Positions 1 to 64,000 of a stretch of 64,000 nt of DNA are shown in pieces. Every line of letters starts with the position of its first letter. Positions within the stretch are counted from its first letter, which is position 1. The stretch is taken from assembly GCA_013420905.1 (NCBI GenBank), contig JAAXNY010000016.1:1054001-1118000 (forward strand). Reading direction: 5' to 3'. Source of the stretch: Collybia mongolica. Taxonomy: Eukaryota; Basidiomycota; Agaricomycetes; Agaricales; Clitocybaceae. Below the pieces are notes generated by a model, which saw only the letters and a program-made list of their open reading frames with translations, was not told where the DNA came from and made no database searches. Made by a program: the position numbers and the translations under genes.

Positions 1-1102
1 TGACTAAGATTCGAAATCTGGAAGTCAATTGGTAAGTATGAGTTTACGATGAAACCTTGGGCATTTTACCGGGGGCAAACTTCGAGGACCCTTTCCGTTG
101 TTGGGCGAAAAGGGTTCTAAATTACCATTGAATTTCATGTCGAAGAGACGTCTAGAATGTTGGCGATACCTCTAGTTCCACGAGCAGCTCTATCTCTTCG
201 TAAGGCTGTTTCCAAACTGCAATCACAGATTAAGCAGTCTCCTGCAAAACGAAGGGAAATCGAACTCGGCCTATTCATTCCACCTGGTTCATACACCTTC
301 AGCAGGTCTTCCCCCCTGATAATGATGGTTTTCTTCATGTTGAGGGACCGAGAATATTCTATTCGCAGGATCATCTCTCGGGTTAGAGGATTTTCTCTGC
401 AGAAGGCGATCAGCGAAAAGACGCAGCGCGTTGGTGAAAGGATTCAACTTTGGAGCGCGAATTGTTACTTGACATGAATTAGGTTTCTCCTCTTTACGAT
501 ACAATGAGTACCCTTCTTTAGCCGCAGTCGAAAGCTCGACTTTAACGGACTTCAGCGGCTTATCTGATTTCAACGTGATGTCTGCGTCAAGGGCAGTGAG
601 ACGTGAGCCGCCGGGGAATCCACTCGATCAATACCTAATATTCCTGGTTCTGAATTATCGCCAGAATCGGCGTCGCTGGAAGACATGGTGAAGATAGGAA
701 TTGGGGATAAAGGACAGGCAGTGCTCAGAATCATTTGCATGTGGCATTCTTGAAATGTTTCCCATACAGTAGCGCTCATCAAACGCGCGCTAGCGCATGA
801 CCCCAAATCAATGAGGAAGCTGTCACATACATGAATTCGCGCCGCTGTGACTGTCAGTGTCACTGAGGGTGGGCAATTCCCGGTAAGTGTGATGCGCGTC
901 ACAGACGCGAGATAATCACGCTGTGACACCAAACCTTGATACTTTGTGTTTGTGAGCGGCACCACTTCCAGATGATAGAAATTTCAGTGTAAATATAGCT
1001 TATAGTACTGTCTTAACATCCTGATGTGATAGATTTTCCCTGGAGGAGTGTGGAACTATAAGAACCAATCACTTGCCTGCCAAATGGCACCATTCATATA
1101 GG
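1..1102. other. unassigned sequence at the window edge
   Basis: Short open stretches exist on the minus strand (for example 573-289 and 374-135) and could be exons of a gene entering from the left. I could not join them into a convincing product and recognise no domain. The 780-930 part is rich in GTCACAG-like words. I leave it unassigned. Confidence 0.3.
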
Positions 1103-1397
1103 GCAAAACTCATATCTCAATCTCCTTCAATTCTCATCCAATTTCTTTGGTCCAAGGGCAAAATAACAATATTTTTTGAGTTCTACAAACTCATTAGAAG
1201 GGATTTTAAATTTTTTATCTCCTTCATGTAAGAAAGCCTATTTTTAGTGGTAAAATGGGAAGTCCTGGGTGAAGGAGGAGGAGTATTTAACATATCTCTT
1301 AATGGGTTTGTAGAGCTCAAAAAGTAGTGCTATTTTGCCCCTTGGACCAAAGCAATTGGATGAGAATTGAAGGAGGAGATTAGGATACAAGTTTTAC
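1103..1397. repeat. foldback (MITE-like) inverted repeat
   Basis: Positions 1103-1197 are matched in inverted orientation by 1304-1397 with few mismatches. Both arms carry the word TTGGTCCAAGGGGCAAAATA or a near variant. The roughly 100 bp between the arms has no ORF. This is the structure of a small non-autonomous foldback or MITE. I could not establish a target-site duplication, so the exact ends are uncertain. Confidence 0.65.
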
Positions 1398-3546
1398 CTC
1401 TGGTTTCACTGGGTCACATGGTGTCACAGAGTGTGATCACAGCCTTAGGATGCCTCACCAATGCCTCATGGTACAAACTCATCCACTCTTAAACCCCCAC
1501 CTTCTACTCTGCTTGCCCTACCTTCCTGGTGAGCCTATCCTCAGGTAAGTATGAGTTATATAGGCTATAGTATCTAGTGACAGTGACATCATCATTAGCT
1601 ATAGTTACACATTGATTGGGGTGTGCCAAAAGCCAAGAAGCAAGCTCAGGCAATGCTAGAGAGGGCTGCTCATGCAAGATTAAAGGCTCATGAGTATCAT
1701 GAGCATCATCTGGTAGTGGAAGCCCTCCAACAGGCTGAAGAATCAGAGAAACTGAGGCATCTTACTACTGCTCTTGCAACAACCAATAAGAAACTGGCTG
1801 AGACCTCTCAGAAGCTCCTTGGTGCTGAAAAAAAGGCTGAAAAGTGGTATAAAGCTCTACATGCTGAGAGACAAATACAAAAGTGTACTGAGGTTAAGAA
1901 AGCCTCACTTCAGCAGCAGTTGAATACACAGTATGATTCAACTGCCCAGAGCACACAGGAAAAGGCAGTTCTCATATCAAATGCACTCTCTACTGTAGAA
2001 TCTTCCATGAAACTTGAGAAAGAAAATATCAAGTTGCAGTGGGAACTGTCTTCTCTATTGGAATGTTCAGCATCTGAACAACAACAATATCAGAACAAAA
2101 TCACTATGGTGCAACAAGGATTCAAGAAATGTTGTTCAAAACTTCAGAAACTCAAAAAACAAGTTGAATCAAACAAGAAATCTTTGAAGGAGAAATCAAC
2201 TTTCAGTCTACTGCACAAAGGTGTATATACTAAACAGGCTCAAAACTTGATCCAACTTCTTGTAAAGCTGGCTGCTCAAAGGACAGTGTTGGTGAAGTCA
2301 TTCATACTGTTTTGCACTGTGCTGGTATAAAATGATGGAAACAGATGGTGGGTTGAACTGATTCCTCACAAACACTTAGATTTACTAAATAGAACATATA
2401 GCCATGACCTTCAGTGCAGATGGAACAGGACACCAGAATATGAACTATAATTCTTGCCATGTGAATCTGACTGCTGAGGACTATATGTAGCTCTGATAAC
2501 CAAGACAAACAGAAAAGAACATGCTTTTTTGGTATCATGTCTTCCCTTGACAACTCTAGTGAAGAGTCAATTAAAGATTGGAAAAAACTGCTTGGAACTG
2601 CTATAGACATATTTAACCGATCCCCATTTGGAAAGCATGGTGGAAATATACTATGTCTAGTGGAAATCCTGATCAAACTACTTGGTTTGCTTTCTGATCA
2701 CTGTGCCAAAGAAAAAAAGGATGCTGAGATTCTGGAGGATATGAAAAAAGATGCAGTCTTCCAGACACTAAGTGAAGGTCTTGTGCTGGATAGTTCCAAT
2801 CAAGAAATCAAGAACTACTTTTAGGTTTCATAGCAGCCAACAAGAACATGATTTCTGAAGCTGCCAGGAAGAAAAAATGGGATACTCTTACTGAGGAAGA
2901 ACAGGCCCAAAGAAGAGCAAAGATGATGGAAGCCTTTATAAAACAACTTGGCAAAGAAGCTTATGAAATGTTGTCTGACAATGAGCAGCATGCTTTAACT
3001 CTTTTCACCTGGGCTGGTTGTGGTTGCCACAAGGATTTGAATTCTATACAAGGAGGCTATGCAGCAATGTCATCTTGGTGGGCTGAAGAAATTCCTTGGT
3101 GCTGAAGGGCCAGTGAAACTTACCAACAGAGATAATGCAGCAACACTTAAAGATATAATTCCTGGAGATGGTGTTATGACTCCAGCCCAGGAAAGAGCAT
3201 TTGAAACAACTGTTTCAGGTGCCATAAAGGCTGTACAAGTTACTGGTGCAATTTTAAACCATAAAGATGACAAGAAAGGACACCAGAACCTGTTCTGGTT
3301 TTGGTGGAGAGCACATGTTGGCACAAATTTTACATTTCCTGATACATCAAACAATCAATTTGGAACCTACTGTTTAGCTGCTGGAATACTGCTTTTATAC
3401 CTTGACAAATTTCCTGAATACCTTGAATTCTCTTGCCAATGTAAAACCAACAGAAAGTTTAGCCATATGGAGAAAAATATGTGGGAAGCACTCCATTGTC
3501 AAGCTATATTGACTGAGTTGGCTGTTATGGCACTATATGGTCAATC

Positions 3547-4499
3547 TTTTTTTTTTTTTTTTTGGTTCATATAATAATATTAAGCACATGTGGGTTTGAC
3601 CCAGTTACATGCGGGCATAAACACCTATTACCACTAAGTAATCTGTAATGGGCCATCAGGGTGGAGCTGTACACTAAGTTGCTCTCCAGGTCATATTATG
3701 GGTCTAGACTGAGGATACCTGCAGTCTAATGGTATTGTACTGTACCATGTCTGAACCTCCCAACACCTTAAAGGTTTGCCTTTGCTTGTCAGGGCATGGT
3801 CCCCTCCCTTCATGTTGGTACCCTGTTCCACTCCCCCCCTGGTATTTTCAGGTTGCCCTGGAAACCCATTACTCCCCCCCAGTGTCGAAGATAAATGTCC
3901 AATCTAAATGAACAACCCATACCTCAAACCTGCTCCCCCTCTCCTGAGTCCCCCTATTACTTGCCCCCCTGTTCCACACCGCTCTCCCAAAGCAATGACT
4001 CCCCTCCAAAATGAGGCCGCTAAATCCCACCATTGGACAATAAACTGGCATTCTCCCCAAGAGGTGTGCTCTGTGCAGGGACAGTAGCTGATTGGGGGCC
4101 AGACCCCTTCCTCCTTTTGTATTTGGGTGGAGTGGTTAAGCGAGTACAAAAAAATCATCAAAAATGTTGGCAGTGACGCTCCCTAAGGATCTGTGTGAAG
4201 CAGAGTACAAGAGTTGTGGTGTCCTTGTGTGGCCTGGTAGTTGATAAGGTGGATGTGAATGGATTAGTGAAGCCCCCAGTACAGGCAAGATGAGATGACC
4301 CTGCAGATAGCCAGGATCAGCTCTGATAAGTTAAAAATTTGGATATGGTGTAAAAGGATAGTGGCCCAGGCCAAAAAAATGGTCTGATGAAAGGCAATCT
4401 CAATTAGGGATGAGGTGTTAGGTAGTTTAGGGACAACCTAGTGCAGGAGGGACAAATTCCCACAGTCAGATGGTGGTGGTAAAAGATCAAGAAGCATCG
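3547..4499 (-). mobile_element. poly(A) retroposon with 15-bp target-site duplication
   Basis: The 15-bp word ACTATATGGTCAATC occurs at 3532-3546 and again at 4500-4514, exactly flanking the insert. The plus strand begins with a poly(T) run at 3547-3563, so the element lies in reverse orientation with a poly(A) tail. Removing it restores the host reading order (GQSISHPYM-like). No reverse transcriptase is visible. It is either a SINE-like unit of about 950 bp or a 5'-truncated LINE. Its 3' end (TATATGAACC then A-run) resembles that of the LINE at 5273-5832, which suggests trans-mobilisation by that LINE. Confidence 0.85.
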
Positions 4500-5272
4500 A
4501 CTATATGGTCAATCAACTAGCCACCCATATATGAAGGCAGTTTGCTCTGCAGAGAATATGATGATATTGGGCCCACTACATGAGAGTGTACAGAGCCACA
4601 TAAAAAGGATTATCAATGATCCCAACTTTCTTATTGGCAACAATGCATCCCATGAAATGGGAACCTTGAATGGGGAAATGTGGGAAAATCCAGCTGTTTT
4701 TGAAAAGATACAGAGAATGAAATCCACCATGCCATATCTTCAGCCATCCAATTCCACAAAGGTGCTTTAATAACATGGAAAATTTTTACATCTGAATTCA
4801 CCCCAGGAGGTTTGATTGATGAGGCAACTATGGGTGAAAAGGAGTTGGCATGGATGCCAGCTACTAATGATGTCAATGAAGGAGCTCTAGGATCATTCAG
4901 AGTGCTTATGCAACAGCAACCACAACCCACAGTCCTTCAGTACAATGCCCAGGTCATGTACCACCACAACAACACAGATGCTTTTATGAAAGCCAAGCTC
5001 AATACATCTGAGGACTATAAATTCCTTCACACAGAAGCAAGAAATATGAAGGGTGAAGATCAAAAGAGGCAATTGGAAATCATTGAACATAATGAAGAAA
5101 AGATAGCCCAAAAAGAGACTGCTGCTCAAACAAGAGAGGAAAGAAAAAAGGATAGGGATGAAGAAATATCAAGGACTGAGCTATTTTGGATAGAGAACAG
5201 GTTGGCAAGCTAAAAGGAAAGGCATTACAAGCTCAGTTTAAGGCTTTCAAAGCTGCTGGGGTTACAAATATC

Positions 5273-5832
5273 CATGCCCCAATCAGGGCGTTCTGATCCC
5301 AATTCTTCAAGGAGGAATCTGTCTCCTGTAGGTGCGGTGCCATCTTGGAAACTGTACAACATGTCCTATATGACTGTCCAAGCCACGGACGGGAAAACAA
5401 ACCCAGCCGACAGCTGTGCCATGCATGGCTGGTCAACTTTCTCTCGGAGAACGAGAGCACGTTTGCATTCAATGTTCCCTAGTCCAAACAGGCTAGGGGC
5501 AGTACTCAGTGTTCTATGTGATGGCTATAGGGTGCTCCCTGCCTGAACATGCGAACCTGGATAATCAGTGGACTTGAAGCCACCACCTGCTGTGGGGCAC
5601 CACAGCGGGGGGCCCACCCCCTGGCATAGATTGGCCCCCCTGGCCTGTGTACACTGAGCTTCTGCTCCATTTGCTGGTTCAACTTTGGTTGGGCAAGCAT
5701 CCCAGCTCTGCGGTGCTTTGTCATCTGCCCCCCTCCCTCCCCCCCTCAATTACTACTCATAGTGACCAGCGCATGTATTAGGTACAGTTGGTATATAAAA
5801 TGGTGAACCAAAAGAAAAAAAAAAAAAAAAAA
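5273..5832 (+). mobile_element. 5'-truncated LINE (non-LTR retrotransposon) 3' end
   Basis: The 13-bp word GGTTACAAATATC flanks the insert at 5260-5272 and 5833-5845, and an A-run lies at the right end. One frame near 5295-5480 reads SQFFKEESVSCRCGAILE followed by TVQHVLYDCPSH. That is the C-x-C ... H-x4-C zinc-knuckle found at the C-terminus of many LINE reverse transcriptases. The rest of the polymerase is missing because of 5' truncation, as is common for LINE insertions. The element interrupts the older repeat ORF at 1623-6031, so it inserted later. Confidence 0.85.
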
Positions 5833-6031
5833 GGTTACAAATATCAAAACCCTACCAAGCAACACAAAAGCTGATAGTATGAGAGAAGCACTTGAGAAGG
5901 CTGTAGACCTGTTCACCAGCAAGAAATGGGTGCCTTACAGTGAAAGAAAGGAGGCTGAAGACATGGCTATCAATGAAACAGATCCAGTAGAAGGAGGGGA
6001 GAGTGCTTGGGAAGATTTCTCAGAAAATTGA

Positions 6032-8370
6032 GGGTTATGTGAGATGTATTTACATGTATTCATAGCATATATACATTACATTTATTTTGGGAAAAGAATA
6101 AAGGTTATAGTGGCCCAGGAGTGGGGGAAACAGGTGAGGAAACAGAGTGTATCAAGATTTGTGACATTTTTGGTCACAGGTCGTGATGTCACACTTCCAA
6201 AAAGTAACAGGGATTGCCCACCCCCATTATGGCTGAAGTATAAGGGTATGAATGAAAATGCAATGAGTAATCATGCTGGACCTACTTGAGACTGGGACAT
6301 ATGAAGTGCCACTCTTTTTCAATTGGTATTTAAGGGGAGATATGCATCCTTCTCGTAACCTCCTTTCAGTGCTCTTTTTGGTGAGTTGAATCCCCAACCC
6401 TTCTTTCAACATAGTCTGCATTTCTGTCCCAATCAAACTGTCATACTTGATGAAAATCTTGATGCTGGGAATTACAAAGGGAAGGCTCAGGGAGAATTGG
6501 GTATAAAGACTTGATTGCATGCATTGTTTGGTTTCCTTGTAATCCAAAAACCCTTCAATAAACATTGTATTCTTGCCTTGCTCAAACCCCACACTATTGT
6601 GGAGCAGGAACTGTGGCTTTCATTGGTTGAGATTGCACAGTGAATATTGGCTACTCCAGGTTCAGTGTGCAATACTATTTACATTACAAGCTGGTCAGCA
6701 CACATAAGAAGTCGAGACACCCAGGAAATCTGATGCATTGGTGATACCAAATGTATTATTCATAAATGATAATTTGCCAGCACCACACTTTATCCATGGT
6801 AGAATGTCAGGTCTGAGCATTGCTTGGGGGCACATGTACAGGGTAATTTGAGCAACACAGTACTGGAGTTGGTCAAGTTGGGCATTAAGGTAAATATTTT
6901 TGAGGAAATTTTCCAATAACCAGTACCTGAGAGTTAGAGTTCAAGCAATGAACATGAATTGCACAGCACAAATTGAGGGATTTACTGATGCAATGTTCTA
7001 GTACATTTCCTGACATCATGTAGAAGGAAATTTGTTTGTGTCACTAGTGATCTTTGGCTTCTCATCTATGCTCATGGGGAGGCCTCAAGTCATCTACACA
7101 CCTCTTTCACACTTTGCAATGACTTTAGGTCTTTCTGGAGATTGTGGTATTGAACATTCGACAGTCGGTGAATGGAGAAGATGATGAAGATTTGAAGTTG
7201 AGGCTGGTATCCCCCACTGGCACGAAGTGAGAGTATAGTGCTAATGTTAGAATGAGCAGAAGAGATCAAGTGAACAAAAGCTATTGCCTGTCTCTACTGT
7301 TGGAGCTAAATGTCCTCAAGTAGTCCGAAGATCTGTGTATTCACATTGTTGCAACTGAGGTATCAGCTCAGTCAGACAAGCAGCTATATACAAGATGATA
7401 TGTAGATGACTAAGATCTGATGTGTAAATCTTAGTAAGGAATTGGTAATACATCAGTAAGTGAAGTATCTAAATATAACATCTGGTCAGATGATAGATAT
7501 GATGTCAGCAGTCAGACACGATCAAATCTAACAGCTGATGCACCTTGGTTACAGGTCAAAGTGAAAATCATGCCATCGTGTTTAGTTGCTCGATTGTCTT
7601 GCACCTTGTGAGGGATGAGCGCTTGGCGTTGTAATAGTGTGAATAGATAAGCATCGTTGGATGAGACGTTGTGTGTTTGACAAATGCGTGACGTTTCATG
7701 CTCCCCGATTATTTTCTAGCTCTTGGTGAAATTTACTACTTATCTACCATTCGATGGGTCCCACCCACGAACCAATGCTCAAAACGTCCATTCCCCGAAA
7801 TTCAACATCATGACACGCGTTCATTTCGACTCATTAGTAGTTCCACAACGTCCTCCTTGAATGCTTTTAGCGTTTTTTATCGCCTCGTACGTTTCTGGTT
7901 CAAGGCCGTGGAAGTTATAAGACGTGAACACGCCACGCCGAGTACGGAAGGCCATTACCGCACACGGAAAGAAGAAAAAAGGGCAAACAGAACACCCACC
8001 GATATCGTCAGGAGGTAGAGGAGTCTTAGTATGGACGTCGTTGCCAAGGATACATACTAGGATTCTTTGGTAATTAATCAAAGGATAGGTCTCTGCCGAC
8101 CGTATTCACATCTATATTTTATTTTTGGTTCAGCTGAGAGTTAGATTCACACAACAGGACAATCAACTTCAGATCTTTGATGAAAGGTAAATTTACCACA
8201 TCTCGGAAATAAAAAAAATTTCAATGTTGATGAATGTACTTACTGTTTGCTATCTACCCAAATCCATACACTTTTGGTAATATTAAAGATCTCGACATTG
8301 TCGGCTGGATCTTATATCGCCCTCCGCTTTCCTTTCGAGCACGCACGAATGCACCTCACCCCCAGGACCA
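6032..8370. other. intergenic, no supported gene
   Basis: This follows the stop of the decayed repeat ORF. Up to about 7550 the sequence is AT-leaning and repeat-like with only short frames, including a 121-aa minus frame at 6592-6227 that I could not assign. From about 7550 base composition changes to that of the gene-rich island. No RNA gene or terminal repeat was recognised. Confidence 0.4.
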
Positions 8371-9632
8371 TTACAGCTTTTCCCGATCAATTCCCCTGGA
8401 CTCGACATCGGTGTAGCTGATATTTGATGGATGAACACTACTGTTGGTCTTATAATCCGTTGTGGATCCAGCCCCGCTTGTATGAATGTTGAAGACAGGA
8501 ATGGTATTTTTGTTGTGTCGGAACATGGTGCTGATGCCGTCAGTATCAACTTCTGTGCGATGCCCCAGTTTAGTGTTGCGGAATACACGGCAGGCCATAA
8601 TGTTCGTCAATCCCACAGAGGGGACCAGAAAGATTGTTCTATATATAACCGGGATCCCATGGACAAAGATCATGATGAGAGCCAACAAGTTGCAGACCAT
8701 CGCAACCCTAACGAGTTGGTTTATAGTTTAGCTGCCAGTTATAGTAAAATGCGTGAAACGTACAGATAGTATTGTTGGCCATCCTCGAGAAGGGCTCGCG
8801 AGAACCGTGGGAGGTATCTGCCAAACAAACCAAACCTACTTCCACCTTTTCCGCCAGCTGATGGAGCATTCGAGATGAGGCGCCAGGAGATCGCGATGAA
8901 GACGCATGTATCAAAAACGGCGATGGCGATGTTAGATGCGCTGCCGTAAGGCTGAAACCCAACATAGGTGCAATAGTCGGTGTTACCGATGTGGGTGCCT
9001 TCGAGCGTCCAGATGACCGTCAATGATGCTCCGAGAACAGCCAGCCACATCACGAAAAATGCGATGGTTATGTATCGGCTTCCATTGTAAACAGCGCGAA
9101 CTCGAAAGAAAAACAAAAGAGCGGTGGTGGAAACGGTGGGGTGGTACAGCACACATGTAGCCTTCGAGAATACCGCACAGTCAACAGGCGACGCTGTACA
9201 AAGAGTCATCAGATATGCGTGCCCGATCTGGTCTCCAGAGGAAGACATACTCTCGAAAACGACGCTCATGATTGAATACAAGAGAGTGCACCACCTACGG
9301 CAAACATAATGTGACCGTCTGATAAGAGTGTGTTCGCCCGTACTAACCTTGAAAGGAAATAGAACGAGGTCGGTACGTTGATTCGGTATCGAATCAGGAG
9401 CTTATAGTCCGCGCCCAGGTGAGTCAATACATCCCATACTAGGACCTATGGCCCGCAATAAGCAAGAGTCTTCGGCAATGAAGGACGAGATGAAGATCGC
9501 GCTTACTCCAAGCATGCCAACCAAGATATATGTTGTCACGGCCGTTTGATACGCCAATTCGGGTGGAAGAAACGCCAAAGGCGTGAATGGATTGGGAAGT
9601 TGGGAGGGATCGATTTCAGCAGAGTTGGCCAT
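8371..9632 (-). CDS. multi-pass membrane protein, agaricomycete family of unknown function (DUF6533-like)
   Basis: Five exons on the minus strand (9632-9507, 9445-9348, 9294-9251, 9193-8764, 8707-8371) join in frame to 344 aa. All four introns are GT-AG, 54-61 bp long. The protein starts MANSAEIDPSQLP and then shows about seven hydrophobic segments. The motif VWDVLTHLGADYKLLIRYR follows the first segment. FFFRVRAVYNG precedes a long helix, and LTNIMACRVFRN follows the last one. This layout matches a large agaricomycete membrane-protein family whose N-terminal motif resembles DUF6533. The cytosolic tail of about 60 residues is hydrophilic. The function of the family is unknown, and a receptor role is often guessed but not shown here. 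Confidence 0.8.
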
Positions 9633-12600
9633 GCTGATGACAGAGATGAGGGAAGTAAGAGACAGTACGTGCCTCCTTCCCTCTATATAGGTTGAGACCT
9701 TATACTAGTGGACCATATCGAGATACCTATTGAAAAGCAATGTGATGTGTTATTAAAGGAACGAACTTGGCGTCTTTACATTCAATGGGGTATGAGTGCA
9801 TTCGTGCCGCAGGTATAAAAATGCGAGACTCACGGTTCAGCCTAAATAAGTCCTTATAGAATACACATCAAAGGGGACGTTTCGGCCTTGGCAGTGCTAC
9901 CAGACAAAATAATACCGTTGATTGGGGTGATCGTGAGAGTTTCGATATATATGCGGCCGCGAAGCCTGCTCCCACTTACCATCCGGCGGCTAGGTCGACA
10001 TTCAATCGGTTTCTGTAAGACGAACTCCTGCGTGGGTCAGCAAAACAAGTGTAGGAAGCATGAATGCAGAGTACGTTGTGTGTGATGATCGATGCGAGAA
10101 TGACGGCATTCTGGCACGACCTTGCTTAAATTTGACAGTGGGGCCATCCAAGTTATATTTGAACCAGGACGGTGATCGCCCTTTCCAATATCCGTTACCA
10201 GCTAGCGAATCTCACCCGCGAATGGGCGTTTGGTGCAGGTCTAGGATTGTACGATCATCGTGACGTGTGGCCCAAATAGATTGTTTGATGCATCACCTCA
10301 CTATAGAAGCTTGTAGAAGTCGCCTTCTTCCTCCAACACGCCTCATGTCAAGAAGAGGACCGGCGGTATTTCTTCTTGAGAGCGGCGGGTCCACTGGAGA
10401 TTACCCGAAAGATTGTCCGTCCGACTGAAGCCTTGCCGATATCTGATGATTACCTTCACATGATTTTCCAGGCCCCTTTTACTCGGAATCCTACACCGCC
10501 GTGGAAGCCAGTTGCTCTCTTGCCCAATTCAGACGCCAAATGACCTGGCTAAGTGGTTTAGAGAGTTCGTTGGAAGATTTACATATCACAATGGTTTGTC
10601 CTACGTAAGAAAAGGGCCCATTGAAAGTGCGGTGTGCCCAGCCACGACCATGCGAATATAATATCAGTTCGTAGGTTAGTATATCCACATTAAATATTGA
10701 ATATGCGGTCAAATATGCGCAGGATACTATCAGATGGAGAAGAGAAGATAGTTGAGCGGGGGTGTCTCAATGAGTGGAACATATGGTGTCGAAAACCATA
10801 ACTCTGGGCGCCGTTCCGAACGGAAGACTACTGGAATAGCCTGAATGATGGTGTATCGTCTACACTCTGCCTGACAGTGATTGTTGTTTAGGATTGTAAT
10901 TGTATAATGGAACCCTTCGCTGCATGTTGATGCGAGGTGTAATTGCTTGTCAGTGGTCGAAGTATGTTTGATATTCCAGTGGTAGTTGGGTACTGAAGAG
11001 TCAAGACTCGCATTTAGTGACTCGTGGTGACTTGTGGTGACTGTTCCTTAAAGTTTGGCAGATACGCCAGTCACGTGGTTTTTTCAATGGCCGTGAACGA
11101 ACTTGAATCTGGAGCGCCCTTCAACTTAGCTGCTCTTTATGTATGTACTCTTCAGATTGTTCTCTGTTTGACTCAGTGATAGCTCATTTATTTGAACAAA
11201 ATTTCTGGCTTGGTTTACTCACATGGTTTTATTCGTCCCATCATGAGCGCCGAGTTCATACGTATCCAACCGGGCCTCAGGCTGCTATAGGATTTCCTAG
11301 TCTCGGTATGGAGCCGTTATTGGTTCTCGATGATCCCTGGAGTCCGACGGCTTCAGTTCAACCCTGAAATATTATTCCCCGGGAGCTCAAAGAGGGTAAG
11401 TCTCCTAGAACCTGGAGTGCGTGTGGCCATGTTTTACAGAACAACACCTCTGCATCATACATATTGATCAGTTTACCCATATTGGTTGATTCCATTCACA
11501 TTATGGCAGCCACAGACTATCTTCCATGGCATATGCAGCTTTTTTTGCCTCATCGGAATAACTGCATGTGGTTCTTAACTTCTTCCTAACTCACGCTACA
11601 CATACTCTTATTCTGGGAAGTGGTTTTGCTCCTCAGCGTCCCGCCATAGGACCCACTGCGTTGATTACTCCTTACGCCGTATCTGTGGGCATCTGGAGGC
11701 ATTCGTGGCGCCTGGCGCATTATAGAGGGCCAACTGTGTGGATGGTATCGGCCATTTTGTATCAATACTCCCCTCGCCTAATCCCTTCCTATATTCCCGC
11801 ATCTAATAGTCATCATCACTGTTGACAGTTCTCCCAGATCATGTATTTCTCGGCTTCGAGCACCGCCGCCTCCCACGCGCTGTGTTGCACCACCAGTGGG
11901 TATTTCAGATCTCCCCACTCAACGAATTAGCCGTAATACCAATCGTTCTTCCTGTGCGTTGATCCATGCCGTGAGGAGACGGCATAGTATCACCATCGGA
12001 GGTGTATCCATTCTGTTCGCTCCTACTTTTAATTTTCCGACAAGGAGACTTCCACCTCTCGGGGTCCGAGCAATGAACCTTGGTTCGACCGACGCGGCGT
12101 ATGTCTTCAAGTTTGCCTCTCCTACTCTCGCCGAGCGGAAAAAATAACTAATACATAGATCTCAGCCAGACCAACTCGTCCGAGTAAGACGCTTCCTCAG
12201 TCTTCAAGGTGGCTGGACTAAGTGGCGAGTTGGTAGAGTAGCGTGCAATCAACGATTCGTAGTTTTGTAAGTGGATATCGCGTTCAGTGGGTATTCGGGT
12301 CGGCTGGCATCTCACGTGTATAAATCTCTCCCTAGGTTAAACTGTCGCGCAGCGTTACCTTGTCGGCGTCATCTGTTCTACAACCTGCCAGTTAATCCAA
12401 GATACATACACTCCATACCTCGGAGAGATATGTGGCGGTTATCATGTTGACCCCAACTCTCGCGCTGTGCTTATGAAAAATGATTACAAGGTAACCCACC
12501 ATTTTGTGAAACCCCCCTTCCCGAAATATTTACATTCACTTCCAAGGATTGCATCTACACCTGTCTTCCACTCCCCAAGACAGTGAACGATATTTCTCTG

Positions 12601-13421
12601 AATCAAATCTGATGCAAGGCTCGTGTCATCGTGAGTTCGACTAGTTTGATAACTTGTAGTCACACGTATCAACTAACTGACAGATGTGGGACAAGCATTA
12701 TCGTATTCGCGTTTTTTCATTGGTTGGTCCAGCGAAAGGCCGCCAATATAGTCTCAGAGGCCCTGTCGCACACGAGAGAGACCATGTTTGCGTGCCGATT
12801 GTGTGGAAAGTATGTTATGGCTAAAGGGGAGTTGCTCAACCCGTTATATGACTGGTCGCTCATGCCTAGTTCTGTACCCCCTATGCCTTGTGCATTTCGT
12901 GAGTTTCGTGTTGGGTAATACGAATTTAGGATCTGCTGCCCTTCACATGTTCCGAATATTGTTGTTTATCTTGCCTATCATTGGTTAACCTTAATAGCTA
13001 TGTCGTTTTCAGAAACGCTTGTGCACGAGTATGAAGCCTTCTTCATCTAGGATGACGAGGTTTATGAGCTTCAGACCATGAGCATCCGCAGAACAGATCG
13101 CTTATTCTTTCAGCTCTGAACGTGTGGAATCCAAAAACGGCTGGCTCGCGGGTCAGGCCGGCCCGGGAGGGATTGTTGGCAAGGTTTCGAGGAGTGTCGT
13201 TCAGAAAGAGCTTGCTGTACGTGTACAGATAAAAGGATGCAGAAAGTGTTCTGGAAGTTTGTGGATAGGACACAGGAATGGTAAAGAATACAGATGTATG
13301 GGAGATTACAATGCTAAGTCGAAATATTAACCTTATGAGCTTCTTCAGTACTTGAGGCGAGCAGAACATCATAAAGTATAGGCTTACCAAAGAAAATGCA
13401 ATATGTACGTTTCACGGCAAC
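9633..13421. other. gene-island intergenic stretch with weak coding-like traces
   Basis: No gene could be supported. A coding-like run lies near 10150-10265 (plus, reads NIRYQLANLTREWAFGAGLG) and another near 10310-10545 (plus, opens right after a possible TAG acceptor and reads EITRKIVRPTEALPISDD). They may be exons of a decayed gene whose family I do not recognise. Between 10700 and 13000 there are only short unlinked frames. The region just left of 13422 is probably the 3' untranslated region of the RAD6-type gene. Confidence 0.35.
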
Positions 13422-14044
13422 CTACTGGCTTTCAGTTTCCTCCGCAGACCCCTCACCGATACTCAATTTCTCTTCCGGATCTAACCAGCTTTCCTCAACG
13501 GTAGCCTTGACTCGCCGAACATATTCCTTCATGTTCTCCCGGTAAAGCTGTGCAGCCTCAGCATTGGCGGGGCTATTTGGGTTTGGGTCGTGCAAAAGAC
13601 TTTGGATTGAGGTGAGGATGGCCGCTACGTCATATGTGGGAGACCAGCGGTTTTGCAAGATATCGAGACACAGCTCTCCGTTGGCATATACGTTGGGGTG
13701 AAACATGCGCGATAGGAATTTCACGGAGGGTGGCTTGTTAGGGTATGATTCGTCGAATGTCAACAGTAACTTGAATGTTCCGTCCTCGAACGGCGTTTCC
13801 GCTATGCAGTTAAAGACTTTCAAACCGAGACATGGGGGAGATGTTGCATGTTTCTGCTCACCTGGTCCAAAGATGACCGCATTCCATAGCATGATGTTGT
13901 CGGGGCATGGACTACCAGAGATGCCACCGGGCGGGTCGCTGGAAAGGCGTTTGAAATCGCGGATAAGGCGCCTCCTGCAATTCGTAGACTTTAAAAGGTT
14001 GTTATTCATAGAATCTGGCACGAACACAGCAGGGGACTGACCAT
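13422..14044 (-). CDS. rad6: ubiquitin-conjugating enzyme E2, Rad6/Ubc2 type
   Basis: Three exons (14044-14042, 13988-13862, 13801-13422) give 169 aa beginning [15 protein letters not shown]. Introns are 14041-13989 (GTCAGT donor) and 13861-13802 (GTGAGC donor). The first exon is only the ATG, which restores the canonical Rad6 N-terminus. The UBC fold is complete, with the HPN motif at [20 protein letters not shown] and the active-site cysteine at residue 88, the same position as in yeast Rad6. The C-terminus adds an acidic tail ([17 protein letters not shown]), as yeast Rad6 does. By family knowledge it ubiquitinates histone H2B with Bre1 and PCNA with Rad18. It lies on the same strand as the UGGT gene, 330 bp downstream of it. 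An alternative start at an in-frame ATG inside the first intron (14007) is possible but less family-like. Confidence 0.95.
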
Positions 14045-14373
14045 GTTGAAAGTAAGGTGATCGTCGGATAACAAGGGTGATGGATTTCTTGGTAACGGGT
14101 GGTGGAGGCAAGGCGTTGAGTTTGTTTCTGTTTCGCAGATCACTCTCGGGATAACAGGAACAAGCAACGTCGGAATACTGAAATTCCCGATCCGGGTGAA
14201 CAAGTTTTGAGCATGGCGGTGCCAGGATGATCGGTGAAAGTGACTGAATAATGTCAAATTGGGGAAATTCAAAACGTCAAGTAAAACATTACAACAAAAT
14301 CATGGGTACATCTTGTAAAATTGAACTCCCACTGAAGACATTTTCATAGACAGATTTATAATAATATTGATAC

Positions 14374-17300
14374 TTATAGCTCATCGCGGGGGTTCTCAGT
14401 GGATGAGCTTTCCGGCACTGTCGTTCCTTCTGCCTCGGGGACTGCGGGCGCAGAGGCTGTATCCGCGCCGGCATTGGCGAGGACGTTGGCATCGGCTGCA
14501 GCCATATTGGATTGTATGATCCCCTCGTCTGCAAGCTTTCGTGCGAAATGCGATATTTCTGCGTCATACTCCTCCCACTCTGGAATTTGGCGAGCTCGAG
14601 CAAGCTTTGGTTCTTTCTGTGGGTGTAGTGAGTATGTATGTGAATTACATGTTGAGATACACGAACAGTCAGGGGATTTTGGCAAAGGTCGATCGTTTTA
14701 GCCCTGTGAAATCTGTCCTTGCTACCTATAAATAGGATAAGGTATTAGCAAGTGTATTCGGATGGTTATTCATTCAGACATACACCAGGTTTCGCACTGG
14801 AATTACTCGTTAGTTATCTTTCGAGTTTACCAGAAGCAGGTGCTTACCCAAAGCCAATCTTCATGTAGCGAGAACTAGAGCAGATGTCGTGAGCAGTGTC
14901 CCCTGATGAATAGCAATGCAGTTCTTACAATGGGAACCTCTCGTTGCAGATTGTTAGGAAGATCTATATCTGCGATTAGCACTTCTTCGTGGAGGACACA
15001 TCTGGGCGTACCTTGGTCCAAGTTCGCCAGTGAGTTAGGGTCAGCGGACAGCGCTTGGTACTGTCCACGCAGTATATCCTATTTTTTAACAGTAAGTATT
15101 TTGAAGTCTGAGGGCGGCCGTAGAATGTACCCCGGCGGCGAGCTAAAGGGATTGGTTAGTATGATTAAAAAAACTGTGCGTTGGAACATACTTGGCGAAA
15201 TCGGACAAGATCGATGACGTATAGAGCGCTTCAAGAAAGTTAGATGTGTCATGCGAAGATAAGTATGGGTTTACCTGATATGATATGGTTTTCCTTGGAG
15301 GAACTCCTTCCAGTAGCCAGTCTTCCAAAAGCGGAAGCCCTCCATCTCCGTGTTGTCGTCGCCCATTGGGGTATAAGCATAAGGCGCCCCTTGTATGTCA
15401 AGATCAACTAGCTCTTTCAAATCTGCTCGGACGATCTGGTCAGCATCAACGAAGATCACTTTCTTCAGGTCCATGGGGAAGAGAACGTCGAGGAACAAGA
15501 TCTTATAAGCCCAGATTATCCTCTGTTTTTCGGTTTGTTGTCGGAGCCATGATGGCCACTTATATGTCACGAGCTCGTACTTGAACCCATATGCCTCAGC
15601 AAAATGGGGTATAAATTCCTACAAGGGATGTGAGGAGGATCTCTTTAACACCATATATGCTACTCACCAAGAAAGATGGCGAGAGGAAATTTTCGATGAA
15701 CCAGAATTTGACGGTGCTCTTAGTGTTCTTCAGGACGCTGAGGATCATAATGGACACAAATCGCTAGAGAGCTGTGAGCTTCGGGTCCCATTGGCGCAGT
15801 AGCGATAGGCTGACCTCGTATAACAGACCAGAGGCAACCGTAAATATGTTGATTTCTGCCTGCTCTTCTTTGATGGCCACTACATTGTTCTTCGGCTTGA
15901 AAAGATTTGTCATTCTGAAATATAATCCATAGGTTTCTGGTCATTAAGATTAGAGAGTACGCGTACCGAGAAGTGATATCGTCAAAAAGGCCGCCGAAAG
16001 CGCCTTCACTTTTCGGCTCCTCGAGTACGTCTGCCTTCTCCATACCAGGCTTTCTCGACAGGCGCGGGAAAAGTGTTAAACCCTCAAAACTTGTAAGGGT
16101 GATATCAGTTCCGACTTCTTCAACAGTAGGGCTATCCCAGCCCTCGTTTCCAACACTATCCATTTTGAACACGTCTCTACCCCTTCCTTCACGGATCTCT
16201 AATCTGAAAACGCCCGGCTTGGCCTTGAATTGGAGATAACCTAAGTTGGCCACGACGTGGGTATCGGCAATTGGGGTAGAGTCACCGCGTATAAGTTGCA
16301 GCTGGACGCCACGCGGAGCGCTGCTGGTTGTCGATTCCCTGGCGTGCCCTTCAACGACGATATAGTCAAGGTCGAAGACGGCATCGACACTTTGATCTCC
16401 AGGCGAGAGGTTCCCTAACTGGATATTATCTAGATCGTACTGAGCTTCGCGCGGGCGAACAAGCCAAGAAGAAGGTACGTCCATCGCCAGAGTGTATATG
16501 GGTTCCACTGGAAGGTCGTCGAAAACAGCTTGGGCAGGAATTTCGAAACTATAGAAAGGTGATGTAAGATGAGGCTTTTTGGAAGGAAACGTAACTCACC
16601 CAGATTCGTCGAATGACAGCGAAGGCAAGAGGTTGTACCGATAGAATCGTTTGAGAGGAACCTACAATGCACGAGACGAATCAGGCTTTATACATATCGA
16701 CGGGGGGCGAAACCCACCTCCTTGTGTCTTGCTGGGTTAAGGTAGACTTTGATAAACGTGCTGGGAACATTCGATAGCCACTACCAAAAAAATCAAGCTT
16801 TTGCGAAATTGGACTGAGAGAAGATCATACATCGAGTATACTGGACCAACGCTGAGTGGTTTCACTTAACGGATCGATCAGAACAGCAATGTGATACAAG
16901 GCCGTCGAATTGTCGCCTATCTCGAATGATCTGCAAAGACAATGAGTGAGAAACGCTGGACGCGGACCGCAACACATACGTATATTCCGAGCTCAGAAAC
17001 TGATACTGTTGTTGCCGAGGTCGCTGAGGTGCATCGAAGAGGCTAAATTCACTTGGATCAGGCAACTGAAGGGATGATATGACGGAGGAAGTGATCCAAA
17101 TGAGATCTGCATATGAGGTTCTGAGGCGGGATATAAGTGACTAGAACTCAAGTATAGGTACTGGTCACGAACCGATCTTGTTCAGCAACAGCAGGAACAA
17201 CCGCTTCGAGGGCACTCATCACTGGCTCGACTCTCTTTCGCAACTCATAGACTTCTAGAGCTTCAAAATCTGCGGAGAGGAAATCTCCATTGCCAACGGG

Positions 17301-20300
17301 ACCCACAAGCTGTCAAGCAGCAAGAGTGGGTAAGCCGAGTACAACCTATATATGAGTTGGCTCACCCTTCCATTGACCAAAATGACAGGCTCCTTCGGTG
17401 ATATGCCCATTTCTCGAGCGAGGAGACGACATCGTCTCACATAATTAACATACTCTTCTCTGTCGAAGTCCGAGCCTGGAACACCCCCTGTTAGCTCGAG
17501 CACTGCTTCATGTTGGGATAGATGGGTTTGTGTTTCGTCAGTGCCGGCAGAAATCGACATCTCAAGTCCACGCAGGAGTTGAGCGGCAGATGCTTTGAAA
17601 AGACGACCGGAGGAGAACAGGTGTGATATCAGCCAAGAAGCAGTAGGCTGCGCCGTATTCTCCAACGGGTCATCGGCCGCATTATGGATAAACGAAATGC
17701 GGCTTGGCGAATCGGCCGTCTGTGACAACATAAGAGATGGGGATAAACAAGAACGAGACGACGCACAATAGAGCCTAAAGCCTCTTTTATAAGCTTTAGC
17801 CCCGCTTCGCTGTCAAGATCAGCGAAGATAAACACAGTCAGAGGGACAGGTCCACTCTCGCCTGAAGTGACGACGGTATTAGGATAGGCTGGCGACTCTA
17901 CACATAAACGTACGTGGATAGACGAAAGACGACGGATTGATACGGAAGCCCGTCCGGTCAAAAACTTCGTGAAGGTTGAAAATCCGAAGGCTACCGGGGG
18001 TGGAATTGGGATATAAGTATGAGTTCCGTCGCTGGCTCGTCGTGGGTTGATCATAGAAGTATGTCGACATGGTTTCGTTATGATCGTCAGTGAGTTTCCC
18101 CGAGTACACCTGGGAGAAGTTAAGGCCAGTTAAATAAAAAAGTGCCCGAGCCACACACCTGTTCTTGCAAGAATTGCATCTGCTGGCCTATTTCCATCTG
18201 CATGTTTTGAAAGAAATCCTGTACCGTGTAGAGTTAGGAATTGCTAGCAGACTAGCGAATTGAGGCACGTTACATCATCCAACTTGAAGTGCTTCCCATT
18301 GACGAAAACATGGCCTGTTGGAGAGGCCGAAAGCGTAGCACCAAGTCGTTCGGAGTATTTCTGGATCTTATCAAAGGGTGCAAAAGGGGTGAGTTTCCCA
18401 TCAAGGATGGCGTCCAAATCCGCAACAACAGAGTCGGCGGGAGCTTCAGCCTCAGTGAACTCCTTGTATTCAGACTGGACTATACTCCATTGCACAGTGA
18501 GGGATTCAGGAGAATCGACCGGGGTTATCTGTGGTTAAAGCTCCGTGAGAGTACTGAAGGTGATTAGCAGAAAATAGATACCCTTCGAATAAATTCTATA
18601 GTTTTCTTACGACCATAATTCTGTACAAGATAGTAGAAAAGTCTAGCCATTCGTGTTCCTGGATGATCACACTTATAAAAAACGAGGAAATATCAGCTAC
18701 CAGGACATAAATACCTTCTTCCGATTCTACCATGGGAACGACTCCGAATCGAAGGGGGAAATTTCTGTTGATGATACTGGCAACTGGCCCGCCAATGAAG
18801 GCGAGACTGCTCGTTTGGGACAAGTCGACAACGAGAACAATGTTATAAATATTGAGCTTGACATTGGGGAATTGCCCGGGGTACACGGGTCGGAGGAGCT
18901 GAACATCGTCCATATGAGATCTAGCCACAAAAAACTAACTGGATAAACTTACCGTAAGAAGGGATGCACTCCATTTAGAGTAACTAAAAATTGGCAGTCT
19001 CAATATCGAAGCCTTGCCACAAAGAAGGTAAAAAATACCGGCTATCTTTCTCTATGTCATTCCACCATGTGATAACTTCGCCCTTCTCAGGTCGGTCACT
19101 GGCGTCGAACAACCCGTGCAACACATTTTTACCGGTTTGAGATGCACCGATACTAGGGTGAGTCAACAACTCTAGCACTTGGGGCCGTGGGATCCCTAAT
19201 GCCGCTAACGACAGCATTACAGCTCTCTCCTTCTTCAAAAGTCTCAATAGCCCCAACGGGTTCACATCTTTGTCCGGAACTGCAGCTCCATTTATCCAGA
19301 ACAAGTGGGTACCACCCTTGGCTTTCAACGAGTTCTCGTGGATTTCGCCTTCGACGCTGGAATTCACGACGACGCGTCGTGCCAGGGCAGTCGCGTATTT
19401 CGGGAAGTCCTGGGAAAGCCGCATTAAAGTAGCCAGGGACTCGGAAGAGTCAACGATTAGCTGTGTCGCTTGTAATCCAATATCTTGGAAATCATGTTAG
19501 ACGGGTTCACGGTGAGAGACATTGAATTACCTTCCAGCTCTCCTTCAGTCAAAGGTGTCTTCGCACTAGGTGCAGTGGTATTTTCCGGATGCATGTGTAT
19601 AAGGTTGAGAATGGGGTCTATATCCATTTCTAGGTCTTTGCTTTCATTAGCATCGTCTTGTTTAAGAACTATCTCGTCTGTTTGAGAAACGCTTCCATGA
19701 CAATATGTGAGGCATATACCTTTGTGGTTATTCCTGTCATCCACGGCGAGATAATCTGTCTTCTTCAAATCCAATGCGACGCCGTATCCAGATAGGTAAT
19801 TCCGAACCGTGCTGTCACGAGTCTGGGGTGGAATATGCCTGAAAACGTATTCAATTTCTGGGGCTGCTTTTTTGGCGAGGGACAACAAATATGAATGCAG
19901 TTCCCGGAAGTTGGGGGAGGATAAGGAAGCGTAAAAGATGGCCGTCCGTGGTGGTAGTTTCAGAGCACGGGCACGAGGCGGATATACGTGGTCGAACGTC
20001 AATAGCTGAGGTCTAGCATAAGACCTAATGAAACTGTCAGTCAACAAGCATTTCGCGATAAACCTTGCAACTCACGAAGCGCTGGCGGATGAGTTCGAAG
20101 GATCAATCGTTTCCGTCCCTGCTAGGTGCACCAATGTTTCTATGTCACACACCACCTCCCCGTACCACTCGACCCATGACCCGCACTCCGCTCCGCTACT
20201 CTCGCTATGGTGATCCACATAATGATGATAGAAGGCCTCAATCTTGGGTGTGGCCGCATGAAGAGCCAGATTCATTTGCACCGTTATGTATGATCCTGGC

Positions 20301-20649
20301 TGTCTGAGGAGGCCATGTGTGACAGCAATCTGCAAAGAAGCTTCATGTATGGCTTCTGGGGACAGCTTATGTGGAGATGACAATAGTTCAGGGTTTGTAA
20401 GTCGTTCCAAGAGAGGGAAAAATGCGTTTGGGTTCTCCAATGACACAGTCTCGCTAGTCATGATTTGACCACGTTAGTGAAATGTATATTCTTGTGAACA
20501 TGCAATACGCACAGAACTTCAACGAGCGGTGGAGGTGCAGTCCATGAGGACCTGAGCGATACTCTCACTGGGGGACTCCCAGCGTTTCCTCCTAGTATCG
20601 CCAAGAAAAATCCCAGAGCCGTGAGGCTACGTTTCATCCTGGGTTTCAA
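14374..20649 (-). CDS. UGGT: UDP-glucose:glycoprotein glucosyltransferase (ER folding sensor)
   Basis: I hand-spliced 30 exons from 20649 to 14374. Their lengths sum to 4779 nt, exactly 1593 codons (1592 aa plus stop), within the family's usual size. The start [20 protein letters not shown] is a signal peptide (an in-frame ATG at 20637 is an alternative). The long N-terminal folding-sensor part has [13 protein letters not shown] and thioredoxin-like repeats. The C-terminal GT24 catalytic domain (about residues 1290-1530) has [17 protein letters not shown] with the DxD metal site at 1370-1372, then [23 protein letters not shown] and EDWLWCETWC. The protein ends RDEL, a variant ER-retention signal. 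By family knowledge it re-glucosylates misfolded N-glycoproteins for calnexin. Very small exons occur: 31 nt (18983-18953), 12 nt (15142-15131), 13 nt (14796-14784) and 27 nt (14874-14848). It is divergent from NMD3. Confidence 0.95.
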
Positions 20650-20976
20650 ACAACGCGTGGTATCGTAGTTTTCAGAGTAACTGATACTGGGTAATATTCA
20701 GAACATATAGTCGAAACCCGCAAAATGAAAGGTTATTCGGTCAGAGGAGACGAAGGTCGCTTAAAAGTGTAATGAACACGACGCCCGACACGTCAACCAA
20801 ATGTTCTGCATCTTATCTGATAACTTATTCAAAGCCACGTGTAGATCACTTTTTTTCGCGGATCTGGTTTACTATCTGAGTGACTAACTAATCCGAACGG
20901 CCATCTACACAGGTAAAAAGTACGGAAAGCTAGGAAACCCTCTCTTTTTGAAAGGGAAAGCCTAGATCTTAGAAAA
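20650..20976. promoter_or_regulatory. bidirectional promoter region between UGGT and NMD3
   Basis: The two start codons (20649 minus, 20977 plus) lie 327 bp apart and face away from each other, so both promoters must sit here or overlap the genes. I see no clear TATA box. Shared regulation of an ER quality-control gene and a ribosome-export gene is inference only. Confidence 0.6.
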
Positions 20977-22949
20977 ATGGAGTTCAAGCCATCCCCACCG
21001 GTTCATCGCGTCTTGTGTGCAGATTGCGGTACGAGACTTGAATCTTCCTATGTAGTGGCGAACGCGAGTCGATCCAATCCACAGGCACTCCCATCGTCCC
21101 TAATTCTGCGAACATGTGCGTCGCATGTTTGAGAAATACGTATGTAATAATGCCGATCCATTCATTCGCAAGTTCTAAAACCTGATCACTGTAGGGTCGA
21201 TATCACCGAAGGGATTCCTAAGCAAGGTTGGTATCGCTACTTTGCTCCAATGCAGCGGGCGAACTTAACGCCCCTCTCATAGCTTCCGTTTCATACTGCA
21301 GAAATTGCGAGCGATTTCTATCTCCACCGGCAACATGGATGCTCGCCAAACCCGAATCCGCTGAACTTTTGTCTCTATGCCTGAAAAAGCTCAAGGGGCT
21401 GAATAAAATCCGGTTAACCGAGGCGCATTTCATCTGGACGGAACCACATTCGAAGAGGCTTAGAGTTTCAATGACAATTCAGAAAGAGGTATGCACACTG
21501 CACGTAACCTTCTTGCGTCTTTTGACACATTACAGGTTTTGACCAACACAATTTTGGAACAAACCTTCGAGATTGAATACCTCGTTCAACATGGTCAATG
21601 TCCGGATTGCGCTAAATTAGCCGCAAAGAATACATGGTCCGCCCTCGTGCAAGTCCGCCAAAAAGTTCCCCACAAACGGACTTTCCTGTACCTAGAACAA
21701 CTTATCTTGAAACATGGAGCACAAAAGGATACCATATCGGTCAAGGAAGTTAAAGACGGTCTTGACTTCTTCTACAGTTCGCGGAGCCACGCTCTCAAGA
21801 TGGTGGATTTCTTGGGCAATGTCGTTCCGATAAAGCAAGTTTATCATTTATGCACGATTCCAGAGGGATCTAACCTCCACCATATCACAGATTGAAATCA
21901 TCGGAGCAGATCATCTCGTCGGATGTCCACACTAGCACCGCTACCTTCAAATATACATACTCTGTCGAGATCGTCCCAATATGCAAAGACGATCTTGTGT
22001 GCATACCACCGAAACAAGCGCGACACCTCAGTAACATCAGCCCTCTGACCATTTGCTCCCGTGTCGGCAATTCCGTGCATCTCCTCGACCCCGCGACGCT
22101 CCAATCGTGTGACATCACATCGACTATGTACTGGCGTACTCCATTCCACACACTCGCTACGGTTACGGACCTGGTCGAGTTTACCGTCCTTGACATTGAG
22201 CCTGATGGTCGTACGAAGGGCCGTTTTGTGATGGCTGACGCGCAAGTCGCGCTGGCGGGGGCGTTCCGATCCACAAAGGGGATTCACGAAGATGAGATGA
22301 TGGATTTCGACAATCGGGGCGTCTCGAACCAGATCTACCACACCCGTACCCATCTTGGTGGGATCCTTCAACCCGGCGATACCGCGATGGGGTATCATCT
22401 GACCAATAGCAATTATAATTCCGATGACTTTGAACTCTTGGAATCCGACCATATACCTGATATTATATTGGTCAAGAAGGCGTATCCCAACCGCAGGAAG
22501 AAGAGCAAGTCTAGGGGGTGGAAACTCAGGAGTATCGCAAAGGAGGCCGGCGAAGAGGGAGAGACTGGAAATGCTCGGGGTATTGTTGGGAGGCTTGGCG
22601 GAGGCTTGGCGGCAGAGATCAGAAGAAGGAGAAGAAGGTGGAGGAGGATTACGAGCTCTTCTTGCGGGATCTTGAGGAAGACCCGGAAATGCGAAGCGCA
22701 GTAAATCTGTACAAAGCGCCAGAGGTAGAGATGGCTCCTCCTGAGAAGAAGGGTGGGAAGAGGAAGCCCCAGTTTGCGATGGATGTGGATGATGCACCAG
22801 AGGAGATCGTTAAGACTGCAGTTGGGCTCACCGATGACGAAGAAGAGGAATCAGACTTCCCTGAAGTTCAACTCGACGAACTGTTGGAAGGTTTTGACGA
22901 GATGACCCTTGGCGTAGCTGAGAACGACCTAAATGCAACCATCACGTAG
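20977..22949 (+). CDS. NMD3: 60S ribosomal export adaptor NMD3, with an 11-bp frameshifting tandem duplication
   Basis: Exons 20977-21028, 21085-21139, 21195-21226, 21283-21488, 21536-21834 and 21891-22949 encode NMD3. The four C-x2-C pairs of the zinc region are present (LCADC, MCVAC, YCRNC, QCPDC), followed by VEIVPICKDDLV and a late KKAYPNRRKKSKSRGW. The fifth intron (21835-21890) is a GC-AG intron with donor GCAAGT. At 22590-22611 the word GAGGCTTGGCG is repeated in tandem (11 bp). As read, the frame is lost and translation ends near 22704. Without the extra 11 bp, the coding length is 1692 nt (563 aa) and continues GRDQKK through an acidic tail to VQLDELLEGFDEMTL, the leucine-rich export-signal region near the C-terminus. 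The duplication is either a real lesion in this allele or a sequence error. Confidence 0.92.
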
Positions 22950-23088
22950 GCTAGACCTCCTTGTGTATATTATATGTATAGATGTTCCGACATGTCGTTT
23001 GGGGCGCAGCATATGGTGAATTTTGGTTGCATGACATGAGATAATGTGCATATTCATATGTGTTTCCTCGGTGGTGAGGACGTTGTAG

Positions 23089-23166
23089 TCCCTCTTAGCT
23101 CAGTTGGTAGAGCGCGTCACTAGTAAAGAAATGACGAGGTCAGTCGTTCAAATCGGCTAGCGGGAA
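23089..23166 (+). tRNA. tRNA-Thr(AGT)-like, possibly decayed
   Basis: The D arm, anticodon stem CGTCA/TGACG, loop with AGT, and T arm AGTCG/CGGCT are all readable. The acceptor stem TCCCTCT/AGCGGGA has one mismatch. If position 38 is A131, the intron is only 5 nt (23126-23130), far shorter than usual. A T-run follows at about 23169. An identical copy lies inverted at 23958-24035. Confidence 0.6.
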
Positions 23167-23369
23167 AGATTTTGTCTTCCAGGGGGGACGCACTCTTTTT
23201 TACCATCCCAACTCCTATTCTCCCACCATTTACCGATATAATTATGTCGCCGCGCTGACGCCAACAAGAGATGGTGACTCTCCAAATTTTGGGGGCTTCC
23301 ATTACCGATCATTTTCCGCTTCGTGCCCCTTGGTTCGATGTTGATGTGTACACAAGCGCTCATCCGCAA

Positions 23370-23463
23370 TCCCTCTTAGCTCAGCTGGTAGAGCGCGTCA
23401 CTAGTATTGTTCCTTGGTTCAAAAGGCATGACGAGGTCAGTCGTTCAAGTCGGCTAGAGGGAA
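23370..23463 (+). tRNA. tRNA-Thr(AGT) with 21-nt intron
   Basis: The acceptor stem TCCCTCT/AGAGGGA pairs perfectly. The D arm is TTAGCTCAGCTGGTAGAGC, the anticodon stem CGTCA/TGACG encloses CTAGTA, a 21-nt intron sits at the canonical place after position 37 (23407-23427), and the T arm is AGTCG/CGGCT. A T-run directly after 23463 would serve as the Pol III terminator. This copy has the best folding of the three. Confidence 0.85.
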
Positions 23464-23957
23464 TTTTTACCCTTTTCCTGGAACGTATCAATATGTCCAC
23501 GCCTCTCGATGAAGTTTTTGCCACCCCTTGGTCCAGACCCTGCTGTTTAACGCAAGTCAAATTCTATACAGTAGTCTACTAAACCCTTAAACTTGTCGAT
23601 AATACCAAGGCTCGCAACCCCTTCTCACGCACTTGTCACACATTCTTTGAATCTGCAATAAAAATTCCCTTCAGAAAATGCGAAGTGCTCATCGACTTGA
23701 AGAGTAGTAATGATAGGCGAGCGAATCAACCTCTACCGGCTGAACTAAGAGGGATTGCGGATTAGCGCTTGTGTACGCATCAACATCGGACCAAGGGGCA
23801 CGAAGCGGAAAATGATCGGTAATGGAAGCCCCCAAAATTTGGAGAGTCACCATCTCTTGTTGGCGTCAGCGCGGCGACATAATTATATCGGTAAATGGTG
23901 GGAGAATAGGAGTTGGGATGGTAAAAAAGAGTGCGTCCCCCCTGGAAGACAAAATCT

Positions 23958-24035
23958 TTCCCGCTAGCCGATTTGAACGACTGACCTCGTCATTTCTTTA
24001 CTAGTGACGCGCTCTACCAACTGAGCTAAGAGGGA
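23958..24035 (-). tRNA. tRNA-Thr(AGT)-like, inverted copy
   Basis: This is the reverse complement of the tRNA at 23089-23166, including its 5-nt pseudo-intron and its acceptor mismatch. It lies in the right arm of the inverted repeat. It probably arose with that arm rather than independently. Confidence 0.6.
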
Positions 24036-24816
24036 TGACTTTATCGGATTTGTCTAGCACCACTGATAGCTGTTGTTTTGAACTGATCTTGCCCTGTTAC
24101 TTCAAGTTCACAGCTGACTCGGATCGTGTTACACTCGTCAACCAATGATGACAACCCCGCTCTGCGCCTCGTCGTTCAGTTTTGGATAAATCCGTAATTC
24201 CCCCGCATTTCTCGTTACGATCATAGGAGAAAACCAAGAACTTGGCCGTCCGGCTCCTCCATAGCAACAACTGGAGTATGATAGAGTATGATACCATATG
24301 TTCGTCCCCGATGTGCCATTGTAAATCTACAACTCACACATCAACTACGATCCCAGGACCCCTTCAGTTCTCAGTGTCCAAGACCCCACGCTCTTCTCCA
24401 CTCAAAATAGACATTGTCACCTACATTCCCCAACCTCTGACGTGTCACATCCACGACATGAAATAATGGCGAACTTTCTGATGAACTAGCACAAGGAGTA
24501 GATGCCATCGATCTGATTGGAGGAACCTAACATAAATGGCTGCAAGTGCGTCCAGTCCTTTTGTATCTTGTGCTGAGGTTCCCACTCACCTCGTTTTGTT
24601 AGCTGGCGCTCTGCACCTCCAGTCACACTTACTATCAACCCTCGTTTGCAACCACTGGACTCGGCCTCATAATCATCTCTTGCCCTGCCTTGAGCATAAA
24701 TGTTCGCTGCCTCAAGCTCCTCTTTGTCGTGTCCTTGCCTGCCATCCAAGGATTTACTAATACCTGGCTCCGCATCGGTTCCCGATCCTGTTTCCCTCCA
24801 CCTGACGTTAGACACA
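24036..24816. other. intergenic between tRNA genes
   Basis: Only short unlinked frames are visible. I see no family signature and no repeat match within the window. Confidence 0.4.
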
Positions 24817-24931
24817 GCCTGCCTAGCTCAATTGGTCAGAGCGTCAGACTTTTACAATGTCTGCGCCCTTCGGGGCAAAATGGGCACAAGGCGAAATCTG
24901 AAGGCTGCGAGTTCGACCCTCGCGGTGGGCT
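24817..24931 (+). tRNA. tRNA-Lys(TTT) with 41-nt intron
   Basis: The acceptor stem GCCTGCC/GGTGGGC pairs (with G-T pairs). The D arm is TAGCTCAATTGGTCAGAGC, the anticodon stem TCAGA/TCTGA encloses C-T-TTT-A, and the T arm GCGAG/CTCGC holds the loop TTCGACC. A 41-nt intron lies after position 37 (24855-24895) and contains its own small hairpin. A run of eight T lies about 13 bp downstream. Confidence 0.88.
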
Positions 24932-25188
24932 ACTGCATGAATCTTTTTTTTATCCAATCCCCGTCACCCGATATCGTTCGAATTCATGCAAATTCGATAT
25001 CTCAACAACCCCCGCGACAAAATGTAACTTTGATGTCATGCCTAATCGTAACATGGTCAAATTCTAAGTGTACATGTTTCAATCATCATTCCTTTCAGTG
25101 ACCAAATGAGATGGTACGACCATTAATAATACATTAGTGGGTTTGATGGCTACGTTTATACATTATTAATTCTTAATTTCATGAAGGA

Positions 25189-25608
25189 TTACGCGTTGAT
25201 ATTCTGCTGGGTTTCACCTTTATCACGCCGCATGTTGCCTTGTACGAAAAGTCAGTTGAGGCAGAAATGATACACATTCCTGCTCACCTTGCGTTTCCTG
25301 CGATTTGTCGCCAGTCACCGCACCAACGACGGAATCTTTCTTTCCACCAACGCGGTCGGTGGTCCCCTCAGCATAGCCCTTGGTTTGGGCAGCTTTATAC
25401 TCCCCCTCTCCCTGAGCATGCTCCTGCTTGCCGGATTGTTGCCATGAACTGGCGCCGGTCAGATTTCCGACAGTCTCAACGGCTGAGCCCTTGGCAGAGT
25501 GGAATTGGCCGGTGGTCTTTCTGTAGGAAAGAGGGTCAGGGTAGTGTATTAAAGGACAACAATTAACGCGTACTTAGGCTCGCCGGATGTCATATTGTTG
25601 GAAGACAT
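25189..25608 (-). CDS. CsbD-like small protein, Hmp1 (cruciform/mismatch DNA-binding) type
   Basis: Three exons (25608-25574, 25520-25288, 25238-25189) give 105 aa. It starts MSSNNMTSGEPKKTTGQFHS and contains ETVGNLTGASSWQQSGKQEH, KGYAEGTTDRVGGKKDSVVG and a short NMRRDKGE tail exon. This is the basidiomycete CsbD-like family that includes Ustilago Hmp1, described as recognising cruciform or mismatched DNA. Members are often stress-induced. The gene is head-to-head with a close paralogue at 26000 that has the same exon structure, so the pair is an inverted tandem duplication. No signal peptide is visible, so a cytosolic or nuclear site is likely. Confidence 0.88.
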
Positions 25609-25999
25609 TGTTATAGTGGTGATTAATTGTTGTGTTAGAGTTAATTGGGTTGTGTGAAGGTAAGTTATATATCATTTGTATTACCTCCCGCTGCTTATAT
25701 ACCTACTAGACAACTGAGACTCCAAATGTCGGTGCGTTTATGACGGATGTTGGGCGTCACTCTGATATCATCGTTCTCATCACGTGGTTCTCTACTTGCA
25801 CCACATGCACCAACGCGCCATCGTTGGCGTCAACGGACTCCATTACAATGGGGTTGAATTGCGTCATGACATGCCAACTCTTGGAAAAGGCGAAAAGTAT
25901 AAAGAGCCTTGAAGTTTCCAGGAAAAACCATATCAAGTCCACATTACATCTTTCACAAATTTCACTCGTCCAAATTCCTTTTTTGACTAAAAAATCATT
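25609..25999. promoter_or_regulatory. shared promoter region of the divergent CsbD-like pair
   Basis: The 391 bp between the two start codons holds a TATATAAG box on the minus strand (25701-25694), about 90 bp from the left gene's ATG. A TATAAAG box on the plus strand (25898-25904) lies about 100 bp from the right gene's ATG. The near-symmetrical spacing suggests that each gene keeps its own core promoter. Confidence 0.6.
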
Positions 26000-26446
26000 A
26001 TGTCGTCCAACAACTCTTCCACAAACAACATGTCCACAGGCGAACCCAAGTATGCTTCTTTCCTCGCATTCATCTATATACTTATTACTAACTTTTTTGT
26101 CTTCTAGTAAGACTTCGGGCCAATACCATTCAACCAAGGGCACCTTGGTAGAGACGATTGGCAACCTGACCGGAGCCACAACATGGCAACAATCTGGGAA
26201 AGAAGAACATGTACAGGGCGAGGCAGAATACAACGCAGCCCAAGCCAAGGGCTATGCCGAAGGCACCATAGATCGCGCCGCCGGGAAGAAAGATTCAGTT
26301 CTCGGCGCGGTAACCGGTGATCGGGCGCAGGAATCGCAAGGTTAGTATTACTTACCCACAGTGAAAGCCGTAGCTAAATAATTGTGGTAGGTAATGTCCG
26401 ACACGATAAGGGTCAAGCGAAGCAGGACTTCAATCGAAGCGTTTAG
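26000..26446 (+). CDS. CsbD-like small protein, Hmp1 type (paralogue)
   Basis: Exons 26000-26049, 26108-26340 and 26391-26446 give 112 aa. It starts MSSNNSSTNNMSTGEPN, then has TSGQYHSTKGTLVETIGNLT, a KEEHVQGEAEYNAAQAKGYA core and a final NVRHDKGQAKQDFNRSV. The intron positions and phases equal those of the gene at 25189-25608, and the central exon is 233 nt in both. The N-terminus is longer by seven residues. The family assignment follows the neighbour's. Partner choice and function are not visible from the sequence. Confidence 0.9.
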
Positions 26447-26877
26447 TTGGCCGCTGCTGGGTCAATACGTTATAATTGATACCATTAATTATGTATATAT
26501 CCACAAGCAATTGCATGAATTGAATGAAAATGCTGTGCTCGGAACCATAATGTTGTCTGTTGCAAGGGAATTCAGAGAATATTGGACGACGCGTTGTGCC
26601 TGCTCATGTAACTTGAACACAAAAGTTTATGTGGACTTCAAAATAAAATAGAAAAGTCAGGAAATTACTATTGACACATAGATATAGAAGTGATAAATAT
26701 AGACAAGCGACATATGTTAAAACTCTTGTAGTCTAGCTACAACATCTATCCGCACCAGACGGGGGGATCAGTAACTTTGAACGAACTCGGAACAGGGTCA
26801 TAGACGTTCATGTTCACGCCAGCGCCTGATCGAAGTTCATGAACCACGCGTCAAACAGTCCAAGAATATAGCACTCA
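26447..26877. other. intergenic
   Basis: This is the 3' region of the CsbD-like gene and the far end of the LPMO relic. No ORF, repeat or RNA is supported. Confidence 0.4.
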
Positions 26878-27644
26878 CCACCTAGGTTGATATAACCGGG
26901 GATAGACAGCAGCTTTACCTAATCCCATTCCAACTGGTTGTAGCAATAGCCGTGAGACACCTTGGGAGGGTTTCCAGTCCCACCGCCGGTGATCCTGATC
27001 TGTGCGCAGGAAACGAAGGACTCAGAGGAGAGAACGTGGAGACCGATGCGGATGAGGTACTGAATTCGGGTATGTGATGAGTGACAATTGCGAGCAATAA
27101 CGGAAGGTGGACATACCTCTCCCCCGGGGACATCCTGGGGGATGGTGGTCGTCAGCTGGGACTTCCCCAAGGTGGTGAACGAGAAAGGGTTAAAGCTCGC
27201 GCTCCATTCAGCGATCCACCAAGTTGCATGCCGGCGGGGATTGCGGGAACAGAGTAAATTTTTAAAGTACCCTAAACCAGTTGGCACCGCTGCCATCCTA
27301 GTTAGCTGCAGAGCCGGGAGCCTTGCCGAGGTAGATCGCGGCAGGGCCACGGTGGTAGATCGAGGAGTCGAAGTTGAAGCCAATGGTACTTCCAGCCGGG
27401 ACGCTGACGGTCTTGGACGCGGCGGAGGGGTTGGTGGTTGCACCGCATGTCGGTCAACGTCACGGGTATAACGGGGCTGGCGGACGGCGTGCGTAGACGT
27501 CTTGTCACCTGCGATGAGGGTGGTCCTTCTTGAGAGTTTACAAGTTAGTTAATTGATAAAATAGAATAGAAGTGGAGGCTCACAATGGGCGGACGCGCTC
27601 TGAGCAATGAGTACGACGCCAAGGATGGTGCTGACGAACTTCAT
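26878..27644 (-). pseudogene. AA9 lytic polysaccharide monooxygenase relic
   Basis: The first exon (27644-27584) encodes a signal peptide MKFVSTILGVVLIAQSASAH, ending at the histidine that would be the copper-binding N-terminus. Later pieces read TLTDMRCN, SKTVSVPAGSTIGFNFDSS, YHRGPAAIYLGKAPGSAAN, SFNPFSFTTLGKSQLTTTIP, IRIGLHVLSSESFVSCAQIR and VSIPGYINLGG, in AA9 order. The copy is broken: a TAG replaces the tryptophan codon after GSAAN, the frame shifts around MRCN, and part of the early core is missing. In life the family oxidatively cleaves cellulose, so its loss would fit a changed lifestyle, but one relic proves little. Confidence 0.82.
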
Positions 27645-28436
27645 TTTGGTTGCAAGTTGGTAGAGGAAGTGAGTGTGTGTGTGTGTGTACAGTCAATGAG
27701 AGCGAGGATGGAACTGGGGGTTTGGAGATGCTCTGCCTTTTATACTCTACAGGCCCCCAATTTGTTTTTTTTTGATATTTTCAGGATCCAGAACGTCCTT
27801 GAAAATAGAGAAAAGCATATCCGAGCATCGTCGATTGGAAATGGGCTGAGCGAGAGGCGCGATCGCTTAAGAAAACGGAAGTGTCCTCATTGTCACGTTG
27901 ACCTCCATGGGAAGAAAAAGAAAGGGTGCATATTTTGGGAAGAACGAGTAGCCTGGCTCTTCGAAATGAGGGTATGTGTTCAAGCATCTGCGGCTAGAAA
28001 TTAACAATAAACACATGGCATTCAATGACCAGCAAGGTGCTCACCGTGAGGTTAAGATTATGATGTCACGGTAGATACATGTTCTCGCCCGTTCTTTCTG
28101 TATTTTAAGAAGCAGGTGCCTTCTAGGACTGTCGATAGGGTGTCATAATTGCAAACTACATAGTCTTGAACTTATGAAAGTGAAATTTAGGAGAAATTTT
28201 TGAAAATAAAGAAAAATGATCCGTCTTGCATCATGTGACTTATTGCGGTCCCCTTCCACGGGGATTGGGGGAGGTTGGGGGGTCGGGCGGGGGGGTGGTT
28301 CAACCCAATCACTGCCACGCTATTTGCAACGGATAAATTATTTGGGACTCTAATGGAAATAAGAACGCTAATGAGGAGAAGTGAGGTCAAGCCAAAAAGA
28401 TGGTGCTTCACAACCGGGACCCAGTAGTACTACTCA
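27645..28436. other. intergenic with a (GT)8 run
   Basis: A GT dinucleotide run sits at 27673-27688, just upstream of the LPMO relic's ATG. The rest has no supported gene. A 139-aa plus frame at 27585-28004 looks like a chance ORF. Confidence 0.4.
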
Positions 28437-31400
28437 AGGCTGTTAGTTTAATTTCAAAAGAGTCACGTGAACTTTGGTTCCTGGATAATATCAATCATAA
28501 TCGCCGAGACAAACCGTGTTGTTAACTACAAGTCGAAAACATGGACAGCCCGCCAAAACAATCAAAGAGATTGCCCAGTTCCCCGCCCCCTATGTCGTCC
28601 GAAACCATTTCGAGACAGCCGAAATCGCCTCGCCTTGATCCTGCTACATCAACTACGACCGTGACGGCGCAATCTGACACTCAGCCCTCTGGGGTGGGCC
28701 AATTTCCTACCACAGATCCACAGGATTCTTCAGCAACAGGGGCTGTCTCCGACTCCGACATGAAAATATTAAAATTTTCTGAGTATCATTTTCGTGCTGG
28801 GAATTTTGGCGGGGCACTGGCAATCATTGTATTCTTGGACGTTATTCATCATCGTCCCGGCTCAGTCTTCACCGGATGTGGATGGAGTGATATTACGGGA
28901 GCCGAAAAAGCGATTGCTGATGATCCTGAACTTGAAGGTCTGATAAGAGGCTGTTTCGAGAAGGGAACTTTGGAGCCTTTGCGTAGAAAAGGTGGTGTAT
29001 TGGACGAGCTTTCACTGGGTTGCCGAGGTTCACCCATTTATAGTCAAAAGTTCCACCCCAGGTCATGGAAGCTCGATTGTTAAAGATATGAGTGCAGGTA
29101 AGTTCTGGATGGCGATCTTGGCCTCGTCGCTAATAACCCTTCAACAGTGCGCGGAGGTCAGACTTATGTCATTTGATTCTTAGCGTAGTGACATTTACCT
29201 TTATTCTAGTTGTGAAGAAAGCCTGGGAGGTCAACTATGAGGGCAACTCCAGTAGCCTTTTAGTCGAAGCGCTTCACACTATGAACAGCAAAAGAACCCT
29301 AAAGGAATATAGCAATTTCGTCCCTGTTGTCCAAAGCTCCGGAATGGGAAAATCCAGGACTGTTGACGAGGCTGCAAAAATGATATTTACCCTTCCGTTT
29401 AACCTGAGGTCTGACGATGACACCACTGGTAAGTCCCTTTAAAACCCGTCATTCCGCATTGTGTTGTCGGCTGAAAATCCAAAGCGTATCCACCACCACA
29501 TAAAGAAGTCCGCGATTTCTTCAACGTGGCAGATCCCAAAGGATTTTCGAAAGACCAGCTCGAGTATCGATACCTTCACTTCTTCAAGCAGCTATTCGAC
29601 ATGGTCAACGCTGAAGTTTCAAAAGTCATGGTCTGCGAGACGTACAGCAAACTTGCCTCAACTTGGCACAGCAATTTTAGCGAAATAGCACAAAATGAAT
29701 TATACCATGAAGCAGTGGAGGTGAGTGCCCTTGATGATTCTTTATAAACTCTCTTGACCTTCTACAAGAAAGCGTTAGATGAGCTGAATACTAAGCCTTT
29801 CGTTGAAGACGCTTTGGACGATAGCAGAACAGCAGGTAGGTTGTATCGGCTGTCTTTGCCTGATATCACGGTCTAATGTAAATGTCAGTAAAGACATCGG
29901 CTCAAAAGCTTATCGCTACTATCGACGCAAAGTCTGCATTAAGCGGGTCTGATCGAACAGGAGGAAGAGGCCAGCATAAGCGTCCAGTGAAAATGATGCT
30001 CTATTTCGATGAGTCGCATGAACTTGTGTACAAGTTCACAAAGGCAGATAAGGATAATGAGGCACGGTCACCGTATCAGGTCTTGTGCAAGTCTTTGAAC
30101 AGCGTCATGCAAGAAGATATTTTCGTGGTTCACTTGTCCACCAATTGCAATCTAAGTCGTTACTCCCCTCATCAAGGCCGCTTCTGGTCACATCGGGGCG
30201 ACCCGGCAGGGCCCGTCCAAGGCGACGACTTGCAGGCTCCATTCGTCGAGCTGCCTTTCGATGTTTTTGCTGCTGTGGAGGAAGGAAAGATCGATCTCAC
30301 TAACGTTTCACAATTAAAACATATTGGAAAATTTGGCCGACCTCTGTACGTCATCTTATTACACATAAATATACCTTTGACTCACTATGGCCTAGGTTCA
30401 ACACAATGTTGGAGGCAGGTCATACTGACATAGTCGCGTTCGCAGTGCAGAAACTATATGGGCATCCGAGAGAAGAAAATGAGAACAGCCGGCTTGCGGC
30501 ACTCTCTATTAGACTGTTGTTTGAATTCGAGCCCCTGCGCGAATTGGCAAAGGATAAAGAAGTAGAACTTGTTGCAGGTCACATGCGCGTTGCTTATTCT
30601 GTTCCGCAACATCGCCTTTACATTCGTTCTGGCACTCCCTCGGAACCATTGTTGGCTGAAGCGTCGGCACGTATCATGGCGAAGAGTGACCCTTTGACCC
30701 TGCTGCAAGGGTTTTTACGACGTGGTCTCATATCTAAGGGCGAACGGGGAGGACTGGTTGGTCGGCTCATCCTTACATTGGCTCATGACAAGGCAATCGA
30801 AGCAGGCAAAAAGCAGCTCTTCAGTGAGCCAATTGGCGTTATTGGATTCTTGGAGGCTCTTATTGGCAAAACCTACATTAATTCCGTCAAAAAATCAAAG
30901 CCTGCAAACGTTGTTGATGGCCAAACTCTCGAGGAAGCCTTTGCCAATGCCCAACTTAACTTCACTCACTTTGTCAAAGGAGGAGATTCAAGCATCGTAT
31001 CAGATGAAATTGCTTGGATGGCACTTGCGCGTTGTATGGCCTTTGCTTGTGCGAACGATCAGCGGACAATTGACCTGTACATTCCGGTCCTTCTGTGGGA
31101 AGAAAAACTCAGTCGGTGGGCAGTCTCCGGAATCTTCGTCCAGTTCAAGAATCGTGCTTCACAAGAGCGAGTTATAATTGATGCCGCGAAGCTTGGTTTT
31201 TTTACACATGCGGACCCCGCCGGAGAAAGGGCGGAGCGATACAACACCAGACCATACATCACCATTGTTATGAACATGGGGGTGCGAGAAAAAGTATCGG
31301 CGCAGCCCGAGGAGGCAAAGTCGCGGACACCACCTATGTCAACAACTCAGACAGGCCTCGCGGATTTGAAAACCACTCCATCCCAAGTGACGACTGAAGC

Positions 31401-32034
31401 GGGCCCGACCCGAGCGCAGCCAAAGCGAGGGGGTGGTGCGACAAATGTTCACCCCCGATATGCTATCAATATTACTGGCTGCTCATCCAATGTGTATGGC
31501 GTCTTCCTCTCGGATTCGACGAAGGTGTTGGAGGGTATGCTTTCTGTACACGATATCCTCGACGAGCACCCACGAACTGAGGAAAGCTTTCTCAATGCCG
31601 CACGCCGCTTAAAGCCGTTCTGGGCCAAGGGCGAGAGTTCCTTTCACTGGGCCACTGGTATGAACAAAGATGAAGTAGTCGATGAAGACGAGGGTGTATT
31701 TGTAGGGCATTATGACGATGATGATGATGCTGATATGGTGGCTGATTAGTGTTTTGTGATCGAGATGAATATCTGCATCTGTCTCCCTCAAAACCACACA
31801 TGTATCATAGTGTTCTACTAATCAAGTAGCAAGCGAAGGGCAGTAAATAGAAAGAATTTGAGACTCATACTCAACTACTAAGGTTTAGTTCAACAGGCTT
31901 GTCTTCTAACAAGCCCACGCCCGGAACTTGATTAATTCACAAGGGACATATCTAAGGTGAACGTCAAACTATACCATTTTATCGGCCCTCGTAAAGCTGA
32001 TAATTTGAAATACATGGTCTAGCCATCATGGTAA
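28437..32034 (+). repeat. 3.6-kb direct duplication, copy 1
   Basis: This block matches 46507-50102 in the same orientation with only scattered substitutions. It includes about 100 bp upstream of the NTPase gene and about 285 bp downstream. The match begins at GGCTGTT and ends at TAAAGTT. No target-site duplication or terminal repeat flanks either copy, so segmental duplication or recombination is likelier than transposition. Confidence 0.9.
28541..31749 (+). CDS. 949-aa P-loop NTPase of unknown function, copy 1
   Basis: Exons 28541-28937, 28987-29097, 29148-29156 (9 nt), 29210-29428, 29485-29720, 29769-29835, 29889-30345 and 30396-31749 sum to 2850 nt with an open frame. Visible motifs are Walker A (VQSSGMGKSR, lysine 220), Walker B (MMLYFDESHE, D387/E388) and a sensor-like IFVVHLSTNCNLS. 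They are followed by a large helical C-terminal half and an acidic tail (EDEGVFVGHYDDDDD). No signal peptide or membrane segment is present. The family is widespread in agaricomycetes and resembles the P-loop modules seen in Crinkler-like or STAND-like proteins, which is a resemblance only. The first intron (28938-28986, GTCTGA donor) is the least certain but is needed to reach the conserved FHWVAEVHPFIVKSSTPG. Confidence 0.75.
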
Positions 32035-32833
32035 AGTTCATCAGGAAAAACCTCCCTGTCAAATTTGTCAGTAATTAGTAAAACTAATGCTAATCTTTAT
32101 AAGTTTGATAAATATTTTGGAAAATATGCATAGTTTGGGCTATTGTTGCATATTGTATAGATAATTATTGGTGTGCTAATAGATCTTAGTGGAAGTTAGG
32201 CATATTTGGGTTATTGTTGAATAGTTTATCAACACACTAGTAGACTTTACTAAGAACTATGTACATTTTTGGCTATATTTGAATAGCTTATAAATACTAT
32301 AGGTATACTAGTAGACATTAAAGTAAGTATGGTTGTCTTTAAAGTTGTTGAGGAAAAAGGTTGGACATTGATTAAGAACATTTTGTGAGGTCCAATCCAC
32401 TGGAACAGAGGGGCCCCACTTTGGTAACAGATGTACACTGTGCTCAATTAGAGACACTGGAAGAACTGACACAAGCCTTTCACCATTCACCATGGGTCAT
32501 TTGACCTTGTAGAACTTTGAATCAACCTCTAAATTTGCAGTGAATTTGGATATATGCTAAGTGTTGAGGAGGAAATATTCCAGTTGGAACTTGAGGTAGA
32601 GGGCCATTACTGGCAGATACGAGTCCTTATGTTTTTTTTTTTGATTAATTTTCTTTATATTTCTAGAACCAGGTTGTTGCAATAGAACTAGCTATCCAGA
32701 ATCTATTTCAACTTTATATGACTTTTTGTCATTGATAAGTTTGGTTCTGGAACACTTGTCAGGCATTGTCCTAGAATTATATTGTAGGGTACAGGGAGTA
32801 GCTTGACATCATGGAAGGCCTGATGGATATACT
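31750..32833. other. AT-rich intergenic
   Basis: The first 285 bp belong to the duplicated block. Beyond that the sequence is AT-rich without supported genes. Similar words such as TATTTGGGTTATTGTTGAATAG and variants recur near 32140-32290, probably decayed repeat DNA. Confidence 0.4.
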
Positions 32834-33752
32834 TGGGTGGAGTGGGCCAACACACTGTGTGGCAGGTACTCATTCTTTATTTATTTTTTATTTTTTTTGT
32901 AGGAGAAATAAGTCCATTCCACATTCAGGAAGTTGTAACTGACTAAAAACAATGTAGGTGATAGTTTATAGAGGTCATGTGACCATGTGAAAATATTACC
33001 AAGTAAACAAGCAATGCCTGTGCACAAAACCCAATGCCATAGCTTGCCTGGTTATGGAGAAAACACAAAAACCATCAGAACTAACTTTTTTCCAGGATCA
33101 TAAACACTAAATGAGCATTCAGATTGTTGTCATGTATTTGGTATGCTTATGTGATGGAATAGATCATGTGACATATGTCAATAAATAGAGAATTCAATCC
33201 TCTTTGTATTTCAGGTAAATATAGTAGTAGTTGTTGATTTTTCCAATGTTTAGTATAATTTCCCACAAGGGTCATGTTTAGTAAGGGTCATTGTTGTTAT
33301 AAGATGTTTGTTCACCCCTGACATAACACACAGACCTTCAAAACTAGCTGAATCTGGACATTTCTAAGATTTTGCTCAAAATGGACTGTCAGAAAAATAT
33401 GCTCAACAAGGAAATTGTAGAGCCATGTTTGTACATTCCAAATATATAAAAACAAAGTCAATAGCTTTACTGGTTATGGAGAAAAACACAAAATAAATCT
33501 TGAAACATGACACTAGGAAATATTAGATATGCATAATTTTGATGGCATCATCAAAGGCATTATGTAAGCATACCAAATACATGCAAATTATGTCACAACA
33601 CTTTGTATTTGTGGAGAAATGCTGTAAAAAGCTATAAGAAAAGAAAAATCCCATTATGGAAATATTTTCCTGTGGTCTTGAATATGAATCAATGAATGAA
33701 TGAATGAATCAACTTTTTGCCCAAAAACTGGGTTGATAAAGAACTCATACTC
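32834..33752 (+). repeat. dispersed repeat R1, copy 1 (about 0.92 kb)
   Basis: It starts CTTGGGTGGAGTGGGCCAAC and ends near GGGTTGATAAAGAACTC. The same unit occurs inverted at 38085-39002 and truncated at 50815-51668. There is no ORF of note. Close to the start is the palindromic word CACACTGTGTGG. The copy inside element A begins exactly where element B lacks it, so R1 inserted into that lineage and can move or be moved. Its class is unknown. Confidence 0.85.
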
Positions 33753-33812
33753 AATCAATCAATCAATCAATCAATCTTTTGCCCAAAACCTGGGTTGATA
33801 AAGAACTCATAA
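33690..33812. repeat. tetranucleotide runs and a duplicated R1 tail
   Basis: An AATG-type run (about 33694-33708) and an AATC run (about 33752-33775) flank two copies of the R1 tail, which contains TTTTGCCCAAAAACTGGG or its near match. The second tail is at 33776-33812. The runs suggest slippage at the R1 end. Confidence 0.75.
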
Positions 33813-34239
33813 TAATAGAAATAAGTTCCCATAGTATTGAAATGTATACCAACCATTCAACATTTAATATTTTATTTCTAGCCTTGCATCCTGGGTTAAT
33901 CAAGAACTTATCAGATATGCTAAAAATAGAAATATCATCATCAAAGACAAAGTTCAAACAAATGTACATATGCCTGTTGAGTGTTTTTTGTTGTGTTATT
34001 ACATACTATACTTAACCATACTCATATAGCTAGCTATTTTCAAGATATTGAGCATTATGGATTCCAGGAGTGTCCACATTGACTTGTTTGGCTATGCTTA
34101 TAGCCAAGTATATATAAATGTGATGTTAAAATAGATATAACAAGAGATTATAATCAAATTTGGAAAGGCACAAACAAATATAAATATACATTTTCTGGTG
34201 TACCCCCTCCATAGGTCTAGGAGTAGTAGCAATTTCAAT

Positions 34240-35000
34240 TGTGTCCATTAGCCTTGTATTTGCTGAGATATGTATCATCTATATTGTGGGAATTTCATTA
34301 ATATTGTTTGTTTGGCCAGATGTTGGCAAAGTAATATACAGATGATATTCATTTGTAATATGTAGTAAAAAGGTTGTTGTTGATAATGAGATTTGGAAGG
34401 GTACAAACAACTACAAAGACATATAAATAAACACATCATGTATTGCTTTACAATGTCTAGTAGTAGCATGTCCATCAGCTTTGTATTTGCTGAGATAAGT
34501 ATCATCTTTATTGTGGGAATTTCTTTGATATTATTGTTTGTTTGGCCAGATGTGATGAAGTGATATACAGACAGTATTCATTTGTAATATGTAGCAAGAA
34601 AATTGTTGTTGATGAGGTTTATAAAAATAAAAACAAATACAAACACTTACAAACATATACACAAGGTACTACTTCACCATATCTAAAACTAGCAATTTAA
34701 ATTATATCCATAGGCCTTGTTGTTGTTGAGATATGCAATGATTTATATTGTGGGAACTTTGATGGTATTGTTTGTTTGGCTAGCTGTGGCAAAGTCATAT
34801 ACAAACTTGATATTCATTTGTAACATGCTTGTAGTGAGAGAGCTGCTTTTGATCATGATGTTTGAAGGTGAACAAACAAATACAAATACATACATATATA
34901 CCAATTGGGTAGCCCTTCACCATATCTAGTGATAGCAATTTAAATTGCATCCATAGGTCTTGTCATTGTTGAGATATTCAATGTTTTGTAGTGTGGGAAA
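34240..35000. repeat. degenerate tandem array, unit about 230 bp
   Basis: Related segments begin near 34251, 34477, 34711 and 34953. Each starts with a variant of CCTTGTATTTGCTGAGATAT and runs through GTTTGTTTGGCCAGATG and CATTTGTAATATGTAG before the next unit. Three full units and part of a fourth are visible, with strong divergence between them. No coding capacity was found. Confidence 0.7.
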
Positions 35001-35030
35001 AGTTTGGCCCAAAGCGGAAGAAGCCTCTTG

Positions 35031-35100
35031 TAATCGTGCTTACGTTTGTCAACTACGCTGTTAGAGCTAACAGCGTAGTTGACAAACATAAGCATGATTA
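35031..35100. repeat. 70-bp near-perfect palindrome
   Basis: TAATCGTGCTTACGTTTGTC on the left is mirrored at the right end up to position 35100. The centre is TTAGAGCTAA. Only two or three positions fail to pair across the arms. It would form a long hairpin or cruciform. It lies between the tandem array and the gypsy polymerase remnant. Confidence 0.9.
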
Positions 35101-35489
35101 TGCAGTGGACAGTTATTAATTAATTCTTGAGATATCCCAACATAAGACCAATTAACTCGAAATTATGGTATTGAATGCAGCTTATGTTAGCAGTTGCCTT
35201 TTTTGCTCAAAATCCGCGCGTCGGCTAATATTGATTCCCACAGTTAGAAAAATATTTCCACGACTACAAAGTCTTACTGATGTACTTCAAAATGTTTACT
35301 GATCAAGTTCTAATGAATTCTCGGAACACTTCAAAATTACTAACCGTGGGAAAAACAACACTGGATCTTGTTGAGTATGCTGAATTTTCCCCGCAAACCC
35401 AGGATGATGAACGAGTTACTTATGTAAACATAAGGACTCATGATCCTGAGTTGGTCAAAGTTTTGCTGAGACTTTCTTTGATACAAAGA
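35101..35489. other. AT-rich stretch left of the gypsy remnant
   Basis: The polymerase reading frame stops being recognisable at about 35490. The sequence to the left has an 81-aa plus frame (35280-35525) with no known signature. This is probably the broken right edge of another insertion. Confidence 0.35.
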
Positions 35490-36493
35490 AGAAGGGCAAT
35501 GCCTGTGGGGAATTTGATGGTCTGATGTATCCTTTTTGCATGTTTTCATCAATGAATTTGTCCAGTTTTCCTTGTTCCGCCAGGCTAATGGGATAGATCT
35601 TACAATCCTTTGGGATGAAGTCAGGTTTTAGATCTATTGCGTGGTCCCGTGATCGTTGTGTTGGCATTCTTTCCGAGTTTGTTTTGTTGAATAATGATGC
35701 ATATTCTTGGTAGAATTCTGGTAGCATCTTCTTTGGTTTCTGATCTTTGATTTCTGCCTTGTGTTCCAGTTCCTGTGATATTGATGTCTTTGCATTTATC
35801 CAAATGGTTTCTTCTTCGTTGTCTTCTGGATGGATGTATGTCCTAAGTAGATTGACTTCATGTTTGTCATCTTCTTTGTCAATTCCTAAAAGAATTGGTT
35901 GCCAATCTTCAAGGGGTTGATTCCTTGGGATTTCTTCTGGGTATTCTTCCTGTATTTCCATTACCATTGCCTTGGGGTATTGCCGTGTTTGTTTCATCTG
36001 TTGGATTTCTATATTCCTTCAGATTGCTTCCAATAGTTTTGGTCTTTATTTCGTTTTCTTCAACAAATGTCTTGTCAATGAAGATTCCTCCAGCTCCACA
36101 ATTGATAAGTCCAATTGCTGGGGTTTCAACATTTTTCTGTTCTTCAATCACCATAATTGGAATAGAAAGAGATTGTCAATTCATTTCTCCAAAATTACAG
36201 GTGATAGCATAACAGAATAAGTCTTGGCAGGTACTGACGTTGATTCAGGCCACTGCTTTAAAAACTTTTGTCTTCCATGTTCTTCAAGGCAATCTCCTTC
36301 TCTTCTTCATCTAATCCTGCTAAAAGGGATTGGATCTTCATATAGGCATCTTTGCCTTTCATTGGTGTCTTTGGTTCTTCCTTTCGTGGGGTTTGGGGAA
36401 TAGAGCCTCCAGCTCTATGATCTGATGCTCGATGTCCAAACTTGTGACATTCGAAGCATAGTCCTCGCTTCATGCATTCATCTTTTTCTTGGA
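35490..36493 (-). pseudogene. Ty3/gypsy zinc knuckle, protease and start of reverse transcriptase
   Basis: On the minus strand, 36493-36258 reads RGLCFECHKFGHRASDH, a gag zinc knuckle whose last cysteine is replaced by histidine. The 36154-35909 stretch has GLINCGAGGIFIDKTF, the retroviral-type protease region. The 35997-35490 stretch has LPEFYQEYASLF, DHAIDLKPDFIPKDCKIYPI and GYIRPSNSPQALPFFFVSKK, the start of a gypsy reverse transcriptase. The frame shifts several times and the remaining polymerase and integrase are absent. It is colinear with the gag pieces at 39409-39868 and 43142-43603, so one element was split by insertions A and B. Confidence 0.88.
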
Positions 36494-37254
36494 TAGCACT
36501 GTGAAACTGAGAATAGATGAAATTCAACCCTGTGTTTCATCCTCTTAAACAATAGAAATAATACATTAAAAATATGAAATTCATTCACTTAGCAATCCTA
36601 AAATGTAATGAATTTCATCTTGAAGATGTTTGAAAACACACCCCCTGTGGGGGGAAAAATGGATGGAAAACCCCCCCTTAAGGTATAATTTAGTGGATGA
36701 ATTTCATGCGAAATTTGTCCATATTCATACCCCCTGATTCTCGAGGCTATGGGATGAATTTCATTTCACCATAGGTGGAAAAAATAACCATTGTGGGAGG
36801 TAATTCCTATCAATATGGGATTAATCTACTACCTTGATGGGTGAGAATAGCAATGTTTTTTGGGGTAACATTACTGCAAATTTTTGAGGCTATGGGATGA
36901 ATTTCATACCATGATAGGTGAAAATAATAGCCTTTGTAGGGATGGATTTCATACCATCACAGGTGAGAATAATAGCCTTTGTGGGGATTAATTCCATGCC
37001 ATTTACGTCACTTAAATTTGAATTCATTATTTCTTCCCTATTATCAATAAACACACTTTGTTCATTTTGTACAGTTAAGGTTTAACATCCATAAGATCTA
37101 AGGTATTGTAATTTGAATGCTCTATCAACTAGTATACCTCTGATTCATATCCCTCATTCCAAAGTTCCTGATCACCAGCATTACCAACCAGACTGCAAAC
37201 GCAACACTGTGATTTGTTAGAATCATGTATTGAGGTTAGTAATGAGAAAACTTA

Positions 37255-37690
37255 CCCAAATTGCCCTATATAAATCCTTGTCATCCTGAAGCTGCGTCTG
37301 GAGACAGAACCCATTTCCAGCAATGCTGCACAGTGGGCATGGAATAGGACTCCCTACTTTTTCTTTAGCATGAGCAACTTTACATAAGGTGGTGAGTTTG
37401 GCTGGTCAGATTAGCATGATAAAGATAAAAGAAAGTTAAGTAATGGATGGAAGTTGTTGGTCTTCGTGCACTGCCAGACTGCTCATTGTCTTTGTTGACC
37501 TTGTGGTAATGAAGTGATCTGTAAAATGGGTCAATGCTAATGTGCTTTGGATTAGATTGGGTTGACAGACATACTGAGACCCCCTCATTGTCCACCTGCA
37601 CTTTGAGGTCAATGAAGTGGTGTACCATGTTGAGGACATTGTCAGGCATGGTTTTATCCTGCATACTAATGATGTCCTTCGGTTTCCTGT
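37255..37690 (-). pseudogene. fused remnants of the element's Spt5-like and acidic-tail genes
   Basis: From 37690 the minus strand reads KPKDIISMQDKTMPDNVLNM and HHFIDLKVQVDNEG. This matches the exon at about 56876-56733 of the intact element (KKILNIARGFVDLEAQVDD). It is followed at about 37385-37255 by AHAKEKVGSPIPCPLC and GNGFCLQTQLQDDKDLY, matching the third exon of the small protein in element B. The order equals that in the 11-kb element with everything between deleted. Confidence 0.7.
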
Positions 37691-38084
37691 AAGATCATTA
37701 TTAGCATTTAATAATATTCTTAACAAAGCCTTATAGTTTGTATTGGAATTCAAATGACTACTACATGTATTATGATAGTAATTGTAATCTAACATTATAC
37801 TAATTGTAATCTATCAACGAAGAGTGTTTACTATGAGGGGGAGGATGGGAGGCAGCAATGGGCAATAGTGGTGGTACGAGAGCAAGAAGGAAAGTGTGTG
37901 AAAGCAGCTGCCAATGCATTATATAGCTCAGAATGTTCCGCCGTCGGGCATCTCGGTCAACAAAGCCATGTGATCAAATCTGAGGATGCTGACAGATATT
38001 TTTATTTATTTATTCAAATTGTATACTATTCATTATTAATAGGAGGCTGAAATATGTGCACCCACCTTGTTTGAATGGTTGCAG

Positions 38085-39002
38085 GGAGGATCATTATGTT
38101 ACGAGTTCTTTATCAACCCAGTTTTCGGGCAAAAAGGTGATTCATTCATTGATTCATATTTCAACACTGCGGGAAAATAATTCCATAATGGGATTTTTCT
38201 TCTCTTATGGCTTTTTACAGCATTTCTCCACAAATACAAAGTATTGTGACATAATTTGCATGTATTTGGGATGCTTACATAATGCTTTTGATGATGCCAT
38301 CAAAATTATGCATATCTAATATTTCAAAGTATCGCGTTTGAAAATTTATTTTGTGATTTTCTCCATAACCAGTAAAGCTATTAACTTTGTTTTTATATGT
38401 TTGGAATGTACAAACATGGCTCTACAATTTCCTTGTTGAGCACATTTTTCCCACGGTCTATTTTGAGCGAAATATTAGAAATGTCCAGATTTAGCTAGTT
38501 CTGAAGGTCTGTGTGTTATGCCAGGGGTGGATAAACATTTTATAATAACAATGACCCTGACCAAACATAACCCTTGTGGGAAATTATGCTAAACATTGGA
38601 ATAATCAACAACTACTACTATATTTACCTGAAATACAAAGAGGATTGATTTCTCTATTTATTGTCACATGTCACATGATCTATCCCACCACATAAGTATA
38701 CCAAATACATGACAACAATCTGAATGCTTATTTAGTGTCCATGATCCTGGGAAAAAGTTAGTTCTGATGGTTTTTGTGTTTTCTCCATAGCCAGGCAAGC
38801 TATGGCATTGGGTTTTGTGCACAGGCATTGCTTGTTTACTTTGTAACATTTTCCCATGGTCACATGACCTCCATAAACTATCACCTATGTTGTTTCTAGT
38901 CATTTACAACTTCCTGACTGTGGAATGGACTTATTTCTCCTAAGAAAAGAAATAAAGAACAAGTACCTGCCACACAGTGTGTTGGCCCACTCCACCCAAG
39001 TC
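38085..39002 (-). repeat. dispersed repeat R1, copy 2 (inverted)
   Basis: This is the reverse complement of 32834-33752 with small differences. It lies inside element A, directly next to the subterminal motif array (boundary at about 39003). Element B, otherwise similar there, lacks it. Copy 2 therefore marks an insertion into the element lineage after it split from B. Confidence 0.85.
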
Positions 39003-39408
39003 TAAGGCAGTAAAGTCATCCCATAAACCCACTATTTGTGGGATGAAATACCTTCTATGCTGAACTTAAATCATCCCACATATTCCACCTTTTATGGGAT
39101 AAAAGTTCACTCTCTAATAGATTAAAATGATCTAATAAAACCCACCCATTATAGGATGAAATTCCCCTCTTTTTCACTGGATTAAAATTGTCCCATATAA
39201 TTCACCTCTAATGGGATGAAAGTTCACACCACTAAGGGATGAAAATTTCTGAAATTATAAGAGCAGAAATTCATCCTCTCAAGGGATGAGATATCTGGGA
39301 TGAAGTTTCATCCCAATTTCATACCCTTTAAATTCATCCACTAAACTTAGGAAATGCTGCTTTCATCCATTAAGTGGGGGAAAAACCTCCCCCACCAGGT
39401 GCACAGTG

Positions 39409-39868
39409 TAGTCAATCAATCTATATCCATTGCATTCAGGTCCCTGGTGTTGTTTGGGACATATCTGGAATTGTTTTGCTGGAAATTGTATTTCTTTCCA
39501 TTGTTTCCTCCTGTGGGTTTTCTAATATTTCCTTTAATTCATACTACAATTGATCTTGCATGTCTGAACTGGGTGTTGAATATGGATGCTTTCTGGTACC
39601 AGCCCTTGATGGTGGTAGGTGGGTTATCCATTGTCAAGATCTTGGGCATCAAGGAGGGTGGTATTCCTTCCATGAAGCACTCAATGAGTGCTTTGCTTTT
39701 GGTGATCTGGCTTGCAGATGCAGCTGATTTAAACTCCGCAATGTAATCATCTGCTGTCATGTTTCCTTGCATGCACAGCATCTTCAGGGTCTGTCTGACG
39801 TCTCCTGCTTCATCTGGTGTGGAAAACACTTCTTCAACTGTTGTCATAAAATCTGTAAAAGTGCCTGG
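39409..39868 (-). pseudogene. Ty3/gypsy gag, middle fragment
   Basis: The minus frame 39868-39539 reads TFTDFMTTVEEVFSTPDEAG and continues with MTADDYIAEFKSAASASQI and FMEGIPPSLMPKIL, the typical retrotransposon gag core. It is bounded on both sides by ends of Plavaka-type elements (A at 39408, B at 39869), which cut one gag gene into three pieces. Confidence 0.85.
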
Positions 39869-40387
39869 CACTGTGCACCTGGTGGGGGAGGTTTTTCCCC
39901 CACTTAATGGATGAAAGCAGCATTTCCTAAGTTTAGTGGATGAATCTAAAGGGTATGAAATTGGGATGAAACTTCATCCCAGATATTTCATCTCTTGAGA
40001 GGATGAATTTCTGCTCTTATAATTTCAGAAATTTTCATCCCTTAGTGGTGTGAACTTTCATCCCATTAGAGGTGAATTATATGGGACAATTTTAATCCAG
40101 TGAAAAAGAGGGGAATTTCATCCTATAGTGGGTGGGTTTTATTAGATCATTTTAATCTATTAGAGAGTGAACTTTCATCCCATAAAAGGTGGAATATGTG
40201 GGATGATTTAAGTTCAGCATAGAAGGTATTTCATCCCACAAATAGTGGGTTTATGGGATGACTTTACTGCCTTAGATGAATCATTTAGAAAAGAAGAAAT
40301 TGAGATTTTGGTTAGATTAGAATGAAGTGTTATATGTAGTATAAAATGACTGTGTTAATTGATCTATATATATATATGTGACCAGTA

Positions 40388-40740
40388 CTATTGGTCCATA
40401 CTATGTACTTGAGTCAATAATTGGCTTTGGTCAATAAGTGCCCATTTGCCACAGTCTTTAATCCGACCAATTAAACATTGTACTTGATCAATATCAACAA
40501 ATTCTGTTGCCCCCAAATCTTTGTAATAGATGATTTTATGATGGGTATTAGTAGCTATGTCTAATAGTTTGGCCTGTTTGATACTTGCATAGACAAATGA
40601 ACCTGCTTCAATACCATTTTTAGGAGATGCAGGAACTGTAACTATAAGCAGGTGAAGGACTTGTCCATAGAAGTCTTGAAGCTCAAACACAGGTGTTCGA
40701 TGTCTCTGATGAGCAAACTTATCAACTTCAAGCTGGTACT
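40388..40740 (-). pseudogene. Plavaka transposase, C-terminal remnant
   Basis: The minus frame reads FELQDFYGQVLHLLIVTVPA, YYKDLGATEFVDIDQVQCLI and GRIKDCGKWALID. It aligns with the end of the transposase at 60740-61025 (FELREFFGQLHRFLVVDIPA, CVDLNQVECVIGRIMDRGKW). Nothing upstream of this part remains in element B. Confidence 0.85.
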
Positions 40741-41553
40741 AAGATAAGTTAGCAATATGCATTGAGCATTTTAGAAAGAAACCTACCCAGACATATGACA
40801 TATCCCGGCTGTCTGATCTAAGTGGAATAATTTCACATGCTTGTATTGTATCACCTCCTTCTAGATGATGCATCCGGCCATATTGGATAAATTTGGTATC
40901 CTGAGGTATAAGTTTCCTGATAAGTGATGCAGGTTTACTGAATCGAGTAGCTAGTTTTGCTGTAAGTACTTTCCACAGGGGAGTGGGGAGACATATTAGT
41001 CCCTTGGGTGGGGTGAAAATATGTAATGGGTCTAAATCAAGCTAATGAGTATATAAGTACTTGATTATGATGGGAAACATACATAGGGGAAAACTGATGT
41101 TCCTCTCATCAGATTTAGCAGAAACATCATCATTCTGCAGCACACAGTGGGTAGGGGAAGTGTCTGGAGGGTTGGGTGTGAGGCCAGTGGCCATTACGTT
41201 GTGATTATTTTTTTGAGTTCCAAGGTCCTTTATATGTTTTATTTTGTGCTCATGCCCCAAACCCCAACAGTTCTACCCGAGTACAGTTATAGATCTGGAA
41301 TCCAAAGCTAGTCAGATTATAGAAATCCCTTTGCCCACCCCAAAGCCCGGAACCCATTTTTTTTTCTTTTTCATCCCCTGTGCGAATTAATTTGAGCTCG
41401 GTTCTGTTGTCCTTGGGGACAGAACCTGCTCCACCTCAAATTTAAAAGAACCCTCTTTCTCTGTGTCTCCCAGCATCTCCTCATTTGCTCGGTCTCGCCT
41501 TTCTTCACCTTTGCCACCAGCTCTTTCTCCAATGCACCCTTTTCCATAAAACT

Positions 41554-42469
41554 ATGGCTAAGTCTACTGCATTTCAAAAAGCGAAGCAATCTCGCAAGGT
41601 GGCATTGTCTTCAGGCTCATCCCAGAGAGTTAAAGGTGGATACTGTGATTTTCAAATGGAAACATGTTACCTATTATTACATTTTGTTTCACCAGGTACA
41701 CGGATAAATACATCAGAGGCAATGGCAATGGAAGCAAAAATGAAGAAAATGAAAGGTATTACTTTTTTTTTTGCATACTTCCTATACCATACTAACATGA
41801 CTAGCTGAACTCGTAGCTCTTCGCAAAGCTGCCCATGCTAAAGAACAGCAGAAGAATGTCATACCACACCCACCACGCGGTGTTGCAGGGAATGGATTCA
41901 ATCTCCAGGCTGAAATGCAACTCCAAGATGATTCCGATTTATACAAGGCCATTCGTGTAAGTTTTACTTCTTAAAACCCTTTGCTCCAATCTTTTTTTTT
42001 ACAAGTAATAGCGCTGCATTCGTAGTTTAGTTGGTAATGCAGGCCTTAACTACTTGGTTGTTTGGCACAGGCAACCTACAGTAGTCATTAGTCAAATCAT
42101 CCGCGTGGTAAGTCTTTTCTTTGCTGCTTTGTTACTCATTTAAATAATTTATTTCAGGCCGAAAGTCAGCATACATACCTCAAAAAATTCCATAATGGCT
42201 GGGCCACTCAAGAATTTATCAAGTCACATTTGAAGAACAAACATGCCTATGCTCGTAAATGTGGGTATACAAATGAGACTGGAAATACAGTAGGGGGCAG
42301 TAATGCTGATGATGAGGAGGAAATGGATGTCAACATTGACTTAAATGAGCATGATGAGGATGAAGTAGATAGTAGTGATGAGGGGGAAGAGGATGGGGAC
42401 CAGAAGGGTGAGGACCAGGAGGGTGAGGACCAGGAGGATGAGGAAGGGAATGAATCAGAAGCCTACTAA
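41554..42469 (+). CDS. small element-borne protein with acidic tail (accessory protein of the Plavaka-type element)
   Basis: A likely five-exon gene starts MAKSTAFQKAKQSRKVALSS. Later exons read AELVALRKAAHAKEQQKN, PRGVAGNGFNLQAEMQLQDD, IRSLVGNAGLNYLVVWHRQP (about 42020-42109) and HTYLKKFHNGWATQEFIKSH (from about 42157), then a long acidic tail to 42469. The order and wording match the gene at 52344-53246 in the 11-kb element. The N-terminus is basic and the tail very acidic. I know the central motif (GxAGxxFNxQ) from many agaricomycete repeat proteins but know no function. Keeping this gene in a deletion derivative that lost its transposase hints at a role in mobilisation or regulation. Exon borders are approximate. 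Confidence 0.65.
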
Positions 42470-43141
42470 TCATTAGAATATTGTTAAATGTTGAATCACA
42501 CAAATTTAAACATCTATAAGAGGATGAAATATCCAAATAAAAATGAGTGCATTTCAACCTTTCAATGGATGAAAAGTTAGTACTACTTTCATCCAAAAAC
42601 AATCCAGTAAAATGATGAAAAAGAGGATGAATTTAAGTGAGGAAAATGGGATGAATTCGAACATATGATTTTTATCTCTCATAAAATGCCAGTATTTTTG
42701 CCCTTAATAGTATGAAATTCATCCCTCATGTAAGACTCGCAAGGGTGTTATTTCTGCCCTTAATAGTATGAAATTCATCCCCCATGTAAGACTTGCAAGG
42801 GTGTTATTCTCACCCCTTATTAGTATGAAATTCATCCTTTTTGAAAGGTTAGTATAGCACCCTTGATAGTAAGAAATTCATCCCATGAGGGTGAATTATG
42901 AGGGGTATGAATACGGACAAATTTCACATGAAATTCATCCATCAAATTATACCTTAAAGGGGGGTTTTCCCTCCATTTTTCCCCCTACAGGGGGTGTGTT
43001 TTCAAACATCTTTGAGATGAAATTCATTACATTTTAGGATTGTTAATTGAATGAATTTCATATTTTTAATGTATTATTTCTCTTATTTAAGAGGATGAAA
43101 CACAGGGTTGAATTTCATCTATTCTCAGTTTCACAGTGTGG

Positions 43142-43603
43142 GTTGTCACTTTTCTCTCCATACCAGGATTTCTTCCATGATCCTGCTGTTCCTCCTTTCA
43201 TATAAGAAAGCATGTAAAGGATTCCCTTCCAGTCTGTGTCGTAAAGTCTGTCATTTGCTCCCAAGTACATCTTGCAATCAAGGACAAAGTCCTTTGTCAT
43301 CTTTCTGTTTCCATCAAAAATATTCAGTGAGCTGAGTTTGATCTCAGTGGGTCTTTGTTCATCTGCCATTTCTATGTCAGAATTGGGTGGTATCGGGGAG
43401 TCTGGTGTTTTGGGTTTTGGTGGTTCTTCAGGTTCCTTCCTTTCAGAACTTTCTGTCTTTGGTTTTGGTGTCGTGGGTGTTTCTATCATCTGTGTGACTA
43501 CTGCAAGTCTTGGCTGTTCTTCTGCATCTTGAAAGTCTTTGTTGCTGAAGGCACTCTGCCTACTGCTGCTTCTGCTGCTACCGCTGCTGCTTGCAGGATT
43601 CAA
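43142..43603 (-). pseudogene. Ty3/gypsy gag, N-terminal fragment
   Basis: The minus frame starts MNPASSSGSSRSSSRQSAF, passes a low-complexity proline, threonine and glutamate part, and ends LDCKMYLGANDRLYDTDWKG, MKGGTAGSWKKSWYGEK. This is a gypsy gag start. It stops at the right end of element B (43138). Upstream on the same strand lies the probable long terminal repeat. Confidence 0.85.
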
Positions 43604-43664
43604 TCCATATCATGCTGGTGCCATTGCATCTAAACCTTGATAGGTTGGCAGTTCTGATCAGCTT

Positions 43665-44165
43665 GACCTTTTATTACAGCTGTTTAGGCCTTATCCTTTA
43701 GATCAATCGGGTTTATTGTTTGTTTGTTCTAGACAGTTGACTCTGTAAGTCCCATGTCTAATGACTCCCTCAGTAGGGCTAAGTCAGATTGTTTGTTCAA
43801 AGGTGCACTACTCCCTTTGTAAGGTGAGTAGGATCGAGTTTGCATCGAGGAGTCAAGAGTAGATGAATAAGGTGAATTCAGCTAGGTCAAGCTAAAGAAC
43901 TAACTAAGCTAGAATATCCCTATATATACGTAGGAGTCCGATAAGCATAGATAAGCATGGTTTACACTATTGGTTGTATAGATAGGAGGGATTAGTGCTA
44001 TTGGTTATATAGATAAGGGGATGAGTAAGCATGGGAAATAGAATGCATATATGGGTTTCTAAAGATAAGAGTTGGCCGACGTTAGTGAGCAGTGTGTAAT
44101 CAATGATGTGTAAGAAAAAGAGTGAATAAAGCACATGAATAGGGAATTTGTAACAGGAGGGCATT
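43665..44165 (-). repeat. probable 5' LTR of the gypsy element
   Basis: The sequence directly upstream of gag on the minus strand is non-coding and is repeated in inverted orientation at about 45245-45700. That is expected of an LTR. The outer end may begin TGTTACAAATTCCC near 44157. Exact borders and a primer-binding site were not fixed. Confidence 0.5.
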
Positions 44166-45244
44166 GTTCTGTATAAAATTATGATTCTTTATAATATTTA
44201 GTTTGTACACTATAAGTAGACTATAGATAAGTAGTGCAAAGGCAAGGAATCTTGCCCCCACTTTGCGCTACTATAGGATATACAAATCATATTTGTTGAA
44301 ACACTATTGTGTGTACAAATTAAGAATCAGATTGCTTCAATTGTCTTGATTAGAATTGTCTGAAAGAGATCACAGAATTGAAGAGTTCAGTTCATTTGGG
44401 GCTTAGTACTTGCATCATCCATTGGAATTACTAGGCACTTGGCCTTTAGTGCACTTGGCACTGTTGTTTTAATAAGTTACTTAGACTTATAGATCTGCTT
44501 GGGATTGTTAATAATTGAACATACACTTGGCACTCAGTCTATTGGATCAAAAGATATTATAAAAATATACCTAAAAGTCTTAACACTTGTGTTAGGGCTT
44601 TGTCCTAATCAAACCCATTGAGAGATCAGTGAAAAAGGCCTTGACTAGTACTATTAAAACTTAGTGATTTCAAGCACTTGAACCTGAACTCAAACAGGTG
44701 ATTCCTACTGTTTGTGAGTTGATTATTAGATTTGGTGTGAGTATGTGTAAGAGATTACATTACATAGCATCAGCACTTGTATAGCCCAGGAGCCCCCTTT
44801 CAATGGATGAATTCAATTTCAGTAAAAGGGATGGCTACAAAGCAGTATGAACCTGGTGCAAAATTCATCCATTACATTAATGATTTCCCTTCACTTTTTG
44901 TTGCTCTCAGGCCTCTGGGAACTTCATGAAATTCACACTGAGGAGACTTTTGCTATTTTTGCCATTAAACATATGAAAAACATCATGCAGAATAAACCAC
45001 AGGGTTATGAAGTGGGACATATTTCATGAGGTTTTCATCCATCTTATTCATACCTTATGAAGGGGAAAAACCCCCTTTCTCCACCCTATTTAGTGGTTGA
45101 TTTTTATATCAAATTCTGATGAAAATAATCTCATTTCAGGGGGAACCAGATGATGGAAATTCTATACTATTTGTATTACTTCCAGCTACTTAAGTTATAG
45201 AAAAAATGAGGTGGAATTTCCCACCTTAAGGGTTCCATAGTGTG
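44166..45244. other. AT-rich, repeat-derived, no supported gene
   Basis: No ORF with a recognisable product is present. Near 44805-45110 the GGATGAATT-type motifs reappear, so part of it may be from another Plavaka-type element. Confidence 0.4.
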
Positions 45245-45860
45245 TGTGCCCTACCTGTCTTTTTCTTCTTACTCATTGTTGCTTACTCACAATTACTAAT
45301 ATTGGTTTACATTACTCAGACAATTCTCCATTAGTCCTATTTATCTCATGCTTACTCATCCCTCTTATCTATATGACCAATAGTATTAATCCCTCTTATC
45401 TATGCCACCAATAGCATAAACCACATTTATCTATGCTTATCAGACTCATACATATATATAGGGACATTCTAGCATAGTTAGCTTCCTTAGCTTAACCTAG
45501 CTAAACCAACCTCATTCATCTACTCTTGACTCCTTGAAGCAAACTAAATCCTACTTGCCTTACGAAGGAAGTAGTGTATCATTGAACAAATGATCTGACT
45601 TAGCCCTAAAGAGGGAGTCAGCAGATGTTGGACTTACAGAGTCAACAGTCTTAGAACAAACAAACAACAAACCAGACTGACTTGGTGGATAAGGCCTAAA
45701 CAGCCATAACATATTTGAGTCTATCAAAGTACTTTGTACTTTAGGCTGTTGATATTGTGAATTGCCAATCAATGAACCATATAATGTGTTGATTCTACCA
45801 CCCACCTGGTGGCCCATCATTTCAATCACATTGGCCTTTGTCTGCAGCATTATCAAGTCA
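45245..45860 (+). repeat. inverted second copy of the gypsy LTR and leader
   Basis: It matches the reverse complement of about 43640-44110, including TCATCTACTCTTGACTCCT and ACAGAGTCAAC. It continues past the LTR into a short leader with a broken frame (45856-45560). It is either a solo LTR with its flank or the start of another degraded gypsy copy. Confidence 0.65.
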
Positions 45861-45959
45861 TCAACTTCCTTGACTAGAGTCTGGCAATGTCTTTAGCTGT
45901 CTGATTGAAAGCCTCTCAATTTTTATCAGAGATAGTTGACAACATTAAACACATTACCA

Positions 45960-46205
45960 ACTGTACTTGTCACTGTCAACAGACAAATTTTGCATGAATT
46001 TCATCCACTAAATTATACCTTAAGGGGGGGGTTTTCCCTCCATTTTTCCCCCCACAAGGGGTGTGTTTTCAAACATCTTTGAAATGAAATTCATTACATT
46101 TTAGGATTGTTAAGTGAATGAATTTCATATTTTTAATGTATCATTTCTATTATTTAAGAGGATGAAACACAGGGTTGAATTTCATCTATTCTCAGTTTCA
46201 CAGTG
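45960..46205. mobile_element. right end of another Plavaka-type element
   Basis: This 245-bp block repeats the right terminal 240 bp of element B, including the final AACTGAG-type end (complement of CACTGTGAAACTGAG), and finishes at 46205. The matching left end was not found, so the element is truncated. Confidence 0.8.
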
Positions 46206-46506
46206 CTCAATGTATAACCATAGATTAATAGTAGCTCATATGCTTTTCCTTCAAGCATGAGTATCATATCAAATTAAAGTAATATATATTATTTAGATTA
46301 ACAATTGTGCCATTTAGTGGGATAAAGCATTGTGTGGCACCATGCCAAAGGCACGGGTCTTTATCTTGTATTTACATAACCCAGAAAGAATTATGTAAAG
46401 GCTTCTCAAAATAGTATTCAAATAACTTATTTTATCCAATTGTAAAATAATTATGAAAATCTTTCATATTTGTTTCAAATAAGTTCAGTTGAATTATCTT
46501 AATACA

Positions 46507-49500
46507 GGGCTGTTGGTTTTATTTCAAAAGAATCACGTGAACATTGGTTCCCGGATAATATCAAAGATAATCGCCGAGACAAACCGTGTTGTTAACTTCA
46601 AGTCGAAAACATGGACAACCCTCCAAAACAATCAAAGAGATTGCCCAGTTCCCCGCCCCCCATGTCGTCCGAAACCATTTCGAGGCAGCCGAAATCGCCA
46701 CGCCTTGAATTTGCTACGTCAACCACGACCGCGACGGCGCAATCTAACACTCAGCCCTCTGGGGTGGGCCAATTTCCTACCACAGATCCACAGGATTCTT
46801 CAGCAACAGGGGCTGTCTCCGACTCCGACATGAAAACATTAAAATTTTCTGAGGATGATTTTCGTGCTGGGAATATTGTCGAGGCGCTTGCGATGATCGC
46901 GTTCATGGACATTAGGGCTCATCGTACCGGCTCGGTCTTCGCCGGATGTGGATGGAGTGATACTACGGGAGCAGAAAAAGCGATCGTTGATGATCCTAAA
47001 CTTGAAAGTCTGATAAGAGGCTGTTTCGAGAAGGGAACTTTGGAGCCTCTGCGTAGAAAAGGTGGTGTATTGGACGAGCTTTCACTGGGTTGCCGAGGTT
47101 CACCCATTTATAGTCAAAAGTTCCACCCCAGGTCATGGAAGCTCGATCGTTAAAGATATGAGTGCAGGTATGTTCTGGATGGCGATCTTGGCCTCGTCGC
47201 TAATAACCTTTCAACAGTGCGCGGAGGTCAGACTTATGTCATTTGATTCTTAGCGTAGTGACGTTTACCTTTATTCTAGTTGTGGAGAAAGCCTGGGAGG
47301 TCAACTATGAGGGCAACTCCGGTAGCCTTTTAGTCGAAGCGCTTCACACTATGAACAGCAAAAGAACCCTAAAGGAATATAGCAATTTCGTCCCTGTTGT
47401 CCAAAGCTCCGGAATGGGAAAATCCAGGACTGTTGACGAGGCTGCAAAAATGATATTTACCCTTCCGTTTAACCTGAGGTCTGACGATGACACCACTGGT
47501 AAGTCCCTTTAAAACCCGTCATTCCGCATTGTGTTGTCGGCTGAAAATCCAAAGCGTATCCACCACCACATAAAGAAGTCCGCGATTTCTTCAACGTGGC
47601 AGATCCCAAAGGATTTTCGAAAGACCAGCTCGAGTATCGATACCTTCACTTCTTCAAGCAGCTATTCGACATGGTCAACGCTGAAGTTTCAAAAGTCATG
47701 ATCTGCGAGACGTACAGCAAACTTGCCTCAACTTGGCACAGCAATTTTAGCGAAACAGCACAAAATGAATTATACCATGAAGCGGTGGAGGTGAATGCCC
47801 TTGATGATTCTTTATAAACTCTCCTGACCTTCTACAAGAAAGCGTTAGATGAGCTGAATACTAAGCCTTTCGTTGAAGACGCTGTGGACGATAGCAGAAC
47901 AGCAGGTAGGTTGTATCGGCTGTCTTCGTCTGATACCACGGTCTAATGTAAATGTCAGTAAAGACATCGGCTCAAAAGCTTATCGCTACTATCGACGCAA
48001 AGTCTGCATTAAGCGGGTCTGATCGAACAGGAGGAAGAGGCCAGTATAAGCGTCCAGTGAAAATGATGCTCTATTTCGATGAGTCGCATGAACTTGTGTA
48101 CAAGTTCACAAAGGCAGATAAGGATAATGAGGCACGGTCACCGTATCAGGTCTTGTGCAAGTCTTTGAACAGCGTCATGCAAGAAGATATTTTCGTGGTT
48201 CACTTGTCCACCAATTGCAATCTAAGTCGTTACTCCCCTCATCAAGGCCGCTTCTGGTCACATCGGGGCGACCCGGCAGGGCCCGTCCAAGGCGACGACT
48301 TGCAGGCTCCATTCGTCGAGCTGCCTTTTGATGTTTTTGCTGCTGTGGAGGAAGGAAAGATCGATCTCACTAACGTTTCACAATTAAAACATATTGGAAA
48401 ATTTGGCCGACCTCTGTACGTCATCTTATTACACATAAATATACCTTTGACTCACCCGCCTAGATTCAACACGATGTTGGAGGCGGGTCATACTGACATA
48501 GTCGCGTTCGCAGTGCAGAAACTATATGGGCATCCGAGAGAAGAAAATGAGAACGGCCGACTTGCGGCACTCTCTATTAGACTGTTGTTTGAATTCGAGC
48601 CCCTGCGCGAATTGGCAAAGGATAAAGAAGTAGAACTTGTTGCAGGTCACATGCGCGTTGCTTATTCTGTTCCGCAACATCGCCTTTACATTCGTTCTGG
48701 CACTCCCTCGGAACCATTGTTGGCTGAAGCGTCGGCACGTATCATGGCGAAGAGTGACCCTTTGACCCTGCTGCAAGGGTTTTTACGACGTGGTCTCATA
48801 TCCAAGGGCAAACGGGGGGAACTGGTTGGTCGGCTTATCCTTACGTTGGCTCATGACAAGGCCATCAAAGCAGGCCAAAAGCGGTTCTTCAGTGAGCCAG
48901 TTGGCGTTATTGGATTTCTGGAGGCCCTCATCGGCACAAACTATATCGATTCAGTCAAAAAATCAAAGCCTGCAAACGTTGCCGATGGCCAAACTCTCGA
49001 GGAAGCCTTTGCTAATGCCCAAATCAACTTCACTCACTTTGTCAAAGGCGGAGACTCAAGCATCGTATCGGACGAAATTGCTTGGATGGCACTTGCGCGT
49101 TGTATGGCCTTTGCTTGTGCGGATGATCAGCGGACAATCGACCTGTACATTCCAGTCCTTCTGTGGGAAGAGAAGCTCAGTCGGTGGGCAGTCTCCGGAA
49201 TCTTCATTCAGTTCAAGACTCGTGCTTCACAAGAGCGAGTTATAATTGATGCCGCGAAGCTTGGTTTTTTCACACATGCGGACCCCGCCGGAGCAAGGGC
49301 GGAGCGATACAACACCAGACCATACATCACCATTGTTATGAACATGGGGGTGCGAGAAAAAGTATCGGCGCAGCCCGAGGAGGCAAAGTCGCGGACACCA
49401 CCTATGTCAACAACTCAGACAGGCCTCGCGAATTTGAAGGCCACTCCATCCCAGGTGACAACTGAAGCGGGCCCGACCCGAGCACAGCCAAAGCGAGGAG

Positions 49501-50102
49501 GTGGTGCGATAAATATTCACCCCCGATATGCTATCAATATTACTGGCTGCTCATCCAATGTATATGGCGTCCTCCCCTCGGATTCGATGAAGGTGTTGGA
49601 GGGTATGCTTTCTGTACACGATATCCTCCACGAGCACCCACGAACTGAGGAAAGCTTTCTCAATGCCGCACGCCGCTTAAAGCCGTTCTGGGCCAAGGGC
49701 GAGAGTTCCTTTCACTGGGCCACTGGTATGAACAAAGATGAAGTAGTCGATGAAGACGAGGGTGTATTTGTAGGGCATTATGACGATGATGATGATGCTG
49801 ATATGGTGGCTGATTAGTGTTTTGTGATCGAGATGAATATCTGCATCTGTCTCCCTCAAAACCACACATGTATCATAGTGTTCTACTAATCAAGTAGCAA
49901 GCGAAGGGCAGTAGAGGGAGAGAATTTGACACTCATACTCAACTACTAAGGTTTAGTTTAACAGGCTTGTCTTTTAACAAGCCCACGCCCGGAACCTGGT
50001 TAATTCACAAGGGACATATCGAAGGTGAACGTCAAACTATACCATTTCATCGGCCCTTGTAAAGCTGATAATTTGAAAGACATGGTCTAGCCATCATAGT
50101 AA
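46507..50102 (+). repeat. 3.6-kb direct duplication, copy 2
   Basis: Matches 28437-32034. The largest difference I noticed is a 2-bp change in the last intron of the NTPase gene. Its flanks are unrelated to those of copy 1, and on the left it lies 300 bp from a Plavaka-type end. Confidence 0.9.
46611..49817 (+). CDS. 949-aa P-loop NTPase of unknown function, copy 2
   Basis: The same eight-exon model holds: 46611-47007, 47057-47167, 47218-47226, 47280-47498, 47555-47790, 47839-47905, 47959-48415 and 48464-49817. All frames are open and the Walker A, Walker B and sensor motifs are unchanged. Replacements concentrate in two stretches, residues around 95-130 and around 520-570, while long runs elsewhere are identical. 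The clustering could reflect gene conversion between the copies or diversifying selection. As in copy 1, the product is a soluble NTPase-like protein with an acidic C-terminus. Confidence 0.75.
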
Positions 50103-50327
50103 AGTTACCAGGTCCAAATGCCACTGACTTAATTTTTTTGCTTTGAGGGTGCTTGACCAGTCATGATTTTGCAACTCAAACTGTAGCATATGTAAAGTAC
50201 AACAAGACTGACAATTCAAAGATACAATACAGATAGGTAGATAAGGTGGGGATCTAAATACAATGCATGCAGCTGAAACAGTAAGATTAATGCTATTCCT
50301 CTGCCAGTAGATTGTTCACTTTACCCT

Positions 50328-51668
50328 CACTGTGCACCTGGTGGGGGTGGTTTTTCCCCCACTTAATGGATGAAAAGGGTTTTTCCTAAGTTTAGTGGAT
50401 GAAATTAAGGGGTATGAAAATAGGATGAAATTTCATCCCACATATTTCATCCTTTAAGAGGGTGAAATTGTACTGTTAAAATACCATCTATTAATGGAAT
50501 GAATTTCATCCCATAAGGGGTGAATTATATGGGATGATTTTCATCTAATAAAAGGGGTGAATTTCATCCCATAAAAGGGGATGTATGGGATGATTTTCAT
50601 CTAATAAAAGGAGTGAATTTCATCCCATACAAGGGGATATATAGGATGATTTTCCTGTATTTTACAGTCCCCCACATGTCCTTGTGGACTCTGCACAGAC
50701 TCTGCATGGACTCCAGAGAGTCTGTGCAGACTCACTTACTTTCTTTTACTATTATAAATTACTGACTTACATATAAGAGTTTACTTACTATTTTATCTAC
50801 TAATGTTCTACTTGGGTGGAGTGGGCCAACACACTGTGTGGCAGATACTCATTCTTTATTTCTTTTCTTAGGAGAAATAAGTCCATTCTACATTCAGGAA
50901 GTTGTAAAAATGACTAGAAACAATGTAAATGATAGTTTATAGAGGTCATGTGACCATGGGAAAATGTTACCAAGTAAACAAGCAATGCCTGTGCACAAAG
51001 CCCAATGCCATAGCTTGCCTGGTTATGGAGAAAACACAAAAACCATCAGAACTAACTTTTACCAGGATCATGTATACTAAATAAGCATTTAGATTGTTGT
51101 CATGTATTTGGTATACTTATAATAGATCATGTGACATGTGTCAATAAATAGAGAAATCAATCCTCTTTGTATTTCAGGTAAATATAGTAGTAGTTGTTGA
51201 TTATTCCAATGTTTAGTGTAATTTCCCACAAGGGTCATGTTTAGTCAGGGTCATTGTTGTTATAAGATGTTTATTCACCCCTGGCATAACACACAGACCT
51301 TCAAAACTAGCTGAATCTGGACATTTCTGATATTTCGCTCAAAATAGACTGTGGGAAAATTATGCTCAACAAGGAAATTGTAGAGCCATGTTTGTACATT
51401 CCAAACATGTAAAAACAAAGTTAATAGCTTTACTGTTTATGGAGAAAATCACAAAATAAATTTTGAAACACAATGCTTTGAAATATTAGATATGCATAAT
51501 TTTGATGGCATCATCAAAAGCATTATGTAAGCATCCCAAATACATGCAAATTATGTCACAATACTTTGTATTTGTGGAAAAATGCTGTAAAAAGCCATAA
51601 GAGAAGAAACATCCCATTATGGAAATATTTTCCTGCAGTGTTGAAATATGAATCAATGAATGCATGAA
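50328..51668 (+). mobile_element. truncated Plavaka-type element D (with R1 copy 3)
   Basis: It begins CACTGTGCACCTGG at 50328, carries the subterminal motif array to about 50650, and then R1 copy 3 at 50815-51668. This is the same order as the right part of element A, so D belongs to the A sublineage. R1 breaks off at 51668, where the left end of the 11-kb element starts. A small hairpin (CTGCACAGACTCT and its complement) lies at about 50690-50730. Confidence 0.75.
50815..51668 (+). repeat. dispersed repeat R1, copy 3 (truncated)
   Basis: Matches 32834 to about 33705 in the same orientation. The tail after ATGAATGCATGAATG is missing because the 11-kb element begins there. Confidence 0.85.
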
Positions 51669-52343
51669 TGCACTGTGAGCTCCATAGAGGATGAATTTAC
51701 AACCCCCCTTCCCTTACTTAAGCAGTGGGAAGTCATCTTTATAAAGTATAAATTTCATTTACAAATATTGGGAAATTCAACCCTTAGGGTAGGTAAAAAG
51801 AGATGATTTTTCCCCTTGAAAGTATGTATTTTATTGGCTGAATTCAAGCCATAGAATGTCCCAAGTCAGCACCTTTAGATTCATCCACTATTCATACCCT
51901 GGATGAATTTCATACCTCTAAAGGCAATATTAACCATGTTATCCCAGGATAAATTCTTCACCAAAGCTGGATTAAATAAATGGCTTTTATTCATCCCTTG
52001 TCTTAGAATGAATTTCATACTTTTAAAGGTGGGATTAGCTACAGTATCTCTGGATGAATTCTTCACCATAACTGGATTAATTCTATGGCTCTCAATTCAT
52101 CCCCTTGCTCATGATGAATTTCATACCCTTGAGTTTGGATGATTTTCAACAATTTTCAGGGGATTTTTCAGACTGGGGAGCAAGAAACATTCATCCACTG
52201 AATGCAATAATTATATTGCCTAAAATATAGCCTTTTCTAAATGAAAGTCATCCACTAGAGTGCCAAAAAAATCCAATTATATATGAAAAAAATATGGTAT
52301 CTGTATGGTTTATCAATTAGAAGATTTTGGAAAATTCTCCTAC

Positions 52344-53246
52344 TCAGAAGTTCTCCTCTTCTAGGTCTGATTCACCTGTCATGTCCTCATCCCCATCCTC
52401 ATTGCCCTTGCCCTCATCCCCGTCCTCTCGGTCCCCATTTCCTATGGCTGTGTCCATGTCATCACTCTCGCTGTGTTCACTTCCATCCTCATCTGCTTCC
52501 ATTTCTCGATCATCATCATCTGTGTTATTGGCGAGTGTTGAGGGTGGTGGTAGATATCCGCGACGACGAGCATAGGCGCGCCTGTTTTTGAGGTTGTATT
52601 TTATAAATTCCTCGACGGGCCAGCCATGGGCAAATCGGTTCAGATACTCGTGACGCTTTCGAGCCTGACAACTTTGTTAGTCAAAGGGAGGGTAAATAAC
52701 AGGAGACTTACTACAGCAATTATTCGGGCTATTATTGGTTTGGGTTGTTGGTGCCATGAAAGGCTGTAATCGATCCCTGCCGTGGCAGTCAATTCACGAA
52801 CAGAACGCTATAGATAATCAGATAGATTCCGTGAATAAAAATGAAACTTACGCGAATTGATGTATATAAATCCTGGTCATCTTCTAAACACATTGCAAAC
52901 TGTAAGTTAAATTTCTTTCTGCTAGAGCCGCACGCTGGCTGTGGTATCAAGTCCGATGTTATCTCTTTTGCAGGGGCAGATTTGCGCAGGGCGTCGTTCT
53001 CGGCTGATGGTATTGACGAAGTTGAGCGCACATTGAAGAAGAAATAAATCGGACGTAGGTACCTTGTAGTTTCTTCAGCTTAGCTTGTAGGGTCATGGTC
53101 TGTGCCGCTTCAGGTGTAATACAATTAGTGAAATCATCCTACTAGAGGAAGTGGCAACTACCTAATACTTTATTTTTGGCAGGAGTTGACCCCGACTTGA
53201 CCTTGCCACCACGCTTATTGACTTTCGATGCTGAGGATTTAGCCAT
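52344..53246 (-). CDS. small element-borne protein with acidic tail (copy in element C)
   Basis: The gene starts MAKSSASKVNKRGGKVKSGS at 53246. Later exons read RRKKFNLQFAMCLEDDQDLY-like sequence (about 53000-52860), SVRELTATAGIDYSLSWHQQ (about 52810-52715) and HEYLNRFAHGWPVEEFIKYN with KNRRAYARRRGY (from about 52660). A strongly acidic tail ends EEENF at 52344. Exons and introns correspond to those of 41554-42469. It is transcribed toward the left end of the element. A DNA-binding or regulatory role like that of plant TnpA is possible by position, but no known DNA-binding domain is visible. Confidence 0.65.
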
Positions 53247-53591
53247 GAGGATTGTGAGGATTGAGTTGTTGAGGTAGAGGAGAGATGTCTTACATCCTTA
53301 AGAATTCGACCATGGATATGCTCCATGGTTAGGCACTATTGACGCGGAAGCGGAAAACACAAAATCTTGACACTAGTGCAAGGGTCGGAATGAGGAATTC
53401 CGACTCCAATTCACTTAATTGTCGCTTGATGAGTTCTAATGTCGGATATTGGGGCAGAGGGTTTTGCTATCGCGGCTCCACGGATCTCTGAACAAGTGTC
53501 GGAAAAGACACCCGTAGAGTAGTGAAATCACATATAGTGTTATATATTTGAGTTAGTAAAATTATAGCTCGTTATCCTAAACGCATACCTC

Positions 53592-53992
53592 ATGCCTACC
53601 ATGTCTCGTTCCTCAATACTTCACAGTGGTGTTGCGAGTCCGTGCATCAACGAGGATGGCCACAACACCATAGAAAATGTGACAGAGCCCGAAACAGACT
53701 CTGACCACGAACAATCCATTGGTCCAGAAAATCAACTTGGGCTACCGGAATACGTCGGGTGGGTTCCGTATTGTTCCAACGCCTCCAGTAGGGAGGCCAG
53801 TACAACCAAAGAAATAGGTATAGATCAGTTTGACGAGTGGCGCTAAGGCTGAACATCGGATGCAGGTGATAATAATCATGTCAAGAATTCCGGGAAAATC
53901 TCTGAGGACGGCAAGGGGGAAATGGGAGTCAGCATTATTCAATCTGTGAAAGACAAGGTATGTGCAACACTTAACTGCATTTTGGTTGTATA
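53592..53992 (+). CDS. unknown short protein of element C
   Basis: The frame starts MPTMSRSSILHSGVASPCIN and runs with low complexity (ENVTEPETDSDHEQSIGPEN). An intron from 53818 to about 53865 would join TTKEIG to DNNHVKNSGKISEDGKGEMG and extend it to a stop near 53990. It is kept with few changes at 63000-63400. I do not recognise it. It could be untranslated leader of another transcript instead. Confidence 0.3.
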
Positions 53993-54235
53993 ATTGATCA
54001 TGAAAAGGATATTACAATACATATACACGTTGAAGGTGGAAGCCTAGTAAACCCAGTATTTAACTTCAATTTCCAACAAAAAAGGCAGCAGGGAAGTAAA
54101 CTGGGCCGTAGGATAATAGAAAAAGGAAGACAGCATAAACGACAGAAATTAAGTCATACTTAGGATAGGATGTGGGCATGTCAATTATCAAGCAATGTAT
54201 ATATTATAGAAGGATTATGTTAATAGTGCCCCTAC

Positions 54236-56876
54236 TTATTTTGCACGAGTTTTTCGAGCCTCCTCACGAAGGCTGGCCATCAGCTCACCACCACGGGCTT
54301 TCTCATCCTTAGTCTCAATACCAACACAGAGTTTGTTGGGATTGAGCTCAAAATGCTCCTCCGACAAACTCTCGTGGCCATCCTCTGTCCGGTTGATCAC
54401 AGCTAAAAGAACAAATGCATTGTCACCATCATATCGATGGTGAATTCGCTGGACATATTTACCACAATGCTTGCCCTCAATTACAAGAAGCAAGCCATTG
54501 TCGCGTGTTGGATTGGGATGTTTCAGAGTAACTTGCTCTGGTGACAAGAGTTCTGAAGTGGTATAATGCGTGGAACGGATGGATAACTCTCCATCCGTCT
54601 CCACAACCGAAGCGGCTACCTCCTTGCTCTTCTGTTTCCCTTCAGTGACCAGCACTTTCACCTTTCGACCAACCAGCTGCATGTCTAATAGTGGGTGGAT
54701 GGGGCCTTGCGGCTGTGGTGAAGGGAGTGGGGAATATATCCGGGTACTTGGCCCAGCCTCGAGGGGTGGGAGCGGTGTGAGTGGAGTCCTTGACGATGGA
54801 TTCCAAGCTGGCGTGAGGTAGTGGAAGTCGGGCATTGGAGTGCCACTTCCGGATGGCTCGGGGATAGGCTGTGAGGCCACTGGTGGGTGATTTGTGATAA
54901 AATGAGCGGGAAGGGGTGTAAATATTTTATTTTTGGTGGGGGCGAAGTCATATAATTTACGATGAGAGCTTAATGAAAATGAGGCCAAGCTGACTATCAG
55001 TAGATATGAAATGACTTACCGCACTTCCACAATATCATCGTAGTCCAGAACCTGCTTGTTGAAGGGATTTGCTGGGTTGAGGTGCATAAATTGCACAGTT
55101 ACTTTGAGGCCACTCAAAGTCTCCTGCGACTGCTGAACATCCTGGACAACTGCATGGTAACCTCTCATTGTGTGACCTTTCTTCTGAACTATGACTTCCA
55201 TGCCTTTCCAGGGCGTATGGTTGCGCTTCATAAGGCCTGTCAATTCGTCATCTGATACCGGAGCGTGTCCATGGAGTGTAATCGGTGGGCTGATAACTTT
55301 GATCCAATTCCTATGGACTTTGTTTGGCTGTTGGACATTAATTAGTAGTTACTCAAAAATATATCAACTATTTAGTTACCTTTAGTGCGTTGTGAAGGAC
55401 AAAATCCTCATGTACCTCTTGTTCCAGCCGTTCGGTAATAGAGACCATTTGTTCTTCAACCCCTACCACCCATCCCTGTTCCCCTCGCAGAGGGCCGCTC
55501 TGCACTTCAACAAAGTGGTCCGGAGCTATATACTTCCACAAATTAGACCACTGGAACATCTTTTGACCCTCCCCATTCATAAGATCTATTTCCACAGAGC
55601 GAGTTCCTATAGCTTTGATAATCCCGTTGTTTCTTGACGACTTGATCACCACTTCTTCACCTTCGAAGAATTTCCATTCCATGGGGCAAGGGAATTGTGC
55701 TGTTGCGATATGGGGGTGGGGGGATCTTAAGAATTTGTCAAGTATATCACTTGGCATTGAGAGTGGCTTGGTGTCAATGGGGACAGAAATTGAGTGGAAA
55801 TGATAAGTTCAACGTTCAAGGGAGTGGTCGAATATGCGATTGAAGACAGAGGCCGTTCCATCTTCTCTATATTCAACGCGCGCATTGGGATAATTTGCCA
55901 TGGTGTTGACCTCCGTCCCAAGGTTGAATAAGGCAGGGTTCGTGCGGGTAAGAGGTCGTTTCCTTTTCTTAGAGGAAGAGGACTTATTTTGAGGGAAGTG
56001 GGGGAGACGGGGAACTAAAAGGAGGGTAGCTTTCCCCCAGTTCTCAGTAGACAGAACATATCCAACGTCCCCTTTGTATAGCCCCCAATTGACTGTGACC
56101 CAGTCTCCAATTGATGGAGACCCTCCATGCATCTCCATATCCAGCAATTGTGTCCATTCCTCTGTCCTAATCCCAAAAAGACCATCATGGGGACAAATTA
56201 TCGTTGGGGCTGAATATAGAAGTGTCGAAAGCTCGGTGTTCATGGCAGCCTCAATGTAAAACCAGCCTTGTATAGCATCTCGGGTGAATGCTGATCGCAA
56301 CCTGTGAACTGGAAGTGCATTCTGGAAGAGGTAAATAACGGCCTCCTCCTCCCTCCCCAGCTGGAGGCGGAAAATAAGGTATTTCTGTAAGAGGTATCAC
56401 AAAATGCGGTGGTGAAGACTCACAGTGCAGTGGACCCTTAGCAATGGATAATCCGAGTCGACTGGACCGCGTATGGTGTTGATGGGTAGGTCATCCGATT
56501 CAATGTCTGATCCTGGCCCATAATCGTGCGCTGGGTGTTGGGCACGTGAACGTTCCAATATCCCCTCCAAAAGGTCGTCTAGTTGGCCATCCTGGGCATG
56601 AGATCTCACCACTGATGTAGATGGTCTCGCCGTGCTTTGGGATTCTACAGTGTCGTCCCTGTCAATGAAGTCATCTGGCATGTCGGGGTGTTAGCAGGTC
56701 CCAAGCACTACGAAGGCGGGGGGGGGCGCACCGAGGTCCTGATCTTCCTCAAATCCTTCATTATCCTCCTTGTCATCCACCTGAGCCTCAAGGTCAACAA
56801 AGCCGCGTGCTATGTTAAGGATCTTCTTGCCTGTCATCCCTGCAGCAGTGTCCTTAGGTTTCCTAAGGGCATTAGA
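54236..56876 (-). pseudogene. Spt5-like protein (NGN plus several KOW modules) carried by the transposon
   Basis: Minus-strand exons join: KKILNIARGFVDLEAQVDD (about 56876-56733), then DFIDRDDTVESQS, then an NGN-like stretch YLIFRLQLGREEEAVIYLFQ ... RDAIQGWFYIEAAMNTEL. A KOW motif GDWVTVNWGLYKGDVGYVLS with ATLLLVPRLPHFP follows. Further KOW-like parts are MEWKFFEGEEVVIKSSRNNG, GPLRGEQGWVVGVEEQMVSI, WKGMEVIVQKKGHTMRGYHA and a proline-rich linker before LVGRKVKVLVTE. The end is EEARKTRAK at 54236. This is the domain order of Spt5, the elongation factor that clamps RNA polymerase II with Spt4. A TGA at 55811-55809 interrupts the frame between two otherwise continuous parts, so this copy may be dead unless an intron removes it. 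Its start may lie farther right, toward the palindrome. Confidence 0.75.
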
Positions 56877-57021
56877 TTTTTTTGTTAGTCTATCTTTATT
56901 ACTATCATTATCATTCGTGTTGGTTTTTTGTTTTAATACACTACTACATTGATATATACTAATAAACTAATGAATCATACTTACGAAGTAGTCGACAAGG
57001 AGGGAGCGGTGGCTCCAACAG

Positions 57022-57253
57022 ATAGATGGTGGTGGTTTGGGATGAAGAGCGAAACCGTGCGAAAGCGGGCTGGGGCCTTACCTTATTCATCAGAATGTTG
57101 AAGTGTCGGGCATCCCGGGCATTGGGGTCATATGACCGTTCACATGACCCCAATGGCCGGGATACCCGACACTTCAACATTCCGATGAATAAGGTAAGGC
57201 CCCAGCCCGCTTTCGCACGGTTTCGCTCTTCATCCCAAACCACCACCATCTAT
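57022..57253. repeat. 232-bp near-perfect palindrome
   Basis: ATAGATGGTGGTGG at the left is mirrored by CCACCACCATCTAT at the right. The arms match almost base for base to a centre near 57137 (TGACCGTTCA). It lies between the Spt5-like gene and the transposase, which point away from each other. Both arms are GC-rich compared with the surroundings. Confidence 0.92.
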
Positions 57254-57638
57254 TTGATATGCCTCCTCATAGACCCTTGGTAAGTCAATACAAATTTCTA
57301 TTAGTTAGTATATAGAATATGTAGTCATAATAAGAACTTCAATACAATTTGAACATGATCATTATTGAAAGGAATACATTGACTAATAATTAAATGAAGT
57401 AGGAAACCTAGGAACGTTGTTGCAGGCGTGCACGACGGCGTTCCGCCGCTTCATCAAGGTGTTCATTGGGGAGGGCAATATCAAACGGTGGGGTACTGCC
57501 CATTAGGATCGGGTTGTACATCGGAAACAACGATAGTGGGGTGTGGTGAGGTTCTGAACATTAACCTTGGTGCGTCTGGCCATTCACAACTCATTATCTA
57601 TCACTAATCTATTTATATACTTAAGACATTTAGACACC
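57254..57638. promoter_or_regulatory. region upstream of the transposase
   Basis: Between the palindrome and the transposase ATG (57639). It contains TATTTATATAC at 57610-57620, 19-29 bp before the start codon, which could serve as a TATA-like element. A short minus-strand coding-like trace is present near 57420-57500 but has no clear family. Confidence 0.35.
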
Positions 57639-60600
57639 ATGGGCAATAAACGACGCCTTTGCGCGTGTGGCTGCGGCGAGAGACTTCACCGTAAGACTGA
57701 AGCACGGCACCTACTTGGCAAAGGGCGCTCGAGTCTCACTGCAGCAGTTCTGGAGCAAAACAATCTCCTGGTAACAAGTTCAACGGCTAAGAGTAAAGCC
57801 CCTCGAAAGAAGTCTTCAGGCCGCACCATGAAGCAACAAATTGTAGGACGTGCTACACCTGCCCGACAAAGGTTACCGAACTCGGGATTCCGCCCGCCCA
57901 CCAATCAACAATCCCAGAGTCATGCTCATGCTGACTGGGAGGAGAACATGCACGTTGAGGACCCCCAATCGCAATTAGTCCCCATTGACTATCCAATGGA
58001 TAACGAGGCAGGACCATCAAACGTTCACTCTCGCGAATTATCACCACCATCAGCCGTGCTGCACCATGAAGACCATTATGGGTTATCCAATCCACGCCGC
58101 TCTCATCGTATTGCGGCATATCTCGACAAAATTGGCAAGGAAAGATGGGGGCCTGATCCTACTCGACAGTTCATCCCCAGGGAAGGTGACGAGAGCAGCG
58201 AGGAGGATGAGGATGAGGGAGACAAGCGGAATATGGATACTAATGATGACACGGACAGTGAGGGTTCTATCAACAGCAATGAGTATCTTGAGGAAGACGG
58301 TAGTGATAATGAAATGCCAAGCGCAGAGCCTGGGTTAGAGGGTATCTCGGTGTGGGATCTTCTTGGCGAGGGGTTTTTGAAGGAAGCCTCGCGGTTAGGT
58401 GTGTCCACTCGGGTCCTTCGAAACACTCTCTGATCCATATCCTCATAGAGGAAGTATTAGACGAGAGTGACTTAAAAATCCTCCGTCTCTATACCATCAA
58501 AATTGAAGAAGGCCTCACTCATAAAGCTTACAACAAAATTCGTTATCTTCTTCCTGAGCTGTCAGCCAACAGTTTGAAGAACACAGAGAAACGAATCCAG
58601 TTTCTTTCCGGTTTTCAGCCAGTACATTATGACTGTTGCACCTCCTCATGTGTGTGTTACACTGGGCCGTACGAAACCCTTATACAGTGCCCCAAATGCA
58701 ATAAGGATTGCTACAAAGCTGATGGAAAAACACCCCTCTCCTATTATGAATATCTCCCTATCATCCCCTGACTCCGCGCCATGGTCTCAAGCCGTGCTCA
58801 AGCCAGGAAGATGCAATATCGGTCTAAGCACAAACATATCCCAACGAAAATGACTGATATATTTGATGGTACACATTATCAATTACTCCGGGAGACTTAT
58901 ATTACAATTGGCGATGAAGAACTCCCTATATGGTTCTTCTCAGATCCCTGCGACGTAGCACTAGGATTATCTACGGACGGTTTTGGTCCTTTCAAGCGCC
59001 GTAACAAAACTGCCTGGCCATTAATTCTATTTAACTACAACCTTCCTCCTGAAGAGCGAATGCTCAAGGCAAACATCATTCCACTTGGGTCAATTCCCGG
59101 GCCGAAGAAACCCTACGATATGGATTCCTTCTTGTGGCCTGTAGTTCAAGAATTACTACAGCTCGAGATTGGTGTTTCTGCCTTCGATGCTCTGACTGAA
59201 TCCATATTCCTTCTCCGAGCATTTCTAGTTGTTGTTTTTGGTGATATACCCGCAGTTTCCATGGTCATGCGAATGAAGGGTCACAACGCCATCTATCCTT
59301 GCAGAATGTGCACCATCAAAGGCATCCGTGCCCCATCCTTGCGAGTGACAACCCATTATGTTCCACTGTGCCGCGATGGCTTTCCACAGCCACAAGAACA
59401 ATACAACGCACCAGAACTTCCACTACGAACTCATTCGTCATTCATTGAACAAGCAAAAAAAGTCCAGTTTGCTGTAACCGATGCAGAGTCCGAACGCCTC
59501 GCAACTAAATATGGCATCAAGGGTATTCCACTCCTCAGTACACTGAGTTCACTATCTTTTCCTACCTTGTTCCCTTATGATTTCATGCATCTTATATGGT
59601 CTAATCTCATCCCAAACTTAATTCGGCTTTGGACTGGAAAATTCAAAGATCTTCCCCACAATGACAAAGGCTATGTATTATCCTCAACCGTATGGGAGGC
59701 TATTGGAGAAGCCACTGCAGATGCGGGGAGTACTACTCCGGCGGCATTTGGGTCTAGGGTTCCTAATATTGCATCAGAGAGGTCTAATATGATTGCAGAA
59801 ACATATTCGGTCTGGACATTTTACATCGCACCAACTCTCCTTAAAGGCCAATTTGTACATCCCCGATACTATGTATTAAACTAGTTAGACTGTTAACAAT
59901 TTGCCTCCAATTTGAAATTACACAAAATCAAATAGATGAGCTTGAAAGGGGGTTTCAGGATTGGGTCAAGGTGTATGAGCGGTAAGCACTTCTCGCAACC
60001 CAGAGGTCATTTTCTGATATATATATTAACAGCCTATATTATAAATATGACCCACTGCGCGTATCGACTTGCCCCCTCACAATTCACGCACTACTCCATA
60101 TCACACCAACTGTCAGGGCCATGGGTCCAGTCTGGGCCTATTGGGCATTTCCAATGGAGCGCTACTGTGGTGATATCCTCCGCCATGTCAAGAGCCGACG
60201 GTTTCCTTATGCGAGCATCAATAACTATATCACCTCATGTGCCCAGTTGGCACACATAACTCTTCTCTACAATTTACAAGGCAAACTTCAGGTCTTACCT
60301 GCAAAGTCCCATGATCAGGATTTCAAATTAGATGAATGTACGTTGTTTATCATACTATGCAGTCCTTCAATAATTATAGTTAAGATCCATTACACGTCCT
60401 CACCCCACCAAAAGGACCTGCAGCAAGCCTCTCTCGTTCCCTATGGATGGTGCTCACAGCGACATTGGCTACCCGCCTCGAGAAATCCCCATCAGTGATT
60501 CGACGGCTTATACCACAAGTGACGCAATTCCATCAATACGGCCGAGTATACCACCTGGAGGGCGGTGATACTATGCATGCCCGCGAGCTTCTTCCGCTTA

Positions 60601-61025
60601 GGTCTGACAGCCGTGATATGTCATTTGTCAAGGTATATTATGCATTTCTGATTTTTTTGACATACTCTGACTCATACAAACCCTAGTATCAACTTGAGGT
60701 TGATAAATTTGCACATCGCAGGTCCCGAAGATCCGAGTTTGAGCTGCGAGAGTTTTTCGGGCAACTCCATCGTTTTCTTGTTGTTGATATCCCAGCATCC
60801 CCAAGAGAGGGGATTGAGGCAGAATCATTCATTTATGCAGTTATCAGGCAGGTCAAGATATCAGAAGCAGCAACTGATTATTGCTCCTTGAACTATTACA
60901 AAGACCTAGGATCTATAGAATGTGTTGATCTCAACCAGGTGGAATGTGTGATTGGTCGCATTATGGATCGTGGAAAGTGGTCAATTATTGATCGATGTCA
61001 TTCCTTATCTTCAATACATACATAG
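57639..61025 (+). pseudogene. Plavaka / tnp2-type DDE transposase with a premature stop
   Basis: It starts MGNKRRLCACGCGERLHRKT, a C-x-C-x-C zinc-binding N-terminus, followed by an acidic region. The first intron is 58399-58448. Then come CCTSSCVCYTGPYETLIQCP (zinc motif), DIFDGTHYQLL, DVALGLSTDGFGPFKRRNKT, WPLILFNYNLPPEERMLKAN, IPGPKKPYDMDSFLWP, VFGDIPAVSMVMRMKGHNAI and FPYDFMHLIWSN. The C-terminal part has MGPVWAYWAFPMERYCGDIL and GRIMDRGKWSIIDR, ending at 61025. These are hallmarks of the fungal Plavaka family within the CMC (CACTA) group. A TGA at 58769-58771 stands where the family has arginine (CGA to TGA), and the frame shifts by one near 59878. The copy is inactive as read but nearly full length. 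Confidence 0.9.
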
Positions 61026-61161
61026 TTGATACATCCATTCTTTTATTAACTACATATACTACTCTTTTTGCCCATGCATCTTACAGCCTTGCTCAAGCAA
61101 TATTTTAATAATAGTAATAGCATAATCCTTTGGTTCCCTAATGCCATGCTGAATTACTCTC

Positions 61162-61981
61162 TAGGGCTGCACGCCGTGACCGTACCTCACGGTATGTACA
61201 GACCTGTAGTACGGTTACCGTACCCGTGCCGTTCAGCCTCAGGTTCACCACGTTGACGGGACGGTCAACGCCCGTCCATTGCCGTCGAAAGACGGCCGTC
61301 CACGGCATTGGACGGTATTAGACGGGTATCCCCGATCAACCGTCTGCTCAAAGCTCACCTCTCATGGGTTCCCCTCAGAAATCCTTTACAGCTCGATATC
61401 GTAGGAAAGAGAAGGCCTCTATCAACAAACTTGAGGAATACTTCAAACTTCCTGCTGAAGATTTTGACACCTGTAATCCAATTCAGTGGCGGATGGGTTG
61501 ACGCGCTCAGTTCCCGAATCTGTTTCGCCTTGCTCGTGACATCTTATGTATTCCTGGTGAGTCATTCTAACATCTTTGATATTTTGTTCACGGAACATCC
61601 CCATGCCAGGTTCTGCTGTCGCCGTAGAGCAGGTCTTCTCAGATGGTCGGGACACCATTTCCCTCCGCTGTGCAAGCCTCCATGCTGATACCATCCGGAT
61701 TCTAATGCTAGTTAAGAAACGGGTACATCTGGCCCGCGCAAAGGCAAACGCAGCCCTACGTCGTTGAATACCTAGCGTACAGTATGGAATGTAATTTTTT
61801 TTTACTTTCAATGGATACCGTCTGCCGTACATAACCGTACAACGGCCGTCTCCGTACCCGTCCCGTAGCCGTTGGGGTTTGACTGACCAAACACTATGGA
61901 CAGTGGACGGTCGAGCCGTACCCGTCTCATGACCGTTGATTGTACGGCCGTACCCGTCAGACGGTATGGTGTGCAGCCCTA
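61162..61981 (+). mobile_element. short hAT element with dimerisation-domain remnant
   Basis: Ends TAGGGCTGCAC and GTGCAGCCCTA are inverted repeats, and the 8-bp word TTACTCTC flanks both sides (61154-61161 and 61982-61989), as expected of hAT elements. Inside, 61425-61767 reads LEEYFKLPAEDFDTCNPIQW, FPNLFRLARDILCIP, then after a short intron GSAVAVEQVFSDGRDTISLR and TIRILMLVKKRVHLARAKA. This is the hAT C-terminal dimerisation region. An in-frame TGA follows QWRMG. Subterminal CCGTAC/GTACGG words are dense at both ends. It is nested in the 3' flank of the Plavaka transposase. Confidence 0.9.
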
Positions 61982-61989
61982 TTACTCTC

Positions 61990-62696
61990 AAGAGCTTGCC
62001 TTTGGGCCCCCTTCACCTGAACTTACTAAGTACTCCAAGCTTACAAAATATAACCTCAGATTGTTCCCCCTCTATTTAATTAATCAAAGTACTGTCTTTA
62101 AATTCCATTCTTTTGTATAAATTTTGTACCCCCCTATCAGATGAAAATATACAACCCAACTCACTCTCTTATAGGTTGAAATTTCATCCAGTTAATTGGA
62201 GAAAATTCTAATATCTTTTTTCATCTAAAGGATGGCTGAAATATGTGAGATGAAAATAAACTACTAAAATCACTCTTCTATAGGATGAAATTTCATCCAG
62301 TTAACTGGGGGAAAATTTAATACTTTTTTTCATCTAATGGATGGCTAACATATTTTGGATGAAAATCAGCCACTAAATTCACTCTTCTATAAGATGAACT
62401 TTCATCCAATTAATTGTAGTTAATTGAAGGGATTTTTAATACATATTTTTATCTAATAAATGGCTGAAATATGGGGGATGAAAATCAGGCCACCAACTTC
62501 ACTCCTTTATAGGATGAAATTTCATCCAATTAATGGAGGGAAAATTTAATACCTTTTTTCATCTATTGGATGGCTGAAATATGTGGGGTGGAATTTCAGC
62601 CACAATTCATACCCCTTTAATTCAGCCATTTAAGTGTGGAAATTCATATTTCCACACTTAAATGGCTGAATTTCATGATCCAATGGGGACACAGTG
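61990..62696. other. right subterminal zone of element C
   Basis: From about 62150 the motif GGATGAAATTTCATCC or close variants recurs every 60-120 bp, mixed with ATGGCTGAAATATG. A perfect hairpin with 25-bp arms and the loop TCAT lies at 62619-62672. The element ends CACAGTG at 62696. Confidence 0.75.
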
Positions 62697-64000
62697 ATGT
62701 CTTGCATCCTTAAGAATTTGACCATGGATATGCTCCATGGTTAGGCACTATTGACGCGGAAGCGGAAAACACAAAATCTTGACACTAGTGCAAGGGTCGG
62801 AATGAGGAATTCCAACTCCAATTCACTTAATTGTCACTTGATGAGTTCTAATGTCGGATATTGGGGCAGAGGGTTTTGCTATTGCGGCTCCATGGATCTC
62901 TGAACAAGTGTCAGAAAAGACACCCATAGAGTAGTGAAATCACATATAGTGTTATTTGAGTTAGTAAAATTATAGCTCGTTATCCTAAACGCATACCTCA
63001 TGCCTACCATGTCTCGTTCCTCAATACTTCACAGTGGCGTTACAAGTCCGTGCATCAACAAGGATGGCCACAACACCATAGAAAGTGTGACAGAGCCCAA
63101 AACAGACTCTGACCACGAACAATCCATTGGTCCAGAAAATCAACTTGGGCTACCAGAATACGTCGGGTGGGTTCCGTATTGTTCCAACGCCTCCAGTAGG
63201 GAGGCCAGTACAACCAAAGAAATAGGTATAGATCAGTTCGATGAGTGGCACTAAGGCTGAACATCGGATGCAGGTGATAATAATCATGTCAAGAATTCTG
63301 GGAAAATCTCTGAGGACGGCAAGGGGGAAATGGGAGTCAGCATTATTCAATCTGTGAAAGACAAGGTATGTGCAACACTTAACTGCATTTTGGTTGTATA
63401 ATTGATCATGAAAAGGATATTACAATACATATACACGTTGAAGGTGGAAGCCTAGTAAACCCAGTATTTAACTTCAATTTCCAACAAAAAAGGCAGCAGG
63501 GAAGTAAACTGGGCCGTAGGATAATAGAAAAAGGAAGACAGCGTAAATGACAGAAATTAAGTCATACTTAGGATAGGATGTGGGCATGTCAATTATCAAG
63601 CAATGTATATATTATAGAAGGATTATGTTAATAGTGCCCCTACTTATTTTGCACGAGTTTTTTGAGCCTCCTCACAAAGGCTGGCCATCAGCTCACCACC
63701 ACGGGCTTTCTCATCCTTAGTCTCAATACCAACACAGAGTTTGTTGGGATTGAGCTCAAAATGCTCCTCCGACAAACTCTCGTGGCCATCCTCTGTCCGG
63801 TTGATCACAGCTAAAAGAACAAATGCATTGTCACCATCATATCGATGGTGAATTCGCCGGACATATTTACCACAATGCTTGCCCTCAATTACAAGAAGCA
63901 AGCCATTGTTGCACATTGGATTGGGATGTTTCAGAGTAACTTGCTCCAGTGACAAGAGTTCTGAAGTGGTATAATGCATGGAACGGATGGATAACTCTCC
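62697..64000 (+). repeat. second partial copy of the interior of element C
   Basis: 62698 onward matches 53288 onward in the same orientation to the end of the window, with about 5 percent differences. It starts exactly at the right border of element C. Many of the differences are CpG against TpG or CpA. It carries the unknown short ORF (63000-63400) and the 3' part of the Spt5-like gene. Confidence 0.9.
63644..64000 (-). pseudogene. Spt5-like protein, C-terminal part, partial at the window end
   Basis: The minus frame ending at 63644 matches 54236 onward: LLVIEGKHCGKYVRRIHHRY, FELNPNKLCVGIETKDEKAR and the same EEAQKTRAK end. The frame is open to the window edge. It continues beyond 64000, so its state cannot be judged. 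Confidence 0.7.

Follow-up and report, generated by a model that had tools for sequence, protein, structure and literature searches.

Does the Spt5-like gene that lies beside a transposase in this region of the Collybia mongolica genome belong to the transposon, and what might such a protein do for it? The question was addressed in a 64-kb stretch of contig JAAXNY010000016.1, referred to here as the window, whose features are collected in Table 1. The first-pass annotation had placed CACTG ends at either side of an element, and genome-wide matches to the DNA of those ends begin and stop at the same bases. With the left end as query (40 of 363 candidates scored), at least 28 genomic matches besides the window begin at query positions 168-173 (18 of the 28 at position 172, which is window position 51671) and three long matches begin further inside. 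With the right end as query (40 of 136 candidates scored, matches of less than 60 bases left out), at least 31 matches besides the window stop at positions 597-599, position 597 being window position 62696. Termini of the form CACTGTG..CACAGTG were found in 8/8 copies read at both ends, i.e. the window and seven more. The target duplication is 3 bp long in five of these (the window and four of the seven others) and 4, 2 and 1 bp long in the remaining three. The right flank of the window element is rearranged sequence, so the match between its two ATG duplications could be due to chance.

Table 1. Positions of the element, its genes and associated features in the window.
Feature	Position	Strand	Basis or remark
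Complete CACTA-type (tnp2) element, CACTGTG...CACAGTG	51671..62696	.	End-DNA matches genome-wide and termini of seven further copies
Left target-site duplication ATG	51668..51670	.	Copy-end reading
Right target-site duplication ATG	62697..62699	.	Copy-end reading
Three subterminal repeat units at the right end, 81-100% alike	62154..62593	+	Repeat listing
hAT-like insertion nested in the element	61162..61981	+	8-bp duplication TTACTCTC (by eye)
tnp2 transposase gene in several exons with approximate limits	57639..61025	+	Main exon 58313-59884 with PF02992
Palindrome, arms of 117 bp, separating the divergent genes	57019..57256	.	Inverted-repeat listing
Inverted pair of 30-bp motif inside the palindrome	57028-57057, 57218-57247	-, +	
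Spt5-like gene, four GT-AG introns	54236..56837	-	Pfam and PDB matches; true N-terminus uncertain
Spt5-like exons	56837-56732, 56674-56424, 56360-55380, 55327-55020, 54968-54236	-	
First modelled exon, acidic Spt5_N-like start	56732..56837	-	FVDLEAQVDDKED
In-frame stop breaking the Spt5-like copy	55809..55811	-	Intact copies elsewhere
ORF3, third gene, with several short exons of approximate extent and an acidic tail	52344..53246	-	
Second Spt5-like copy, 3' end, running beyond the window	63644..64000	-	Protein 93% identical
Relic of Spt5-like protein start in element A, 27 residues	37584..37664	-	E 7.5e-4

By its domain content, the window transposase is of the tnp2/Transposase_21, CACTA/EnSpm type. 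PF02992 matches the main exon at E 5.4e-24 (4.4e-25 in a near-identical copy) and is present in 120/120 transposase relatives among the matches listed, of 1155. This assignment rests on PF02992, the CAC..GTG termini and the mostly 3-bp duplications. The gene had been described beforehand as a near-complete Plavaka/tnp2 transposase; the tnp2 part of that description stands, with one in-frame stop and one frame change interrupting the window copy, and the Plavaka label is rejected. The name Plavaka, like KDZ, reportedly goes back to Iyer and colleagues in 2014. PF18759, the Plavaka domain, marks other loci: none of its 119 places in the genome overlaps a tnp2 locus or comes closer than 1.5 kb to a tnp2 cluster, and four, at two loci, lie no more than 7 kb from an Spt5-like cluster. 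It is also absent from the transposase Pfam matches listed at E <= 10, a list from which filters drop most matches above 0.1. Plavaka termini, given as TGT..ACA or CATCA..TGATG in PMC12730594, are not those of the eight copies read.

On the opposite strand, the earlier reading of a multi-exon NGN-KOW protein is borne out. A profile search of the spliced protein, set beforehand as a check, matched both Spt5 domains: an intact copy passes the Pfam cut-offs for Spt5-NGN (E 7.5e-5, 23.0 bits, cut-off 22.4) and KOW (E 6.6e-5, 23.0 bits, cut-off 22.3), and the subfamily 2 protein matches NGN at 1.8e-10. The KOW domains are in tandem. The acidic start matches Spt5_N at 0.023, and at 5.4e-4 in subfamily 2, both below the curated cut-off. 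In a PDB sequence search every one of the 15 matches at E <= 10 was an Spt5-type chain, and 13 reached E <= 3e-4. Besides Spt5/NusG proteins, Foldseek gave agenet, tudor and KIN proteins, which we take as generic small-barrel matches. The model of the Laccaria protein has a mean pLDDT of 49.8, falling below 50 over residues 369-574, and we therefore assign the C-terminal domain no fold. An array of C-terminal repeats (CTR) was not found in the protein; a single TPAWN-SSRTP remnant, identical in subfamilies 1 and 3, aligns to the host Spt5 repeats (0.004 and 1.7e-4 at best, in a one-sequence comparison). A glutamate of the NGN domain aligns by eye, via a PDB match, to yeast E338, the residue changed in spt5-194 (E338K, PMC4978902). 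It is kept in 13 of the 15 sequences covering the site (by eye); L025 and L082, where it differs, carry stop codons as well. An exon 3 limit with eight additional residues was dropped on comparison with subfamily 2. The KOW profile alone gave five matches in a six-frame search of the genome, none in the window and two within host Spt5, and is too weak in that setting for finding element copies. Judged on sequence, the minus-strand gene is a genuine Spt5 paralog with NGN, tandem KOWs and four introns, to which come an acidic start resembling Spt5_N and a probable CTR remnant.

The Spt5-like gene and the transposase diverge from a palindrome carrying an inverted 30-bp motif, which is common to both genes and was seen only near Spt5-like or transposase genes; the motif is a candidate promoter. 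Within the outer palindrome arms, stretches of 45-51 bases share 91-98% identity in a comparison of subfamilies 1 and 2, as against 66% for coding DNA, and the inner part shows no conservation between them. ORF3 copies elsewhere lie downstream of the Spt5-like gene on the same strand, and ORF3 often travels along with the element; a 129-residue piece of it had no Pfam match.

Genome-wide, there are 69 Spt5-like loci, fragments included and host Spt5 excluded. Fifty one of these have a divergently oriented tnp2 transposase no more than 7 kb away, against a mean of 0.5 after shuffling, in a count made without short matches (15 of 78 in one search, 13 of 90 in another), host Spt5 or repeats of loci already counted. 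The pairing spans at least three subfamilies at 47-53% protein identity, with subfamilies 1 and 2 agreeing in intron positions. Between two subfamilies the dN/dS of the Spt5-like gene is 0.23-0.24, showing purifying selection. Relatives occur in five named Agaricales genera and none were found in viral contigs. Within the window, both further traces noted earlier were recovered, that in element A being just the protein start. Sixteen near copies were modelled, those split by insertions or in pieces (L007, L011/L027, L030) lying outside this set; with L006, L021 and L023 dropped as truncated or disrupted, nine of the 13 complete near copies are open, the window copy having one stop codon. Many copies in the genome are decayed. 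A strong CpG-decay signature, in which 84 of the 190 changes counted among copies come from one older copy (L022), suggests past methylation of the copies and speaks to their history rather than to any countering of methylation by the protein. Because of the pairing, the dN/dS between subfamilies and the relatives in other Agaricales, the first-pass view that the gene travels with the element family is supported: it appears to be an old, standing part of that family and not a single chance capture.

The element is a three-gene CACTA-type transposon, and its Spt5-like protein is a paralog of host Spt5 that has diverged and become the element's own. We put at about even the chance that this protein serves the element as a dedicated elongation (counter-silencing) factor, pairing with host Spt4 and clamping RNA polymerase II that starts at a putative shared bidirectional promoter. 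The polymerase would thereby be kept elongating across some 10 kb of element DNA that is CpG-methylated by the host, a role parallel to that of RfaH-like NusG paralogs at long or silenced bacterial operons. The NGN fold and the conserved glutamate lead us to predict that the protein binds Spt4 and Pol II; recruitment of the protein, methylation by the host and any silencing effect are likewise presumed. An action on elongation, or evasion of silencing, is plausible, and gains in plausibility from the CpG-decay signature and the shared bidirectional motif; the presence of such a gene beside the transposase suggests that the element may aid the cell's polymerase in transcribing it where the host tries to silence. 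More tentatively, and at somewhat short of even, a transposon-owned Spt5 recruited via an element-specific promoter palindrome would drive Pol II through methylated chromatin, with protein and promoter motif co-diverging between subfamilies, as the first RfaH-type parallel on a eukaryotic mobile element.

Several observations count against a dedicated factor. The Spt5-like protein evolves two to three times faster than the transposase (dN/dS 0.23-0.24 vs 0.08-0.12, five comparisons), and dS between subfamilies, at 1.2-1.9, is near saturation. Recent copies show weak selection or none (dN/dS 0.34-0.64 for the Spt5-like gene in four comparisons, 0.58 and 2.5 for the transposase in two). The window copy is broken in both genes. 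No Spt5-like partner lies within 7 kb of 35 of the 86 transposase loci (at least 50% identity, fragments included), seven neighbouring pairs within 7 kb are not divergent, and 40 of 91 ORF3 places among the matches listed, short pieces dropped, have no Spt5-like gene found upstream. Only 26 of the 60 motif sites are directed towards an Spt5-like gene on their own strand, and 29 towards a transposase on theirs, and subfamily 3 is without a conserved motif (nine mismatches at best, in one copy).

That the gene belongs to a different element or host gene family merely adjoining the transposase is hardly credible: 18 of the 69 loci are without a divergent transposase within 7 kb, and 14 without one within 20 kb, but the gene lies inside precisely bounded elements, whose ends already contradict this explanation, and shares the inverted motif with the transposase. 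It is also very improbable that the gene is passive cargo, a chance acquisition of host Spt5 that was then multiplied with the element. DNA transposons often pick up host genes, many copies are decayed and recent selection is weak; however, such cargo is already disfavoured by linkage over at least three diverged subfamilies, equal intron positions and low dN/dS between subfamilies 1 and 2, the open near copies and the relatives in five genera.

Two functional alternatives deserve more weight. The paralog could, in competition for Spt4 or polymerase with host Spt5 or with some silencing pathway dependent on Spt5, weaken silencing or alter host transcription without driving elongation itself; we consider this unlikely though far from negligible. 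To our knowledge there is no fungal SPT5L-type silencing pathway, and a CTR remnant shared unchanged by subfamilies 1 and 3 would be needless for a mere blocker. A full NGN with its Spt4-face glutamate and a much shortened CTR would nevertheless suit a competitor, the PDB matches include an RNA-directed DNA methylation 3 chain, and a plant Spt5-like silencing factor, KTF1/SPT5L, exists (PMC8934623). It is equally unlikely that KOW and NGN bind element DNA, namely the palindrome and subterminal repeats, in the service of transposition and not transcription. CACTA elements do carry a second DNA-binding protein (e.g. Spm TnpA), and stretches of the outer palindrome arms are more conserved than coding DNA, but that role could also fall to ORF3 and the Spt5-wide architecture, including acidic start and CTR remnant, points to polymerase work.

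If the protein does act on Pol II, as a dedicated elongation factor would, transposons would have a means of opposing silencing during elongation, and the family would offer natural Spt5 variants separating the polymerase-serving parts from those of host regulation. On sequence grounds a full-length Spt5 paralog is a standard gene beside the transposase in this DNA transposon family; no Spt5 or KOW gene in a Plavaka or CACTA element was found in the literature searched, a search that most subscription papers fell outside. The element resembles fungal CACTA/EnSpm transposons in PF02992, CAC..GTG termini (PMC12730594), mostly 3-bp duplications and subterminal repeats, and differs in adding the Spt5 paralog and ORF3. 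Plavaka elements likewise belong to the fungal DNA transposons, within the wider CMCT group (PMC12730594), but differ in termini and in their domain, which lies at other loci in this genome. A host-derived gene is also found in TET/JBP-carrying transposons (KDZ, Plavaka, EnSpm and others), where it is thought to help escape methylation-based silencing (PMC12730594). TET/JBP is a methylcytosine-oxidising enzyme, whereas the Collybia mongolica element holds a polymerase elongation factor.

Two further parallels are partial: VANC of Arabidopsis VANDAL elements is not known to be related to Spt5, and plant SPT5L/KTF1 and Paramecium Spt5m are host genes not known from transposons. The likeness of the former is that of a transposon-encoded sequence-specific anti-silencing protein (PMC5735166 and PMC10398659), and that of the latter a second Spt5 for silencing-related or non-coding transcription (PMC8934623). 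More than one Spt5 is said there to be unusual in eukaryotes besides plants and some ciliates. Against the usual single Spt5, this one fungal genome has 69 Spt5-like loci when fragments are counted, and 51 of these pair with a transposase. The bacterial NusG paralogs RfaH, LoaP and ActX are also NGN-KOW paralogs beside a housekeeping copy; several adjoin or sit inside the operons they serve, and ActX is found on plasmids. They act on bacterial RNA polymerase, and specialised NusG paralogs have a single KOW, whereas the element has a multi-KOW eukaryotic Spt5. As with RfaH, the Spt5-like paralog adjoins its presumed target genes in a genome that also holds the housekeeping host Spt5.

The genome around the window (46 Mb, 26 contigs; fungal, judging from its genes and introns) was searched for Spt5-like clusters using both subfamilies and an NGN profile; only the best candidates were scored, so counts are lower bounds. 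At least 69 clusters were found. Fifty-one of the 69 have a divergently oriented tnp2 transposase within 7 kb, a number that rises to 55 within 20 kb; 500 random placements at 7 kb yielded 0.5 such pairs on average and never more than 3. Non-divergent neighbour pairs within 7 kb numbered seven. This bears out the proposal of the first-pass annotation that the gene travels with the element family, of which it is a regular component in this genome. Seen from the transposase, an Spt5-like partner accompanies 51 of the 86 clusters at 50% identity or more, a count that takes in fragments, and none of the 10 distant clusters (27-31% identity). The paired transposases include close ones (89-100% identical to that of the window) and others at 62-78%, whose partners are, where scored, 46-57% identical to the window's Spt5-like gene. 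At least 50 of the 69 clusters have ORF3 downstream on their own strand, no more than 5 kb away, and the complete trio is present in at least 39. Among the matches listed, 40 of 91 ORF3 places are without a detected Spt5-like gene. Relatives of the Spt5-like protein were found in Laccaria amethystina, Collybia nuda, Gymnopus androsaceus, Lentinula raphanica and Dendrothele bispora, and in metagenomes. Three are longer (P0004 and P0005 from Dendrothele, P0014 from Gymnopus; 900-999 residues), with C-termini resembling that of the element protein.

The genome searches confirm the element at 51671-62696. At least 28 left-end matches besides the window (best 40 of 363 candidates scored) start at the equivalents of 51667-51672, 18 of them exactly at 51671, and at least 31 right-end matches (best 40 of 136 candidates scored, those under 60 bases omitted) terminate at 62696-62698. 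The termini, CACTGTG...CACAGTG, are identical in seven further copies examined at both ends, confirming the CACTG ends annotated earlier. Target duplications are of 3 bp, always beginning with A, in the window and four of these copies, and of 4, 2 and 1 bp in the other three. At least 22 copies share 99-100% identity with the window copy over the right 600 bases, and the family has therefore spread recently. The right flank (62697-64000) does not continue the repeat of the left flank but consists of a further copy of sequence from inside the element, matching 53285 onward at 97%; the site was therefore rearranged during or after insertion.

Features of the element and its relatives in the window
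Feature	Position	Strand	Remarks
ORF3 copy, diverged	42158-42370	+	44% identical; another relative of the element
ORF3	~52344-53246	-	
Spt5-like gene	54236-56837	-	
Palindrome	57019-57256		117-base arms; between the divergent transposase and Spt5-like genes
Transposase gene	~57639-61025	+	
hAT-like insertion	61162-61981	+	nested in element; 8-bp duplication TTACTCTC; contains a fragment of hAT dimerisation sequence on the plus strand

The earlier Plavaka label does not hold. The window transposase exon matches Transposase_21/tnp2 (PF02992, E 5.4e-24), as does a longer frame from another copy (E 4.4e-25), and PF02992 is present in all 120 transposase relatives among the matches listed (1155 in all). 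Of the 119 places where the Plavaka profile PF18759 matches the genome, not one falls within 1.5 kb of a tnp2 locus; four, at two loci, come within 7 kb of an Spt5-like cluster. According to Kojima 2025 (PMC12730594), Plavaka termini are TGT..ACA or CATCA..TGATG, whereas those of fungal EnSpm are CAC..GTG with 3-bp duplications, nearer to what is seen here. Plavaka identity was rejected on these grounds. Fungal Transposase_21 proteins had already been assigned to the CACTA superfamily in the SmTRC1 paper (PMC1636069).

Between subfamilies dN/dS is 0.23-0.24 for the Spt5-like gene (n=2 comparisons) and 0.08-0.12 for the transposase (n=5), values made uncertain by a dS of 1.2-1.9; the Spt5-like gene is therefore maintained by selection, though changing faster than the transposase. 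Ratios among recent copies are higher (Spt5-like 0.34-0.64; transposase 0.58 and 2.5), as expected of decaying copies.

A 30-bp motif from the outer palindrome arms was sought in 67 Spt5-like loci, allowing up to 5 mismatches. It was found in 18, always as two inverted occurrences with 0-3 mismatches, including the subfamily 2 loci L025 and L067, whose coding DNA is ~66% identical to that of subfamily 1. Genome-wide there are 60 sites with at most 3 mismatches, and none for the reversed motif at that threshold. All 60 lie within 8 kb of Spt5-like or transposase genes; 26 point towards an Spt5-like gene on their own strand, and 29 towards a transposase on their own strand. The one subfamily 3 copy examined offers no match better than 9 mismatches, and its two best sites are also inverted, weak evidence of joint divergence of protein and motif. 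On contig C4 of the same genome (G000), two inverted sites (C4:1945967-1946148) lie beside a transposase (tnp2 at C4:1949676), and the search showed no Spt5-like gene up to 7 kb away, possibly an element after loss or replacement of that gene. Each palindrome arm carries ATGAATAAG followed by GTAAGG, so an identical first mini-exon may be common to both divergent genes.

The 13 complete near copies of the window's Spt5-like gene hold 190 differences from the majority, 84 from one older copy. C-to-T or G-to-A changes account for 162, of which 151 fall at CpG, although only 17% of the cytosines are in that context. Methylated CpG leaves decay of this type, and because the pattern matches, the elements have probably been methylated in the past.

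Spt5 and NusG keep polymerase on the template. In bacteria, NusG paralogs have come to specialise in operons that are long or silenced; some adjoin the genes they serve, and one, ActX, is plasmid-borne (PMC7819879). The element offers a eukaryotic version of this set: a paralog that has kept its NGN, linkage to presumed targets, a cis motif in common, a host Spt5 and a single Spt4 locus alongside which it could act, and a silencing mark to overcome. This likeness leads us to favour, with about an even chance of being right, an element-dedicated elongation factor. That it is instead a competitor of host Spt5 seems unlikely, and we consider a TnpA-like, DNA-binding role just as improbable.

No description of a transposon carrying Spt5 was found in the literature searched, which covered few subscription papers. 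DNA transposons with unrelated anti-silencing proteins are already known from VANC. Host-derived anti-silencing genes in DNA transposons are likewise a known kind from TET/JBP (PMC12730594).
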